64,000 nt of DNA from Micrococcales bacterium (GCA_021287075.1 JAJTBD010000001.1:186001-250000), one strand, 5' to 3'; shown: positions 1-64,000, numbered from the stretch's first letter. Notes: generated by a model not told the origin, from the sequence alone. Made by a program: numbers and translations.

Positions 1-1073
1 ACGACGGCTCCTTCGAGGCCACCTCCCGCATCGTCGAGCCGGGCGCCCTCGACGACGAGCGCACCGTCGAGGTCGCGCTGCGGCCCCGGCGGCTGGCCGA
101 CTTCCCCGGCCAGCCCCGCGTGCGCGACCAGCTCGGTCTGGTGCTCGAGGCCGCCCGGCGGCGCGGCACCCCACCCGACCATGTGCTGCTGTCCGGGCCC
201 CCCGGCCTGGGCAAGACCACCCTGGCCATGATCGTGGCGGCCGAGCTCGAGCGCCCCATCCGGGTCACGAGCGGCCCCGCCATCCAGCATGCCGGCGACC
301 TCGCGGCCGTGCTCTCCTCACTGGTGGAGGGCGAGGTGCTCTTCCTCGACGAGATCCACCGCATGTCCCGCGCGGCCGAGGAGATGCTCTATCTGGCGAT
401 GGAGGACTTCCGGGTCGACGTCATCGTCGGCAAGGGCGCCGGGGCAACTGCGATCCCGCTCGACCTGCCGCCCTTCACCGTGGTCGGGGCGACGACCCGG
501 GCCGGGCTGCTGCCCGCCCCGCTGCGGGACCGCTTCGGCTTCACCGCCCACCTCGACTACTACGCCGCGGCCGACCTCGCCCAGATCCTCCAGCGCTCCG
601 CCGGGCTCCTCGGCATCGAGGCCGACCGCCCTGGGATCGAGGAGATCGCCGGCCGCTCCCGGGGGACGCCCCGCATCGCCAACCGCCTGCTGCGGCGGGT
701 GCGTGACTGGGCGCAGGTGCACGGTCACGAACACGTCGACCGTCCCTCGGCCCGGGCAGCTCTCGAGCTCTTCGACGTCGACGAGCGCGGTCTGGACCGA
801 CTCGACCGGGCCGTCCTGGAGGCACTGTGCCGCCGCTTCGCGGGCGGCCCGGTCGGCCTGTCCACCCTGGCGGTGACCGTCGGCGAGGAGGCCGACACGG
901 TCGAGACCGTCGCCGAGCCCTATCTCGTGCGCGAGGGCTTCATGATGCGCACCCCCCGCGGCCGTGCGGCCACCCTCCAGACCTGGGAGCACCTCGGCCT
1001 GACCCCGCCCGCCGGGGCCGCCACCCTCGAGACTCTGCCCTTCGAGAGCGACTCCGGCCGCTTCTCCGGCTGA
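1..1073 (+). CDS. ruvB: Holliday junction DNA helicase RuvB, 5' end outside window
   Basis: RuvB is the hexameric AAA+ motor that drives branch migration of Holliday junctions with RuvA. The reading frame is open from base 3 and lacks only the first few codons; the ATSRIVEPG and [12 protein letters not shown] stretches near its start are typical of RuvB N-termini. Walker A GPPGLGKT lies at about 195-218 and Walker B FLDEIH at about 343-360. A C-terminal winged-helix region ends in [15 protein letters not shown]. The stop is followed by 170 bases without a gene, holding one GTATGCCG-family motif near 1107. ruvC and ruvA are expected just upstream, outside the window. Confidence 0.97.
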
Positions 1074-1245
1074 CCAGTCCGCCGGCGCCCCCGCAGGCCA
1101 GCACCGCGGCATACCCGCCGTCGATCAGCGTGCCGGATTGGGTCGGGCCCGCTGCACGCCGTAAACTCACCCGTTGGTATCGCCTCGTGCCTGCCGTTCC
1201 CCTCGTGCCCGCACCTGGGCACCCCACCAGCGGAGGACTGACGCA

Positions 1246-1512
1246 ATGGAGCTCGCACAGCTCGCCATGCTCGCGGTCCCCTTCGTGCTGCTCCTCGGCC
1301 TGATGATGCTCTCGCGACGCCGCCAGCGTGAGATCGCCCAGGTCCAGAGCAGCCTGACGCCCGGCGACGAGGTCATGACGACCTCCGGTCTCCACGGGCG
1401 GGTGGCCAGCATCGACGGCGACGTGGTCGCCCTCGAGGTCGCCCCGGGCACCGTCCTCCGCTTCGACCGACGTGCCATCGCCACCCGTGGCGCGGCCGGA
1501 CCGACCCACTAA
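1246..1512 (+). CDS. yajC: Preprotein translocase subunit YajC
   Basis: YajC is the small membrane partner of SecDF in the Sec translocase. The 88-residue protein has one hydrophobic segment (about residues 6-24, AMLAVPFVLLLGLMML), then the basic RRRQRE stretch and a cytoplasmic domain with LTPGDEVMTTSGLHGRVASI, a hallmark of the family. The ATG at 1246 is chosen because GGAGG lies 9 bases upstream; an earlier in-frame GTG at 1174 would add a basic, non-conserved extension. It is the first gene of a yajC-secD-secF run. Confidence 0.93.
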   Translation: MELAQLAMLAVPFVLLLGLMMLSRRRQREIAQVQSSLTPGDEVMTTSGLHGRVASIDGDVVALEVAPGTVLRFDRRAIATRGAAGPTH

Positions 1513-1527
1513 GGCAGGCTCCCCGAC

Positions 1528-3345
1528 GTGTCCACCGGTACCAAGCGGACCGCGCAGCGCACCCTTGCGCTGCTCGCCGCGCTGATCCTCGGCCTGGCCG
1601 GCCTGCTCGTCGGCGCCAACATCTGGGGGACGGGGGAGAGCACGCCCAAGCTCGGCCTCGACCTCGAGGGCGGCACCCAGATGATCCTCGAGCCGGTGCT
1701 CGTCGGCACCGACACCGTCAGCGCCCAGCAGCTCAACCAGGCCCGCGACATCATCACCCAGCGCGTCGACGCCAACGGCGTGGCCGGCGCCGAGGTGACC
1801 ACCCAGGGCGGCCGCAACATCGTGGTCTCGATCCCCGATGTCCCCGACAAGGCCACCGAGGACGCGATCCGCAAGCCCTCGCAGCTGCGCTTCCGCCCGG
1901 TCCTGATCGCCCAGCCCGGCACCGTCACACCCGAGCCGACCGCGACGAGCGGCGCCACCTCCTCGCCGACCAGCGGCACGGCCTCGCCGACCACGTCGGC
2001 CAAGCCCTCCGCCACCTCGGTCTCCCCGACCACCGCCAAGGGCGCTGTGCCGCAGGCCCTCTCGCGGCCCGCGGCCACCACCGCCACCAGCGCGCCCGCC
2101 ACCTCCGGCGCCACGGTCACCGCCCCGCCGGCGACCCTGCCCGCCACGACCCCTACCGGCACCGCATCGCCCTCCGCGTCGTCGGGCACGCCCAAGGACG
2201 CCTATGACACCGCCTGGGTGACCGACGCGCTGGCCAAGGACTTCATGGCGCTCGACTGCGTCAAGCAGGGCGACACCGCCGACCTCGTCGACGACCCCAA
2301 GAAGCCGCTGATCACCTGTGACGCCGACGGCCAGGAGAAGTACATCCTCGGCCCGGTCGTGGTCGAGGGCGACAAGATCAAGGACGCCGCCGCCGGATAC
2401 AAGGTGCTGCCCAACGGCCAGCAGTCCAACGAGGTCGTCATCGACATCACCTTCAACGGCGATGGCACCAAGACCTATGGCGAGGTCTCCAAGAAGATGG
2501 TGGGTCTGCAGGACCCCAACAACCGCCTCGCGACCGTCCTGGACAAGAAGGTCCTGGTCGCCCCCTACTTCCAGTCGGCCATCACCAACGGCCAGGCGCA
2601 GATCTCCGGCAACTTCCAGTTCAACCAGGCCCGCGACCTGGCCAACCAGCTCAAGTTCGGCGCCCTCCCGCTGTCCTTCCAGCTCCAGACCCGCACCGAG
2701 ATCAGCCCCACGCTGGGCTCCGAGCAGCTGCGCTACGGCCTGATCGCCGGCCTGATCGGCCTCGCCCTCGTCGTCGGCTACTCGCTCCTTCAGTACCACG
2801 CCCTGGGCTTCGTCACCGTCGCCTCGCTCGTCATCGCGGGGCTGCTGACCTATCTGTCGCTGACCCTGCTGGGGTGGTCGCACAACCTGCGCCTGGACAT
2901 GGCCGGCGTCACCGGCATCATCGTCTCGATCGGTGTCACGGCCGACTCCTTCATCGTCTACTTCGAGCGCATCCGTGACGAGGTCCGCGAGGGGCGTCCG
3001 CTGGTGTCGGCGGTCGAGGCCGGCTGGGCCCGCGCCAAGCGCACGATCCTTGCCGCTGACGCGGTCAACTTCCTCGCCGCCGGCATCCTCTACTTCCTGG
3101 CGGCCAGCAATGTCCGCGGCTTCGCCTTCACGCTCGGCCTGACCACCCTGATCGACCTGATCATCGTCGTGATGTTCACCCACCCGATGGTGTCGCTCCT
3201 GGCGCGCACCAAGTTCTTCGGCAGCGGGCACCGGTGGTCCGGTCTGGACCCCGAGCGTCTCGGCGCCAAAATCCGCTACGCCGGCCGCGGCCGGGTGACC
3301 ATCGCCGACCGCCGCGCCGCGTCGGCAGAGGGGAGCGCGCTGTGA
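1528..3345 (+). CDS. secD: Protein translocase subunit SecD
   Basis: SecD, with SecF, uses the proton gradient to pull secretory proteins across the membrane after SecA. The protein has 605 residues: an N-terminal membrane anchor (about 11-32), the periplasmic P1 region with LGLDLEGGTQM, and five C-terminal membrane segments with DMAGVTGIIVSIGVTADSFI, where the conserved Asp of the proton path sits. GTG start 16 bases after the yajC stop. Odd feature: residues about 133-224 are a low-complexity Ala/Thr/Ser/Pro tract inserted in the periplasmic part. The stop overlaps the secF start (GTGA). Confidence 0.96.
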   Translation: MSTGTKRTAQRTLALLAALILGLAGLLVGANIWGTGESTPKLGLDLEGGTQMILEPVLVGTDTVSAQQLNQARDIITQRVDANGVAGAEVTTQGGRNIVVSIPDVPDKATEDAIRKPSQLRFRPVLIAQPGTVTPEPTATSGATSSPTSGTASPTTSAKPSATSVSPTTAKGAVPQALSRPAATTATSAPATSGATVTAPPATLPATTPTGTASPSASSGTPKDAYDTAWVTDALAKDFMALDCVKQGDTADLVDDPKKPLITCDADGQEKYILGPVVVEGDKIKDAAAGYKVLPNGQQSNEVVIDITFNGDGTKTYGEVSKKMVGLQDPNNRLATVLDKKVLVAPYFQSAITNGQAQISGNFQFNQARDLANQLKFGALPLSFQLQTRTEISPTLGSEQLRYGLIAGLIGLALVVGYSLLQYHALGFVTVASLVIAGLLTYLSLTLLGWSHNLRLDMAGVTGIIVSIGVTADSFIVYFERIRDEVREGRPLVSAVEAGWARAKRTILAADAVNFLAAGILYFLAASNVRGFAFTLGLTTLIDLIIVVMFTHPMVSLLARTKFFGSGHRWSGLDPERLGAKIRYAGRGRVTIADRRAASAEGSAL

Positions 3346-4493
3346 GCCGCCCCAGCTTCGCCACGATCGGCAACGACCTCTACACCGGCAAGCGCTCGAT
3401 CGACTTCGTCGGCAACCAGAAGCGCTGGTACGCCATCTCCGCCGTCATCATCGGCATCGCCCTGCTGGGCCTGTTCGCCCGCGGCCTCAACACCAGCCTC
3501 GAATTCCGTGGTGGCTCGGAGTTCCGGGTCGCCGCCACCAGCTCGGACGGGTTCGAGTCCACTGCCCGCGACGCAGTGCGGACCGTCGAGGCCAATGTGC
3601 CGGTCAATGTCACCAAGCTCGGCACCGGCACCGTCCGGGTCCAGACCGAGAAGCTCGACGACGCCAAGAGCGCCCAGGTCCGCTCGGCCCTCGCCAAGGC
3701 GTTCAACACCGGCACCGACAAGGTCAGCGCCAGCTTTGTCGGCCCGTCGTGGGGTGAGTCGGTCAGCAAGAAGGCACTCCAGGGCCTGGTCGCCTTCCTC
3801 GCGGCCGTGAGCCTGTTCATGGCGATCTACTTCCGCACCTGGAAGATGGCCGTCGCCGGCCTGGTCGCCCTGCTCCACGACCTCCTCGCCACCGTCGGCA
3901 TCTATGCCCTCGCCGGTTTCGAGGTCAGCCCGGCCACAGTGATCGGCTTCCTGACGATCCTCGGCTACTCGCTCTATGACACGGTCGTCGTCTTCGACAA
4001 GGTCCGCGAGAACACCTCCGAGGCCTTCGCGAACGGCCGGATGAGCTATGCACAGGCGGCCAACCTGGCCGTCAACCAGACCCTGGTCCGCTCGATCAAC
4101 ACCACGGTCGTGGGCCTGCTGCCCATCGCCGCCGTCCTCGTGATCGGCTTCCTGCTGCTCGGCCCGGGGACGCTGCTCGACCTCGCCTTGGCGCTGTTCG
4201 TCGGTATCGCCGTCGGTGCCTACTCCTCGATCTTCATCGCGACGCCGCTGCTGGTCTGGCTGCGCCGCAACGAGGACTCGGTCAAGCAGCTGGCCAAGCG
4301 GGCCGCGAAGTTCACCTCGGCGCGCACCCGCGAGGCTGTCCCCGAGGGCGAGGTGGCCGACGCCGCCGTGGCCGGTGCAGGGGGCGCGACCGCTGCGAGC
4401 GCGGTCGACGCCACGCCTGGCCGTCAGATCCACCCCTATGCCGCGCGAGGGCCGCGCAACCAGCCCCGCCGCAGCCCCAAGTCGCGTCGCTGA
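3342..4493 (+). CDS. secF: Protein translocase subunit SecF
   Basis: SecF is the second half of the SecDF proton-driven export motor. The 383-residue protein has an N-terminal anchor (about 25-45), an extracytoplasmic domain with FRGGSEFRV, and five C-terminal membrane segments including ATVIGFLTILGYSLYDTVVV and VRENTSEAF, both family signatures. The GTG at 3342 overlaps the secD stop by 4 bases, implying translational coupling; a longer in-frame reading from 3234 lies wholly within secD and is rejected. The tail after about residue 325 is a basic, Ala-rich cytoplasmic extension. Confidence 0.96.
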   Translation: MSRPSFATIGNDLYTGKRSIDFVGNQKRWYAISAVIIGIALLGLFARGLNTSLEFRGGSEFRVAATSSDGFESTARDAVRTVEANVPVNVTKLGTGTVRVQTEKLDDAKSAQVRSALAKAFNTGTDKVSASFVGPSWGESVSKKALQGLVAFLAAVSLFMAIYFRTWKMAVAGLVALLHDLLATVGIYALAGFEVSPATVIGFLTILGYSLYDTVVVFDKVRENTSEAFANGRMSYAQAANLAVNQTLVRSINTTVVGLLPIAAVLVIGFLLLGPGTLLDLALALFVGIAVGAYSSIFIATPLLVWLRRNEDSVKQLAKRAAKFTSARTREAVPEGEVADAAVAGAGGATAASAVDATPGRQIHPYAARGPRNQPRRSPKSRR

Positions 4494-4521
4494 CCCCGCC
4501 GTCTCGATCGAGGAGTATGCC

Positions 4522-5082
4522 GTGAGCAACGAGAGCGCGCCCCGCGCCGACGCGCAGGGCCAGGACATCGAGCAGCTCGTGGCCAGCCGGCTGCGCGATG
4601 TGCCCGACTTCCCCGAGCCCGGTGTGGTCTTCAAGGACGTCACCCCCCTGCTGGCCGACGGCGCGGCATTCGCTGCGGTCAACCGTCACCTGGCCGACCG
4701 CCACCGCGGCAAGGTCGACCTGGTGGCGGGCATCGAGGCCCGCGGCTTCATTTTCGGCGCTGCGCTGGCCCACGAGCTGGGCGTCGGCTTCGTCCCCGTG
4801 CGCAAGGCCGGCAAGCTGCCCGGCGCGACGCGCGGCGTCTCCTACGACCTCGAGTACGGCAGTGCCCGCATCGAGATCCACGAGGACGCCTTCGTCGGCG
4901 GCGAGCGGGTCCTGGTGATGGACGACGTGCTCGCGACCGGCGGCACGGCCAGGGCCACCTGCCAGCTGCTGGAGGAGGCCGGGGCCGAGATCGTCGCGAT
5001 CGAGACCGTCATCGAGCTCAGCTTCCTCGGCGGGCGCAGCAAGCTCGGCGGCTACCAGGTCGACACGCTCTACACCGTCTGA
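4522..5082 (+). CDS. apt: Adenine phosphoribosyltransferase
   Basis: Makes AMP from adenine and PRPP (purine salvage) in the cytoplasm. The 186-residue protein shows DFPEPGVVFKDVTPLL near its N-terminus, the GIEARGF loop, and the PRPP-binding motif VLVMDDVLATGGTA at about residues 130-143. The GTG at 4522 gives the usual family length; the frame is open further upstream but only as an overlap with secF. It lies between secF and rel, the order also known from M. tuberculosis. Confidence 0.95.
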   Translation: MSNESAPRADAQGQDIEQLVASRLRDVPDFPEPGVVFKDVTPLLADGAAFAAVNRHLADRHRGKVDLVAGIEARGFIFGAALAHELGVGFVPVRKAGKLPGATRGVSYDLEYGSARIEIHEDAFVGGERVLVMDDVLATGGTARATCQLLEEAGAEIVAIETVIELSFLGGRSKLGGYQVDTLYTV

Positions 5083-5137
5083 CACGGAGGCGGCCGCCCA
5101 CGGAGTGGGCCGTCGCGGCATACCGGCCGGCGGCGTC

Positions 5138-5143
5138 TAGAAT
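5138..5143 (+). promoter_or_regulatory. -10 box TAGAAT, leaderless promoter of rel
   Basis: TAGAAT ends 6 bases before the ATG at 5150, so transcription would begin at or next to the start codon. The geometry matches more than a dozen other genes here. Confidence 0.6.
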
Positions 5144-5149
5144 CCGTGC

Positions 5150-7456
5150 ATGAGTCAGGAGCGAGCTCCCCAGCAGCGCGCGACCCCCGGCGCCCGCGGG
5201 CGGGCCCGGGCGCGCCTCGCCCTGTTCAGCGGCGCGAAGTCCCAGCGCGCCACCCCCGTGGTCCTCGAGCCGCTGCTCCAGAGCGTGCGGGCCACCCACC
5301 CCAAGGCCGACACGGGGATCATCGAGCGGGCCTATGCCGTCGCGGAGGAGGCCCACCGCGGCCAGCTGCGCAAGAGCGGCGACGCCTACATCACCCATCC
5401 GCTGGCGGTGGCCACGATCCTCGCCGAGCTCGGCATGACGCCCGCGACGCTGGCCGCCGCGCTCCTGCACGACACCGTCGAGGACACCGACTACTCGCTC
5501 GACACCCTCGAGGCCGACTTCGGCCGTGAGGTCGCGATGCTCGTCGACGGCGTCACCAAGCTCGACAAGGTTCAGTACGGCGACGCCGCGCAGGCCGAGA
5601 CCGTGCGCAAGATGGTCGTGGCCATGGCCAAGGACATCCGCGTCCTGGTCATCAAGCTCGCCGACCGCCTCCACAACGCCCGCACCTGGCGCTATGTCTC
5701 GCGTGAGTCCGCGCAGCGCAAGGCCAAGGAGACCCTCGAGATCTATGCCCCGCTGGCCCACCGGCTCGGCATGAACACCATCAAGTGGGAGCTGGAGGAC
5801 CTCTCCTTCGCCACCCTCTATCCCAAGGTCTATGACGAGATCGTCCGGCTGGTCGCCGAGCGGGCCCCCGCCCGCGAGGAGTTCCTCTCCCGGGTGCGCG
5901 AGCAGATCTCGGCAGACCTCAAGCAGGCCAAGATCCACGGCACGGTGACCGGCCGGCCCAAGCACTACTACTCCGTCTACCAGAAGATGATCGTCGGCGG
6001 CCGCGACTTCGAGGAGATCTACGACCTCGTCGCGGTGCGCGTCCTGGTCGAGTCGGTCCGCGACTGCTATGCCGTCCTCGGCGCCCTGCACGCCCGGTGG
6101 AACCCGGTGCCCGGGCGCTTCAAGGACTACATCGCGATGCCGAAGTTCAACATGTACCAGTCGCTGCACACGACGGTCATCGGGCCAGAGGGCAAGCCTG
6201 TCGAGGTGCAGATCCGCACCTACACGATGCACCGCCGCGCTGAGTACGGCGTCGCTGCCCACTGGAAATACAAGGAGGACGCTCTCGCCAAGGGCGGTCC
6301 CAGCACCCCTGCGAGAGAAGGGGATTCGGGCGTCGTCAACGAGATGGCGTGGCTGCGCCAGCTCCTCGACTGGCAGAAGGAGACCGCCGACCCGGGGGAG
6401 TTCCTCGACTCGCTCCGCTTCGAGATCAACGCGCGCGAGGTCTATGTCTTCACGCCCAAGGGCGAGGTCATCGCGCTGCCGGCGGGCTCGACCCCGGTCG
6501 ACTTTGCGTATGCCGTGCACACCGAGGTCGGCCACCGCTGCATCGGCGCGCGCGTCAACGGCCGTCTCGTGCCGCTGGAGTCCGTCCTGGAGAACGGCGA
6601 CGTGATCGAGGTGCTGACGTCCAAGGCCGTCGACGCCGGGCCGTCGCGTGACTGGCTGTCCTTCGTGAAGTCGCCGCGGGCCCGCAACAAGATCCGCCAG
6701 TGGTTCTCCAAGGAGCGCCGCGAGGAGATGATCGAGAGCGGTCGCGAGGACATCGCCAAGGTCATGCGCAAGCAGAACCTCCCGATGCAGCGCCTGATGA
6801 CCGCCGAGTCCCTCACGGCCCTGGCCGTCGACCTGCGCTACACCGACATCGAGGCCCTGTATGCCGCGGTGGGCGAGGGGCACGTCTCGGCCCAGTCCGT
6901 CGTCTCCCGACTGCTCGCGAGCATCGGGGGAGAGGCGGCCAGCGACGACATCGCCGAGACCACCGTCCCCACCCGCCCGCTGCGCCGGCGGCCCGGCGAC
7001 CCGGGCGTCATCGTCAAGGGCATGCCCGACGTGTGGGTCAAGCTCGCGCGCTGCTGCACCCCCGTCCCCGGAGACGGGATCATGGGCTTCGTCACGCGCG
7101 GCAAGGGCGTCTCGGTCCACCGCGAGGACTGCACCAACGCCGACGACCTGCGCGCCCAGTCCGACCGGATGATCGACGTGGAGTGGGCGCCCTCGGCCGG
7201 CACGCTCTTCCTCGTCCAGCTCCAGCTGGAGGCGCTCGACCGGGCCCGCCTGCTCTCCGACGTCACCCGCGTGCTGTCGGACAACGGCGTCAACATCCTC
7301 TCGGCCACCGTGCACACCGCCCGCGACCGGGTCGCCACGCTGAAGTTCACCTTCGAGATGGGCGACCCGAGCCACCTCGAGCACGTCATCCGGGCTGTCC
7401 GGCGCATCGACGGCGTCTTCGACGTCTATCGCATCACCGGCGGCAAGCGCAGCTGA
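5150..7456 (+). CDS. rel: Bifunctional (p)ppGpp synthetase/hydrolase, RelA/SpoT family
   Basis: Makes and degrades the stringent-response alarmone (p)ppGpp. Domains in the 768-residue protein: HD hydrolase (H83, H107-D108 in LLHDTVED), synthetase (from about 268, [12 protein letters not shown], then [17 protein letters not shown]), TGS (from about 429, [19 protein letters not shown]), a CC-type zinc-finger region with [10 protein letters not shown], and a C-terminal ACT domain (about 690-768). Both catalytic halves look intact, as expected for the single long Rel of actinomycetes. A leaderless -10 box precedes the ATG. In related genomes a peptidyl-prolyl isomerase often lies nearby; here the accessory cluster 7579-11941 follows. 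Confidence 0.97.
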
Positions 7457-7578
7457 GCCAACTGTCGGGCATTAAGTCTTCACTTTCGCCTCGCTCGAGT
7501 CGCGCGATCGTGCTCTCCGACTTAAGTTGCACCTATCTGGCCGCCACAGGGGGGGGCCAATGATCTAGGAGGGACTCA

Positions 7579-8034
7579 ATGAAGAGACTCCTCGCAACCG
7601 TGTCTTTGGCGCTGGGCGTCCTGGGCATGGCCGCTACCCCGGCTTTCGCCGGTGTTGATGACTGCCCGAGCGGTTCGGTCTGTCGATGGCAGTACGGCAA
7701 CTACGACGGCAAGCAGGCGACATCACAGATCGACAACCCGGACTACGGCTGTTGGTCAGTCACCTGTGGGAACCAGAGCCGTTGGGATGACGGGTCCACC
7801 GGGCTGAACAACGCTGTCAGCTCAGTCTCCAACCACGGCACACGTTGCAACATTAAGTTCGCTGATGGCACGAACTACACCGGAGCGGACGTGTTCTTTG
7901 GGAGAGCGGGGACGAACTACCAGTGGCGCGACCCGTACCTGTCGAACGGTGGAGGTTACGAGACCACAGTCGGTGGGGCCCTTCGGGTCAACAGCTTCGA
8001 CAACCTCACGACTAGCCACAACTTCTGTCCGTGA
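7579..8034 (+). CDS. Secreted cysteine-rich protein, peptidase-inhibitor I36 / crystallin-like
   Basis: The 151-residue product has a clear signal peptide (basic MKRLL, hydrophobic core, cleavage after TPAFA at about residue 24). The mature part has six cysteines and the pattern DCPSGSVCRWQYGNYDG ... LNNAVSSVSN, resembling the peptidase inhibitor I36 / beta-gamma-crystallin group of small actinomycete proteins; that assignment is by eye. A strong AGGAGGG lies about 6 bases before the ATG. Codon use is noticeably less GC-rich than in rel, hinting at recent acquisition. Its stop overlaps the next gene (GTGA), so it heads a five-gene operon with a lipoprotein and an ABC exporter. The exact function is unknown. 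Confidence 0.72.
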   Translation: MKRLLATVSLALGVLGMAATPAFAGVDDCPSGSVCRWQYGNYDGKQATSQIDNPDYGCWSVTCGNQSRWDDGSTGLNNAVSSVSNHGTRCNIKFADGTNYTGADVFFGRAGTNYQWRDPYLSNGGGYETTVGGALRVNSFDNLTTSHNFCP

Positions 8035-8882
8035 CCCGTTTGACAACAGCACTGAGTGCAGCTGTGGTGGCGAGCACGCTCGCCACCACAGGCTGCTCTA
8101 ATGCCGCCGGCACCAGCCCCGAACCCACCACGAGCCCAAACGCGTCACGCGACGTCAGTGCCACAGCCACGGTTGATCACCGAGCGGGACAGATCAGACT
8201 GCCCATGGACGCCATTGCGCCGACGGAGCGGCAGCTGTGGACCATGGACTACGCAATGGACATGCTCACCCACGACTGCATGGCCGAGGCCGGGCAGGAC
8301 TACCCCCTGGTCGACTACCGGCAGCAGATCGAGAGACCAGATAGGCGGTACGGCGTCTGGCGGCTTGAGGACGCCCAGGCGTTTGGGTACGCACTTCCCC
8401 CGGATGACCCGACGCGCAAGCGGCTCAAGGAGCTCAACGCCGGTGGCGGCACTCCGGAGTGGGACGCGGCATTCAAGACCTGTATCGAGTCCCCGGAGCG
8501 AGCCAAGTACTCGCTGCGCGCCGGCAAGGCGCCGCGGGCGGGGATTGACAGCTATCAGACGGCGCTGGCCTCGCCTGAGGGCAAGGCGATCTGGGCGGCC
8601 TGGAGCACGTGCATGAAGGAGGCAGGCTTCCAGTCACCGCGCGAGGGCGAGTGGATCGATCCAGCGTGGGCGGACGCGGACACCGAGACCGAGATCCGCA
8701 CCGCGGTTGCCGACGTCAAGTGCAAGGACCAGCACGACACGGTCCAGAAGTTCGCGGATCTGGAGGCCTCCTACCAACAGCCTGTGATCGACTCGGATGC
8801 AGCAGGATTCGCGGCCTACCGCCAGGAGATAGGTCGTGTAGTCGGGCTCTGTGAAGGGGTGATCAGTGAGCACGGCGGATAG
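8031..8882 (+). CDS. Lipoprotein of unknown function
   Basis: The 283-residue product has a lipoprotein signal peptide ending in LATTGC, with C22 as the likely lipidated residue, then a Thr/Pro-rich linker. The mature domain contains several cysteines, including HDCM, FKTCIES, WSTCMKE, VKCKDQ and VGLCEG, so paired disulphides outside the cell are likely. I do not recognise the family. The start overlaps the preceding stop by 4 bases, and the end overlaps the adaptor gene by 17 bases. Its place beside a membrane-fusion-type adaptor suggests it works at the cell surface with the transporter. Confidence 0.75.
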   Translation: MTRLTTALSAAVVASTLATTGCSNAAGTSPEPTTSPNASRDVSATATVDHRAGQIRLPMDAIAPTERQLWTMDYAMDMLTHDCMAEAGQDYPLVDYRQQIERPDRRYGVWRLEDAQAFGYALPPDDPTRKRLKELNAGGGTPEWDAAFKTCIESPERAKYSLRAGKAPRAGIDSYQTALASPEGKAIWAAWSTCMKEAGFQSPREGEWIDPAWADADTETEIRTAVADVKCKDQHDTVQKFADLEASYQQPVIDSDAAGFAAYRQEIGRVVGLCEGVISEHGG

Positions 8883-10044
8883 CGGAGACGGTGTGCGCCT
8901 GGAGCGAGTCATGCACCCCCGCCGCTGGCTAGCCCTGCTGGCCTCCGCGCTGCTTCTCGTCGCGCTCGGTTTCGGTCTAGGAGCCCGGTTCACCTCGCCC
9001 AACGAGATTGATGTGCCAGTGGTCGACTCCGTGCGGCCCGTCTTCGCAACGGCCGAGATGCGCTCCTTCGCCGTGGCCGAGTCGGTGACCGGGACCTTTG
9101 GCGCCGCGTCAACGGTTGAGGTTGCTGCCTTCAAGCCCCAGGGGACCGAGCGCGCCGTCGTCGACAGGGTCTACGTCAAGGTGGGCGATGAAGTGCGCCC
9201 CGGCAAACCCCTTGTGGCCATCTCCGGTCGTCCGCTGATCGCACTGGTGATGGATGTGCCCCTCTCCAGGTCGTTGACATACGGGGACAGGGGGCCCGAC
9301 GTCCTCAAGGTCTCATCGGCTCTGTCGCAGGCCGGGCTGCTCGGAGGAGCCCCCGACCAGGTCTACGGCCCCGTTCTACGTCAGGCAGTTGTCGACCTGT
9401 ATGCCGCGGCGGGCTTCACGCCGCCGACTGCTGCTGAGGCCGGGGAAGCTGCGGCGGGCGCCAAGACTGCCGCGCCGCTCCCGGCCGGCAGCAAGATCGA
9501 GATATCCGAGATCCAGCCGATCCGGGCCGGATCGCGGGTGGCGGCAGTCCCATCGGCGGGGGATCTGGTCGAGGGCTCTGACAAGCCGTTGCTGACCCTG
9601 TCCTCGGGAGCCGGGAAGGTGACGGCCCGGGTGCCCGTCAACAGCCGCGACAGTTTTGCGGTGGGACAACGGGTGACGGTCCAGGTGCCTGGGGCACAGG
9701 ACACCGCGGTAACCGGGAAGGTCGTGGCCGTCAGCGCCTTCCACGAGGCAGGCGAGAGCAAGTCCCTCCCTGGGTACGACGCCACCATCGTCTTGGACAA
9801 GGCGGCGGGATTCGACAGCGGCCAGAGCGTCCGCTGCACGGCCACAGTGGATGAGAGCACGAAGGCGCTTGGAGTGCCCGCGACAGCCGTGCGAGAGGAC
9901 TCCAAGGGCACCTTCGTGCAGGTCGCCGGGTCTGGTGCAGCCAGCACCCGCGTCCCCGTCCGGATCGGCGCCGAGTCCGATGGATGGGTCGCTGTGACCG
10001 GTGAGCCGCTGAAGGCCGGTGACCGTGTGCAGGTCTATCCGTGA
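8866..10044 (+). CDS. Efflux adaptor (HlyD/MacA-like) with peptidoglycan-binding-like domain
   Basis: A 392-residue protein with a short cytoplasmic start, one membrane segment (about 22-42) and a large outside part. It has a biotinyl-lipoyl-like hairpin around VDRVYVKVGDEVRPGKPLVAI, an inserted segment resembling a peptidoglycan-binding_1 domain (DVLKVSSALSQAGLL ... VYGPVLRQAVVDLY), and C-terminal beta domains ending GEPLKAGDRVQV. This architecture is common for adaptors paired with MacB-type ABC proteins in Gram-positive bacteria. The GTG start lies inside the lipoprotein gene and the stop overlaps the ATPase gene. It probably links the ABC permease to the cell wall. Confidence 0.8.
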   Translation: MSTADSGDGVRLERVMHPRRWLALLASALLLVALGFGLGARFTSPNEIDVPVVDSVRPVFATAEMRSFAVAESVTGTFGAASTVEVAAFKPQGTERAVVDRVYVKVGDEVRPGKPLVAISGRPLIALVMDVPLSRSLTYGDRGPDVLKVSSALSQAGLLGGAPDQVYGPVLRQAVVDLYAAAGFTPPTAAEAGEAAAGAKTAAPLPAGSKIEISEIQPIRAGSRVAAVPSAGDLVEGSDKPLLTLSSGAGKVTARVPVNSRDSFAVGQRVTVQVPGAQDTAVTGKVVAVSAFHEAGESKSLPGYDATIVLDKAAGFDSGQSVRCTATVDESTKALGVPATAVREDSKGTFVQVAGSGAASTRVPVRIGAESDGWVAVTGEPLKAGDRVQVYP

Positions 10045-10739
10045 ACGCCGATCCGGGCGGAGGCCTGCTGAGTCTGAGAGGGGTAGTGCGGGAGTTCGCC
10101 GGCCCACCACCGGTGCGCGCGCTCGACGGGGTTGATCTCGAACTGGGTCAGGGTGAGTACCTCGCGGTGCAAGGACCGTCTGGGGCAGGGAAGTCAACCC
10201 TCCTCAATGTCATCGGTCTGCTCGACCGCCCCAGCGCGGGTGCCTATGACGTCAATGGGCGTGCCACGGCCGCGCTGTCCGAGCGGGAGCGGGACCGGCT
10301 CCGCTCATCGATGTTCGGATTCGTCTTCCAGTCCTCCCACATGCTGCCCGGGCGCACGGTGGCCGCCAACGTCGCGCTGGCGCTCCAGATCCAAGGCATC
10401 GAACACGCCCGTCGGGCCGAACGTGTCGAAGATGCGCTGCGCTCTGTCGGGCTGCTGTCGCGGGCCAACGCGCCGACCTTCCAGCTCTCGGGGGGAGAGC
10501 GTCAGCGGGCGGCGATCGCGCGTGCGATTGTCGGTTGCCCGCGTGTCCTGCTCGCCGACGAGCCCACGGGCAATCTTGACCATGCCAACGCCACCGACGT
10601 GATAGCGCTCATGAGATCTGTTGTCACAGAGGGAATCTCGGTCGTGGTGATCACACACGACGATCGCGTTGCGCAGTCCGCAGACCGCACAGTCCAGCTG
10701 ATCGATGGACGGGTCCACGGCCACCTGAGGGCCTCATGA
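10041..10739 (+). CDS. ABC transporter ATP-binding protein, MacB/LolD type
   Basis: A 232-residue ATPase. Walker A GPSGAGKST at residues 45-53, a Q-loop in FGFVFQSSHMLPGRTV, signature LSGGERQRAAIARAI, Walker B RVLLADEPTGNLD, and switch His in VVITHD. The phrase PTGNLD is characteristic of the LolD/MacB/FtsE branch. It overlaps the genes on both sides by 4 bases, so it belongs to one transcript with the adaptor and permease. The substrate cannot be read from the sequence; the upstream secreted protein is one candidate. Confidence 0.92.
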   Translation: MNADPGGGLLSLRGVVREFAGPPPVRALDGVDLELGQGEYLAVQGPSGAGKSTLLNVIGLLDRPSAGAYDVNGRATAALSERERDRLRSSMFGFVFQSSHMLPGRTVAANVALALQIQGIEHARRAERVEDALRSVGLLSRANAPTFQLSGGERQRAAIARAIVGCPRVLLADEPTGNLDHANATDVIALMRSVVTEGISVVVITHDDRVAQSADRTVQLIDGRVHGHLRAS

Positions 10740-11941
10740 GCGTCTCGACAGGGCTCGACACCATCTCGGACGTGCTCAACTCGCTCATGGAGCGGCCGGT
10801 GAAGTCGCTGTTGATCGCCGCTGTGTTCGCCCTGGGCTCGGGTGGTTTCGTCAGCGCACTGGGGTTGAGCCAGACGGCATCTCACCAGATCACCCAGAAG
10901 CTGACGCCGCGCGACATCGATGAGGTCACCATCCGCGCGTCGGCCGGTGACGGCAACGAGGGCGCGCCGGCTCTGCCGGCGAACGCCAAGAACGCCCTCG
11001 CTGCGCTGGAGGGAGTGACCTCCGTCGGAGAGGCCGTGCCTCTCACCAGAGAGACCGCACGCGTCAGCCGCTGGGAGCAGCCCACGTCTGGCCAGGCGAG
11101 CGCCAACGCCCCGCAGGCGCTTGGTGTCGACACTAGTTGGCTCTCTCTCAACAGGGTCGTCTCGACTCCCGTGGGGACGCAGTGGCAGCTGCGGGACGCG
11201 AACGGTCTGCGGGACCAGGCCCTGGTCGGCGCAGTAGCGGCGCGGCGCCTCGGGCTGGGGTCTCCCGCCCCGGGTGTCTCGGTCTGGGTTGGCGGACGGA
11301 GATTCGACGTCATCGGTGTGGTCACCTCGGCGGGACGTCGGCCGGATGTCGACAACGCCGTGCTGGTGTCGTTGAGTGCCGCCAAAGCCATCGATCCGGC
11401 AGCGACGCCGGAGGTCGTGGTGCGAACGCGGCCCGGCTACGCAAGTGCGGTCGCAAAGGCCGCGCCGGTGGCAATCAGCGCCACTGCGCCGAGCCTGGTG
11501 CAGGTCGATCCGGTCCTGGACCTGTCCAACCTGCGCCGCGGGGTATCCACTGACCTGGACCGGATAGTCGCGATGGCCTCTGGGCTCGTGCTGCTGCTGG
11601 CTGGGCTCACCATCGCCAACGCGTCGGTCGTCTCTGTGCTCAACCGACGCGGCGAGATCGGCCTCAGACGGGCCCTCGGCGCCTCGAGGTGGAGCATCGC
11701 CCGGCTCTTCCTGCTCGAGGGAGGGGTGACCGGACTGGCAGGGGGCCTGATCGGGCTGCCGATCGGCATGGCCGTGGTGATAGCTGTCGCGGTGGCGCGC
11801 GGCTGGACCCCCGTCCTGTCGATGCAGCTGGTGCCACTGGCGCTGCTGACCGGCGCTGTCGCTGGGGTGCTCTTCTCTGCCTATCCCGCCTGGCGTGCGA
11901 CGAGGATCGAGCCCGCTGAGGCGGTTCGACAACGCGACTGA
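10736..11941 (+). CDS. ABC transporter permease, FtsX/MacB type
   Basis: A 401-residue permease. One N-terminal membrane segment (about 20-42), a large extracytoplasmic domain (about 45-270) and three C-terminal membrane segments carrying the FtsX-domain phrase RRGEIGLRRALGASRWSIARLF and a YPAWRATRIEPAEAVR ending, both typical of MacB-like permeases. ATG overlaps the ATPase stop (ATGA). MacB-type proteins usually work as mechanotransmitters for export of peptides, lipoproteins or toxic compounds rather than as importers. A hairpin terminator follows at once. Confidence 0.92.
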   Translation: MSVSTGLDTISDVLNSLMERPVKSLLIAAVFALGSGGFVSALGLSQTASHQITQKLTPRDIDEVTIRASAGDGNEGAPALPANAKNALAALEGVTSVGEAVPLTRETARVSRWEQPTSGQASANAPQALGVDTSWLSLNRVVSTPVGTQWQLRDANGLRDQALVGAVAARRLGLGSPAPGVSVWVGGRRFDVIGVVTSAGRRPDVDNAVLVSLSAAKAIDPAATPEVVVRTRPGYASAVAKAAPVAISATAPSLVQVDPVLDLSNLRRGVSTDLDRIVAMASGLVLLLAGLTIANASVVSVLNRRGEIGLRRALGASRWSIARLFLLEGGVTGLAGGLIGLPIGMAVVIAVAVARGWTPVLSMQLVPLALLTGAVAGVLFSAYPAWRATRIEPAEAVRQRD

Positions 11942-11957
11942 GGGCAATCAGGGCGAC

Positions 11958-11988
11958 GGCGCGGCATACCTCTGGCGTATGCCGCGCC
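11958..11988 (+). terminator. Hairpin terminator built from two inverted GTATGCCGC motifs
   Basis: Twelve-base perfect inverted repeat (11958-11969 and 11977-11988, GGCGCGGCATAC / GTATGCCGCGCC) with a 7-base loop, 17 bases after the permease stop. No T-tract follows. It closes the accessory operon. Confidence 0.6.
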
Positions 11989-12045
11989 GACCTGCAAGCC
12001 TTGCCTGCCAGGGTGTCGACGCACACCGTGATGGGGGAGAGGCAC

Positions 12046-12979
12046 GTGAAACGGATCGACATCTCACCGGTGGGGCTGGGCAGGGTCCGCTGGCAGCGGT
12101 CACCGCTGTTCGAGCTCACGTCGCTGGTGCGTGCCGGTCTGTCGGGGCGGCCTCACCCCGTGGCCGGTGACGTGCGCGCGGAGGTGCTGCGTGCTCTCGC
12201 CGACCCCCGGGCTGCGGTCGTCGCCGACCTCGCACCGCCCCGTGGGCGCGGTGCCTTCCCGCTCGTCACCGTCCCACCCGTGCTCGGGGAGGACACCCTG
12301 GAGGCGGAGCTCGCCGCGGTGGCGGGGCGGACCCGCGACCAGATCGACGCGGAGCTGGTGCCCCTGACGCGCCCCATCACGCCGCGGCTGCGCCGTCTGC
12401 ACCAGGAGCAGCGACTGGGCGAGGAGACCGCGCGGGCGCTGCGCCACCTCTGGGACTCGCTGATGGCGCCCAGGTGGCCCGAGGTGCGGCGGGCGCTGCA
12501 CGAGGACATCGCCGTGACCTGGCGCGGTCGGATCGTCCGGGCTGGCGGGGGCGCTGGCCGCGCTGCACCCCCGCCTGCACTGGACGGCGCCGGGACGACT
12601 GGTCGTCGACAAGCCGATCACCGGACACAAGGACCTCGGCGACGACGGCCTGGTGCTGATCCCCTCGGTGATGTGCCTCGACGAGCCCCTGATCGCCCTC
12701 GACGAGGCGATCCCCGCGCTGTCGTATGCCGTGCGCCGGCCCGGCCGCGCGCGCCGGGCCCCCAGCGGGGACAGCGCGCAGTCGGCGCTGATCGGGGCGA
12801 CCCGCTCGCGCGTGCTCACCGCAGTGGGTGAGGGCGCGACCACCACCCAGCTCGCCCGCGGCCTCGACCTGCCGACGTCGACCGGCTCGTCGCACCTCGC
12901 GGTGCTGCACTGCGCCGGCCTGGTCAGCCGGTCCCGAGAGGGCAAGTCGGTGGTCTATCGGACCCTGCCGACCCGGTGA
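12046..12979 (+). pseudogene. ArsR-type transcriptional regulator (DUF5937-like N-terminus), frameshifted
   Basis: Two reading frames together make one regulator of about 310 residues. The first runs from GTG 12046 (after GGGGGA) through RIDISPVGLGRVRW and LHEDIAVTWRGRIVRAGG; the second resumes ALAALHPRLHW and continues to a winged-helix domain, TRSRVLTAVGEGATTTQLAR ... SSHLAVLHCAGLV. The switch falls in a run of five G at 12547-12551 and needs one extra base there. The combination resembles actinomycete ArsR regulators with a DUF5937 region. Either a recent inactivating insertion or a homopolymer sequencing error. It could have controlled the transporter operon upstream. Confidence 0.7.
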
Positions 12980-12982
12980 GTC

Positions 12983-13478
12983 CTAGAGCGGCAGGCGCGT
13001 GTTCTGGTCGGCGATGACGACCCACTTGCCCTTGTCCCGGGTCCAGGTGAGCGCGAAGAGAGCGTGGGAGGTCGAGGTGACATTGCCGGCCGCGTCGTAC
13101 TCCTTGTAGACGTAGTCGACCGATGCCCAGGCGGTCTTGCAGCCCTCGACATCGGTGTGGATGACGGTGTTGTCCTGCGTCCAGGTCGTGCTCGAGGCGA
13201 ACCAGCTCTTGTGGAATGCCATGAACGCGTCCTTGCCGTAGCGGGTGTTGCCGCTGGGGAAGATCAGAACGACGTCCTCGTCGATCGTCGGCTCGAGCTT
13301 GGCCAGGTCCCGCTCGCTGAGCGCGGTCAGGTGGGTGTCCAGGGCCTGCTCGAACTGCGCCTGGCACCCGGTGGACTTGCCCTCCGGTGCCGGCGGCGCC
13401 GACGGGGACGGCCGAGAGGGTCAGGGCGCCGGCGGCGATGACGGAGCCGGCGACGAGGCGGGAGAGCGTGGCGGGCAT
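12983..13478 (-). pseudogene. Secreted NTF2/SnoaL-like protein, frameshifted
   Basis: Read on the minus strand, an ATG at 13478 opens a signal peptide (MPATLSRLVAGSVIAAGALT, cleavage near VGAAG). The mature domain is in another frame: KSTGCQAQFEQALDTHL, then LAKLEPTIDEDVVLIFP, GKDAFMAFHKSWF, and HALFALTWTRDKGKWVVIAD, the pattern of a DUF4440/SnoaL-like NTF2 fold. The frames join if one G of the GGG at 13380-13382 is removed. As in the neighbouring regulator, the lesion is a +1 in a G run, so sequencing error is a real alternative to true decay. It converges with the regulator, 3 bases apart. Confidence 0.65.
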
Positions 13479-13587
13479 GGCGGGTCCTTCCGGTGCGGGG
13501 CCCCGGATGGGCCCGGCTGCCGTCACCCAATCGCCGGTGGCGGCAGCCGGCCAATCCTTTCGACCAGGCCCGCAAGGTCCCGTGCGC

Positions 13588-15279
13588 TCAGCCGCCGAAC
13601 TCGTCCAGCCCGGCCTGCGCCATCTTGAGCAGGGACTGGGCGGACTCCAGCTCGGACTGGAGTCGGGCGCGCTTGTTGTCGTCGGCGCTCTCGATCTGCT
13701 TCTCGAGCTTGGCGACCTTGTCCTGGAGCTGGCCGACGAGGCTGGACGCGCGGGCGGCCACCTCGGGGTTGGTGCGCTGCCACTTCTTGTCCTCGGCCTC
13801 GCGAACGGCGGACTCGATGCGGCGCAGCCCCTTCTCGACACGGTCCATGTCGCCGCGGGGCACCTTGCCGGCGGTCTCCCACTTGTCCTGGATGACGCGC
13901 AGCTGGGCCTTGGCCTGGTCGAGGTCCTTGACCGGCAGGATCTGCTGGGCGTCGGCGAGCAGCTGCTCCTTGACGGCCAGGTTGGCGCGGTACTCCTCGT
14001 CCTCGGCGGCGGCCACCTCGTCCTTGGCGGCGAAGAAGGCGTCCTGCGCGGCCTTGAAGCGCGCCCACAGCGCGTCGTCGTCGGCGCGGGAGGCGCGGCC
14101 GGCCTTGCGCCAGCGGTCCATCAGCCGCTTGTATGCCGTGGCCGTCGGGCCCCAGTCGGTGCTGCCCTGGAGCGCCTCGGCCTCGGCGACCAGCTCCTCC
14201 TTGGCCGACTTGGCCTCGGCGTGGGTCTCGTCGAGCTGGGCGAAGTAGACCCGACGCGCCTTGTCGAACCGGTTGCGGGCGTGCGAGAAGCGCTGCCACA
14301 GCTCGTTCTCGGACGGCTTGTCGAGCTTGGCGCCGCTGCGCTGGTGCTGCTTCCACTCCTCGAGGAGCTCGCGCATTCGGGCGCCCGACTGCTTCCACTG
14401 GACCTTCTCCGAGGGCTGACCGGCGATCTTCTCCGCCTCGGCGACGATCCTCTCGCGCTCACCCTTGGCGACCTCGCGGGCGGCGGCGCGGTCGGCCTGC
14501 TCCTGCTCACGCTTGGTGGCCAGACCGGCCTCGATCTCCTGGACGCGGGAGGACAGCGCCGCGAGGTCGCCCACGACCTTGGGCTCGGTCGCCTGCTCCT
14601 TGAGGGTCTTCAGGCCATCGGCCACCTCGCGGCTGCCGACCTCGGGCAGCTGCATGCGCTGCTGGAGCAGCTCGGCCGAGGCATAGATCTCGTCGTACTT
14701 GCGGGCGTAGTACTGGAGGGCCTCGTCGTGGCTGCCGGCGACATAGGTGCCGACCTCACGCTCGCCCTCGCCCTCGCGGACGAAGACCTTGCCCTCCTCG
14801 TCGACCCGGCCGAATGCCGCGGAGTCGGAGTGGGGGTGGGCCACCGCCGCGGGAGCGGCCGGAGCGTGCACCACCTTGCGCAGCGCGGCCGGCGAGGGGA
14901 TGGCGGTCGGCTTCGGCGAGGCCGGGACGGCCGGGGCTGGGACCGGTGCGGCAGGAGCCTCCGCCTCCTCGACCGGGGGGATCTCGGCGCCGGCCATGGC
15001 GGGCGCGGCCTCGGGCTCCTCGGGAGCGGGCGTCTCCAGCGACTCCGGTGTGGCGGGCTCGCTGTCACCGGGGATCGTGTCGGGCAGACCCGGCTCCTCG
15101 TCGACCGGTGCCGCCTCGACAGGGGGTGCGGCCGCCTCGGTGGGCGCGTCCTCTCCGGAGGGGGTCGCCTCGGCCGGGTCGGCGGTCGGCTGGGTCTCCT
15201 GGGTCGCCTCGTCGGCGCTGGTCTCCAGCGTCGGCTCGGCGGCGGCGGTCTCGTCGGGGGTCGGGGTGTGGTCGCTCAC
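13588..15279 (-). CDS. DUF349 domain protein
   Basis: A 563-residue soluble protein. The first 200 residues are an acidic Glu/Pro/Ala/Thr-rich low-complexity region. The rest is several DUF349 repeats, visible as recurring W-K-x-x-G-x-x-x-R and LWxRF phrases (KVQWKQSGARMRELLEEW, SENELWQRFSHARNRFD, WGPTATAYKRLMDRWRKAGR, DALWARFKAAQDAFF). It ends in a coiled coil (LVGQLQDKVAKLEKQIESAD). The molecular function of DUF349 is not established. It is commonly found near rel and hisS in actinomycetes, as here. GTG start preceded by GAGGG. Confidence 0.88.
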   Translation of the reverse strand: MSDHTPTPDETAAAEPTLETSADEATQETQPTADPAEATPSGEDAPTEAAAPPVEAAPVDEEPGLPDTIPGDSEPATPESLETPAPEEPEAAPAMAGAEIPPVEEAEAPAAPVPAPAVPASPKPTAIPSPAALRKVVHAPAAPAAVAHPHSDSAAFGRVDEEGKVFVREGEGEREVGTYVAGSHDEALQYYARKYDEIYASAELLQQRMQLPEVGSREVADGLKTLKEQATEPKVVGDLAALSSRVQEIEAGLATKREQEQADRAAAREVAKGERERIVAEAEKIAGQPSEKVQWKQSGARMRELLEEWKQHQRSGAKLDKPSENELWQRFSHARNRFDKARRVYFAQLDETHAEAKSAKEELVAEAEALQGSTDWGPTATAYKRLMDRWRKAGRASRADDDALWARFKAAQDAFFAAKDEVAAAEDEEYRANLAVKEQLLADAQQILPVKDLDQAKAQLRVIQDKWETAGKVPRGDMDRVEKGLRRIESAVREAEDKKWQRTNPEVAARASSLVGQLQDKVAKLEKQIESADDNKRARLQSELESAQSLLKMAQAGLDEFGG

Positions 15280-15416
15280 GTGAGGGCCCTCATCGTCAGG
15301 CCTGGCCCGGGGGCCAGGCGTCGGTGCGCAGTGCCGCCGGAGGCGGCGGTGTCACGGCATACGGCACCGCAACACATCACGACAATAGTCACTCAACCGG
15401 TGAATCGGGCAGGAGA

Positions 15417-15422
15417 TAGGCT
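15417..15422 (+). promoter_or_regulatory. -10 box TAGGCT, leaderless promoter of the MBL-hisS operon
   Basis: TAGGCT ends 6 bases before the GTG at 15429. The 149-base gap to the divergent DUF349 gene also holds a CGGCATAC motif at 15355 and an AT-richer patch (15371-15400). Confidence 0.6.
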
Positions 15423-15428
15423 CTGCCG

Positions 15429-16130
15429 GTGCTCACCATCGCCTTTCCCGCCGCTGCGTTCGCCACGAACTGCTATGTCATCGCGGCGGGCCCGGGGGAG
15501 GAGTGCCTGGTCGTCGACCCCGGCATCGGCATCGAGGAGACCCTGCGCTCGGTCCTGGCCGAGCACCGGCTCAGGCCCGCCGCGGTGCTGCTCACCCACG
15601 GCCACGTCGACCATGTCTTCTCGGTGACGCCCGTCTGCGGTGCCGACACCGCGGCATTTATCCATGCTGAGGACCGCTATCGCCTGGCCGACCCGCTGGC
15701 GAGCCTCGACCAGGGGCTGCTGGCCATGTTCGAGCAGCAGTTTGGCAAGGCGGCCACCTGGACGGAGCCGAGCAATGTCGTCGAGGTGCGCGACAGGGAG
15801 ACCCTGACCCTGGCCGGCTTCGACATCGAGGTCCTGCACTCGCCCGGGCACACCGAGGGCTCGGTGATGTTCGGGCTGCCGACCGTGCCCGACGGCATAC
15901 CCGACGAGGTCGGGGTGACCTCCACGATGGTGACCGGCGATGTGCTCTTCGCCGGGTCCATCGGCCGCACCGACCTCCCTGGCGGCGACAACGCAGCCAT
16001 GCAGCGCTCGCTGCGCGATGTCGTCCTGCCCCTGCCCAACTCCACCCTCGTCCTGCCCGGTCACGGCCCCGCCTCGACCATGGCCCGCGAGCGCGCCACC
16101 AACCCATATCTGCAAGGACTCACCGCGTGA
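15429..16130 (+). CDS. MBL-fold metallo-hydrolase (glyoxalase II-like)
   Basis: A 233-residue cytoplasmic hydrolase. The zinc motif THGHVDH sits at about residues 57-63, with further metal ligands in HSPGHTEGS, VTGDVLFAGSIGRTDL and LPGHGPAST. This is the YcbL/glyoxalase-II-like branch, which hydrolyses thioesters such as S-lactoylglutathione-type compounds; the actual substrate is unknown. GTG start with leaderless -10 box; the stop overlaps the hisS start (GTGA), so both are co-transcribed, as in M. tuberculosis Rv2581c-hisS. Confidence 0.9.
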   Translation: MLTIAFPAAAFATNCYVIAAGPGEECLVVDPGIGIEETLRSVLAEHRLRPAAVLLTHGHVDHVFSVTPVCGADTAAFIHAEDRYRLADPLASLDQGLLAMFEQQFGKAATWTEPSNVVEVRDRETLTLAGFDIEVLHSPGHTEGSVMFGLPTVPDGIPDEVGVTSTMVTGDVLFAGSIGRTDLPGGDNAAMQRSLRDVVLPLPNSTLVLPGHGPASTMARERATNPYLQGLTA

Positions 16131-17476
16131 ACGCCCCCCGCACCAAGATCGCCCCGCTGTCCGGCTTCCCGGAGCACCTGCCCGCCGAGCGGATCGTCGA
16201 GCAGCACTTCATCGACGTCATCCGGCGCACCTTCGAGCTGCACGGCTTCCCCTCGATCGAGACGCGCGCCGTGGAGCCGGTCGAGCGGCTGGTCGGCAAG
16301 GGCGGCGACGCCGACAAGGAGATCTATGCCGTCTCCCGTCTCGCGGGCGACGCCGAGGGCGGCGAGGCCGAGCTCGGGCTGCACTTCGACCTCACGGTGC
16401 CCTTCGCGCGCTATGTCCTCGAGAACGCCGGGAAGCTGACCTTCCCCTTCCGCCGCCACCAGATCCAGAAGGTCTGGCGTGGCGAGCGGCCGCAGGAGGG
16501 CCGCTACCGCGAGTTCGTCCAGTGCGACATCGACGTCGTCGACGTCGACCAGCTCAGCCCGCACTTCGAGGCCGAGATGCCGCTGGTGATGGCCGAGATC
16601 TTCGCCCTGCTGCCCGTCGGCCGGATGACGATCCAGGTGAGCAACCGCAAGATCCCCGAGGGCTTCTATCGGGGGATCGGCATCGAGGACGTCGCAGGCA
16701 CCCTGCGCATCGTCGACAAGCTCGACAAGGTCGGGCCCGAGGCCATCACCGCGATGCTCATCGAGGCCGGCCGCACGCCCGAGCAGGCCGCCCAGTGCCT
16801 GGCCCTGGCCGCGATCCGCACCGAAGACCTGTCCTTTGTCGACCAGGTGCGCGCCCTCGGGGTCGAGCACCCGACGCTCGACGAGGGTCTCGAGGCGCTG
16901 GCCGCGGTCATCCAGGCCGGCCTGGACAACGCCCCCGGCGCGATGGTCGCCGACCTCAAGATCGCCCGCGGACTCGACTACTACACGGGCACGGTCTATG
17001 AGACCCAGCTCGAGGGCTATGAGTCGTGGGGATCGTTCTGCTCCGGCGGCCGCTATGACGCCCTCGCCTCCGACGGCCGCACGACCTATCCCGGCGTCGG
17101 CATCTCGATCGGGCTCTCGCGTCTGCTCGGGCTCCTGCTCGGCAAGGGCCTGGTCAGCGCCAGCCGCGCCACCCCGGCCGCCGTGCTCATCGCCGTCAAC
17201 GACGAGGACTCACGCCCCACCTCGCTGCGCATCGCCACGGCGCTGCGGCAGCGCGGCATACCGTGTGAGGTCGCTCCCAAGCCGGCGAAGTTCGGCAAGC
17301 AGATCCGCTTCGCCGAGCGCCGCGGCATCCCGTTTGTCTGGTTCCCGGCCTCCGGCGAGCACGGCGACCAGGTCAAGGACATCCGCACCGGCGAGCAGGT
17401 CGACGCCGACGCCGCCGAGTGGACCTGCCCCGCCGAGGACCTGCACCCCCAGCTCATCAGCCACTGGGACGACTGA
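16127..17476 (+). CDS. hisS: Histidine--tRNA ligase
   Basis: Charges tRNA-His. The 449-residue class II synthetase shows motif 1 around HGFPSIETRAVEPVE, motif 2 around HQIQKVWRGERPQEGRYREF, the histidine-specific ARGLDYYTGTVYE phrase, and motif 3 GVGISIGLSRL. The C-terminal anticodon-binding domain begins around AAVLIAVNDE. GTG start overlaps the upstream hydrolase. A long inverted repeat follows. Confidence 0.96.
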   Translation: MNAPRTKIAPLSGFPEHLPAERIVEQHFIDVIRRTFELHGFPSIETRAVEPVERLVGKGGDADKEIYAVSRLAGDAEGGEAELGLHFDLTVPFARYVLENAGKLTFPFRRHQIQKVWRGERPQEGRYREFVQCDIDVVDVDQLSPHFEAEMPLVMAEIFALLPVGRMTIQVSNRKIPEGFYRGIGIEDVAGTLRIVDKLDKVGPEAITAMLIEAGRTPEQAAQCLALAAIRTEDLSFVDQVRALGVEHPTLDEGLEALAAVIQAGLDNAPGAMVADLKIARGLDYYTGTVYETQLEGYESWGSFCSGGRYDALASDGRTTYPGVGISIGLSRLLGLLLGKGLVSASRATPAAVLIAVNDEDSRPTSLRIATALRQRGIPCEVAPKPAKFGKQIRFAERRGIPFVWFPASGEHGDQVKDIRTGEQVDADAAEWTCPAEDLHPQLISHWDD

Positions 17477-17486
17477 CCCGCAGAAC

Positions 17487-17568
17487 GACGACCACGGTCG
17501 CGCGCTGAGCGGCGGTCGTCGCGAGTCGTGAGCACGGCGTTGCGCTGTGGGCGGCGACCGTGGTCGTC
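17487..17568. terminator. Bidirectional terminator, 15-bp perfect stem
   Basis: GACGACCACGGTCGC (17487-17501) and its exact reverse complement (17554-17568) flank a 52-base loop, midway between convergent hisS and the gene at 17597-18208. No T-tract is present on either side. Confidence 0.5.
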
Positions 17569-17596
17569 ACGGTGCGCGGGTATGCCGCCCGCTCAC

Positions 17597-18208
17597 CTAG
17601 TCCTGGGGCGGCGGGCGCAGTCCGGTGTCCTTGAGTTCGAGCAGCGCTAGGGCGCGGATGGTCGAGGTGTCGCCGCGGCGCCACGCCCCGGTCGGGTCGT
17701 CGGAGATGACCGCGAGCTTGCGCATCGGCTGGTGGGCCATCGCCCGCAGCGCGAAGAGGTCGAGGTCGGCGGCGCTGTCGATGAAGCGCTGGGCGGCGCT
17801 TGCCCGGCGGATGAAGCGAGAGCGCAGCAGCGCCCAGACGATCCCCAGCACGAGGATCGGCACGAGGGCAGTGACCCAGCCGAGCAGCAGCGCGAGCCGC
17901 TCGACGGAGGTGACCAGCGAACTGCCCGCGTCGTGGAGGTTGCCGCCGACGCCGGCAGCGCCGTTGAACGGCACCCGCAGCTTGTCGCCCACCAGCGGCA
18001 CGTCGTCGACGGCCGAGGCGGCGTCGCTCATGCGCCCGCTCAGGCCCGTGCCCGCGTCCTGGAGCTGGCGGCCCGGCGCGGCGAGCGCCAGCGTGGAGTC
18101 GTGGACCTGACGGCCGACCCAGGCCCAGGCGCCCACCCAGCAGAGCATCCCCATGTCGGAGAGCAGCTGGGCGGTGCGGCGTCCCGGCAGGTCGGCATAG
18201 AACCTCAT
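17597..18208 (-). CDS. Membrane protein with two transmembrane segments, unknown function
   Basis: A 203-residue protein. Membrane segments at about residues 17-35 ([13 protein letters not shown]) and 104-130 ([24 protein letters not shown]) flank an outside loop rich in Ala, Gly and Asp; the C-terminal part is cytoplasmic and basic. The ATG at 18208 is preferred because an upstream extension overlaps xerD. The gene is divergent from xerD, with only 19 bases between the two start codons. I do not recognise the family. Confidence 0.75.
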
Positions 18209-18214
18209 GGTGCC

Positions 18215-18220
18215 TAGACT
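18215..18220 (+). promoter_or_regulatory. -10 box TAGACT, leaderless promoter of xerD
   Basis: TAGACT ends 7 bases before the GTG at 18228. It lies in the 19-base gap between two divergent genes, so the xerD -35 region must overlap the other gene's coding sequence. Confidence 0.55.
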
Positions 18221-18227
18221 CGCACGC

Positions 18228-19178
18228 GTGAGCGAGCAGACGGCCCCACCGGCGCGGGCGAACGCCCTCGAGCGGGCCGTGCGCGACTGGCTCAGCCACC
18301 TCGACGTCGAGCGGGGCCTGGCGGCCAACACGCTCACGTCCTACCGCCGCGACATGGGGCGCTACACGGCATACCTCGCCGGTCGTGACGTGAGCGACCC
18401 AGCGACGGTGACCGAGCAGCACATCACCGACTTCCTCGCGCACCTGCGCGAGGGGGACGAGAGCCACCCGCCGCTGTCGGCGAGCTCGGCCGCCCGGACG
18501 CTCGTGGCCGTGCGCGGCTTCCACCGCTTCCTCGCGCGAGAGGGCGACACCGACGCCGACCCCGCCGGCCAGGTCAGCCCGCCGACCGCGCCGTCCCGGC
18601 TGCCCAAGGCCATCAGTGTCGACGAGGTGGTGCGGCTGCTCGAGGCGGCCAGCGTGGGGGACACCCCCGTCTCACTGCGCGACCGCGCGCTGCTCGAGGT
18701 GCTCTATGGCTGCGGCGCCCGCGTCTCGGAGGCCATCGGCCTCGACCTCGACGATGTCGACGCCGACGGGGGACTGGTGCGCCTGTTCGGCAAGGGGTCC
18801 AAGGAGCGCGTCGTGCCGCTGGGCTCGTATGCCGCGCAGGCCCTCTCGGCGTATCTCGTCCGTGGGCGCCCGGCGCTGGCGCTCAAGGGCAAGGGCACTC
18901 CCGCGGTCTTCCTCAACCAGCGGGGCGGGCGGCTGTCGCGGCAGAGCGCATGGTCGGTCATCACCGCCGCCGCTGACCGGGCCAACCTCAGCGGGCACAT
19001 CTCGCCGCACACGCTGCGCCACTCCTTCGCCACCCACCTGCTCGACGGCGGCGCCGACGTGCGCGTGGTGCAGGAGCTGCTCGGCCACGCCTCGGTGACC
19101 ACCACCCAGATCTACACCCTCGTCACCGTCCAGCGCCTGCGCGAGGTCTATGCGCAGAGCCACCCGCGGGCGCGCTGA
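18228..19178 (+). CDS. xerD: Tyrosine recombinase XerD
   Basis: XerD works with XerC at dif to resolve chromosome dimers. The 316-residue protein has a SAM-like core-binding N-domain ([20 protein letters not shown]) and a complete catalytic domain: R165 (GCGARVSE), H261 and R264 (HTLRHSF), H287 (LLGHASV) and nucleophile Y296 (QIYTLV). GTG 18228 is chosen from the leaderless -10 box; an in-frame GTG at 18207 would overlap the opposite gene. The xerD-parA-scpA-scpB order is conserved in actinomycetes, and all four act in chromosome segregation. Confidence 0.94.
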
Positions 19179-19184
19179 TAGGCT
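19179..19184 (+). promoter_or_regulatory. -10 box TAGGCT, leaderless promoter of parA-scpAB
   Basis: TAGGCT begins right after the xerD stop and ends 7 bases before ATG 19192. Confidence 0.55.
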
Positions 19185-19191
19185 CGGCGGG

Positions 19192-20280
19192 ATGATCGGC
19201 GAGAGCCTGACCAACGACACGTCTGGGAGAGCGATGGAACCCTACGAGGGCACCCCCACCCCTGCCGACCTCACCGGCCCGGCGACGCACGCGCAGACCC
19301 CTCCTGAGCACGCGGCATACCAGCCGGGGAGCGCGCCCGAGCCCGAGGCGCAGCAGACGCGGACCGAGCCTGAGGAGCAGCAGACCCCGGCGGAGCCGGC
19401 CAACGGTCACCTGCCGGGCACCGAGACCGCCGGCGCCGGCCAGGTCGGCCCGACCGGACGGCCGCTGCCCGACTTCCCCGAGCCACCGGCCCTGACCGGC
19501 CACGGCCCGGCGCGCATCATCGCGATGTGCAACCAGAAGGGCGGCGTCGGCAAGACCACGACGACGATCAGCCTCGGTGCGGCGCTGGCGGAGTACGGCC
19601 GCAAGGTCCTGCTCGTCGACTTCGACCCCCAGGGCGCGCTCTCGGTCGGCCTGGGCATCCCCACCCACCAGCTCGACGTGACCATCTACAACCTGCTCAC
19701 CGAGCGCGGCCACGATGTGCGCGAGGTCATCCAGCGCACCCGCTTCGACAACCTCGACGTGATCCCGGCCAATATCGACCTTTCTGCCGCCGAGGTCCAG
19801 CTCGTCGGCGAGGTCGCCCGCGAGCAGATCCTTGCGCGCGTGCTGCGGCCGGTGCTCGACGACTATGACGTCGTCCTCATCGACTGCCAGCCCTCGCTCG
19901 GCCTGCTCACCGTCAACGCCCTGACGGCGGCACACGGCGTGATCATCCCGCTCGAGACCGAGTTCTTCGCGATGCGCGGCGTCGCCCTGCTGGTCGAGAC
20001 CATCGAGAAGATCCAGGACCGCCTCAACCCGCGCCTGACCATCGACGGCATCCTCGCGACGATGTTCGACTCGCGCACCCTGCACAGCCGCGAGGTCGTG
20101 CGCAGCGTCGTCGACCACTTCGGCGAGCAGGTCTTCCACACCGTCATCAGCCGCACGGTCAAGTTCCCCGACGCCACCCTCGCGGCCGAGCCCATCACGA
20201 CGTATGCCGCGACCCACTCGGGTGCCAACGCCTACCGCCAGCTCGCCCGCGAGCTCATCGCCCGCGGCGGGGCGGCCTGA
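19192..20280 (+). CDS. parA: ParA/Soj-family ATPase
   Basis: A deviant Walker ATPase linked to chromosome segregation. The 362-residue protein starts with a Pro/Glu/Gln/Thr-rich tail of about 100 residues, then the Walker [18 protein letters not shown] (KGGVGKTT at about 116-123), [16 protein letters not shown], and [18 protein letters not shown]. There is no ParB partner in the window, and the genes around it (xerD, scpA, scpB) match the M. tuberculosis Rv1708 locus, so it is probably the orphan ParA of the scp operon, not the oriC-linked one. An alternative start is ATG 19234, preceded by GGGAGA. Confidence 0.9.
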
Positions 20281-20285
20281 GCGAC

Positions 20286-21296
20286 ATGGGCGAGCAGCCC
20301 GTCCTCGACACCGGCGAGGACCCGCAGGCCGACGTGCCCGGCCCCGCGGCATTCCCGCTCGACGAGGCGGCTGTCCCCGGCGGGGTCATCACGCGCCGCG
20401 CGGCCAGTCAGACCTTCGAGGTGCACCTCGACGTCTTCGAGGGGCCCTTCGACCTGCTGCTCGGCCTGATCGCCAAGCACAAGCTCGACATCACCGAGAT
20501 CGCGCTGGCCAAGGTCACCGACGAGTTCATCGCCCACATCAAGGCCGCCCAGGCCGCCGACGACGAGTGGGATCTCGGGCAGGCCTCGGAGTTCCTGCTG
20601 GTCGCCGCGACCCTGCTCGACATCAAGGCCGCCCGGCTGCTCCCGCAGACCGGCCCGGCCGACGAGGAGGACCTCGCGCTGATCGAGGCCCGCGACCTGC
20701 TCTTCGCCCGGCTGCTCCAGTACCGCGCCTTCAAGGAGGTGGCCGCGTCCTTCGGCCACCAGATGGCCACCGCCGGCCGGCTCACGGCCCGGCAGGCCGG
20801 GCTGGAGCCACAGTTCGCCAAGCTCCTGCCCGAGCTCGTCATCAACATCACGCCCGAGCAGCTGGCGATGATCGCGGCCAAGGCGATGATCCCCAAACTG
20901 CCGCCGACCGTCGGGCTCGAGCACCTCCACCAGGCCCAGGTGAGCGTGCGCGAGCAGGCCCACCTCATCGGGGCGAGGCTGCGCCGCGACCGGGTGAGTT
21001 CCTTCCGGCACCTCGTCGCCGACGCCGACAGCACCCTCGTCATCGTCGCGCGCTTCCTCGCGCTGCTCGAGCTCTTCAAGGAGGCGGTCATCGCCTTCGA
21101 CCAGGCAGAGGCCTTGGGAGAGCTGACGATTCGCTGGACCGGCGCCGACGAGGACGTCGAGGTCAGCGACGAGTTCGACGAGGACGACGAGCCCGAGGCC
21201 CATGCCGCCGACGACGTCGAGGAGGTCGAGCCCGTGACGGCCGACCCCGATGTCGACGGTCCCGACTTCATCCGTGAGGAGAATCCCGATGAGTGA
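20286..21296 (+). CDS. scpA: Segregation and condensation protein A
   Basis: ScpA is the kleisin that bridges SMC heads in the condensin complex. The 336-residue protein has the N-terminal FEVHLDVFEGPFDLLLGLI signature, then ITEIALAKVTDEFI and EFLLVAATLLDIKAARLLP, and a C-terminal winged-helix part around VIAFDQAEALGELTIRW. It has a highly acidic extension at the end (EDVEVSDEFDEDDEPEAHA). Starts 5 bases after parA; its stop lies inside the scpB start region. Confidence 0.95.
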   Translation: MGEQPVLDTGEDPQADVPGPAAFPLDEAAVPGGVITRRAASQTFEVHLDVFEGPFDLLLGLIAKHKLDITEIALAKVTDEFIAHIKAAQAADDEWDLGQASEFLLVAATLLDIKAARLLPQTGPADEEDLALIEARDLLFARLLQYRAFKEVAASFGHQMATAGRLTARQAGLEPQFAKLLPELVINITPEQLAMIAAKAMIPKLPPTVGLEHLHQAQVSVREQAHLIGARLRRDRVSSFRHLVADADSTLVIVARFLALLELFKEAVIAFDQAEALGELTIRWTGADEDVEVSDEFDEDDEPEAHAADDVEEVEPVTADPDVDGPDFIREENPDE

Positions 21297-21966
21297 CGAG
21301 CAGTTGGCGCCGGACCTGCCGGTCGACGAGGCCGCCCCGGTCGAGGGCCTGCCTCCCGCCGGCACAGTTGTCGATGAGGAGCAGGTCGCCTTCGACATCA
21401 ATGACTTCCCCGGCGGCGCGCGTGGCGCGATCGAGGCGGTGCTCATGGTCGTCGACGAGCCCATCGACCAGGTCGCCCTCGCCTCGGCGCTGGAGCTGCC
21501 CGTCGACGATGTCGTCGCGCACCTCCACGCGCTGGAGGAGGAGTATGCCGCGCAGCACCGCGGCTTCACCCTGCGCCAGATCGGCGGTGGCTGGCGTATC
21601 TACAGCCGCGCCGACTACGCGCCGGTCGTCGAGAAGTTCCTCCTCGACGGCCAGACCGCCAAGCTGACCCAGGCCTCCCTGGAGACGCTGGCGGTCATCG
21701 CCTATCGGCAGCCGATCTCGCGGGCGCGCATCAGCGCCGTGCGCGGAGTCAACGTCGACGGCGTCGTCCGCACGCTCATGGCGCGCGGGCTGATCACCGA
21801 GGTCGGCCACGAGGGCGAGACCGAGCACACGGCGATCCTCTATGGCACCACCGACTACTTCCTGCAGCGGATGGGTCTCGACAGCCTCGACGACCTGCCG
21901 CCCATCGCTCCCTATCTCCCGGAGGCCGACATGCTTGACGAGCTCGCACACCAGGGGCAGGCGTGA
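21289..21966 (+). CDS. scpB: Segregation and condensation protein B
   Basis: ScpB is the winged-helix (KITE) dimer that binds ScpA. The 225-residue protein contains AIEAVLMVVDEPIDQVALA, QIGGGWRIYSRADYAPVVE, QASLETLAVIAYRQPISR and the RGLITEVG wing, all family features. ATG 21289 is preceded by GAGGAGA and overlaps the scpA stop by 8 bases. An acidic N-terminal stretch of about 35 residues precedes the domain. Confidence 0.95.
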   Translation: MSDEQLAPDLPVDEAAPVEGLPPAGTVVDEEQVAFDINDFPGGARGAIEAVLMVVDEPIDQVALASALELPVDDVVAHLHALEEEYAAQHRGFTLRQIGGGWRIYSRADYAPVVEKFLLDGQTAKLTQASLETLAVIAYRQPISRARISAVRGVNVDGVVRTLMARGLITEVGHEGETEHTAILYGTTDYFLQRMGLDSLDDLPPIAPYLPEADMLDELAHQGQA

Positions 21967-22913
21967 CCCCGCCGCGCGGGCGCCGGCCCGCTGGGTCCGG
22001 ATCAGCCGGCTCCTCCGGCGGCGGCCGGGGCGGTGGCCGGGGCGGCGAGCGCGCCGGGGGTCGTTCTGGCGCAGGGCGATCCGGGGGTCAGGGCCGCCCG
22101 GCCCGCGGCCACTCCGGCACGACCAAGCGCAGCCAGCCCACGCGTATGCCGACCCCGCCGTCCCCGGCGGAGATCGACGTGCACGACCCCAACGGCGTGC
22201 GGCTCCAGAAGGTCCTGGCCGCTGCCGGCTTCGGCTCGCGGCGCGCCTGCGAGCAGATGATCGCCGAGGGGCGGGTCGAGGTCGACGGCCAGATCGTCAC
22301 CGAGCTCGGTGTCCGAGTCGACCCCGCGACGCAGACGGTCCATGTCGACGGCGAGCGAGTGCAGCTCGACGAGTCCAAGGTCTACCTCGCGTTCAACAAG
22401 CCCGCCGGCGTCGTCACGACGATGAACGACGAGCTCGGCCGGCCCTCGATCGGCGACTACGTCGGCAACCGCCGGGAGCGGCTCTTCCACGTCGGGCGCC
22501 TCGACGCCGACACCGAGGGCCTGCTGATCCTCACCAACGACGGCGAGCTCGCGCACCGGCTCCAGCACCCGCAGTACGGCGTGCTCAAGACCTACATCGC
22601 CCAGATCCCCGGCCCGGTGCCGCGCGACCTGGGCAAGACCCTGCGCGCGGGCGTCGACCTCGAGGACGGCCCGGTCAAGGTCGACTCGTTCAAGCTCGTC
22701 GACTCCAGCCCCGGCAAGGCGCTGGTCGAGGTCGTCCTGCACGAGGGCCGCAAGCACGTCGTGCGCCGCCTGCTCGACGCCGTGGGCCACCCGGTCATCA
22801 GCCTGGTCCGCACCCAGGTCGGCCCGATCCAGCTGGGCGACACCAAGCCCGGCAAGATGCGGGCCCTGGGCCGTGACGAGGTGGGCAAGCTCTACAAGGC
22901 CGCGGGGCTGTGA
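21963..22913 (+). CDS. rluB: rRNA pseudouridine synthase, RluB/RsuA family
   Basis: Converts a uridine of large-subunit rRNA to pseudouridine. The 316-residue protein has a Gly/Arg-rich disordered start (about 1-70), an S4 RNA-binding domain (RLQKVLAAAGFGSRRACEQM), and the catalytic motif GRLDADTEGLLILTNDG with its Asp. The end motif EGRKHVVRRLLDAVGHPV is also typical. GTG start overlaps scpB; the stop overlaps tyrA. RluB in name only: the exact target position is inferred from family. Confidence 0.92.
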   Translation: MTPPRGRRPAGSGSAGSSGGGRGGGRGGERAGGRSGAGRSGGQGRPARGHSGTTKRSQPTRMPTPPSPAEIDVHDPNGVRLQKVLAAAGFGSRRACEQMIAEGRVEVDGQIVTELGVRVDPATQTVHVDGERVQLDESKVYLAFNKPAGVVTTMNDELGRPSIGDYVGNRRERLFHVGRLDADTEGLLILTNDGELAHRLQHPQYGVLKTYIAQIPGPVPRDLGKTLRAGVDLEDGPVKVDSFKLVDSSPGKALVEVVLHEGRKHVVRRLLDAVGHPVISLVRTQVGPIQLGDTKPGKMRALGRDEVGKLYKAAGL

Positions 22914-24037
22914 TGGCCACGCAGTCCGGGTCGATGCGCGTCCACCTCATCGGCAGTGGCCTCATCGGCACCAGCCTCGGTCTCGCGCTGCGGCGGCTGG
23001 GCTGGCCGGTCACGCTCGAGGACGCGTCGCCGACCTCGGCTGCGCTGGCCCGTGACCTCGGGGCCGGCGACCTGGGCGACGCGGCGGCGACGGACGCCCC
23101 TGCACCGGATGTCGTGGTCGTGGCGACCCCGCCCGACGTCGCGGCCTCGGTGATCGCCTCGTCGCTCGAGCGCTTCCCCGAGGCGACGGTGACCGATGTC
23201 GCCTCGGTCAAGGGCGCCGTCCTGCGGGACCTTGCCGCCGCCTGCGTCGACACCGGCCGCTACGTCGGGGCTCACCCGATGGCCGGCCGGGAGAAGTCCG
23301 GGGCCATCGCGGCCCGGGCCGACCTCTTCGAGGGCCGTGCCTGGGTCGTCTGCCCCCACCCTGGGGCACCCGATGACCGGGTGGCCCAGGTGCGTGCGCT
23401 CGGCGCCGCGACCGGTGCGGCCGTGGTCGACCTGCCTGCCGACGAGCACGACGCCGCGGTGGCAGCCGTGTCCCACGTCCCACAGATCGCCGCGAGCGTC
23501 GTGGCCGCCCGGCTCGAGGGTCTGCCGGAGACAGCGGTTGGCCTCGCGGGCCAGGGCCTGCGCGATGTCACCCGGATCGCGGCGAGCGACCCCCAGCTGT
23601 GGACCCAGATCCTTGCCGGCAACGCGCCGGCGGTCGGACGGGTCCTCGACGACCTCATCGCCGATCTCCAGCGGGTGCGCGACTCGCTGGGATCCCTTGC
23701 CGCAGAGCGCGACTCGCAGCCTGTCGCGGCGCAGGGCGCCCGCGGGACGCTCGCCCGGATGATCGCCGACGGCAACGCCGGCCAGGCGCGCATCCCCGGC
23801 AAGCATGGTGCTGCGCCGACGCAGTATGCCGTGGTCTCGGTCCTCGTGCCGGACACCCCGGGCCAGCTCGGCCGGCTGCTCCAGGACATGGGCGAGGCCG
23901 GGGTCAACCTCGAGGAGATCCACCTCGACCACGGTCTCGGCATGCCCTATGGCGTCGCCGACATCTCCGTCGTGCCAGCTGCCGAGATCCCCCTGCAAGA
24001 GGCCCTCGCCGCGCGCGGCTGGCGCCTGCACTCCTGA
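22913..24037 (+). CDS. tyrA: Prephenate dehydrogenase
   Basis: Oxidatively decarboxylates prephenate to 4-hydroxyphenylpyruvate for tyrosine synthesis. The 374-residue protein begins with the NAD-binding fold MRVHLIGSGLIGTSLGLALR, has the catalytic-region phrase YVGAHPMAGREKSG, and ends in an ACT-type domain (VVSVLVPDTPGQLGRLLQDM ... GVNLEEIHLDHG), suggesting feedback control by an amino acid. The start is ambiguous: GTG 22910 and ATG 22913 are adjacent and both overlap the rluB stop. Confidence 0.94.
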   Translation: MATQSGSMRVHLIGSGLIGTSLGLALRRLGWPVTLEDASPTSAALARDLGAGDLGDAAATDAPAPDVVVVATPPDVAASVIASSLERFPEATVTDVASVKGAVLRDLAAACVDTGRYVGAHPMAGREKSGAIAARADLFEGRAWVVCPHPGAPDDRVAQVRALGAATGAAVVDLPADEHDAAVAAVSHVPQIAASVVAARLEGLPETAVGLAGQGLRDVTRIAASDPQLWTQILAGNAPAVGRVLDDLIADLQRVRDSLGSLAAERDSQPVAAQGARGTLARMIADGNAGQARIPGKHGAAPTQYAVVSVLVPDTPGQLGRLLQDMGEAGVNLEEIHLDHGLGMPYGVADISVVPAAEIPLQEALAARGWRLHS

Positions 24038-24060
24038 CCATCGATCGCCCTCGACCACAT

Positions 24061-24066
24061 TAGGAT
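24061..24066 (+). promoter_or_regulatory. -10 box TAGGAT, leaderless promoter of cmk
   Basis: TAGGAT ends 7 bases before ATG 24074; it decides this start over the in-frame ATG at 24065, which lies inside the box. Confidence 0.6.
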
Positions 24067-24073
24067 GCACGCC

Positions 24074-24766
24074 ATGAGCGCACCTCTCGTCGTCGCCGTC
24101 GACGGCCCCTCCGGATCCGGCAAGTCCTCGGTCTCCAAGGCCGTGGCGACGCAGCTGGGGGTGGGCTATCTCGACACCGGCGCGATGTATCGCGCACTGA
24201 CCGTGCACTGCCTGCACCACGAGGTCCCGCTTGGCGACGCAGAGGCGATCACGGCCGCAGCCGAGGACTTCCCGCTCATGATCGGCACCGACCCTGACGC
24301 GGTCGACGTGCTGGTCGGTGGCCGGAATGTCACCGAGCAGATCCGCTCCTCCGAGGTGTCCTCGGTCGTCTCCAAGGTGGCCACCGTGCCCGCCGTGCGC
24401 GAGCTCATGCGCCGGCTCCAGCGCGAGATGATGGACGACATCGCCGAGACCGCCGGGGGAGTCGTGGCCGAGGGCCGCGACATCACCACCGTTGTCTATC
24501 CCGACGCCACGGTGCGCCTGCTGGTCACCGCCAGCGAGGAGGCACGACTCGCCCGCCGCTCCAAGGAGCTGCACGGCCACGCCGAGGCGGATGCCGTCGA
24601 GGCGACCCGTGACCAGATCGTGCGGCGTGACGCCGAGGACTCCACAGTCTCGCAGTTCACCACCGCGGCCGACGGGGTCATCACGATCGACACCTCCGAC
24701 CTCGACTTCGACCAGTCCGTCCAGGCCGTCCTGGCCGCGATCCGCTCGGTCCGCCCCGAGGTCTGA
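24074..24766 (+). CDS. cmk: Cytidylate kinase
   Basis: Phosphorylates CMP and dCMP. The 230-residue protein has P-loop [16 protein letters not shown], the [12 protein letters not shown] phrase, the CMP-binding region [14 protein letters not shown], and the lid RRSKELHG. It is followed by der in the order usual for actinomycetes. No ribosome-binding site precedes the ATG, in keeping with a leaderless message. Confidence 0.96.
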
Positions 24767-24830
24767 GGGCTGGCGCGCCCCAGGTGAGGTGCCCCGAGGA
24801 CGGGTGCACGCGGCATACCCCGCCGTGAGG

Positions 24831-24836
24831 GACAAT
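24831..24836 (+). promoter_or_regulatory. -10 box GACAAT ahead of der
   Basis: GACAAT ends 6 bases before ATG 24843. It departs from TANNNT at the first base; the six G between box and ATG could instead be a ribosome-binding site that is too close to work well. Confidence 0.4.
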
Positions 24837-24842
24837 GGGGGG

Positions 24843-26303
24843 ATGAGCAGCGACGTCCCCGAAACTGATCCCACGGTCGAGCGCGCCCTCCGCGTCGGCC
24901 TCGAGGACTTCGAGCTGTCCGAGGAGGACCGCGCGCTCCTCGACCTCGGCGACGGGGATCTGGCCGCCGAGGACGCGGCCGGCCCGCTGCCCGTCGTGGC
25001 GGTCGTCGGCCGGCCCAATGTCGGCAAGTCCACCCTGGTCAACCGCATCCTCGGCCGCCGCGAGGCCGTCGTCGAGGACGTGCCGGGCGTGACCCGCGAC
25101 CGGGTCTCCTATGACGCCGAGTGGACCGGGCGCCGCTTCACCCTCGTCGACACCGGCGGCTGGGAGATCGACGCGACCGGCATCCACCTGCGTGTCGCCG
25201 AGCAGGCCGAGGTGGCCGTCGAGCTCGCCGACGCGGTCCTGTTTGTCGTGGACGCGACCGTCGGCGCTACCGACGACGACGAGGCCGTCGTGCGGCTGCT
25301 GCGCCGCTCCGGCAAGCCCGTCGTCCTGGTCGCCAACAAGGTGGACGACCAGCGCCAGGAGGCCGACGCCGCGGCGCTGTGGAATCTCGGTCTCGGCCAG
25401 CCCTGGCCGGTGTCCGCGCTCCACGGCCGGGGCACGGGCGACGCCCTCGACGCGGTGCTCGAGGTGCTGCCGCAGGTCTCGCAGCAGGGCAGCGCCTATG
25501 CCCCCGGCGGCCCGCGCCGCGTCGCCTTGATCGGACGCCCCAATGTCGGCAAGTCCAGCCTGCTCAACAAGCTCATCGGCTCCGAGCGGGTCGTCGTCGA
25601 CAATGTCGCCGGCACCACGCGCGACCCGGTCGACGAGCTGATCGAGCTCGGCGGCAAGACCTGGCGCTTCGTCGACACCGCCGGGATCCGCCGCCGCGTG
25701 CACCAGACCCGTGGCGCGGACTTCTATGCATCGCTGCGCACCCAGACCGCGCTGGAGAAGGCTGAGGTGGCCGTCGTCCTCATCGACGCCGGCGAGACGA
25801 TCGCCGAGCAGGACATCCGCGTCATCCAGCAGGTCATCGACACCGGCCGGGCCCTGGTCATCGCCTACAACAAGTGGGACACGACCGACGAGGAGCGGCG
25901 CTACTACCTCGAGCGTGAGATCGAGCGCGAGCTGGTCCAGGTGCCGTGGGCGCCGCGAGTCAACATCTCTGCCCAGACCGGCCGACACCTCGAGAAGCTG
26001 GTGCCCGCGCTGGAGACCGCGCTCGACTCGTGGGACACCCGCATCCCGACCGGCCGGCTCAACTCCTTCCTCGGCGAGGTCGTCGCCGCGCACCCGCACC
26101 CGGTCCGTGGCGGCAAGCAGCCGCGCATCCTCTTTGCCACCCAGGCCTCCACCCGCCCGCCGCGGTTCGTCATCTTCGCCTCGGGCTTCATCGAGGCCGG
26201 CTACCGCCGATTCCTCGAGCGCAAACTGCGCGAGGAGTTCGGCTTCGAGGGCAGCCCCATCGAGGTGTCGGTCCGCGTGCGCGAGCGGCGCCGGCGCGGC
26301 TGA
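24843..26303 (+). CDS. der: Ribosome biogenesis GTPase Der (EngA)
   Basis: Der has two GTPase domains in tandem and helps mature the 50S subunit. In the 486-residue protein, G1 motifs GRPNVGKST (about 57) and GRPNVGKSS (about 230) mark the two domains; others are [18 protein letters not shown] and NKWD. A C-terminal KH-like domain follows ([20 protein letters not shown]). An acidic N-terminal tail of about 45 residues is usual for actinomycetes. The frame is open far upstream through cmk, but ATG 24843 gives the family length. Confidence 0.96.
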
Positions 26304-26479
26304 GGCGAGCACACGGCATACCTGCACGTCGTGGGGTGCGTCTGGGCCGTCGACACGCCCCCGGATCCACGCGCGACATGCACGGGGCTGTGCGGGGGAC
26401 CCGATTCGGAGAGTAGGGGGCCCGTGCGCTAATGTTGACTCTCGCGCCCGGGCCTCGTCCCGGGTGCACAACTGAACAA

Positions 26480-26554
<75 letters not shown>

Positions 26555-26655
26555 CGAACTCGTTGGTTTACCAGCGAAAACGCGGTCACCGAGGTGGTGA
26601 GAGAGGTCCGAATCGGACCGATGTCACCGCTGGAGTCACCGCAAGATCAGCAGAA

Positions 26656-26686
26656 GGCCCCGACACCACGCGGTGTCGGGGCCTTT
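26656..26686 (+). terminator. Rho-independent terminator after tRNA-Pro
   Basis: Perfect 12-bp stem GGCCCCGACACC / GGTGTCGGGGCC with loop ACGC, followed by TTT. It sits inside the integrated element, so the element may have brought it. Confidence 0.8.
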
Positions 26687-26714
26687 CGCTTGCCTCAAAG
26701 GTACCGCCGTCACC

Positions 26715-26811
26715 GGGCGATGCGGTCAAGCGGGCTATCGACCTGATCATCTCCGGCGACATCGTCACCTTCGAGTACGACCGGTCAGCCGAGCGGATCG
26801 TCGGCCGCTGA
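26715..26811 (+). pseudogene. Possible 3' scrap of an unknown gene
   Basis: About 31 codons with protein-like composition (AVKRAIDLIISGDIVTFEYD ... ERIVGR) ending in TGA, with no start or ribosome-binding site and broken upstream by the terminator. The remainder of the 316-base stretch 26554-26869 holds only that terminator. Confidence 0.3.
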
Positions 26812-26869
26812 GCCCGGCTGAGCCCGGCAGAGCCGGCCTGCCTACCCCGACGACGTGCGGCACTCACCG

Positions 26870-27553
26870 TCAGAGCGTGAGTTCCCGGCCTGAGGCCGCG
26901 CGCCAAATGACATGGTCCAGGGTTCGCGGGCTGACCTCGAGGTCCTGCGCGGCAGCCATGACCAACTCGATCGCCCGATCGGTGGTGAGCGCCACGTCGG
27001 ATCCAAGCGCATGCTGCAAGAACCTCAGGACCATGCGGTCCGGCTTCACCGACGGCAGGCCAGCGAGCAGCAGCAGGTAGGAGTACGTCACACCGGAGCG
27101 CTGGCTCGGCAGCTTCTTCCACGCGTCGTGGATGGGGTTGTCCGTGGGCTTGGCTCCGACCGCCGCGACCAAGTCCTCGACGGTGTCGATGTCGTGGTCA
27201 ACCATGAGCTGGGCGGCCTGCTGGATGACCTCGGCCTTCAGCAGTGCACCGCGTTTCGTGTGCGCAGGCTTCAGGTTGTCGGCGACCGTCTCCGCCCATG
27301 CCCGAGCGCCACCGGCCGCGGCCATCGATTGCAGAAGGGCGGCGGCGCCGTCGTTGTGTCCATGGGCTGTCCGATATCGGTTCACCACGTTGACCACTGA
27401 CCGGTAGTGGGAACCGGTCGAGTAGATCGAGTCGATCAAGCACAACGCGAGACTGCTCGGGTACCCCTCTGGCTCGATCCAGAGCTCCTGCTCTCCGAGT
27501 GTGTTCCTGCAGTAGGCCACTAAGGCATTGACGTCCTGCTGGGCGACTGACAT
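26870..27553 (-). CDS. Hypothetical protein, element cargo
   Basis: A 227-residue soluble protein starting at ATG 27553 after a strong AGGAGGA (5 bases upstream). Visible phrases include LALCLIDSIYSTGSHYRSV, NRYR, GVTYSYLLLLAGLPSVKPD and RMVLRFLQHALG; helix-rich, with no signal peptide or membrane segment. The spacing of the SIYSTGSHY and LLLLAGLPSVKPDRM parts recalls helix-hairpin-helix (DNA glycosylase-like) proteins often found on actinomycete islands, but I am not certain. It converges on the tRNA side of the element and is divergent from the small gene at 27790. Confidence 0.75.
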   Translation of the reverse strand: MSVAQQDVNALVAYCRNTLGEQELWIEPEGYPSSLALCLIDSIYSTGSHYRSVVNVVNRYRTAHGHNDGAAALLQSMAAAGGARAWAETVADNLKPAHTKRGALLKAEVIQQAAQLMVDHDIDTVEDLVAAVGAKPTDNPIHDAWKKLPSQRSGVTYSYLLLLAGLPSVKPDRMVLRFLQHALGSDVALTTDRAIELVMAAAQDLEVSPRTLDHVIWRAASGRELTL

Positions 27554-27697
27554 CTGCTTCCTCCTGAGCGCCGTGGAGCGACCTCGAGCTGGGCCAACGC
27601 TACCGAGCGTCGCGGTGGCATCTGTCGGCGCTCCTTGAGGAGAATCTAACATCGGTGAAATGCCTCTATGAGGAAGGCGTCCTCCCCGGCTACATGA

Positions 27698-27717
27698 GGC
27701 CGGGCGAACGCCCGGCC
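27698..27717. repeat. GC-rich hairpin in the 27554-27789 gap
   Basis: GGCCGGGCG and its complement separated by AA (27698-27717). It lies between divergent cargo genes, so it may be a leader structure of the gene at 27790 rather than a terminator. The rest of this gap shows nothing further. Confidence 0.35.
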
Positions 27718-27789
27718 CGGGTCTAATCGAGGGTCTGAAGAAGTGCCGCGATCAAGACGTGGCCACCCTGATGTGGAGGAGAGATCACC

Positions 27790-28110
27790 ATGCACACGAC
27801 CCAACTGGACCGGCTCGGCTACGACACGCAGGCCATGGGCCTCATGCCGGGCTTGGATTGCGTGCCGGACCTCGTGGACACCGAGGACGGCCTGACCACG
27901 GACTTCGTTCACCGGTCGTTCCTGCAGCTCGCCCAACTGGACGAGCTGGGCGGCGTGAGTGTGCTCGGTGGCTCCGCCGACCGGCACGAGGGCATCCGCT
28001 TCGCGCTGGGGGAGGAGATCGACCTCCTCTCGGCAGTGGACCACGTCGGCGACCGCGCGCAACAACAGCGAGCTTGCGAGCTCATCGCGTCGGGGAGGGT
28101 CAGCAGCTAG
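27790..28110 (+). CDS. Small hypothetical protein, element cargo
   Basis: A 106-residue acidic protein (MHTTQLDRLGYDTQAM ... RACELIASGRVSS) with GGAGGAGAG 7 bases before the ATG and a perfect 18-bp terminator right after the stop, so it looks like a complete one-gene unit. No signal peptide, no membrane segment. I do not recognise it. Confidence 0.65.
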   Translation: MHTTQLDRLGYDTQAMGLMPGLDCVPDLVDTEDGLTTDFVHRSFLQLAQLDELGGVSVLGGSADRHEGIRFALGEEIDLLSAVDHVGDRAQQQRACELIASGRVSS

Positions 28111-28116
28111 CCGACC

Positions 28117-28156
28117 AACATGAAGCCCGACAGCTCCGGCTGTCGGGCTTCATGTT
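28117..28156 (+). terminator. Strong hairpin terminator, 18-bp perfect stem
   Basis: AACATGAAGCCCGACAGC and its exact complement around loop TCCG, six bases after the stop at 28110. Followed by GTAG, no long T run. Confidence 0.8.
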
Positions 28157-28288
28157 GTAGAGGCTCCGGGAATACTCAGTCAGCCGCAGGGCGGTGCCGA
28201 TCGTCGGGAATCGACGATTCGTGCTGTTGGCGGGTCAACTCGGGCGGTGCCGGACCGGCACTTGCCAAACGGATGATCCACTCTTCGC

Positions 28289-28690
28289 TCTGGCGGTCCC
28301 CCCGATCCAGAGCCGTCACGGCGCCTCGACGCCGGCAGTCCGTGGCTGTTCCCGTCCCCCTCCGACCCGAGCAAGGTGTGGGACCCCCGGAACCGCGATC
28401 GGAAGCTCGCTGCGGTCTACCAGGAACTGGCCAATGAGCTCGACATCGCGATGTTCGAGCACGAGCGTGGCCACTCCTGGCGGACCACGAACAACACCCT
28501 GCTGTACGACCTGTTGCCGGAGGCGACGCGCATCCGCCTGTTCGGTCACAGCAAGGCAGTCAACCGTGCGAAGTACACCGCTGTGACGACGACCGAGGCC
28601 ATGGTCGCGGCAGCATCTCCGCTCTATTCGACCAGGCCTGATGTCACTCCAGATGTCACCGCTAGCAGCGTGATGTCACCTGACGAATGA
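28289..28690 (+). pseudogene. C-terminal remnant of a tyrosine recombinase (integrase)
   Basis: The open frame has no convincing start. It contains SPWLFPSPSDPSKVWDPR, then HSWR (the H-x-x-R box), LFGHSKAVNRAKYT (second His and the likely catalytic Tyr), and ends DVTPDVTASSVMSPDE. The N-terminal arm- and core-binding domains and the first catalytic Arg are missing; the upstream 28157-28288 reads in no single frame. It points toward the right attachment site 92 bases away, a normal place for an integrase gene. By eye only; some phage integrases share the AVNRAKYT-like ending. Confidence 0.6.
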
Positions 28691-28781
28691 TGATCCCTCG
28701 TGATGGGGTGGAAGCCCGAGATCGCCGTGGTACCAACGGTTCCCGTCCGCTCACCAGCGTTCACGCATTTCGGACCAGCGA

Positions 28782-28818
28782 GTCAAGGGGTCGCAGGTTC
28801 ACATCCTGTCAGCCCGAC
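28782..28818 (+). repeat. attR: displaced copy of the tRNA-Pro 3' end
   Basis: 36 of 37 bases equal to 26518-26554. No tRNA 5' half precedes it, so it is not a second tRNA gene. The 305-base stretch 28691-28995 otherwise holds only the terminator at 28824. Confidence 0.85.
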
Positions 28819-28823
28819 TGCTG

Positions 28824-28867
28824 CGAAGGGCCTGTGACCTGCGGAAACGCAGGACACAGGCCCTTCG
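28824..28867 (+). terminator. Terminator next to attR, possibly the original tRNA-Pro terminator
   Basis: 13-bp stem CGAAGGGCCTGTG / CACAGGCCCTTCG enclosing a further 6-bp hairpin with a GAAA loop. Located 5 bases past attR, where the chromosomal tRNA terminator would have been before the insertion. Confidence 0.7.
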
Positions 28868-28995
28868 TCAATCGGCAATTGCCGCCGGGAAGTGGTGCTG
28901 ACTCGACCTCCTGGCGACGCTGGTGGTGTCAAGGCCACCGCGCGTGGCGGAGTTGGTGCCACTAGGCGGACGAATGATCGACGTGGCGCCAGCAC

Positions 28996-29571
28996 TCACG
29001 GGACGACTCGCAGCCAGGACCAGCCGCCACCGTCGCGCACGAGGCGCCAACGCAGGTGGTCGGGCACGGAGAGGTCCAGCCAGTCCAGTGACTCGACCCG
29101 GATCCAGATTGCGGCGAAACGCGCGAGGACCGCGGTCTCGTCGTCTGCCTCGGGGTTGCCCGCGGACTGCGTCGCATCCTCCGGGACAGGGGTGCCGGGC
29201 ACGAGCGGCGAGCGGTAGAGGTCATGTGTCTGGTCGCCGAGGGACTGCCAGACGCGTTGGCGCTCAGTCGGGTCGTGGACGGTCTCGGCGACACCTTCGA
29301 GGCGCAGTTGCACCGACCTCGTGTCGTCGTAGAGCGTCATCGCGACACGCGGCTCCCGTCCGATCTCGACCATCTTGTGCGACCCCGCGTGCGTGACGAT
29401 CAGGAGGCGTGCCGAGTCGGCGTCGAACTCGCGGAGGATGACGGCGCGCACACGCGGCTCGCCGCTCAGCCCCGCCGTCGCGAGGTGTCCCAGGGTGAAG
29501 GGAGTGCGCCGGGTCGTGGCCTCGTGCAGCGACTGCCAGACCAGGTCGCGGATCTGCTCGAAGCTCATCAT
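28996..29571 (-). CDS. Pyridoxamine 5'-phosphate oxidase-like flavoprotein
   Basis: A 191-residue split-barrel protein: TPFTLGHLATAGLSGEPRVRAVILREFD, the DSARLLIVTHAGSHKMVEI strand-turn, RVAMTLYDDTRSVQLRLEG, and a C-terminal LDWLDLSVPDHLRWRLVRD, which resembles the PNPOx C-terminal dimerisation region. The family includes FMN-dependent oxidases that make PLP from PNP or PMP. Its position beside pdxST favours a role in vitamin B6, though many PNPOx-like proteins act on other substrates. The start is ATG 29571 or the adjacent ATG 29568. Confidence 0.8.
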   Translation of the reverse strand: MMSFEQIRDLVWQSLHEATTRRTPFTLGHLATAGLSGEPRVRAVILREFDADSARLLIVTHAGSHKMVEIGREPRVAMTLYDDTRSVQLRLEGVAETVHDPTERQRVWQSLGDQTHDLYRSPLVPGTPVPEDATQSAGNPEADDETAVLARFAAIWIRVESLDWLDLSVPDHLRWRLVRDGGGWSWLRVVP

Positions 29572-29604
29572 CCAGCCATTGCACCACTGTGGGGCATCAG
29601 GCGC

Positions 29605-30201
29605 CTATGCCACGCGATCCCGCGCCATCTCGACGAGCATCCCGTGCAGTCTCGTGTCGTCGGTCAGCTCTGGGTGGAAGGTCGCAGCGAGTATGCCGCC
29701 CTGCCGCACCAGCACCGGCCGGTCACCATGAGCGGCGAGCACCTCGACACCGTCACCGGCCGCCACGATCTGCGGTGCACGGATGAACACCGCACGCAGT
29801 GGCCCCTCCATGCCGTCGACAGCGAGATCCGCCTCGAACGAGTCGAGCTGCGAGCCAAAACCGTTGCGGCGAGCGGTGATCCGAAGACCACCGACGGTGT
29901 CGAGCCCTGCCAGTGCGTCGGCGTCCTGGACCTTGTCGGCCAGCAGGATGAGCCCCGCGCAGGTGCCGAAGACCGGCATACCCCCATCGACTTGCGTCCT
30001 GACGCGGGGGAGCAGGCCGTCGTGGCGCGCGAGCCGGGCGATGGCGGTGGACTCGCCGCCCGGCATGACGAGGGCGTCGAGACCATCGAGGTCGGCCGGC
30101 CGCCGCACCAGCCGAGTGCCGGCTCCCGCGGCCTCGAGAGCCCGCACGTGCTCCCGAACCGCCCCTTGGAGGGCCAGGACGCCGACGAGTGGGGCAGTCA
30201 C
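29605..30201 (-). CDS. pdxT: PLP synthase glutaminase subunit PdxT
   Basis: Releases ammonia from glutamine and passes it to PdxS. The 198-residue protein shows [26 protein letters not shown], the nucleophile Cys in [12 protein letters not shown], the [12 protein letters not shown] phrase and the catalytic His-Glu in [10 protein letters not shown]. The start overlaps the pdxS stop by 4 bases. Confidence 0.96.
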
Positions 30202-31097
30202 CAGCCCCGCTCGGCGAGACGGTGGGGAGCGGGCAGGTCGGCGACGTTGATGCCCACCATCGCCTCGCCGAGGCCCCGGGAGGCAGCGGCGATCTCGGCC
30301 GGGTCGTCGAAGTGCGTTGTGGCGCGGACGATCGCCCTCGCGCGCTTCTCCGGGTCGCCGGACTTGAAGATGCCGGAGCCGACGAAGACGCCGTCGGCGC
30401 CGAGCTGCATCATCATGGCCGCGTCAGCCGGAGTGGCCACGCCGCCTGCGACGAACATGACCACCGGCAGCCGGCCATCGCGCGCGACCTGGCGCACCAG
30501 CTCGAAGGGCGCGGCGAGCTCCTTTGCTGCGACGTAGAGCTCGTCATCGCTCTTGGCGCCGAGCCCGCGGATCTCGCCGCGGATCGTGCGGATGTGCCGC
30601 ATCGCCTCGGAGACGTCGCCGGTCCCCGCCTCGCCCTTGGACCGGATCATGGCCGCGCCCTCGGTGATGCGACGCAGCGCCTCGCCGAGATTCGTTGCGC
30701 CGCAGACGAATGGGACGTCAAAGGCGTGCTTGTCGATGTGGTTGGTGTAATCAGCAGGGGAGAGGACCTCGGACTCGTCGATGTAGTCAACCTTCAGGGC
30801 CTGGAGCACCTGCGCCTCGACGAAGTGGCCGATGCGCGCCTTGGCCATCACCGGGATGGACACGGCCTCGATGATCCCCTCGATGAGGTCCGGGTCGCTC
30901 ATCCGTGCCACACCGCCCTGGGCCCGGATGTCGGCCGGGACCCGCTCCAGCGCCATCACCGCGACTGCGCCAGCGTCCTCGGCGATGCGCGCCTGCTCGG
31001 GCGTGACGACGTCCATGATCACTCCTCCCTTGAGCATCTCGGCGAGGCCTGTGTTGAGACGGGTGCGGGTCTGCGGCTGGTCGGTCGTGATCGTCAC
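30198..31097 (-). CDS. pdxS: PLP synthase synthase subunit PdxS
   Basis: Builds pyridoxal 5'-phosphate from ribose 5-phosphate, glyceraldehyde 3-phosphate and ammonia as a dodecamer. The 299-residue protein has [35 protein letters not shown], the catalytic Lys in [13 protein letters not shown], and [17 protein letters not shown]. The GTG at 31097 is chosen because AAGGAGA lies 8 bases upstream. pdxS-pdxT is one transcript, divergent from the MocR regulator. Confidence 0.97.
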
Positions 31098-31135
31098 GGC
31101 GAGTCTCCTTGGTCGGGGTCCCCACATCGTTGCCC

Positions 31136-31187
31136 TCCAACTGGATCATTGGAAGATCCAGAAGCACGCAGTTCGGATGGGCCAGTT
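31136..31187. promoter_or_regulatory. Candidate operator between pdxS and the MocR gene
   Basis: CTGGATC (31141) and GATCCAG (31155) form a palindrome with a 7-base gap. Flanking half-sites AACTGG (31139) and CCAGTT (31182) are inverted copies. MocR/PdxR proteins bind repeated half-sites in such divergent gaps; here the sites lie over the promoters of both directions. Confidence 0.5.
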
Positions 31188-31190
31188 TGC

Positions 31191-31196
31191 TATCGT
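31191..31196 (+). promoter_or_regulatory. -10 box TATCGT of the MocR gene
   Basis: TATCGT ends 8 bases before ATG 31205, which itself lies within a GTATGCCG motif. Decides the start over an in-frame GTG further upstream that overlaps the operator. Confidence 0.5.
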
Positions 31197-31204
31197 CTCT
31201 GAGT

Positions 31205-32689
31205 ATGCCGCGCACCCCCGTTGACTTCCCCGTCACCCTCGACCGCGGCCTGCCCACGCCGTTGCCCGGCCAGATCGCGGCCGCGGTGCGGGTCGCAGTG
31301 GCGGGTGGGACGCTGCGGCCCGGGGACCTCATGCCATCGACGCGCGCGCTTGCGGAGCGGCTCGGTGTCTCGCGCGGTACCGCCTCCGCGGCCTACGACC
31401 AGCTGCACGCCGAGGCCTATCTGGAGAGCCGACCGAGGTCGTCTGTGGTGATCAATCCCGCTCTGCGACAGACAAACCCACCGCCCGACGCTGAGGCAGC
31501 TCTCGGTCAGCCGGTCACGCCGCCGAGAGCCGTGCCGCCCGCGGGGCGTCTCGGGGGAGGGAGACAGGGCCTGAGCGCAGCCCGCGGGAGCGGTGGGCCA
31601 CACCCGGCCGTCCTCGACCTGACGCCGGGGCGGGACCGGGTCTCCCCGCTGGCCGATGGTGCGTGGCGCTCGGCGTGGCGGCGGGCAACCCGGGAGTCCG
31701 GGGCGGTCGACGCGCTCGACCCGGGAGGCACCCCCGGCCTGCGTGAGGCGATCGCGGCCCATCTGCGCCTGATGCGAGGCATGGCGGTCGACCCGGAGCG
31801 GATCGTCGTCACGGCCGGAGCGCGGGAGGGGCTGACCCTCCTGCTCTCGGCCCTGCGGCAGGCCGACGCCGGCGAGCTGCGGGTGGGGGTGGAGGAGCCC
31901 GGCTTCCCCGGCCTGCGGCGGGCGCTGCGCCACCAGCATGTCGAGATAGTGCCGGTCCCGGTCGACGAGCACGGCATCCGGGTCGACCGTCTCCACGGCC
32001 TGACTCTCGATGCCCTGCTGGTCACGCCGAACCACCAGTTCCCCTATGGCACAGCGATGCCCGCCACGCGGCGGGTTGAGCTGCTCGAGTGGGCCACGGC
32101 GACGCACACGCTGCTGATCGAGGACGACTATGACAGCGAGTTCCGCTATCTCGGGCCGCCGCTGCCCTCGCTCTACGACCTCGCCGACGACGGCGTCGCA
32201 CACCTGGGGACCTTTGCCATGGTCCTGACCCGGGACGTCGGCACGGGCTATCTCGTGCTGCCCCGTCGGCTGGTGAGCCCGGTGCGTGCAGCCCGGTCCG
32301 ACGCAGGCCACCCCGTGGCGCCAATCCTCCAGCGTGCCGTCGCCACCTATCTCGTCGAGGGCGGCCTGCGACGGCACATCCATCGCAGCCGCAAGCGGCT
32401 GGCCGCCGCCCAGCAGGTGGTCGCCGACGCGCTCCCGCGCCTGCCCGCAGCAGTGGACACCGGCCGCCTGCTGGTGGTGGAGCTCAAAGCGCGCGACCGC
32501 GACCGTGTCCTTGCGGCAACCAGCGCGCGGGGCGTCCGGCTCGGCGACCTGGCCTCCGGCTGGTCAGGGTCGGCGGGCAGGGAAGGCGTCGTCGCGGCAT
32601 ACGACGGACTGGAGCCCGCAGAGGTGGAGCAGGCAGTCGAGGTCCTCTCGGACGTGCTGCTCAGGCGAGGTCGTGCACGAACTCGCTGA
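31205..32689 (+). CDS. pdxR: MocR-family regulator, PdxR-like, without the PLP lysine
   Basis: MocR proteins join a GntR winged helix to an aminotransferase-fold domain that senses PLP; PdxR types control pdxST. The 494-residue protein has the DNA-binding part (LRPGDLMPSTRALAERLGVS, RGTASAAYDQL), a linker of about 60 residues, and the aminotransferase fold with VTPNHQFPYGTAMPATRR and IEDDYDSEFRYLG. Where the family carries SK, here it reads LGTFAMVLTRDVGTGYLVLP, with Met at residue 339 in the lysine position, so the usual Schiff base with PLP cannot form there. Its 3' end overlaps the convergent VWA gene by 29 bases. Confidence 0.85.
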   Translation: MPRTPVDFPVTLDRGLPTPLPGQIAAAVRVAVAGGTLRPGDLMPSTRALAERLGVSRGTASAAYDQLHAEAYLESRPRSSVVINPALRQTNPPPDAEAALGQPVTPPRAVPPAGRLGGGRQGLSAARGSGGPHPAVLDLTPGRDRVSPLADGAWRSAWRRATRESGAVDALDPGGTPGLREAIAAHLRLMRGMAVDPERIVVTAGAREGLTLLLSALRQADAGELRVGVEEPGFPGLRRALRHQHVEIVPVPVDEHGIRVDRLHGLTLDALLVTPNHQFPYGTAMPATRRVELLEWATATHTLLIEDDYDSEFRYLGPPLPSLYDLADDGVAHLGTFAMVLTRDVGTGYLVLPRRLVSPVRAARSDAGHPVAPILQRAVATYLVEGGLRRHIHRSRKRLAAAQQVVADALPRLPAAVDTGRLLVVELKARDRDRVLAATSARGVRLGDLASGWSGSAGREGVVAAYDGLEPAEVEQAVEVLSDVLLRRGRARTR

Positions 32690-34130
32690 GCTGGGAGAGA
32701 TTGCGCACCTCGACCATCGGGACGATCCGACGATAGGTGAATGCCGCGGAGTCGCCTGTGCCCCAGAGGTTCTCGCGCTCGGGATTGAGCCAGTAGGCGT
32801 GCCGTGCCTCATCGGCGAGGCCGGCCAGGACCTCCTCGGACAGGTATCCGTAGTTGGACCGGGCGTCGCCGAGGACCAGGAGTGAGGTCTTGGGGCCGAC
32901 GGCGTCGGGATAGCGCTCGACGAACTTCTCGAACGCGCGGCCGTAGTGGGTGCGGCCCGTCACCCAGGTGACGCGTGCCTGCTGGGTCAGCTGCATCACC
33001 GACTCTCCGATGCCCTGGCCCGGCTGGAGATAGTCGGTCACCTCGTCGATGTCGTCGACAAAGGCGAAGGCGCGCACGCGGCCAAACTGCTCCTTGAGGG
33101 CGAACATCAGCAGGATCGTGAACTGCGCGAACTGCCGCACCGAGCCCGAGACATCGCAGAGCAGCACCAGGTCGGTCCGGTGCGGACGTCGGGGCTTGTG
33201 CATCGTCATCATCGGGACGCCGCCGGTCTGCATCGACTCGCGGATCGTCCGGCGGAAGTCGAGCTGGCCGCTGCGGCCGTGGCGCTGCTCCTGGACCAAC
33301 CGGGTGGCAAGCCGCCGCGACAGCGGATAGATCTCGCGGCGCAGCGCGGCGAGGTCGTCCTTGTTGGCGGACAGGAAGTCGATGCGCTCCAGGGGCGGTC
33401 GCACAGCCGACCGAGCGATGCGCTCCTCGCCGAGCTCCTCGGCCACCCGGCGACGCACCTCGGCGTCGACCATTCGCTCGAACCGCGCGATCCGGGCCCG
33501 CAGGGTCGTGCGTGCCACCTGCTCGGCGAGCCCGTCGCGGTCCTGCCCGACGCCGAGCATCGCTGCCAGCAGTCCCGACATCAGCGTCTGCGGCTGGACG
33601 CGCTGCATCACGTTGAGCCGCGACCAGGACTGCTGTCCCGGCACGCTGCCCGGTCGCCGACCCTGGATCTGGCCGAAGCGGGCGACCGCCTCCTGCACGA
33701 GCGCGCCGAGGTCGGTCTCATCGCCGGCGAGCAGCGCATCGGACAGCTCCTCGCGGAAATCGCGCAGGGCGTTGGCGTCGACGGGCTGCTGCCAGGCGTC
33801 CGCCAGCCCCGGGGCGGGTGCCTCGTCGCCGGCCTCCGTGATGGCGCCGTCCGCCCCGTCGTCGTCTTCGGCGTCTTCAGCGGCGAGCTGGTGGGCCAGT
33901 CCGTCGCCGACGGCGGTGGGGAAGTAGATGTCGAAGATCGTGTCGAAGGCGTCCCGGTGCTGCTGGCGCTTGACGAGCGTCGCGGCATACGCCTCGCGCA
34001 GCGTCTCCCGCTCGGCGAGGTCGATATGACCCACCGCGCTCACGGCGTCCAGCGACTCCGACACCGACACGAGCAGGCCGGCCTCGCGCAGGGCGGTGAC
34101 GAAGCCGAGGTGCCGGTCAAGGAGAGCCAT
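32661..34130 (-). CDS. VWA domain protein, CoxE-like
   Basis: A 489-residue protein with a helical N-terminal half (FVTALREAGLLVSVSESLDAV), a basic middle region and a C-terminal von Willebrand A domain whose metal site reads LLCDVSGSVRQFA (D-x-S-x-S). Such proteins pair with MoxR AAA ATPases, and the moxR gene lies 15 bases upstream. The pair probably works as a metal-insertion or assembly chaperone; CoxE in CO dehydrogenase maturation is the best-known example, but no such target enzyme is in the window. Confidence 0.87.
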   Translation of the reverse strand: MALLDRHLGFVTALREAGLLVSVSESLDAVSAVGHIDLAERETLREAYAATLVKRQQHRDAFDTIFDIYFPTAVGDGLAHQLAAEDAEDDDGADGAITEAGDEAPAPGLADAWQQPVDANALRDFREELSDALLAGDETDLGALVQEAVARFGQIQGRRPGSVPGQQSWSRLNVMQRVQPQTLMSGLLAAMLGVGQDRDGLAEQVARTTLRARIARFERMVDAEVRRRVAEELGEERIARSAVRPPLERIDFLSANKDDLAALRREIYPLSRRLATRLVQEQRHGRSGQLDFRRTIRESMQTGGVPMMTMHKPRRPHRTDLVLLCDVSGSVRQFAQFTILLMFALKEQFGRVRAFAFVDDIDEVTDYLQPGQGIGESVMQLTQQARVTWVTGRTHYGRAFEKFVERYPDAVGPKTSLLVLGDARSNYGYLSEEVLAGLADEARHAYWLNPERENLWGTGDSAAFTYRRIVPMVEVRNLSQLSEFVHDLA

Positions 34131-34145
34131 GGGGTATGCCGCGCC

Positions 34146-35045
34146 CTACTCGGCCGCGTCGGGCAGCGAGAGCTCCCGGCGGGCCCGCTCGTGGTCGGTC
34201 GCGTGCTTGAGGACCACGCCGAGCGTCTCGGAGATCGTCGCCTCGTCGAGGTCGGTGCGGCCCAGCGCGAGCAGCGTGCGCGCCCAGTCGATGGTCTCGG
34301 CGATCGAGGGGGCCTTCTTGACGTCGAGGTCGCGCAGCGTCGCGACGACGCGGACCACCTGCTCGGCAAGGGCGTCCTCGACGCCGGGCACCTGCGAGCG
34401 CACGATCTCCTTCTCACGCTCGGTGGAGGGGTAGTCGAGGTGCAGATAGAGGCAGCGCCGCTTGAGCGCCTCGGACAGCTCGCGTGTCGCGTTGGAGGTG
34501 AGCAGCACGAAGGGGCGCCGGGCGGCCTTGACCGTGCCGAGCTCGGGGATGGTGACCTGGAAGTCGGAGAGGACCTCGAGGAGGAGGCCCTCGACCTCGA
34601 CGTCGGTCTTGTCGGCCTCGTCGATGAGCAGCACCGTCGGGTCCTCGCGCCGGATCGCGGTCAGCAGCGGCCGGGTGAGCAGGAACTCGTCGGTGAAGAT
34701 GTCGTCGTGGGTGGCGTCCCACTCCTGACCGTCAGGGGCGGCCTGGATACGCAGCAGCTGCTTGCGGTAGTTCCACTCGTAGAGCGCGCGGGCCTCGTCG
34801 AGCCCCTCATAGCACTGGAGCCGGACCAACTCGGCCCCCGCGACCTTGGCGACCGCCTTGGCCAGCTCCGTCTTGCCCACACCGGCCGGGCCCTCCGCCA
34901 GCAGCGGCTTGCCCAGGACCGAGGCGAGATAGACGGCCGTGGCGGTGGCGGGGGAGGCCAGGTAGCCGACCTCGCCGAGCCGGTCGACCACGTCCTGCGG
35001 CGAGGAGAAGAAGGCGGGGGAGGCATCGATGGTCGCGGTGGTCAC
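34146..35045 (-). CDS. MoxR-family AAA ATPase
   Basis: A 299-residue ATPase with Walker A AEGPAGVGKTELAKA, Walker B in VLLIDEADKTDVEVEGLLLE, the sensor-type stretch RPFVLLTSNATRELSEALKRR and the YPSTEREKEIV phrase. MoxR ATPases act as chaperone motors together with VWA proteins; the downstream gene supplies one. GTG start directly after a leaderless -10 box. Confidence 0.93.
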   Translation of the reverse strand: MTTATIDASPAFFSSPQDVVDRLGEVGYLASPATATAVYLASVLGKPLLAEGPAGVGKTELAKAVAKVAGAELVRLQCYEGLDEARALYEWNYRKQLLRIQAAPDGQEWDATHDDIFTDEFLLTRPLLTAIRREDPTVLLIDEADKTDVEVEGLLLEVLSDFQVTIPELGTVKAARRPFVLLTSNATRELSEALKRRCLYLHLDYPSTEREKEIVRSQVPGVEDALAEQVVRVVATLRDLDVKKAPSIAETIDWARTLLALGRTDLDEATISETLGVVLKHATDHERARRELSLPDAAE

Positions 35046-35051
35046 CCGTCC

Positions 35052-35057
35052 AGCCTA
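35052..35057 (-). promoter_or_regulatory. -10 box TAGGCT, leaderless promoter of moxR
   Basis: Minus-strand TAGGCT ends 6 bases before the GTG at 35045. Confidence 0.6.
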
Positions 35058-35100
35058 TGGCGAACGGCGAGGCCTGCGGTGTGCGGTCCATCCCAGCGCA

Positions 35101-35106
35101 TAGGCT
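35101..35106 (+). promoter_or_regulatory. -10 box TAGGCT, leaderless promoter of pgsA operon
   Basis: TAGGCT ends 6 bases before GTG 35113. It mirrors the moxR box 44 bases away on the other strand. Confidence 0.6.
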
Positions 35107-35112
35107 CGTCCC

Positions 35113-35751
35113 GTGGCATCTCAGGGGACACCGGGCGATCCGGGCATGCGGTCGGACGCGTCCGTGCGCCCGTCGGACCGTGTCTGGACCCTGCCCAACG
35201 CACTGTCCATGCTGCGGCTGCTGCTCGTGCCGGTCTTCCTGTGGGCCCTGTTCACCAGCCGCGACGGGCTGGCCATGGCCGTGCTGATGGTCTCGGGCGC
35301 CTCCGACTATTTCGATGGCAAGATCGCGCGCCGCTTCGGCCTGGTCTCCCGGATGGGCCAGCTGCTCGACCCGATCGCCGACCGCCTCTACATCCTCACC
35401 ACGATCTTGGCCCTCGGCTGGCGCGAGATCATCCCCTGGTGGCTGGTGGGGCTGCTCCTGGCCCGTGACCTGTTCATCGTTGTGCTGGCGCTCATCGGCC
35501 GGCGCCACAAGGTCACCGACATCGCCGTCCACTTCATCGGCAAGGCCGCCACCTTCAATCTCCTCTATGCCTTCCCCCTGCTCCTGCTCGGCCACCCCGA
35601 CGGCCTCGATGTGTCCTGGGTGCTCCCGATCGCCTGGGCGTTCGCCTGGTGGGGCCTGGCGCTGTACTGGGTCGGCGGCCTGATCTATGCCGTGCAGCTG
35701 CGCGACGCGATCCGCTCGCGGGGCGCGTCTCCGGTGGGGCGGTCGGCATGA
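35113..35751 (+). CDS. pgsA: CDP-alcohol phosphatidyltransferase (PgsA-like)
   Basis: An integral membrane enzyme that moves a phosphatidyl group from CDP-diacylglycerol to an alcohol such as glycerol phosphate. The 212-residue protein has the complete family motif in SDYFDGKIARRFGLVSRMG and QLLDPIAD (D-G-x2-A-R-x8-G-x3-D-x3-D) and about five membrane segments. Position matches M. tuberculosis pgsA2 (Rv1822). It heads a tightly overlapping run through the two DUF881 genes. Confidence 0.9.
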   Translation: MASQGTPGDPGMRSDASVRPSDRVWTLPNALSMLRLLLVPVFLWALFTSRDGLAMAVLMVSGASDYFDGKIARRFGLVSRMGQLLDPIADRLYILTTILALGWREIIPWWLVGLLLARDLFIVVLALIGRRHKVTDIAVHFIGKAATFNLLYAFPLLLLGHPDGLDVSWVLPIAWAFAWWGLALYWVGGLIYAVQLRDAIRSRGASPVGRSA

Positions 35752-36647
35752 GACGCCCCGATCAGTCGATGACCCTCCTCACCGGCTTCATGGAGCGGCC
35801 CCTCGACCCGAGCTATGCCGCGGCCGCCGACGCACGTGAGGCAGCCGGTATGCCGCGTGGCACCAGCTCGCGCACCCCTCTCGTCGTCATCACGGCAGTC
35901 CTGCTCGGCCTGCTGTTCTCCGTGGCCGCCGCCACGCTTAACCGCTCCCTGCCCGGCACCGCCACCGCGCGGGAGGAGTTGGCCGCCCAGGTGGCCGCCA
36001 GCCAGGCGGCCGCCGACCGGCGCCGCGCCGCGGTCCAGCAGACCCAGGCCGAGATCGACCGGGTCCGGGCCGCCCAGCTCGCGACCGCCAACCAGGGCGC
36101 GCTGACCCAGGAGGTCGCCGCCCTGGAGCTGCGGGCCGACGCCGTGGCCGTGACCGGCCCGGGGATGGTCCTGACCCTCGACGACGCCCCCGGGGGAGCC
36201 GACTCGGCCGACGGCGACCCGCGCACCGGCGCCCAGGCCGACGGCAAGGTGCTGGCGCGTGACGTGCAGCTCGCGGTCAACGGACTGTGGGCAGCCGGCG
36301 CGGAGGCGGTCGCGGTCAACGGCCAGCGGCTGTCCGCCCGCTCGGCCATCCGCTTCGCCGGCGACGCGATCCTGGTCAACTACCGTCCGCTCGCCCGGCC
36401 CTATGTCATCTCCGCGATCGGCGACCCGGGCCGGCTGCCGGCCGACTTCGCCGAGGGGCCGGGAGGCAGCTATGTCCAGGCCCTCGCCGACAGCTTCGGG
36501 GTGCAGGTGAGCACCAAGCGCTCCGAGAGCCTCACCCTGCCCGCCGCCCACATCACGACCGAGCTGGCCGAGCCGACGGGAGCGCCCACAGGCGCGGCCG
36601 GCAAGGCATCATTGAGCCCCAACCCCACCCCGGAGGACCCATCGTGA
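35748..36647 (+). CDS. DUF881 family membrane-anchored protein
   Basis: A 299-residue protein with one membrane segment (about 43-65), then a coiled-coil stretch (ATAREELAAQVAASQAAADR) and the DUF881 domain: MVLTLDDAP, LARDVQLAVNGLWAAGAEAV, SAIRFAGDAILVN and PYVISAIGDPGRL. The function is unknown; paralogues in this locus are conserved in actinomycetes (Rv1823). ATG overlaps the pgsA stop. Confidence 0.88.
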   Translation: MRRPDQSMTLLTGFMERPLDPSYAAAADAREAAGMPRGTSSRTPLVVITAVLLGLLFSVAAATLNRSLPGTATAREELAAQVAASQAAADRRRAAVQQTQAEIDRVRAAQLATANQGALTQEVAALELRADAVAVTGPGMVLTLDDAPGGADSADGDPRTGAQADGKVLARDVQLAVNGLWAAGAEAVAVNGQRLSARSAIRFAGDAILVNYRPLARPYVISAIGDPGRLPADFAEGPGGSYVQALADSFGVQVSTKRSESLTLPAAHITTELAEPTGAPTGAAGKASLSPNPTPEDPS

Positions 36648-36976
36648 TTCCCGCACTCGGCCTGCTCGCCGGCGTGCTGATCGGCATCTTCTTGCAGCCG
36701 GACGTGCCCGTCTGGCTCCAGCCCTATCTGCCCATCGCCGTGATCGCCGCACTCGACGCCGTCTTCGGCGCAGTGCGGGCCGTGCTCGACGGGATCTTCA
36801 ACGACAAGGTGTTTGTCGTCTCCTTCCTCTCCAACGTGGTGGTGGCGGCATTCATCGTCTTCCTCGGCGACAAACTGGGCGTGGGGACCCAGCTGTCCAC
36901 CGGTGTCGTGGTCGTCCTCGGGGTGCGGATCTTCTCCAACGTCGCCTCGATCCGCCGACACCTGTTCAGCGCATGA
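36644..36976 (+). CDS. sbp: Small basic membrane protein (DUF1290, Sbp)
   Basis: A 110-residue protein with three membrane segments: IPALGLLAGVLIGIFLQ, YLPIAVIAALDAVFGAVRA and VVVAAFIVFLGDKLG with a following helix. The AALDAVFGAVRA and DKVFVVSF phrases are typical of the small basic protein family that sits between two DUF881 genes (Rv1824). GTG start overlaps the preceding stop, with GGAGG upstream. Confidence 0.88.
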   Translation: MIPALGLLAGVLIGIFLQPDVPVWLQPYLPIAVIAALDAVFGAVRAVLDGIFNDKVFVVSFLSNVVVAAFIVFLGDKLGVGTQLSTGVVVVLGVRIFSNVASIRRHLFSA

Positions 36977-37779
36977 GCGAGCCGACCCCCGACGAGCGGG
37001 CCACCGAGGTCCACGACCCCACCCTTCCCGAGCGCGGGGTGACCGGCCGACGTGCCTGGCAGACGCTCTTCCGGGTGGCCCGCCCGCGCGCCACCCGGGC
37101 CAACATCTTCGCCGCCCTCCTGGCCCTGGCGCTCGGCTTCGCCCTGGCGACCCAGGTGCGCTCCACCACCAACGCCGGTCTGGAGACGCTGCGGGAGCCC
37201 GAGCTGATCCGCATCCTCGACGACGTCAACGAGGAGGACCAGCGCCTCCAGGCCGAGCAGCGCACCCTCGAGGCCCAGCGCGACCGCCTCCTCAGCGGCC
37301 AGGGCTCCAGCGACGAAGCCGTGCGCTCCGCCCAGGAGCGGGCCCGCAGCCTGGGCGTGCTCGCCGGCACCACAACGGCCTCCGGGCCAGGCATGACCAT
37401 GACCATCCCGGATCCCAGCCACCAGGTGACGGCCGCCAATCTGCTCGACGCCCTCGAGGAACTGCGCGACGCAGGTGCGGAGGCGGTGCAGATCGGGTCC
37501 GTCCGGGTCGTGGCGAGCACCCACTTCACCGACGCCGAGGGCGGCGTCTCCATCTCGGGCAAGCTCGTCGCCCCGCCATATGTGTTCACGGTGATCGGTG
37601 ACCCGGCCACCATGTCGGCCGCGATGGACATCCCCGGCGGGGTACGGGAGTCCATGCGCCGCCTGGGGACCGAGGCGACGATCGTCAGCAAGCGCAGCCT
37701 CACCGTGACCGCATTGCACCAGCCGATGGCCCGTCGCTACGCTCGCCCGGTCCCGAGTCCCTCGCCCACATCGTCCTGA
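36973..37779 (+). CDS. DUF881 family membrane-anchored protein, second copy
   Basis: A 268-residue paralogue of the gene at 35748: membrane segment at about 41-60, coiled coil (LIRILDDVNEEDQRLQAEQR), and a DUF881 domain with GMTMTIPDPSHQ, AANLLDALEELRDAGAEAVQ and PPYVFTVIGDP. Corresponds to Rv1825. ATG overlaps the sbp stop. Confidence 0.88.
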   Translation: MSEPTPDERATEVHDPTLPERGVTGRRAWQTLFRVARPRATRANIFAALLALALGFALATQVRSTTNAGLETLREPELIRILDDVNEEDQRLQAEQRTLEAQRDRLLSGQGSSDEAVRSAQERARSLGVLAGTTTASGPGMTMTIPDPSHQVTAANLLDALEELRDAGAEAVQIGSVRVVASTHFTDAEGGVSISGKLVAPPYVFTVIGDPATMSAAMDIPGGVRESMRRLGTEATIVSKRSLTVTALHQPMARRYARPVPSPSPTSS

Positions 37780-37828
37780 CCGGGCGCTAGCCTGTGGCCA
37801 CACCATCCGCACTTGTTGAAGGAGCGTC

Positions 37829-38218
37829 ATGAGCGACCTGCAGTACCCCGATGACCTGCGGTACACCGAGGACCACGAGTGGGTGCGAGCCGGCAACGAT
37901 GGCACGGTGCGCATCGGCATCACGGCCTTCGCCCAGGACGCGCTCGGCGATGTCGTCTATGTCAGCCTCCCCGGCGTGGGCGACACCCTGGCGGCTGGTG
38001 ACTCCTGCGGCGAGGTCGAGTCGACCAAGTCCGTGAGCGACATCTACTCGCCGCTGGCCGGCGAGGTCACCGCTGTCAACGACGCGCTCGAGAGCTCGCC
38101 TGAGCTGGTCAACACCGACCCCTATGGCGACGGCTGGATGTACGAGCTGCAGATCGAGGACGCGGCTGCGCTGGACGCGCTGATGGACTCCGCGGCATAC
38201 ACCCAGAGCCTGAGCTGA
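37829..38218 (+). CDS. gcvH: Glycine cleavage system H protein
   Basis: Lipoyl shuttle of the glycine cleavage system; works with GcvP, encoded at 41071. The 129-residue protein contains HEWVRAGNDGTVRIGITAFA and the lipoylation site GEVESTKSVSDIYSPL with K67. AAGGAG lies 6 bases before ATG. gcvT and the lipoamide dehydrogenase are not in the window. In the order Rv1825-gcvH-garA it precedes the FHA gene. Confidence 0.96.
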   Translation: MSDLQYPDDLRYTEDHEWVRAGNDGTVRIGITAFAQDALGDVVYVSLPGVGDTLAAGDSCGEVESTKSVSDIYSPLAGEVTAVNDALESSPELVNTDPYGDGWMYELQIEDAAALDALMDSAAYTQSLS

Positions 38219-38258
38219 GACCGGGGTCGCCCGCGCGCCCCATCGCCACCAAGTCGTC

Positions 38259-38293
38259 TAGGGTGGACCCGTGCCTAACGGCACGGGTCCACC
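38259..38293 (+). promoter_or_regulatory. -10 box and 14-bp hairpin ahead of garA
   Basis: TAGGGT (38259-38264) is followed by a perfect inverted repeat, GGTGGACCCGTGCC (38262-38275) and complement (38280-38293), loop TAAC. It could terminate gcvH transcription or shape the garA leader; the -10 box overlaps its left arm. Confidence 0.5.
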
Positions 38294-38315
38294 AGATCTA
38301 TCGGAGGGATGCTGA
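38271..38315 (+). CDS. Possible leaderless leader peptide upstream of garA
   Basis: GTG 38271 follows a TAGGGT box by 6 bases, the same geometry as the leaderless genes here. It would encode 14 residues (VPNGTGPPDLSEGC) and stop 2 bases before the garA ATG. Speculative: no homologue known to me. Confidence 0.3.
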   Translation: MPNGTGPPDLSEGC

Positions 38316-38317
38316 CC

Positions 38318-38779
38318 ATGAGCGACATCGAGCGTGATGGACGCGACGAGCCCCGTGAGTCCTCGGGGCCCAACACCGCGCGCCTGACCGGCATCCCGTC
38401 CGCCGACGCCGTCGAGGCCGGTGCCGAGCTCGACATGTCGATCGCCCGCGCCAACCAGGCGACCGTCGACGCGCTGCGCGCCGGCACCGCACTGCTCGTG
38501 GTGCTGCGCGGCCCCAACACCGGTGCCCGCTTCCTCCTCGACGACGAGGAGGTGACCTCGGGTCGTCACCCCGAGAGCGACATCTTCCTCGACGATGTGA
38601 CCGTCTCCCGGCGACACGCGACCTTCCACCGCGAGGGCGACAGCTTCAGCGTCAGCGATGCCGGCTCGCTCAACGGCACCTATGTCAACCGCGAGCGCAT
38701 CGACACGATCACCCTCCAGACCGGTGACGAGGTCCAGATCGGCAAGTTCCGCCTGGTGTTCTACGCAGGGAAGGCCTGA
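38318..38779 (+). CDS. garA: FHA domain protein, GarA/OdhI homologue
   Basis: GarA inhibits 2-oxoglutarate dehydrogenase and redirects carbon at the glutamate node, switched by Ser/Thr kinase phosphorylation of an N-terminal ETTS motif. The 153-residue protein has the full FHA domain (VTSGRHPESDIFLDD, VTVSRRHATFHREGD, SLNGTYVNRERID, DEVQIGKFRLVF). Its N-terminus (MSDIERDGRDEPRESSG ... NTARLTGIPSADAVE) has no ETTS. ATG 38318 is chosen because GGAGGG lies about 10 bases before it; ATG 38309 is too close to that site. Confidence 0.88.
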   Translation: MSDIERDGRDEPRESSGPNTARLTGIPSADAVEAGAELDMSIARANQATVDALRAGTALLVVLRGPNTGARFLLDDEEVTSGRHPESDIFLDDVTVSRRHATFHREGDSFSVSDAGSLNGTYVNRERIDTITLQTGDEVQIGKFRLVFYAGKA

Positions 38780-38788
38780 GCCACTCCC

Positions 38789-39496
38789 GTGCCTGGCCGA
38801 CGTCGCGGCTCGATGACCATCGGGTCGGTGCTGAAGAACCTGCAGGACGAGTTCCCCGACATCTCGATCTCCAAGATCCGCTTCCTCGAGGCGGAGGGGC
38901 TCGTGACGCCCGAGCGCACGCCGTCGGGCTATCGCACCTTCACTGCCAAGGATGTCGAGCGGCTGCGCTTCATCCTCACGGCGCAGCGTGACCGCTTCTG
39001 GCCGCTGAAGGTCATCCGCGAGGCACTGGACGCGATGGACCGCGGCCTGACCGATCCCGGGGCCGCCCTGGGCGAGCGGCCTCGCCCTCCCGCCCCCGCG
39101 GACGACCCCGACCTCCCCGGCGCCGAGGCCCTGGCCGCTCCGCCCGAGCTGCGGCTGACCCGGGCCGAGCTGATGGACTCGGCAGGCCTGGACGACCGCG
39201 CGCTGGAGTCCCTGATCACCTTCGGGCTGCTGCGCGCCAGTGCTGACGGCCACTTCGACGACGCCGCCCTCGCGATCGCGCACGCCTCGGCCGCCCTGGC
39301 CAGGTTCGGACTGGAGCCGAGGCACCTGCGCCCCTTCCGGACGGCCGCCGACCGCGAGATCGGCCTGGTGCAGTTCGCGGCCGGGGCGCCGCGTGCCAGC
39401 GAGGAGGAGCTCGCGGCCAGGACCGCCGAGGTGCTGAGGCAGTGCCTCGCCCTGCACACCGCCCTGGTCAAGGCCGGGCTGCGCGCCGGCTCCTGA
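38789..39496 (+). CDS. ftsR: MerR-family regulator, FtsR-like
   Basis: A 235-residue transcription factor with a MerR winged helix (MTIGSVLKNLQDEFPDISIS, SKIRFLEAEGLVTPERTPSG, YRTFTAKDVERLRFILTAQR) and an effector-less C-terminal part. Position after garA matches Rv1828 and corynebacterial FtsR, which activates ftsZ; that role is inferred from synteny. Start GTG 38789 is 9 bases past the garA stop; ATG 38813 is an alternative. Confidence 0.87.
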   Translation: MPGRRRGSMTIGSVLKNLQDEFPDISISKIRFLEAEGLVTPERTPSGYRTFTAKDVERLRFILTAQRDRFWPLKVIREALDAMDRGLTDPGAALGERPRPPAPADDPDLPGAEALAAPPELRLTRAELMDSAGLDDRALESLITFGLLRASADGHFDDAALAIAHASAALARFGLEPRHLRPFRTAADREIGLVQFAAGAPRASEEELAARTAEVLRQCLALHTALVKAGLRAGS

Positions 39497-39547
39497 GCCG
39501 TCGAGGCAGTAGGGCGCCGGGGATGTCGGCGCCCGCCGGGTCCGGGG

Positions 39548-39553
39548 TAGCGT
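39548..39553 (+). promoter_or_regulatory. -10 box TAGCGT, leaderless promoter of the DUF151 gene
   Basis: TAGCGT ends 7 bases before GTG 39561 and favours it over GTG 39552, which overlaps the box. Confidence 0.55.
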
Positions 39554-39560
39554 GGAGAGC

Positions 39561-40064
39561 GTGAAGCCGCTCGATGTCCTCGGTGTCCGAGTTGAGATGC
39601 CCACCAACCAGCCGGTCGTCCTCCTCCAGGAGCGCGGCGGAGACCGCTGTCTGCCGATCTGGATCGGGGCCGCGGAGGCCACGGCCATCGCCTACGCACA
39701 GCAGGGGATAGACCCGCCCCGCCCGCTCACCCACGACCTGCTCAAGAACGTCCTCGAGGCGCTCGACCACGAGCTGACCCAGGTGCGCATCGTGGCACTG
39801 GAGGAGGGGGTCTTCTACGCCACCCTGGTCGTGGACGACGATGTCGAGATCGACTCCCGGTCCTCCGACGCCATCGCCCTCGCGCTGCGCACCGGCACGC
39901 CGATCGTGGCACCCGAGGAGCTGATCGAGAGCGCCGGTGTGGCCCTCGACGCCGACACGCAGGAGTCTGGGGCCGAGGACGAGGTCGAGCGTTTCAAGGA
40001 GTTCCTCGATCATGTCTCCGCCGCGGATTTCGAGAACCCGGAGGCCCCCGAGGGGCGCGACTGA
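39561..40064 (+). CDS. DUF151 bifunctional nuclease family protein
   Basis: A 167-residue protein with the family phrases PVVLLQERGGDRCLPIWIG, EATAIAYAQQGIDPPRPLTH, and DSRSSDAIALALRTGTPI. Plant and some bacterial members have been reported as RNases/DNases; the role in bacteria is unclear. Corresponds to Rv1829. The end carries an acidic tail. Confidence 0.88.
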   Translation: MKPLDVLGVRVEMPTNQPVVLLQERGGDRCLPIWIGAAEATAIAYAQQGIDPPRPLTHDLLKNVLEALDHELTQVRIVALEEGVFYATLVVDDDVEIDSRSSDAIALALRTGTPIVAPEELIESAGVALDADTQESGAEDEVERFKEFLDHVSAADFENPEAPEGRD

Positions 40065-40145
40065 GCACAAAATCAAACCGTCATCTAGACCTTTACTGTT
40101 ACTGATGTGACGACGACACGCCGATATCGAACCGTCAGGGGTTAA

Positions 40146-40175
40146 TTGACGCGGAGGTGTCCGGAGTCCTACCGT
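40146..40175 (+). promoter_or_regulatory. Sigma-70-type promoter of the second MerR gene
   Basis: TTGACG (40146-40151), 18 bases, TACCGT (40170-40175), in a 175-base gap that is unusually AT-rich for this window. The message would have a 5' leader of about 60 bases ending in GGAGG, so unlike its neighbours this gene is not leaderless. Confidence 0.55.
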
Positions 40176-40239
40176 CGACCCATCAGGTCCAGTTACGGTC
40201 GTGTAGTTACACGCCCGTGCACCGCAAACGGAGGCAGCA

Positions 40240-40815
40240 GTGAACGCAGGCATCGAGGCTCGCGAGACGGTGACGGTCCCCGTCGCCGCGCAGGGGCTGC
40301 TGTTCACCGACGCCCTGCCCGAGCTGAGCGAGGACATCGGCTACCGCGGGCCGACGGCCTGCAAGGCGGCCGGCATCACCTACCGCCAGCTCGACTACTG
40401 GGCGCGCACCGGTCTGGTCGAGCCGTCCGTGCGCAGCGCGACCGGCTCCGGCACCCAGCGTCTCTATGGCTTCCGCGACATCCTCGTCCTCAAGGTCGTC
40501 AAGCGCCTGCTCGACACCGGGGTCTCCCTCCAGCAGATCCGGGTCGCCATCCAGGCCCTGCGCGACCGCGGCGTCGAGGATCTCGCCGGCATCACCCTCA
40601 TGAGCGATGGCGCCTCGGTCTATGAGTGCACCTCCGCCGACGAGGTGATCGACCTGGTCCAGGGCGGCCAGGGCGTCTTCGGCATCGCCGTCGGCCGGGT
40701 CTGGCGCGAGGTCGAGGGCGAGCTGTCCGAGCTGCCCAGTGAGCGCACCGAGGACGCGGCCATCGCCTCCGGCGACGACGAGCTGAGCCAGCGGCGCCGC
40801 TCCCGGCTCGCCTGA
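40240..40815 (+). CDS. MerR-family regulator (Rv1830-like)
   Basis: A 191-residue regulator with DIGYRGPTACKAAGITYRQL, YWARTGLVEPSVRSATGSGT, QRLYGFRDILVLKVVKRLLD and GVSLQQIRVAIQALRDRG. GTG start with GGAGG 5 bases upstream. It lies between DUF151 and gcvP as in mycobacteria, where the homologue has been linked to cell division and drug tolerance; its target here is unknown. Confidence 0.88.
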   Translation: MNAGIEARETVTVPVAAQGLLFTDALPELSEDIGYRGPTACKAAGITYRQLDYWARTGLVEPSVRSATGSGTQRLYGFRDILVLKVVKRLLDTGVSLQQIRVAIQALRDRGVEDLAGITLMSDGASVYECTSADEVIDLVQGGQGVFGIAVGRVWREVEGELSELPSERTEDAAIASGDDELSQRRRSRLA

Positions 40816-40830
40816 CCCGCACACCGCTGC

Positions 40831-40866
40831 GACCCGCCACCGACTGGTGGCGGGTCGTCCCGTTTG
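40831..40866 (+). terminator. Terminator after the MerR gene
   Basis: 11-bp perfect stem GACCCGCCACC / GGTGGCGGGTC, loop GACT, followed by GTCCCGTTTGT. Confidence 0.75.
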
Positions 40867-40910
40867 TGGGCTCCCCACCTGCGGTAGATTGACTGGCGCT
40901 GCTCACCCCG

Positions 40911-40985
40911 CGTGGGAGAGTCCCCGGCCAGCCGGGGCGCCGAAGGGGCAAACTCCCCGGAACCTCTCAGGCACCCAGGACCACG
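40911..40985 (+). promoter_or_regulatory. Glycine riboswitch, single aptamer, upstream of gcvP
   Basis: The conserved core is visible: GGGAGAG (40914), GCGCCGAAGGGGCAA (40937), CCCCGGAACCTCTCAGGCA (near 40955), CCAGGACCACG, with P1 pairing CGTGG to CCACG. CACCTCTGG and CAGAGG downstream (40996-41031) could form the ghost-aptamer helix known from singlet glycine riboswitches. A -10 box TAGATT lies at 40885. Glycine binding presumably turns gcvP on. Confidence 0.87.
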
Positions 40986-41070
40986 CGGATCAGGCACCTC
41001 TGGAGGCGGGCGTCCCGCTGTCGACAGAGGGGGAGGCGTCCAGCTCGTGCCCGCTCGACCCAGGAGCCTC

Positions 41071-43962
<2,892 letters not shown>

Positions 43963-43970
43963 CTCGCTCG

Positions 43971-44030
43971 GCGGCCGAGCAGCGCAGCGCAGCGCTCGAG
44001 GCGCGGCGGCCGAGCAGCACAGCGCTCGAG
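43971..44030. repeat. Imperfect direct repeat between gcvP and sbcC
   Basis: GCGGCCGAGCAGC(G/A)CAGCG..CTCGAG occurs twice (43971-44000 and 44006-44030); the first copy carries an extra CAGCG unit. Each copy is itself partly palindromic. Confidence 0.6.
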
Positions 44031-44068
44031 CCTGAGGGCGCCCTCCGGACCGGGGGGGCGCCCTCAGG
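44031..44068. terminator. Bidirectional terminator between gcvP and sbcC
   Basis: 13-bp perfect stem CCTGAGGGCGCCC / GGGCGCCCTCAGG with a 12-base loop. Its right arm includes the sbcC stop codon. Confidence 0.65.
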
Positions 44069-47000
44069 CGGCGTCGGTGCCCTCGCGGCCCGCATCCGTG
44101 GCGTCGTGGCTGGCGTCGGTGCCGTCGTGGCTGGCATCCGTGCCGTCGTGGCGCACGCGGACACTCGAGCCCTGAGGGGTCTTGGCGACCTCGATCTGCA
44201 CGGGGATGCGCAGGCGCAGGTCGCCGACGTGGCTGACGACTCCCACCGCCCGGCCGCCAGACCGGAGCGTGTCGAGCACGGCCATGACCTCCTCCAGGCG
44301 CTCCTCGTCGAGCGTGCCGAAGCCCTCGTCGATGAAGAGGGTCTGGAGGTCGAAGCCGCCTGCCTCCTCGCGCACCGCGTCGGCCAGGCCGAGCGCCAGG
44401 GACAGCGAGACCATGAAGGACTCGCCACCGGAGAGGGTGGAGGTGTCACGGCTGTGGCCGGTCCAGCGGTCTCGGACCGCGAGGCCAAGCCCGGCCCGGC
44501 TGCGCCGGTTGGCCGGGGTGTCGTCGTATTCGAGCTCGTAGCGGCCATCGCCCATCGTGGCCAGCCGCTCGTTGGACAACGAGACCACGCGCTCGAGCCG
44601 CGCGGCCAGCACATAGGTCGACAGCGCCATCTTGCGGACGTTGTCGCCATGGCCCTGGGTCAGGTCGGCGAGGGCGCTCAGGGCGTGGGACCGCTCCTGA
44701 GCCGGGCCCAGCGACCCCACCTGCGCGCGGATCCGGGCCGCCTGGCTCTGCGCACGGGTCAGTGCCTCGCGCGCAGTGGTCTCCGCGGCCTTGGCCTGGA
44801 GGTGGGCGCGCTTGGTCTCTCGGAGCCGCTCCGTGGCGGCCGCCAGGTCGGGCTCGTCGGCAGCCATCGCAACCGCCACCTCGGCGTCGGCCAGCACATC
44901 CTGGGCCCGGGTCCACTCCCGGTCGTAGGCGCCGATCTGCTCGCGCAGGCCGGTGCGCTCACGCAGGGGGAGGGCAGCCTCCAGCGCCGCTGCCTCGTCG
45001 TCAAAGTCGTTGTCGCGCAGCACCTCTCGCAGCGCCACGGCACGCTCCCGCAGGGTCGCGGACGCAGTCTCGCGGGTCTGGTGTGCGGTGAGGAGCCGCT
45101 CGACGGCCGTGACCGTGGACGTGTGCCCCCGGCGCACGCCCGCAAGGGCCGCGGCCAGCGCGGTGAGCGCCTGCCCCGCCTGGGTGAGGCCGGCGCCGAT
45201 CGCGGCGGCGCGCCGGTCACGAGAGCCGTCGGCGTCGAGCCCTGCTGCCGAGCCCAGCGCCTCGATGGCCTCGCTGACAGCTGCGCGGGCGGCGGCCTCG
45301 TCGGGGACGGCGACGCAACAGCAGTCGCCGCGGTGCTCTGCGAGCTGGCCTCGGAGTCGCAGCAGCTCCTGGGTGGTGGATGCTGCGGCCGCATCGAGGC
45401 CCTCGACGAGCTGGGAGGTGCGGGTCTGCAGGGCGGTGACCTCGGCTGCCGTGGCGCTGGCCTCGTCACGCGCGCGCCCGAGCGCCGCCGTCGCCAGCGA
45501 CAGCTGGCCCGCGGTCTCTGTCAACGACTGCACACGCTCGGTCGCCTCGGCCATTGCCAGGGTGAGCTCTGCGTCGAGTGGCCCCTCGCCGAGCCGGCCC
45601 ACAAGCGTCTCGACCTGCGACTGGTCTCGGGCCAGCGCCGCGCAGGCGCGGGTGTGGCGACTCTCGGCGTCGGCGCGGGCGCCCTCGGCGGCCTCGATCT
45701 GCTCGGGCGTGACACCCGAGTGGCGCTGGGCAGGTGTCGGATGCTGGGTGGACCCGCAGACGGGGCAGGGGCAGCCGTCGTCGAGGGAGGCGGCAAGCTC
45801 ACCGGCCATGTCGGCCAGCCTGGCCTCCTGGAGGCTGACGAGCTGCTCGCGGGCGGTCGTCCAGACCTCGCGGGCGTGCTCGGCGGCCAGCCCTGCACGA
45901 GCGGCCGAGTCGCGGGCCTCTGCCAGCTGGGCCAGCAGGGAGGTGCGCTCGGCGAGTGAGGCCAGCGCCGACTTGGCGGAGACCAGTGCGAGGGCTGCCT
46001 CGCGGGAGCGCTCCGCGGTCGCGCTGTGGGCGGCGATCTCGTCGGCGATGGTACGACGTCGGGACTCCAATGCCTCGAACGTGCTTGCCGCAGAGAGGAT
46101 CTCGTCGGCGTGCCCTGCCCAGGTGTGGGCCTGCTGCGCGGCTGCGGTGGCGGCCCGCCCAGCGAGGAGGATGGGGTCGCTGTGGCTGCGCGCAGCGCCC
46201 AGCTGCTCAGCGAGAAGGGCAGCCGTGCCGGGCGTGAGGGTCACGGGCTCGGCGAGGAAGGCAGCCGTTTCGGGCGAGAACGTCGCCAGGTCGCCAGTCA
46301 TGTCGGGCGAGAGGGTCGCAGCGGCGGCGGTGAGGTCGACGCGCTCGGCAAACTCCGCGGTGAGTGTCGACAGGGCCTCGAGGCGGGCCGTGGCAAGACG
46401 CTCGCCGGCGTCGCTCGCGTCGTCTGAAGCCGCCCGCTGGAGACCGATCGCCGCGTCGCAGCACGCAGACCGGTCGGCGGCCTCGAGGCGGGCCCGCAGG
46501 GCATCTGTCGCCGCCGCGCCCTCGGCCATCTCGTCGAGCAGCAGCGAGGCACGGCGGCCGCGCGTCTGGAGCTCGGCGGTGCGCCGCGCCGCGGACTCCT
46601 GGGTCGTCGCCGTGGCCTCGTCGAGCGACGCAGCGTCGAGCACGGCCTGAGCGAGCCCGGCCAGCTCCTCGAGCTGGCCGAGGGTGCCGTCGAGGGCTGC
46701 CGGGATCTCGGCGATCGGAAGCCCGGTCCAGTCGGTGTCTGCCACGGGGGGCGTCTCGCGCAGCGGGTCGGCATCGACGCTGTGGGGCAGCGCGGCCAGA
46801 CCGTCGCCCAGGGAGCGCAAGGCCTCCTGGAGCCGTGCGGACTCGGCGCGCACCTGCTCGGCGGCCGCACGCCGCTGCTGACCCAGCCATGCCTCCACAT
46901 CGGTGAAGCCAGAGACATCGAAGAGCCGCTGGAGGAGCTGCGCGCGCTCGTCGGCACCGGCACGCAGGAAGGCGGCGAAGTCGCCCTGGGGCAGCATCAC

Positions 47001-47444
47001 CACGCGGGCGAACTGGTCGCGGCCGAGCCCGATCACCGTGCGGATGACGTCGTCGGCCTCGCCATGGCGGGTGGCCAGCGTCGACCAGGCGGACCCGTCA
47101 TGCTCCTCGAGATGGACGGTGGCGGGGACGTCGGTGCCCCGGCCCGGACGGGTGAATGCCGGGCTGCGCGTGACCCGCAGCCGCCGCCCGGAGGAGGTGA
47201 AGTCAAGCGTGACGACCGGCCTGGTGCCGGGCTCGGCATGCTGGGAGGCCAGCGACCGAGCGGAGCGATCGCCGGGCACATCGGCAAAGAGGGCGAAGCA
47301 GACCGCGTCGAGCAGGCTGGTCTTGCCCGCGCCGGTGGGCCCGTGGACCAGGAAGAGGCCCGCGTCGCTCACCGCGTCGAAGTCGATGTCGACGCGGTCG
47401 CGGAACGGACCGAAGGCGCTCACCTCGAGCGAGTGGATCCTCAT
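44064..47444 (-). CDS. sbcC: Exonuclease subunit SbcC (SMC-like ATPase)
   Basis: With SbcD, opens and trims hairpins and blocked DNA ends. The 1126-residue protein has the N-terminal ATPase part (MRIHSLEVSAFGPFRDRVDI, HGPTGAGKTSLLDAVCFALF), long coiled coils around a zinc hook CPCPVC near residue 557, and the C-terminal half with the signature SGGESFMVSLSLALGLAD and LFIDEGFGTLDEE. ATG 47444 starts one base past the sbcD stop. The last 28 residues are tandem heptads. This 3.4-kb gene and its flanks (43-50 kb) have no GTATGCCG octamer. Confidence 0.95.
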   Translation of the reverse strand: MRIHSLEVSAFGPFRDRVDIDFDAVSDAGLFLVHGPTGAGKTSLLDAVCFALFADVPGDRSARSLASQHAEPGTRPVVTLDFTSSGRRLRVTRSPAFTRPGRGTDVPATVHLEEHDGSAWSTLATRHGEADDVIRTVIGLGRDQFARVVMLPQGDFAAFLRAGADERAQLLQRLFDVSGFTDVEAWLGQQRRAAAEQVRAESARLQEALRSLGDGLAALPHSVDADPLRETPPVADTDWTGLPIAEIPAALDGTLGQLEELAGLAQAVLDAASLDEATATTQESAARRTAELQTRGRRASLLLDEMAEGAAATDALRARLEAADRSACCDAAIGLQRAASDDASDAGERLATARLEALSTLTAEFAERVDLTAAAATLSPDMTGDLATFSPETAAFLAEPVTLTPGTAALLAEQLGAARSHSDPILLAGRAATAAAQQAHTWAGHADEILSAASTFEALESRRRTIADEIAAHSATAERSREAALALVSAKSALASLAERTSLLAQLAEARDSAARAGLAAEHAREVWTTAREQLVSLQEARLADMAGELAASLDDGCPCPVCGSTQHPTPAQRHSGVTPEQIEAAEGARADAESRHTRACAALARDQSQVETLVGRLGEGPLDAELTLAMAEATERVQSLTETAGQLSLATAALGRARDEASATAAEVTALQTRTSQLVEGLDAAAASTTQELLRLRGQLAEHRGDCCCVAVPDEAAARAAVSEAIEALGSAAGLDADGSRDRRAAAIGAGLTQAGQALTALAAALAGVRRGHTSTVTAVERLLTAHQTRETASATLRERAVALREVLRDNDFDDEAAALEAALPLRERTGLREQIGAYDREWTRAQDVLADAEVAVAMAADEPDLAAATERLRETKRAHLQAKAAETTAREALTRAQSQAARIRAQVGSLGPAQERSHALSALADLTQGHGDNVRKMALSTYVLAARLERVVSLSNERLATMGDGRYELEYDDTPANRRSRAGLGLAVRDRWTGHSRDTSTLSGGESFMVSLSLALGLADAVREEAGGFDLQTLFIDEGFGTLDEERLEEVMAVLDTLRSGGRAVGVVSHVGDLRLRIPVQIEVAKTPQGSSVRVRHDGTDASHDGTDASHDATDAGREGTDAA
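44067..44150 (-). repeat. Four 21-bp tandem repeats at the 3' end of sbcC
   Basis: Four in-frame units encode HDGTDAS, HDGTDAS, HDATDAG and REGTDAA, directly before the stop. The first two units are identical in protein and differ at two bases in DNA. Confidence 0.9.
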
Positions 47445-47445
47445 C

Positions 47446-48666
47446 TCAGGCGACACCCCTGTCGTGGCGGCGGCCATCGGCGGACGCCGCAGCGTCGCCG
47501 GACCTCAGCCCATCGCGCCCGACGCCGCCCTCACCGTCGCGCCCGGCCCGCTCGAGCCGGGAGCGCTCGATGGCCTCGCGCAGCAGCCCCCGCTCGGTGG
47601 GGGTGGCCTCGGCGCCGCCGCGCACGTGGGCGACGAAGTCACAGCAGACATCGAGCGGGCTGCGGGCAGCGACCCGGGAGGCATAGCTGGTGATGGGTGT
47701 CGCGGCGCCCTGTGGGTCGAAGGACAGCGAGAGCGTGTGGGGGAAGCGGCGACGCAGCTGCTCCATCGCACCCAGCGGCCGGATCGGATCGGTGAGCACG
47801 ACCTGGCACCACGCGTCCTCGGCATGGTCGTGCTCCCGGCTGCCGAGCAGATCGGCGAGTTCGCCGCGCAGCACCGCCAGCCGGCGGTGCACGGGCGCCG
47901 CCACCGCCTCTGCCTGGGCCGGGCCCTCGCCCACGGTCACCAGCCAGGAGCCCTTGGTGTGGGCCGCCTCGCCGAACGACATGGCCACCGGCGAGCCGGA
48001 ATAGCGGGCGTGCTCGGCGACCTGCTGCGGGCCGTGGATGTGGCCGAGCGCGACGTAGTCGACATCACCGAAGACATCTGTCGGCACCGCGCTGACACCT
48101 CCCACGGAGATGTCGCGCTCGGAGGAGCTGGTGGTCGCACCGGTCACGAACGCGTGGGCCATCACCACCGCCGGGCCGCCCCGTCGCTCGCGGTCGGCCT
48201 GGACCCGCTGCATGGCGGAGCGCAGCACGCCCGCGTGTGTGCGGTCGGCCGACCCCAGGGGCCCGGCGGCGGCCTCGGGCTCGAGATAGGGGAGGGGATA
48301 GACGGCGACGCCGCCGACCTCGACCGGGCGGCCGATGTCACGCACATCGGTGCGGATGTGCAGACCGGCCCGCTCGAGCAGGCCGGAGCCGAAGCCGAGC
48401 CGGATGGTCGAGTCGTGGTTGCCGCTGGAGACGATGACCGTCGCGCCGGTGTCGACCAGCCGCTCGAGGGTGTCACCGAGGAGGCGCACGGCCTCGGGCG
48501 AGGGGAGCGCCCGGTCATAGACATCGCCGGAGACCAGGACCGCGTCCACCTGCTCGGACCGGGCGGTCTCGACCAGGTGGTCGAGGAAGAGCTCATGCGC
48601 AGGAGCCAGCCCGACCTGGTGGAACGAGCGTCCCAGGTGCCAGTCGGAGGTGTGGATCAAGCGCAT
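47446..48666 (-). CDS. sbcD: Exonuclease subunit SbcD
   Basis: Mn-dependent nuclease partner of SbcC. The 406-residue protein begins MRLIHTSDWHLGRSFHQ and shows the metallophosphatase motifs SGDVYDRA, VSSGNHDS, VVMAHAFV and ALGHIHGPQ. Starts leaderless at ATG 48666 and is directly followed by sbcC. The C-terminal tail is charged and Gly/Arg-rich. Confidence 0.95.
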   Translation of the reverse strand: MRLIHTSDWHLGRSFHQVGLAPAHELFLDHLVETARSEQVDAVLVSGDVYDRALPSPEAVRLLGDTLERLVDTGATVIVSSGNHDSTIRLGFGSGLLERAGLHIRTDVRDIGRPVEVGGVAVYPLPYLEPEAAAGPLGSADRTHAGVLRSAMQRVQADRERRGGPAVVMAHAFVTGATTSSSERDISVGGVSAVPTDVFGDVDYVALGHIHGPQQVAEHARYSGSPVAMSFGEAAHTKGSWLVTVGEGPAQAEAVAAPVHRRLAVLRGELADLLGSREHDHAEDAWCQVVLTDPIRPLGAMEQLRRRFPHTLSLSFDPQGAATPITSYASRVAARSPLDVCCDFVAHVRGGAEATPTERGLLREAIERSRLERAGRDGEGGVGRDGLRSGDAAASADGRRHDRGVA

Positions 48667-48673
48667 ACCCGAG

Positions 48674-48679
48674 AGGCTA
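48674..48679 (-). promoter_or_regulatory. -10 box TAGCCT, leaderless promoter of sbcDC
   Basis: Minus-strand TAGCCT ends 7 bases before the ATG at 48666. Confidence 0.55.
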
Positions 48680-48803
48680 GGAGAGAGGTCCGACAGTCGA
48701 GTGGAGGCAGGACGGCGCGCCCCGCATGGCCTGTGTCATGATCGACGGCGTCGAGGTCACCGGCGGTCCTGGTGGCCGCCTCCGACAAAAGGGGATGACC
48801 GAC

Positions 48804-50285
48804 GTGGGCGCAGAGGTCCAGGCAGCCAGCTATACCCGTGAGCAGCGCCAGCGCTATCGAGAGAAGGTGCGCCAGAACCTCGACGTCTTCGAGCGGATGC
48901 TGGCCGAGAGCGCCTTCGAGATGGCCCGGCCGATGACCGGCATGGAGATCGAGCTCAACCTCGTCGACGAGGGCTGCCAGCCCCATTTCCACAACGCCGA
49001 GGTGCTCGAGGCGATCGCCGACCCCGGCTATCAGACGGAGCTGGCCCAATACAACATCGAGCTCAACGTCGACCCGAGGCCCCTGCCCGGGGACTCCGCC
49101 CTCCAGCTGGAGGAGGACCTGCGGCATTCGCTCAACGCCGCCGACGCCAAGGCCCAGGAGGTCGGCTCGCGGATCGTCCCCATCGGGATCCTGCCGACCC
49201 TCATGCCCGAGCACTTCCAGCAGGAGTGGATCAGCGACAACCTGCGGTATGCCGCGCTGAACGACTCGATCTTCGTGGCCCGCGGCGAGGACATCGCCAT
49301 CGACATCGAGGGCCCGACGGGGGAGCGGCTGCATGTCTTCGCCGACTCGATCGCGCCCGAGTCGGCGTGCACCTCGGTGCAGCTGCATCTCCAGGTCGCC
49401 CCGCGCGACTTCGCCCGGCACTGGAACGCCGCGCAGGCGCTGTCCGCGCCCCAGCTGGCGCTGGCCGCCAACAGCCCCTTCTTCTTCGGCAAGCACCTGC
49501 ACGCCGAGACGCGCATCGAGCTGTTCACCCAGTCCACCGACACCCGCCCCATCGAGCTGCGCAACCAGGGGGTGCGGCCCCGCGTCTTCTTCGGGGAGCG
49601 GTGGATCACCTCGATCTTCGACCTGTTCGAGGAGAACGTCCGCTACTTCCCGGCGCTGCTGGCCGACACCACCGACGAGGACCCCGTCGCAGTGCTCGAC
49701 GCCGGCGGGGCACCCGAGCTGGCCGAGCTGCGGCTGCACAACGGCACGATCTACCGGTGGAACCGGCCCATCTACGACATCGTGGGGGACCGGCCCCATC
49801 TGCGCGTCGAGAACCGCGTGCTGCCCGCCGGGCCCACGATCATCGACGTGCTGGCAAACGCCGCGTTCTACTACGGCGTGATCCGGCGGCTGGCCGCCGA
49901 CGACCGCCCCGTCTGGACCCGGATGAGCTTCGCCGCCGCAGAGCAGAACTTCCGCACCGCCGCGCGGCAGGGCCTGGAGTCCCGCCTCTACTGGCCCGGC
50001 TTCGGCGAGCTCGCCAGCGACGAGCTGGTGCTGCGCCATCTGCTGCCGCTGGCCAACGAGGGGCTGGAGGACTGGGGTGTCTCGCAGGCCGTGCGCGACC
50101 GCTATCTCTCGGTGATCGAGGGCCGCTGCACCACGGGCGTCAACGGCGCCCAGTGGCAGGTCGAGGCGGTCCGCCGACTGGAGGAGCGGGGGGCAGACCG
50201 GGCCACCGCGCTGTCCCAGATGCTCGCGGCATACATCGAGCGGATGGACACCAACGCCCCCGTGCACACGTGGGAGCTGCCCTGA
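48804..50285 (+). CDS. GCS2-type glutamate--cysteine ligase family protein
   Basis: A 493-residue soluble protein with YTREQRQRYREKVRQNLDVF, the metal/ATP-site phrase MTGMEIELNLVDEGCQP, YNIELNVDPRPLPGDSALQ, SVQLHLQVAPRDFARHWNAA and NSPFFFGKHLHAETRIELF, as in the carboxylate-amine ligase (GCS2) superfamily. Mycothiol producers do not need glutathione, so the true substrate may differ. GTG 48804 gives the MGAEV start seen in relatives and has AGGGG 9 bases upstream; ATG 48795 is an alternative. Confidence 0.8.
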   Translation: MGAEVQAASYTREQRQRYREKVRQNLDVFERMLAESAFEMARPMTGMEIELNLVDEGCQPHFHNAEVLEAIADPGYQTELAQYNIELNVDPRPLPGDSALQLEEDLRHSLNAADAKAQEVGSRIVPIGILPTLMPEHFQQEWISDNLRYAALNDSIFVARGEDIAIDIEGPTGERLHVFADSIAPESACTSVQLHLQVAPRDFARHWNAAQALSAPQLALAANSPFFFGKHLHAETRIELFTQSTDTRPIELRNQGVRPRVFFGERWITSIFDLFEENVRYFPALLADTTDEDPVAVLDAGGAPELAELRLHNGTIYRWNRPIYDIVGDRPHLRVENRVLPAGPTIIDVLANAAFYYGVIRRLAADDRPVWTRMSFAAAEQNFRTAARQGLESRLYWPGFGELASDELVLRHLLPLANEGLEDWGVSQAVRDRYLSVIEGRCTTGVNGAQWQVEAVRRLEERGADRATALSQMLAAYIERMDTNAPVHTWELP

Positions 50286-50319
50286 CCCGATCCGGGGCCC
50301 GGCGCGCGCACCGCGCCGC

Positions 50320-50325
50320 TAGGAT
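50320..50325 (+). promoter_or_regulatory. -10 box TAGGAT, leaderless promoter
   Basis: TAGGAT ends 6 bases before GTG 50332. Confidence 0.6.
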
Positions 50326-50331
50326 CGCGCC

Positions 50332-51660
50332 GTGACCCAGCTCGTCGGCGCCCTGCGGAGCGCTCTCGGCGTGGTCGGGTATGCCGCGCGCCTCCTTGCG
50401 CGGCACTGGCCCGGTCTCGTGCTCATCTATCTCCTCGGTGCGGCCGCCCACAACGGTCTGCTCTGGGCGGCGGTGGCGATCAGCTCGTGGAGCCCGTTCG
50501 TCGCCGGCCTCGTGCTGCCGCTGGTGCCCATCTCGACGCTGACCGCCCTGATCCTGGCGCTGCGCCACCTCTCGCCCTACCTGCCCGCGGTGCATCGCGG
50601 GATGCTGGCCAGCGAGGACGGCACCGGGGTCGTGGGCTCCCCGACCCGGCGCCGTCTCGCGCTGCTGGCCTCGACGCTGATCCCCTTCCTGACCGTCTAC
50701 ACCTCACAGGGCTACCTGAAGGAGGACGGCCAGGCCTTCGTCAACGCGGCGGTCACCGACGAGTTCAACTCGGGCTTCAGTTTCTGGAACCTCGACATCA
50801 ACACCGACCGCACGGTGATGGCGACGGGCTGGGCGTTCGCGGCCATCGTGCTGATCGCCTTCGCCCTGCGCACACTGCTCGACCGACTGGAGATGCCGAG
50901 CAAGGCGCCGGGCTGGGGGCTGCTCGCCGGATATCTGGAGGTCTTCTGGGTCTTCTTGCTGGCCAAGACCTTCAGCGGCTACCAGTACCAGATCTGGGCG
51001 TGGGTGCGCGAGCGCCGCTTCAGCCAGTGGTGCCTGGACACGTGGGCCTCGCTCGTCGAGCTGATGGGGCCGGTCGGCAAGCCGGTCGACCGGGCGGTCC
51101 AGTGGTTCTGGGGCGCGCTCGGCGAGGCCGACGCGATCGTCGTCATCCCCGTGGCGTGGCTGACGGTGGGCGCGGTCGTCTATGGCCAGCGGCTCGTGCG
51201 GCCGGAGCGGGAGCCGGTCGAGCGTCCATGGGCCCGGGCCGCGACCCGCGTCCCGGCACCTGTGCGCCGGGCCGGTGCGGAGGCGACCGAGTCGGTGCGC
51301 TCGCGCTTCTCCGCGCTGGTGGACGGCCTGCGGTTGCTCGCCGTCGCCGGGCTGGGTCCCATGCTGCTCTTCTGCCTGGTCTTCCTGCTGGCCCGCCAGG
51401 TGGAGTATGCCGCGCAGGAGCTCATGCGGCTGGCCGTCGGCCCGCGCGATGCCAACACCGCGCTGGCCTTCGCCCCGCACCGCAACATGGTCGCGCGAGG
51501 CTGCTACACCGTCGTGCTCGTGGCGCTGCTCGGCGCCGCCATTGACCGGATCCTCGGCGGGTCTCAGCCAGCGGGCGACAGCTCGAAGAAGGCCGCGTCC
51601 GGTGGCGTGAACCAGACGACCAGTCGCGCCGGCGACGCCGACGCGGGCATCGACACATAG
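50332..51660 (+). CDS. Multi-pass membrane protein, unknown function
   Basis: A 442-residue protein with about seven membrane segments (around 27-47, 52-80, 103-122, 163-183, 200-215, 265-285, 335-355, 385-405). A conserved-looking outside loop contains YTSQGYLKEDGQAFVNAAV and FSFWNLDINTDRTVMATGW. The last 34 residues are hydrophilic and are encoded antisense to the end of the convergent gene at 51564. I do not recognise the family. Its neighbours, three single-pass proteins on the other strand, are also unrecognised, so the four may form one envelope module. Confidence 0.75.
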   Translation: MTQLVGALRSALGVVGYAARLLARHWPGLVLIYLLGAAAHNGLLWAAVAISSWSPFVAGLVLPLVPISTLTALILALRHLSPYLPAVHRGMLASEDGTGVVGSPTRRRLALLASTLIPFLTVYTSQGYLKEDGQAFVNAAVTDEFNSGFSFWNLDINTDRTVMATGWAFAAIVLIAFALRTLLDRLEMPSKAPGWGLLAGYLEVFWVFLLAKTFSGYQYQIWAWVRERRFSQWCLDTWASLVELMGPVGKPVDRAVQWFWGALGEADAIVVIPVAWLTVGAVVYGQRLVRPEREPVERPWARAATRVPAPVRRAGAEATESVRSRFSALVDGLRLLAVAGLGPMLLFCLVFLLARQVEYAAQELMRLAVGPRDANTALAFAPHRNMVARGCYTVVLVALLGAAIDRILGGSQPAGDSSKKAASGGVNQTTSRAGDADAGIDT

Positions 51661-52220
51661 ACATAGCGGTCATAGGCCGGCGGGCGCCTGAGGTCCTCGG
51701 GCGCGGGCGTGGAGTCCTTGGTGACCGCGATGCCGGGTCCGGGCGACTCGATGCTGTCGCACAGGTCGAGGGTCGAGGTGCCGGTCTCGAACATCTGGAG
51801 GCCGGGGGAGTAGGGCCGGCCGGCCGCGTCGCGGATCTCGCCCTGACACCGGATATAGGCGGTCGGCTCGGCCTCGACGCGCAGGGTCAGCCGCCACAGC
51901 GACTGCCCGGCGGGCACGGTCACGGCGCGCGGCTGCGCGCCCGGATGGTCGAGCACCTCCGAGGTGACCCGGCGGGTGTCGACCACCCGCAGCCGCACAC
52001 GCGCGTCGTGCCAGCCCTGGGCGTCCTCGTAGTGGTTGGTCAGGGAGGCGCGGCCGTCGGCGACGACCTCGATCCGGTCGCGCGGCGCGGCATCCCACCA
52101 GTATGTCCCGACCCGCTGACTGCTCAGGCCGAGGGCCAGCATGAGCGCGAAGGGCAGGGCGACCAGGGTGCGGGCGTACTGCTGCCGGAAGCCCCGCCTC
52201 GGGGCCGTGCTGCTGCTCAT
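51564..52220 (-). CDS. Single-pass membrane protein, unknown, third of a triplet
   Basis: A 218-residue protein: membrane segment at about 17-34 (LVALPFALMLALGL), then an all-outside beta-rich domain (RIEVVADGRASLTNHYEDAQ, LRLTLRVEAEPTAYIRCQ, TGTSTLDLCDSIESPGPG, YVYVSMPASASPARLVVWF) with two cysteines. Its start overlaps the upstream gene by 4 bases, and its 3' end overlaps the convergent membrane protein gene by 97 bases. The outside domain resembles those of the next two genes in plan (anchor, then domain listing physiological-sounding beta strands), but I cannot name it. Confidence 0.72.
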   Translation of the reverse strand: MSSSTAPRRGFRQQYARTLVALPFALMLALGLSSQRVGTYWWDAAPRDRIEVVADGRASLTNHYEDAQGWHDARVRLRVVDTRRVTSEVLDHPGAQPRAVTVPAGQSLWRLTLRVEAEPTAYIRCQGEIRDAAGRPYSPGLQMFETGTSTLDLCDSIESPGPGIAVTKDSTPAPEDLRRPPAYDRYVYVSMPASASPARLVVWFTPPDAAFFELSPAG

Positions 52221-52834
52221 CGGGCGAGCCCGTCGGAGCGCGGCGTGTCCCGGCCGACCTTGACCGGGTCCTTGACGGCGCGCCAGCGGGTGACCTGCTC
52301 GGGGGTGATCCCCAGGTCGATCACGGCCGCGTCGTCGCCCCGCCCCTGCGCGTCACCCAGGGAGTCGCTGCCGGCGCGGGAGACCAGCAGGGTGGCGCCG
52401 GGCAGGTGGTCAGTGGCCACCTCGAGGTATGCCGTGCACTTGGTTGGGATGCCGGGATTGGTTGTGGCGCAGGAGATCCGAGAGCGGCGCGAGGTCGGAT
52501 AGGCCCGCCCGGTGGTGTCCCGCAGCTCGGCATAGGACAGCGAGACGTTGTCCTCGCGCGGGACTGCCGTGAGGTCCACGACCACCCAGAGCGTGGGGGA
52601 GACCAGCACGTTGTTGTCCGGGGGCACGATCTGCCGGGCGCCATCCACCCTGGTCGCCCGCACGGCGGCATACCGCAGCTGCGCGGTCTCGCCGACCGCC
52701 ACGTGCCGCTCCCAGGCACGGTAGGCGCGGTTGGTGTCGGGGAGCAGGTCGGTGATCACGCGGCCGGTGGACAGCGCCGCGACGACGAGGGCGGCGGTGC
52801 CCAGCTGGGCGGTGCGGGGGCGCCAGACGCTCAT
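52217..52834 (-). CDS. Single-pass membrane protein, unknown, second of a triplet
   Basis: A 205-residue protein with an N-terminal membrane segment (about 10-25, LGTAALVVAALSTG), then an outside domain with LRYAAVRATRVDGARQI, LWVVVDLTAVPREDNVSLSY, AELRDTTGRAYPTSRR, a pair of cysteines (ISCATT, TKCTAYL), and LLVSRAGSDSLGD. The strand pattern recalls DUF4352-type immunoglobulin-like domains; that is a guess. The start and stop both overlap neighbours by 4 bases. Confidence 0.72.
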   Translation of the reverse strand: MSVWRPRTAQLGTAALVVAALSTGRVITDLLPDTNRAYRAWERHVAVGETAQLRYAAVRATRVDGARQIVPPDNNVLVSPTLWVVVDLTAVPREDNVSLSYAELRDTTGRAYPTSRRSRISCATTNPGIPTKCTAYLEVATDHLPGATLLVSRAGSDSLGDAQGRGDDAAVIDLGITPEQVTRWRAVKDPVKVGRDTPRSDGLAR

Positions 52835-53496
52835 GCCGGGCCCAGCTCGGAGAGGGGGAGGCGACCACGCGCGACAACGACCGGGTCGCGCCAGCTCAGC
52901 TGCTGGGTGATGGAGTCGGGCCGGTGGGTCAGGTCCCGGACCTGCACCGTGAGCTCCTGGGGGAGCGGCGCGCCGGGCTGCTGCTCCCAGACCATGGCCA
53001 GCTGGTAGGGGATGCCGGGGGCAAGCCAGTCGACGGGGCCGCCGTCGAGCACGTTGATGACATAGGGCGCAGGCTCCTCCTGGGCGGGGCGCTCCGTGTG
53101 GGTGCCGCTCACGAGCCCCGGCGCGTCCTCGAGCCGGACGCTCTCCTTGAGGACCTGGGGCTCCAGCGGCTCGTCGCCGACGACCTTGGCGTCGACGGCC
53201 AGGAGCAGATAGCGGCCGGGCGTCTTGCCGATGCCCGGCACGGCCAGATCGGTGCCGTGCTTGGCCTTTGCCACCGTCAGCACGAGTGGCCCGGTGGTGA
53301 CCGGCTGCTCGGCGACGACGGCCTTGGGCGGGTCGGCCGGGGCCTGCTCCAGGCCCCCGAACAGGCCCGAGACCAGCAGCGCCGCGAGGAAGGCGATGAC
53401 ACCGAGCTGGCGGATGCTGCGCGTCCCCAGCCACGACCGGCCGCGCCCCGTGAGGGCACGGAGGGGCGCGCTGTCCCGCCCCGGCGTCGTCTCCAC
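52831..53496 (-). CDS. Single-pass membrane protein, unknown, first of a triplet
   Basis: A 221-residue protein: basic N-terminus, membrane segment at about 28-47 (IRQLGVIAFLAALLVSGLFG), then an outside domain (PLVLTVAKAKHGTDLA, YLLLAVDAKVVGDEPLEP, PYVINVLDGGPVDWLAPGI, YQLAMVWEQQPGAPLPQEL, SWRDPVVVARGRLPL). GTG 53496 follows a leaderless -10 box, so this is the first gene of the three-gene minus-strand operon. Confidence 0.72.
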   Translation of the reverse strand: METTPGRDSAPLRALTGRGRSWLGTRSIRQLGVIAFLAALLVSGLFGGLEQAPADPPKAVVAEQPVTTGPLVLTVAKAKHGTDLAVPGIGKTPGRYLLLAVDAKVVGDEPLEPQVLKESVRLEDAPGLVSGTHTERPAQEEPAPYVINVLDGGPVDWLAPGIPYQLAMVWEQQPGAPLPQELTVQVRDLTHRPDSITQQLSWRDPVVVARGRLPLSELGPA

Positions 53497-53503
53497 GGTC
53501 GAG

Positions 53504-53509
53504 ATCCTA
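53504..53509 (-). promoter_or_regulatory. -10 box TAGGAT, leaderless promoter of the triplet
   Basis: Minus-strand TAGGAT ends 7 bases before the GTG at 53496. Confidence 0.6.
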
Positions 53510-53553
53510 GACCGAGAGGGAGTGCTGTCGGGGGAGTCTGAGGGCAGGGGCGG

Positions 53554-54216
53554 TCAGGGGCTGTCGACGGGCTCGTCGTCCTCGGCGTCGGGCAGGAGCG
53601 GCGTGCGGTTCCAGGTGTGGATGGCCGGCCAGCTGCGGTAGTACTCCAGCACGCTCACCGAGCCCGCGTCGAGCTGGAGGCTGGCCCCGAAGCGCGGTGC
53701 CTGCTGGAGGAAGACGGCTGCCAGCACCCGGAGGCAGTGCCCGTGCCCGACGAGGGCGACATCGCCGGTGCGCAGGGCCGGCAGCACGCGCGCGACCACT
53801 CGGCTCGCACGCGCAGCGACCTCCTCGACCGTCTCGCCCGGGGAGTCGTCACCGGCGGGCACGCCGTTGGTGAAGACATTCCAGTCGTAACCGAGCTCGG
53901 CGCGGATCTCGTCGGTGGTGCGGCCCTCATAGCCGCCGTAGTCCCACTCGAGCAGGTCGCGGTCGATCTCCGGGTGCAGGCCCGCCAGCCGGGCGGTCTC
54001 GCGGGCGCGCTGAAGCGGGGAGGAGAGCACCAGGGACCAGTCGTAGTGCCGGATCAGATGACCGGAGTGGCGCGCGAGCGCCTCGCCCCGGCGCGTGAGC
54101 GGGATGTCGGTCTGGCCCGTGTGCCGTCCCGTGCGCGACCACTCGGTCTCGCCGTGCCGGAGGAGGACGAGCTTGCCGGCTGACGGCGGTGCGGGCTGCT
54201 GGATCGACTCGGTCAC
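53554..54216 (-). CDS. Histidine phosphatase family protein (phosphoglycerate mutase-like)
   Basis: A 220-residue protein with LVLLRHGETEWSRTGRHTGQ near its start, LSSPLQRARETARLAG, the LLEWDYGGYEGRTTDEIRAE phrase and VALVGHGHCLRVLAA. The two catalytic His (in RHGE and GHGH) and both Arg are present. Likely a phosphatase of a small metabolite; the substrate is unknown. GTG 54216 has a leaderless -10 box. Confidence 0.9.
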   Translation of the reverse strand: MTESIQQPAPPSAGKLVLLRHGETEWSRTGRHTGQTDIPLTRRGEALARHSGHLIRHYDWSLVLSSPLQRARETARLAGLHPEIDRDLLEWDYGGYEGRTTDEIRAELGYDWNVFTNGVPAGDDSPGETVEEVAARASRVVARVLPALRTGDVALVGHGHCLRVLAAVFLQQAPRFGASLQLDAGSVSVLEYYRSWPAIHTWNRTPLLPDAEDDEPVDSP

Positions 54217-54222
54217 CCGCCC

Positions 54223-54228
54223 ACGATA
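54223..54228 (-). promoter_or_regulatory. -10 box TATCGT, leaderless promoter of the phosphatase gene
   Basis: Minus-strand TATCGT ends 6 bases before the GTG at 54216; back to back with the plus-strand box at 54238. Confidence 0.5.
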
Positions 54229-54237
54229 GGTGGGCAA

Positions 54238-54243
54238 TAGGCT
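54238..54243 (+). promoter_or_regulatory. -10 box TAGGCT, leaderless promoter of the DUF1697 gene
   Basis: TAGGCT ends 7 bases before ATG 54251. Divergent starts are only 34 bases apart, so the two promoters share their upstream parts. Confidence 0.6.
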
Positions 54244-54250
54244 CCGTGGC

Positions 54251-54790
54251 ATGCCACGGCACATCGCCTTCCTGCGGGCCGTCAATGTCGCGCCCAGATC
54301 TGTGCGCATGGAGCTCGTGCGCGCCGCCCTGACCGACGCCGGCTTCGACGAGGTCGCCACGCACATCCAGAGCGGCAATGTCGCGGTGACGACACCGCTT
54401 CGCAGTCGCGCCAAGGTCGAGGCGGCAGTCGCCGAGTGCCTCTCTGCCGCAGCAAAATTCGGCATCCAGGTGATGGTGCGCAGCCCGCGGGAGGTGACCG
54501 ACCTCCTGGCGCAGGTGGACGGCATGCCGGATCTGGTGCCCGGCGGTGGCCGGCGCTATGTGCTCTTTGCGCGGGAGCCGATCGCGCCCGACGTCGCCGA
54601 GCGGCTCCACGCCTGGGAGCCCGAGCGTGAGGCCGCCAGGGTCCTCGGCCGGGATGTGCTGGTCGAGCTCGGCGTGGACTTCCACAAGGCTCGACTGACT
54701 GCGGCCAGGTTGGAGAGGATGTCCGGGCCCGCCACCGCGCGCGACCTCAAGGTCGTGCGTGCCATCGAGGAGAAATGGGGATCACAATGA
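54251..54790 (+). CDS. DUF1697 family protein
   Basis: A 179-residue soluble protein with the family opening PRHIAFLRAVNVAPRSVRME, then THIQSGNVAVTT, RSRAKVEAAVAECLSAAAKF, and the conserved end MSGPATARDLKVVRAIEE (usually N-x-R-N-W in relatives). Function unknown. Its stop overlaps the OsmC gene (ATGA). Confidence 0.85.
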   Translation: MPRHIAFLRAVNVAPRSVRMELVRAALTDAGFDEVATHIQSGNVAVTTPLRSRAKVEAAVAECLSAAAKFGIQVMVRSPREVTDLLAQVDGMPDLVPGGGRRYVLFAREPIAPDVAERLHAWEPEREAARVLGRDVLVELGVDFHKARLTAARLERMSGPATARDLKVVRAIEEKWGSQ

Positions 54791-55251
54791 GCTCGACCGG
54801 TCTGCGCTCGGTCACGCTGCGCCGCACCGAGGCCGGCTCGTATGCCGCGACCAACGCCCGCGGGGGAGTGCTCGACTTCGGCTCCGGCCAGGACGAGCGC
54901 TTCACGCCGGTGGAGCTGCTGCTGGCGGCCATCGCCGGGTGCAGCTCGGTGGATGTCGATGCCGCCACCTCCCGGCACGCCGAGCCCGACACATTCGAGG
55001 TGACCGCCTCCGGTGAGAAGCTCAACGACGACCAGGGGGCCCACATGGGGCCCATCAGCGTCGAGTTCACCATCACCTTCCCCGACGGCGAGGGGGCCGA
55101 GAAGGCCCGCGCGATCGTGCCCCGCGCGATCAGGCTCTCCCACGAGAAGCTGTGCACGGTCTCGCGCACGGTCCTGCTCGGTGCTGACGTGCAGATGCGC
55201 GTGACGCCGGGGCCGGCCCAGGACCCGGCTCCCGACGCCACGCAGGCCTGA
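54787..55251 (+). CDS. OsmC family peroxiredoxin-like protein
   Basis: A 154-residue protein with FTPVELLLAAIAGCSSVDVD and RAIRLSHEKLCTVSRTVLLG; the two catalytic cysteines for thiol-dependent peroxide reduction are present. ATG 54787 overlaps the stop of the DUF1697 gene, implying coupling; ATG 54775 is an alternative. Confidence 0.88.
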   Translation: MSSTGLRSVTLRRTEAGSYAATNARGGVLDFGSGQDERFTPVELLLAAIAGCSSVDVDAATSRHAEPDTFEVTASGEKLNDDQGAHMGPISVEFTITFPDGEGAEKARAIVPRAIRLSHEKLCTVSRTVLLGADVQMRVTPGPAQDPAPDATQA

Positions 55252-55263
55252 CGGGCTCCTCGC

Positions 55264-57729
<2,466 letters not shown>

Positions 57730-57962
57730 GGTCGGTCCTGGGTCTGAGCCTGCGGGGTGTCGGTTCTGACCCCGTTTCTCACGCTACGCCCCTCCTTGCG
57801 ACTCCCCGTCGGCACTGCACACCCGTTCACCTGAGGTTCTCCCTCCCGAAAACTGCTGTGCAGCAACGGATCTGGGGCGGCTCGCTGGCGGGGCCCCGAT
57901 GCACCCGGTGGCGGGGGCGCGCAAATGTGACCAACGAGACGCACCCTGCCCGCTGGGTGGCC

Positions 57963-57968
57963 TACGAT
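57963..57968 (+). promoter_or_regulatory. -10 box TACGAT ahead of the YciO-type gene
   Basis: TACGAT ends 6 bases before ATG 57975. The 245-base gap 57730-57974 holds the divergent hppA control region; no other element is clear. Confidence 0.5.
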
Positions 57969-57974
57969 CCGGGG

Positions 57975-58598
57975 ATGGCGCGCTATCTCGACCTCCACCC
58001 CGTGGACCCGCAGCCCCGGCTGATCGCACAGACCGTGGCGCTGCTCGAGGAGGGCGGCCTGATCGCCTATCCCACCGACTCCGGATATGCCCTGGGGGCC
58101 CGGCTGGGCAGCCAGGAGGCCAAGGACCGCATCGCGCGCATCCGGCACCTCGACGACCGCCATCACTACACGCTTGTATGCCGCGACTTCGCCCAGCTCG
58201 GCCAGTTCGTCCACCTCGACAACAGCGTCTTCCGCGCGGTCAAGGCGGCCACCCCTGGCCCCTACACCTTCATCCTCCCGGCGACCAAGGAGGTGCCCCG
58301 CCGGCTGCTGCACCCCAGGAAGAAGACGGTGGGGGTGCGCATCCCGGACAGCCGGCTCGTCCAGGCGCTGCTCGCCGAGGTGGGGGAGCCGCTGCTCACC
58401 AGCACCCTCATCCTGCCGGGGCAGACGGAGCCGATGACCGACGGCTGGCAGGTCAAGGAGGAGCTCGACCACGTTGTGGACGCCGTGCTCGAAACGGGGG
58501 AGTGCGGCAGCGAGCCGACCACGGTCGTGGACTTCAGCGACGGCGGCGCCGAGGTGCTCCGGGTCGGGGCCGGCGACCCCGCGCGGTTCACCGACTGA
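57975..58598 (+). CDS. Sua5/YciO/YrdC family protein
   Basis: A 207-residue protein with LLEEGGLIAYPTDSGYALGA, RIARIRHLDDRHHYTLVC, AATPGPYTFILPATKEVPRR and VGVRIPDSRLVQALL. TsaC/Sua5 enzymes make threonylcarbamoyl-AMP for tRNA t6A; this sequence looks closer to the YciO branch, whose role is less certain. A Leu/Thr/Ser loop (LTSTLILPGQTEPM) fits YciO. Confidence 0.88.
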   Translation: MARYLDLHPVDPQPRLIAQTVALLEEGGLIAYPTDSGYALGARLGSQEAKDRIARIRHLDDRHHYTLVCRDFAQLGQFVHLDNSVFRAVKAATPGPYTFILPATKEVPRRLLHPRKKTVGVRIPDSRLVQALLAEVGEPLLTSTLILPGQTEPMTDGWQVKEELDHVVDAVLETGECGSEPTTVVDFSDGGAEVLRVGAGDPARFTD

Positions 58599-58681
58599 GC
58601 GGCATACCCCTTGGGGCATAACCGTTTTGGAACCGTGATCCGGGACGGCATGCCCAACAGGACATGAGACCCGGCCCGACA

Positions 58682-58687
58682 TAGGGT
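58682..58687 (+). promoter_or_regulatory. -10 box TAGGGT of the dicarboxylate transporter gene
   Basis: TAGGGT lies 50 bases before GTG 58738; a 7-bp hairpin (58695-58713) and GGGAG follow, so this message has a leader. A GCGGCATACC motif lies upstream at 58601. Confidence 0.4.
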
Positions 58688-58737
58688 GCCCGAGGCCGCT
58701 CACCGGGAGCGGCGCACCCAACGACGGGAGACCCCCT

Positions 58738-60177
58738 GTGATCGCTGAGACCATGCCGACCATCCCGGAGCCGCGGGAGCGGCCACGCGACCGCTCCCAC
58801 TGGCTCTACATCGCCGTCATCGTGGCGGTGGTGGCGGGCATCGTCCTCGGCCTCGTGGCGCCGGAGCAGGCCAAGGAGCTCAAGCCGATCGGCACGATGT
58901 TCGTGTCGCTGATCAAGATGATGATCAGCCCGGTCATCTTCTGCACGATCGTCCTCGGCATCGGCTCGGTGCGCGCCGCGGCGACGGTCGGCAAGGCCGG
59001 CGGCATGGCCCTGGCCTACTTCCTCACGATGTCGACCTTCGCCCTGGCGATCGGCCTCGTCGTCGGCAACCTCGTCAAGGCGGGCGAGGGCCTGAAGATC
59101 ACCGCAGGCTCGGGTGACAAGTACGCCGAGCAGGCCGAGGGCAGCGGTCACGGCCTCGTCGACTTCATCTCCGGCATCATTCCCGAGACCCTCTTCTCCT
59201 CGCTGGTCTCCGGGTCTGTCCTCCAGACCCTCTTCGTCGCTCTCCTCGTGGGCTTCGCCGTGCAGCGGATGGGCCGCTAGGGCGAGCCGATCCTGCGCGG
59301 CATCGCCCACCTCCAGAAGCTGGTCTTCCGCATCCTGACCATGATCCTGTGGCTGGCCCCCATCGGTGCCTTCGGCGCGATGGCGGGCGTGGTCGGCGAG
59401 TCGGGCAAGGCGGCCGTCGGCGAGATGCTCAAGCTGATGTTCGGCTTCTATGTGACCTGTGCGCTGTTCATCTTCGTCGTCCTCGGCGCGGTCCTGTGGC
59501 TCGTGGCCAGGATCAACATCGTCAGCCTGCTGAAGTACCTCGCGCGCGAGTTCCTGCTCATCGTGGCCACCTCATCCTCGGAGTCGGCCCTGCCCAACCT
59601 GATGGCCAAGATGCAGCACGCCGGTGTGGACCGCTCCACGGTCGGTGTCGTTGTCCCGACGGGCTACTCCTTCAACCTCGACGGCACCGCGATCTATCTG
59701 ACGATGGCCTCGATCTTCATCGCCGACGCGATGGGCAAGCCGATGTCGATGGGCGAGCAGATCGGCCTGCTCGTCTTCATGATCATCGCCTCCAAGGGCG
59801 CCGCCGGCGTCACCGGCGCCGGGCTGGCCACTCTCGCCGGTGGCCTCCAGGCCCACCGCCCCGAGCTGCTCGACGGCGTCGGCGTCATCGTCGGCATCGA
59901 CCGCTTCATGTCCGAGGCCCGCGCGCTGACCAACTTCGCGGGCAACGCCGTCGCGACGTTGGTGATCGGCACCTGGACGGGGACGCTCGACCGCGACCGG
60001 GCACGCCTCGTCCTCGCCGGCGGCGACCCCTTCGACTACTCCACGATGGACGACGACACCGACGTGCACATCGGCCAGCCGCCGCACCCGGTCAACCCCG
60101 CCGACCGTCTCCAGCCGACACCGCAGGTCGACCTGTCGCAGTATGCCGCGGACGGCTCGCGGCGCACGGACGACTGA
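58738..60177 (+). pseudogene. dctA: Dicarboxylate/cation symporter (DctA/DAACS), in-frame TAG
   Basis: One 479-codon frame interrupted only by TAG at 59278-59280. Before it: IGTMFVSLIKMMISPVIFCT, GKAGGMALAYFLTMSTFALA and VLQTLFVALLVGFAVQRMGR; after it: GEPILRGIAHLQKLVFRIL, ATSSSESALPNLMAKMQHAG, YSFNLDGTAIYLTMASIFIA and DRFMSEARALTNFAGN. All substrate and sodium motifs of the family are kept on both sides, so a single base change (perhaps from AAG, CAG or GAG) is the only lesion. Either a young pseudogene, a sequencing error or read-through. Confidence 0.85.
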
Positions 60178-60216
60178 CCGGTCAGGCAGCCTGCCCGGGT
60201 GCCCGGCGAGGAGCTC

Positions 60217-61098
60217 TCAGGACTCCTTGCGCCGGGTGCCCGGCAGGATGCCGGCGTCGATGACCGCCTTGCTGTAGGGCCGCAGGGACTGGAGCAGGGC
60301 CGTGGGGTCCTCGTCGCTGCGCACCCACACGGACGCGGCCGCCGCATCGGTGCGGGCCTCGATGTCGTCATAGACCCTGGCCCCGGTCGCGGTCAGCCGC
60401 TCGCCGGCCTCGTCGACCAGCCCGCGCCCGGCGAGCGATCGCACTGCGGCAGACCACTTCTCGTCATCCCACCCGCGGGTCGCGCGCACTGTCTTGACGC
60501 CCATCCGGCTGCTCTTGACGCTCGCGTCGGGATGCTGGGCCTCGTGCAGGACGAGGGCCTCCACGCGGTCGAGCCCGGAGGCCACCAGGGCCGCGATGTG
60601 GCCGTCCCCGCGCCACTCGCGGGCGATCGTCGTGCCGTGCCAGAGCGACAGGACGGGGTCCTGCGGCCACGGCTCGGTGAGCCAGGCGGCCGCCAGCGCG
60701 CGCCCCTCCACGGGCGCCGCGGCATACACCGTCTTGAGCCGGTCTGCCGCGTCGGCGAGCTCGGGGGAGTCGGCCATCGGCCCCAGGGCCGCGCGCAGCG
60801 TGTCGCCCACGATGCCGGCGCGCAGCTCGCCCAGCCGGTCCAGCCCGAAGTCGAGGGCCTCGGTCCAGGCGGGGGCGACCTTGGCGCCGTTCCAGTTGAA
60901 GAAGGTCGCCGTCACGACCTCGGCCGGGACCGGCCCCAGCGGGGCGCCCCGCATGCCGAAGTAGCCGGCCCGCCAGGAGAGCCCCGCCTCCCTGACCCGC
61001 TCGGCGACGAGTGGGCTGAAGTAGGTGACGAGGTGGAGGGGCTCGAGGGACTGGTATGCCGCGCGGGCGGCTGCCGCGCCCTGGTCCGGTGTGGTCAT
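60217..61098 (-). CDS. SCO6745 family protein
   Basis: A 293-residue soluble protein beginning AAAARAAYQSLEPLHLVTYF and containing GLSWRAGYFGMRGAPLGPVP, ATFFNWNGAKVAPAWTEAL, LWHGTTIAREWRGDGHIAAL, and RGWDDEKWSAAVRSLAGRGL. The end looks like a winged helix. The family is common in actinomycetes and has no firm function. ATG 61098 follows a leaderless -10 box. Confidence 0.82.
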   Translation of the reverse strand: MTTPDQGAAAARAAYQSLEPLHLVTYFSPLVAERVREAGLSWRAGYFGMRGAPLGPVPAEVVTATFFNWNGAKVAPAWTEALDFGLDRLGELRAGIVGDTLRAALGPMADSPELADAADRLKTVYAAAPVEGRALAAAWLTEPWPQDPVLSLWHGTTIAREWRGDGHIAALVASGLDRVEALVLHEAQHPDASVKSSRMGVKTVRATRGWDDEKWSAAVRSLAGRGLVDEAGERLTATGARVYDDIEARTDAAAASVWVRSDEDPTALLQSLRPYSKAVIDAGILPGTRRKES

Positions 61099-61104
61099 GG
61101 GTTC

Positions 61105-61110
61105 ACCCTA
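61105..61110 (-). promoter_or_regulatory. -10 box TAGGGT, leaderless promoter
   Basis: Minus-strand TAGGGT ends 6 bases before the ATG at 61098. Confidence 0.55.
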
Positions 61111-61175
61111 GGGGGCGCCGCCGAGTCCGGCGGGACCTTGCGCGAAGTCGCACGTCATGGCACCCTCTCTCCATC

Positions 61176-61195
61176 ATGCGAACGAATGTTCGCAT
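61176..61195. promoter_or_regulatory. Operator-like palindrome upstream of the MFS gene
   Basis: ATGCGAAC-GAAT-GTTCGCAT is a perfect inverted repeat 19 bases before ATG 61215, in a local AT-rich patch. GAAC/GTTC arms are usual for IclR-type operators of aromatic-acid genes, but no regulator gene is nearby. Confidence 0.6.
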
Positions 61196-61214
61196 ATTGA
61201 ACAGTGAGGTTCAC

Positions 61215-62555
61215 ATGTCTGCACCGCCCCGCGGTCCACTGCTCGCCGCCCCTGGATGGGTCGCCCCACTCTGCTGGCTGGCGGTCGTCCTCGACGGCTT
61301 CGACGCCGTCGTCCTCGGCGCCATCATGCCGACGCTGACCTCGCCGGACGGGCTGTCGCTCACCGCCGCCGAGGGCACCGCGGTCGCGACCGCCGGGCTG
61401 GTCGGCATGATGCTGGGCGCGCTGTCGATGGGCTATCTGACCGACCGGCTCGGTCGGCGCAAGCTGCTCATCGGCGCGGTGATCGCCTTCTCGGTCTTCA
61501 CCTTCGCGGCAGCGTTCGCGACCGGCCCGACCTCGCTGTCGGTGTGGCGCTTCCTCGCCGGCCTCGGGCTGGGTGGCTGTCTGCCGACCGGCATCGCGAT
61601 GGTCAACGAGTTCCGGCGCAGCGGGGGAGCGGGCAACGCCACGACCACCCTCATGACCGGCTACCACGTCGGAGCCGTCGCGACCGCTGCCCTTGCCCTC
61701 CTGCTCCTCAAGCCCTTTGGCTGGCAGGGCCTGTTCATCGCCGGCGCACTGCCGATGCTCGTCCTGGTCCCGTTGATGGTCAAGTACCTCCCGGAATCGC
61801 CGGGCTATCTCATGGCGCAGGGCCGGCGCGCCGAGGCCGAGACGGTCGCCGCCCACTACGGCATCGCCCTCGAGATCCCGGTGGAGGAGGAGCGCGAATA
61901 CGGCGACGCGTCGCCCACGCACCCCCACACCGAGAAGCAGGGCGCGGCCCTCATGCTCTCGAATGCCTTCCGGCGCAACAGCATTGCCATCTGGATCGCG
62001 TCCTTCATGGGGCTGCTGCTGGTCTATGGCCTCAACACCTGGCTGCCCAAGATCATGCGCGAGGCCGGCTATGAGCTCGGCGCCGCCCTCATGCTGCTGC
62101 TGGTCCTCAACGCCGGCGCCGTCGTGGGGCTGGTCATCTCCGGCCGGGTCGCCGACCGCATCACCCCGCGCCTGGCCGCGATCCTGTGGTTCGCCGGATC
62201 GGCGGTGCTGCTGGCTTCCCTCGTGATCCGACTCCCGATGGCGGGCATCTATGTGATGGTCTTCCTCACCGGCTGCTTCGTCTTCAGCTCGCAGGTGCTC
62301 GTCTATGCCTTCACCTCCGCCAACCACCCGCCGGCGGTGCGGGCCACGGCGCTGGGCATGTCGGCCGGCGTGGGCCGCCTCGGCGCCATCTCCGGGCCGC
62401 TCCTCGGCGGGCTCCTGCTCGACCGGGGCCTGGCCCACCCGTGGGGCTTCTATGCCTTCGCGGTCGTCGGCGCGCTCGGTGCGCTGGCCATGCTCGGCAC
62501 CCGCTCCCTGCGCGTCGTGCGCGAGCGGGAGGTCAGCGAGCCCGTCACCGCCTGA
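61215..62555 (+). CDS. MFS transporter, aromatic acid:H+ symporter type
   Basis: A 446-residue transporter with twelve membrane segments. LDGFDAVVLGAIMPTLTSPD at segment 1, GYLTDRLGRRKLLIGAV at loop 2-3, RFLAGLGLGGCLPTGIAM and YLPESPGYL are all typical of the AAHS (PcaK/BenK) group that imports benzoate-like acids. No catabolic genes follow in the window. GTGAGG lies 9 bases upstream of the ATG, and an operator-like palindrome covers the promoter. Confidence 0.87.
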   Translation: MSAPPRGPLLAAPGWVAPLCWLAVVLDGFDAVVLGAIMPTLTSPDGLSLTAAEGTAVATAGLVGMMLGALSMGYLTDRLGRRKLLIGAVIAFSVFTFAAAFATGPTSLSVWRFLAGLGLGGCLPTGIAMVNEFRRSGGAGNATTTLMTGYHVGAVATAALALLLLKPFGWQGLFIAGALPMLVLVPLMVKYLPESPGYLMAQGRRAEAETVAAHYGIALEIPVEEEREYGDASPTHPHTEKQGAALMLSNAFRRNSIAIWIASFMGLLLVYGLNTWLPKIMREAGYELGAALMLLLVLNAGAVVGLVISGRVADRITPRLAAILWFAGSAVLLASLVIRLPMAGIYVMVFLTGCFVFSSQVLVYAFTSANHPPAVRATALGMSAGVGRLGAISGPLLGGLLLDRGLAHPWGFYAFAVVGALGALAMLGTRSLRVVREREVSEPVTA

Positions 62556-62574
62556 GGCCGGTCAGAGCCAAGTC

Positions 62575-62612
62575 GGTATGCCGCGTCGCCCCGTCGGGCG
62601 GCGCGGCATACC
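62575..62612. terminator. Bidirectional hairpin built from GTATGCCGC motifs
   Basis: 17-bp stem GGTATGCCGCGTCGCCC / GGGCGGCGCGGCATACC (16 Watson-Crick pairs and one G-T), loop CGTC, between convergent MFS genes. The second case of this motif forming an intergenic hairpin. Confidence 0.65.
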
Positions 62613-62619
62613 CGTGGTC

Positions 62620-64000
62620 TCAGGGGCGCGACAGCGCGAGCGAGCTGGGCAGCGCGATGACCGCCGCGACGCTGGTGAGCGCGCAGGCGACGGCGAGCGC
62701 GGGTCCCATGCCCCAGGCGTCGGTGAGCGCGAAGAAGAGCGTGCCGACCACCGCGGCGCCCAGCGCGAGGCAGGTCTGCTGGGTGGTGATGAGGATGCCG
62801 CTGCCCAGGCCCGCCTGATGGGCGGACACCTGCGCGAGGACCACCGAGAACATCGGCATCATCACCAGGGCGCTGCCGAGGCCGACGAGCGCGAGCGCAG
62901 GGGCAAGCGACCAGGGCGTGATGTTGGGCCACTGGGCGAGCACCATCGCCGCGAGGGCGAGGTTGGCCACGAGCTGCACGGCCCAGCCGACCGCGATGGT
63001 GCGTGATCCGAGCAGGGCGTCGACGCGGCGCTGGACCAGCGAGACCCCCATGAAGACCACGGCCATCGGCAACAGCGTCAGGCCGCCCTCGAGCGGGGTC
63101 ATGCCCGCGCCGGCCTGGGTGGCGATGGCGAAGGCGAACATGAACCCGCCGAATGCCGTGAAGTGGCAGACGGCGACGAGCAGCCCCCGGCGCATGGGGG
63201 CCAGCCGCAGCACGCTGGGTGGGACGAGCGAGTGGCGCCCGCCCTCCTCGGCCCAGTGCTGGTGTGCGAGGAAGACCGCCCCGAGCACCAGCGCCGCCAT
63301 GACCATCAGCACGATCCACACGGGCCAGCCGAGGGGCCGGCCCTCGGTCAGCGGCAGCATCAGCAGCACGAGTGTCGTCCCGAGCAGGGTGGCCCCCTGG
63401 AGGTCGATCGGCAGCGCCTCGTGGGACCTGGTCTCGGGCAGCAGCCGGGCCGCGAGGGCCGCAGAGCCGAGAGCGAGAGGCACGAAGACCGCGAAGACCG
63501 AGCGCCAGCCGAGCCCCCACAGGTCGGCGTCGACGAGCGCGCCCCCGACCACCTGGCCGGCGGCGGCCGCGATCCCGCCCGAGGCGCCCACCAGGCCCAG
63601 CGCACGCGCGAGCAGGGGACCGGTGAGGGTGGCGCTGATCGTGGAGAGCACCTGCGGCGTCATGAGCGCGGCGAGGGCGCCCTGGGCGACCCGCCCGGCC
63701 AGCAGCACGGGCATGGTCGGGGCCAGCGCGCAGGCGAGGGAGGCGAGGGCGAAGCCCGTCATGCCGACGAGGAACATCCTCCTGCGGCCGTGCGAGTCGC
63801 CGAGCCGGCCGCCCACCACGACGAGCGCGGCGTTGGCGATGCCATAGGCGCCGACGACCAGCTGGAGCATAGCCGGGCTGGCATGCAGGTCCTCCCCGAT
63901 GTCGTGCAGTGCCACGTTGACGACAAAGAAGGAGAGCATCGGCAAGAACATCCCGCCGATGAGCACCAGGGTGCTCGACAGCGGCAGGTGCACGACATGG
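62620..64000 (-). CDS. MFS drug-resistance transporter (DHA2 type), 5' end may lie outside
   Basis: At least 457 residues with about 14 membrane segments. SFFVVNVALHDIGEDLHASP at segment 1 and GGRLGDSHGRRRMFLVGM at loop 2-3, GRVAQGALAALMTPQVLS and GASGGIAAAAGQVVGGALVD (motif C) are DHA2 traits of drug or metabolite exporters. A GTG at 63993 could start it, but the frame stays open to the window edge and no ribosome-binding site can be seen, so the gene may begin outside. Confidence 0.87.
   Translation of the reverse strand, partial: HVVHLPLSSTLVLIGGMFLPMLSFFVVNVALHDIGEDLHASPAMLQLVVGAYGIANAALVVVGGRLGDSHGRRRMFLVGMTGFALASLACALAPTMPVLLAGRVAQGALAALMTPQVLSTISATLTGPLLARALGLVGASGGIAAAAGQVVGGALVDADLWGLGWRSVFAVFVPLALGSAALAARLLPETRSHEALPIDLQGATLLGTTLVLLMLPLTEGRPLGWPVWIVLMVMAALVLGAVFLAHQHWAEEGGRHSLVPPSVLRLAPMRRGLLVAVCHFTAFGGFMFAFAIATQAGAGMTPLEGGLTLLPMAVVFMGVSLVQRRVDALLGSRTIAVGWAVQLVANLALAAMVLAQWPNITPWSLAPALALVGLGSALVMMPMFSVVLAQVSAHQAGLGSGILITTQQTCLALGAAVVGTLFFALTDAWGMGPALAVACALTSVAAVIALPSSLALSRP

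Follow-up and report, generated by a model that had tools for sequence, protein, structure and literature searches.

The five overlapping genes at positions 7579–11941 of the window (the whole stretch of DNA analysed, 64,000 nucleotides from a Micrococcales bacterium) form a real and horizontally moving module, and we put the probability at roughly one half that they constitute a horizontally acquired system in which a bacteriocin-like crystallin is combined with a tethered lipoprotein for immunity and an ABC module for efflux or immunity. The conserved core is the pair formed by the crystallin (Pfam I36) and the lipoprotein (Lip) and not the pump, because pairs occur without a pump (L042, L052 and L070); this pair is class-wide and, within the literature and family libraries searched, undescribed. 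No paper in the literature searched joins I36 with a bacteriocin, or a crystallin with a lipoprotein and an immunity protein, nor was anything relevant found there on killer-toxin-like proteins or on crystallin-type inhibitors from Streptomyces. According to the mechanism that we propose, the product of the first gene would be exported by Sec, fold extracellularly into a beta-gamma-crystallin stabilised by disulfides and probably by Ca2+, and act against related competitors at their envelope. The membrane-anchored Lip, with its predicted disulfide-braced helical ectodomain, would bind and neutralise the crystallin at the membrane of the producer. Adaptor, ATPase and permease would build a MacAB/YknXYZ-like ABC machine of type VII, anchored at the peptidoglycan, that could clear the effector, or an effector-lipoprotein complex, from the membrane surface in the manner of YknWXYZ with SDP and NisFEG with nisin.

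An earlier note on this DNA had described five genes overlapping head to tail by 4–17 bases, and the ORF coordinates agree exactly, with overlaps of 4 nt (I36/Lip), 17 nt (Lip/adaptor), 4 nt (adaptor/ATPase) and 4 nt (ATPase/permease). The softer GC claimed for the first genes is likewise observed (0.603 in the I36 gene and 0.657 in the Lip gene), and GC3 is low in all five (0.76–0.83 vs 0.90–0.96 in secD, secF, rel, MBL and hisS). Since rel directly adjoins the convergent DUF349 gene in four relatives (Table 1), the block is an insertion, and the rel-hisS order is interrupted as had been stated. The insertion measures ~6.1 kb and also contains a small ORF and an apparently broken wHTH gene; no convincing flanking direct repeats or integration site were found around it, and PADLOC and PHROGs gave no relevant match to an anti-phage defence or phage family. 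The wHTH/ArsR-type regulator (window 12046–12979, + strand) has an apparent frameshift near 12530–12650 that puts the N-terminal ORF out of frame with the one bearing the HTH, and seems to be a pseudogene or the product of a sequencing error. A terminator had also been placed at the end of the block; a hairpin with a perfect stem is present 16 nt past the last stop codon, but an intrinsic-terminator scan does not report it because it has no T-run. Beyond the insertion, window 13588–16130 lacks a gene of ~264–274 aa that lies between the DUF349 gene and the MBL-fold gene in L119–L121.

Table 1 Features of the five-gene block and its surroundings, in window coordinates.
Feature	Position	Strand	Details
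I36 / beta-gamma-crystallin gene, candidate effector	7579..8034	+	151 aa; PF03995
Lip lipoprotein gene, candidate immunity/partner	8031..8882	+	283 aa; 38-row alignment, AF2 model
HlyD/MacA-like adaptor gene	8866..10044	+	392 aa; HlyD_3, PG_binding_1, RND_mfp
ABC ATPase gene, MacB/LolD/FtsE kind	10041..10739	+	232 aa; ABC_tran; motifs read directly
FtsX/MacB-type permease gene	10736..11941	+	401 aa; FtsX; topology read from sequence
13-bp hairpin, 7-nt loop, possible transcription end	11957..11989	+	fold z=-4.1
Whole insertion, rel to convergent DUF349 gene	7457..13587 (about)		rel-DUF349 adjacency in L119, L120, L121, L126

The first gene encodes a secreted beta-gamma-crystallin of Pfam family I36, as the earlier note had recognised. 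Its product exceeds the gathering score of PF03995 (31.5 bits vs 21.1, E=1.7e-7) and begins, on inspection of the sequence, with a Sec-type signal peptide, which is followed by a mature part with six cysteines. Two copies of the motif sought for the fold, (N/D)(N/D)xx(S/T)S, are present as the Ca2+-type motifs NNAVSS (residues 77–82) and DNLTTS (residues 141–146); we propose that the fold is stabilised by disulfides and probably by Ca2+. A profile of the partner proteins matched Myxococcus protein S (1prr, E=2e-7) as well as spherulin 3a and clostrillin, and the top PDB matches of the structural model (pLDDT 73) are beta-gamma-crystallins, 3hz2 and 1hdf first. With these proteins, and with SMPI of I36, the gene 1 protein shares fold, Ca2+-type motifs, small size and secretion, whereas no dedicated lipoprotein partner and pump were found for microbial beta-gamma-crystallins in the literature searched. 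Secreted I36 beta-gamma-crystallins are common in actinobacteria, where they are annotated as peptidase inhibitor or hypothetical.

The second gene encodes a cysteine-rich lipoprotein, and its description as a member of no recognised family has held up. It has five cysteines, the lipobox C22 and four that are invariant in the 38-row alignment (C83, C151, C194 and C231), and its AF2 model predicts an all-helical ectodomain (pLDDT 89.4). No family match was obtained in Pfam, NCBIfam, PHROGs or PADLOC and no relative by sequence in the PDB, so that no well-studied family with another role came to light; fold searches were uninformative (Foldseek best E=0.6; VIA-align best Z=4.3 at 16.8 Å rmsd). 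The wide Lip alignment offered no stretch conserved enough to serve as a scan query. Together with its position beside I36, Lip would define a new lipoprotein family.

The pairing of the two genes was examined in 392 genomes, using 117 I36 matches and the best 98 Lip matches and requiring both to lie on one strand, with Lip starting ≤600 nt downstream of the I36 domain. An I36 gene with Lip directly downstream was observed in 26 cases in 22 of the 392 genomes, compared with 0.007 expected. Genes for I36 without Lip are frequent (91/117), and dependence therefore runs from Lip to I36. In a class-wide search with Lip only, 24 of 26 fetched loci carried a match to the I36 profile immediately upstream at E<0.5 (21/26 at E<0.01); the remaining two have a small secreted protein that looks similar by eye. 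The presence of a lipoprotein beside I36 at almost all loci sampled across the class gives these crystallins a partner and a function that can be tested. A total of 42 distinct intact pairs was collected. The slot before Lip can also be taken by a small secreted protein from a different or unrecognised family, as at L127:9084-9452, at L056:7453-7782 and, in L037, immediately upstream of 8649, those of L037 and L056 reaching no Pfam cut-off, and at L096 three tandem I36-like genes stand upstream of a single Lip gene.

One further occupant of this slot belongs to a named bacteriocin family. Ten lactococcin-972 loci were fetched, and most or several of them hold the usual large multi-TM protein and ATPase with neither lipoprotein nor adaptor. 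At L152:7037-10716 a Lactococcin_972 gene comes first, followed by those for lipoprotein, adaptor, ATPase and permease, all with short gaps or overlaps. The first gene matches PF09683 (E=5.6e-8), the lipoprotein has six cysteines and a weak match to the Lip profile (E=7e-4), the adaptor motif GDVGPDV resembles GDRGPDV of the window adaptor, and adaptor and permease fall below the Pfam cut-offs. Judged by these matches, L152 appears to place lactococcin 972 at the I36 position, at one locus and with a weak lipoprotein match. Lactococcin 972 clusters resemble the block in that a gene for a small, beta-rich protein secreted by Sec precedes FtsX-like/ABC genes, and L152 has the same five-gene layout; they differ in that most have no lipoprotein and adaptor and in that the effector in the window is a crystallin. 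PF09683 has no match in the gene 1 protein or elsewhere in its genome. Scanning of genome contigs yielded no close relatives of Lip or of the L152 lipoprotein. For the lactococcin 972 family itself, L152 would represent a variant immunity layout.

Genes 3–5 had been read as a MacA-like adaptor with a peptidoglycan-binding-like insert and a MacB-type ATPase and permease, and profile searches agree. The adaptor has one N-terminal TM segment, exceeds the Pfam cut-off for HlyD_3 (E=1.9e-6) and matches RND_mfp (E=2.6e-14), and its insert at residues ~142–177 resembles PG_binding_1 at a score below the cut-off (E=7e-4). The ATPase is over the cut-off for ABC_tran (E=3.9e-29) and shows, on direct reading, Walker A GPSGAGKST, signature LSGGE and Walker B LLADEP; its best NCBIfam models include FtsE, LolD, MacB and L_ocin_972_ABC, none over its cut-off. 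The permease is over the cut-off for FtsX (E=1.3e-18), with four predicted TM segments, the first two separated by a large extracellular domain. Based on these families and the overlapping genes, we assign genes 3–5 to a putative MacAB/YknXYZ-type (type VII) ABC system. A HlyD-type adaptor, an ATPase and a four-TM FtsX permease are shared with type VII systems of the MacAB-TolC and DevBCA type; unlike these, the block belongs to a Gram-positive without TolC, has the insert in its adaptor, and its operon also encodes a secreted protein and a dedicated lipoprotein.

The strict coupling of five genes proposed earlier applies locally, where the genes overlap, but not generally, as adaptor and ATPase lie downstream of Lip on the same strand in 21 of 36 order-level loci, several of which have ATPase and permease in one fused gene. 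In a search of 129 genomes with the adaptor, many matches, nearly all of the strongest included, adjoin a Lip or Lip-like gene. Homologous ABC modules do occur with both secreted protein and lipoprotein, in the same order and across families; neither of the two findings that the earlier note had named as refuting its proposal was thus obtained. Where the module is complete it is inherited as a whole, since the pairwise distances of the five proteins correlate over 15 full modules (r=0.77–0.92). Export of the secreted protein, one of the functions suggested for the ABC module, is unlikely to need that module because of the ordinary Sec-type signal peptide and the pairs that lack a pump. The suggestion of a single bacteriocin-like or self-protecting function fares better: it is the best-supported reading and the pair is class-wide, but the five-gene coupling is local and the pump is unlikely to be needed for export. 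Modules linked to Lip offer a handle on the role of monoderm MacAB-type pumps with wall-binding adaptors.

The module is carried on plasmids. On a Leifsonia shinshuensis plasmid it has the order of the window (I36, Lip, adaptor, fused ABC); it is also present on Streptomyces plasmids, and an Arthrobacter plasmid carries it with no I36 gene recognised. The best Lip matches are spread patchily (52/392 genomes), tandem arrays contain divergent Lips, and Lip copies can exceed those of I36 (5 to 0 at L039, 5 to 2 at L049, 3 to 1 at L057), as expected of orphan immunity genes. These patterns bear on an explanation in terms of envelope maintenance or signalling, where the crystallin would be the cell's own Ca2+-dependent wall protein or ligand, Lip its receptor or chaperone, and an FtsEX-like ABC system would transmit force or signal to the wall. 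Such a role would fit the peptidoglycan-binding-like domain of the adaptor, the likeness of the permease to FtsX, a mechanotransmitter, and the structural, Ca2+-binding nature of many crystallins; that I36 and Lip decay about evenly suits an obligate pair as well as toxin and immunity. Patchy distribution, plasmid carriage, insertion into a conserved locus, arrays of divergent Lips and a bacteriocin in the I36 slot are all unlike housekeeping, and we regard this role as unlikely.

Protease inhibition appears less likely again. It would have I36 blocking extracellular metalloproteases as SMPI blocks thermolysin, with Lip anchoring or delivering the inhibitor and the ABC genes as accessories. 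SMPI, the I36 prototype, inhibits thermolysin and is secreted and cysteine-rich, as is the gene 1 protein, which scores above the threshold of a family named for an inhibitor. The inhibitor-like role envisaged in the earlier note retains this family name as its basis, and "protease inhibitor" is only a label here because the nearest profile and model matches are protein S-type crystallins. Protein S, spherulin 3a and clostrillin, closest to the partner profile, are non-inhibitor crystallins, the single gene 1 sequence matched no inhibitor structure, an inhibitor would not be expected to come with a dedicated lipoprotein and a MacAB-type pump, and at L152 a bacteriocin of the lactococcin-972 family sits in the same slot. 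A Lol-like release of lipoproteins in a monoderm, with the ABC system extracting Lip from the membrane and passing it through the wall and the crystallin as cargo or cap, is very improbable: LolD and LolCE are among the best families for ATPase and permease, and Lip directly precedes the adaptor and diverges in parallel with it (r=0.83) and with the permease (r=0.87), but pump-free pairs are common, no LolD or LolCE cut-off is reached and the block encodes no LolA/LolB-like protein.

A bacteriocin with its immunity protein thus explains the block best. As in such cassettes, a small secreted protein stands beside a dedicated partner gene, and the pair is conserved and mobile. The gene anatomy, the signals for secretion and lipid anchoring, the crystallin fold, the class-wide pairing, the mobility and the joint inheritance with the pump are observed; killing, binding, immunity and efflux are inferred. 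In its support we count the pair statistics, the pump-free pairs, the Lip arrays, the L152 slot, the plasmids, the patchy low-GC3 insertion, the co-inheritance and the precedents discussed below. Against it stand the single weak L152 locus, weak covariation of I36 and Lip beyond that of the module (partial r=0.19), and a charge complementarity between the two that vanished, from r=-0.73 in 20 pairs to r=-0.19 (p=0.22) in 42, and was rejected. Relics are about evenly divided between a broken I36 with an intact Lip (L043, L054, L068) and a broken Lip with an intact I36 (L055, L166; L164 truncated), so that retention of immunity during decay of the toxin is not used as support. Beta-gamma-crystallins elsewhere have structural or inhibitor roles, which also counts against a bacteriocin. 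A more tentative generalisation, to which we give somewhat less than even odds, is that antibacterial beta-gamma-crystallins form a class-wide, undescribed group in which every member is matched by an immunity lipoprotein of its own, braced by cysteines and of new fold, and optionally by a peptidoglycan-tethered MacAB-type pump; the effector position would accept other folds too, lactococcin 972 being an example. Should the effectors prove antibacterial, they would represent a large untapped set of gene-encoded bacteriocins.

Each half of the proposed logic has a precedent by analogy, in YknWXYZ with SDP and in NisI/NisFEG. YknWXYZ of Bacillus is a four-component efflux pump that protects against self-made SDP toxin (PMC4887032). 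It resembles the block in combining an adaptor, a separate ATPase and an FtsX/MacB-type permease in a monoderm and in guarding against a self-made secreted toxin, a part that is proposed for the block (PMC4887032). As far as the cited account describes it, the operon differs in having neither lipoprotein nor toxin gene, its remaining component, YknW, is a membrane protein of the Yip1 family, and no peptidoglycan-binding insert like that of the window adaptor is reported (PMC4887032). NisI and NisFEG form the LanI/LanFEG lantibiotic immunity against nisin, in which a secreted antimicrobial, a neutralising tethered lipoprotein and a clearing ABC transporter follow the logic proposed here (PMC4828448, PMC4234265). 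They differ in that nisin is a modified peptide from a lantibiotic cluster and NisFEG has no HlyD adaptor. As to likeness with LanI (NisI), searches with Lip against solved chains gave no sequence relative in the PDB and no fold match, a result that does not by itself speak against kinship.

Two observations concern Lip genes in other surroundings. On Streptomyces plasmids (L115:7782-12074 and L154:1425-5747), Golvesin_C proteins of ~1,430–1,440 aa adjoin Lip genes. The window's own genome contains a second, distant module of Lip, adaptor, ATPase and permease (L118; G000:C28, ~79.4–83.4 kb), which has no I36 gene and is preceded by a short leader-like ORF only.
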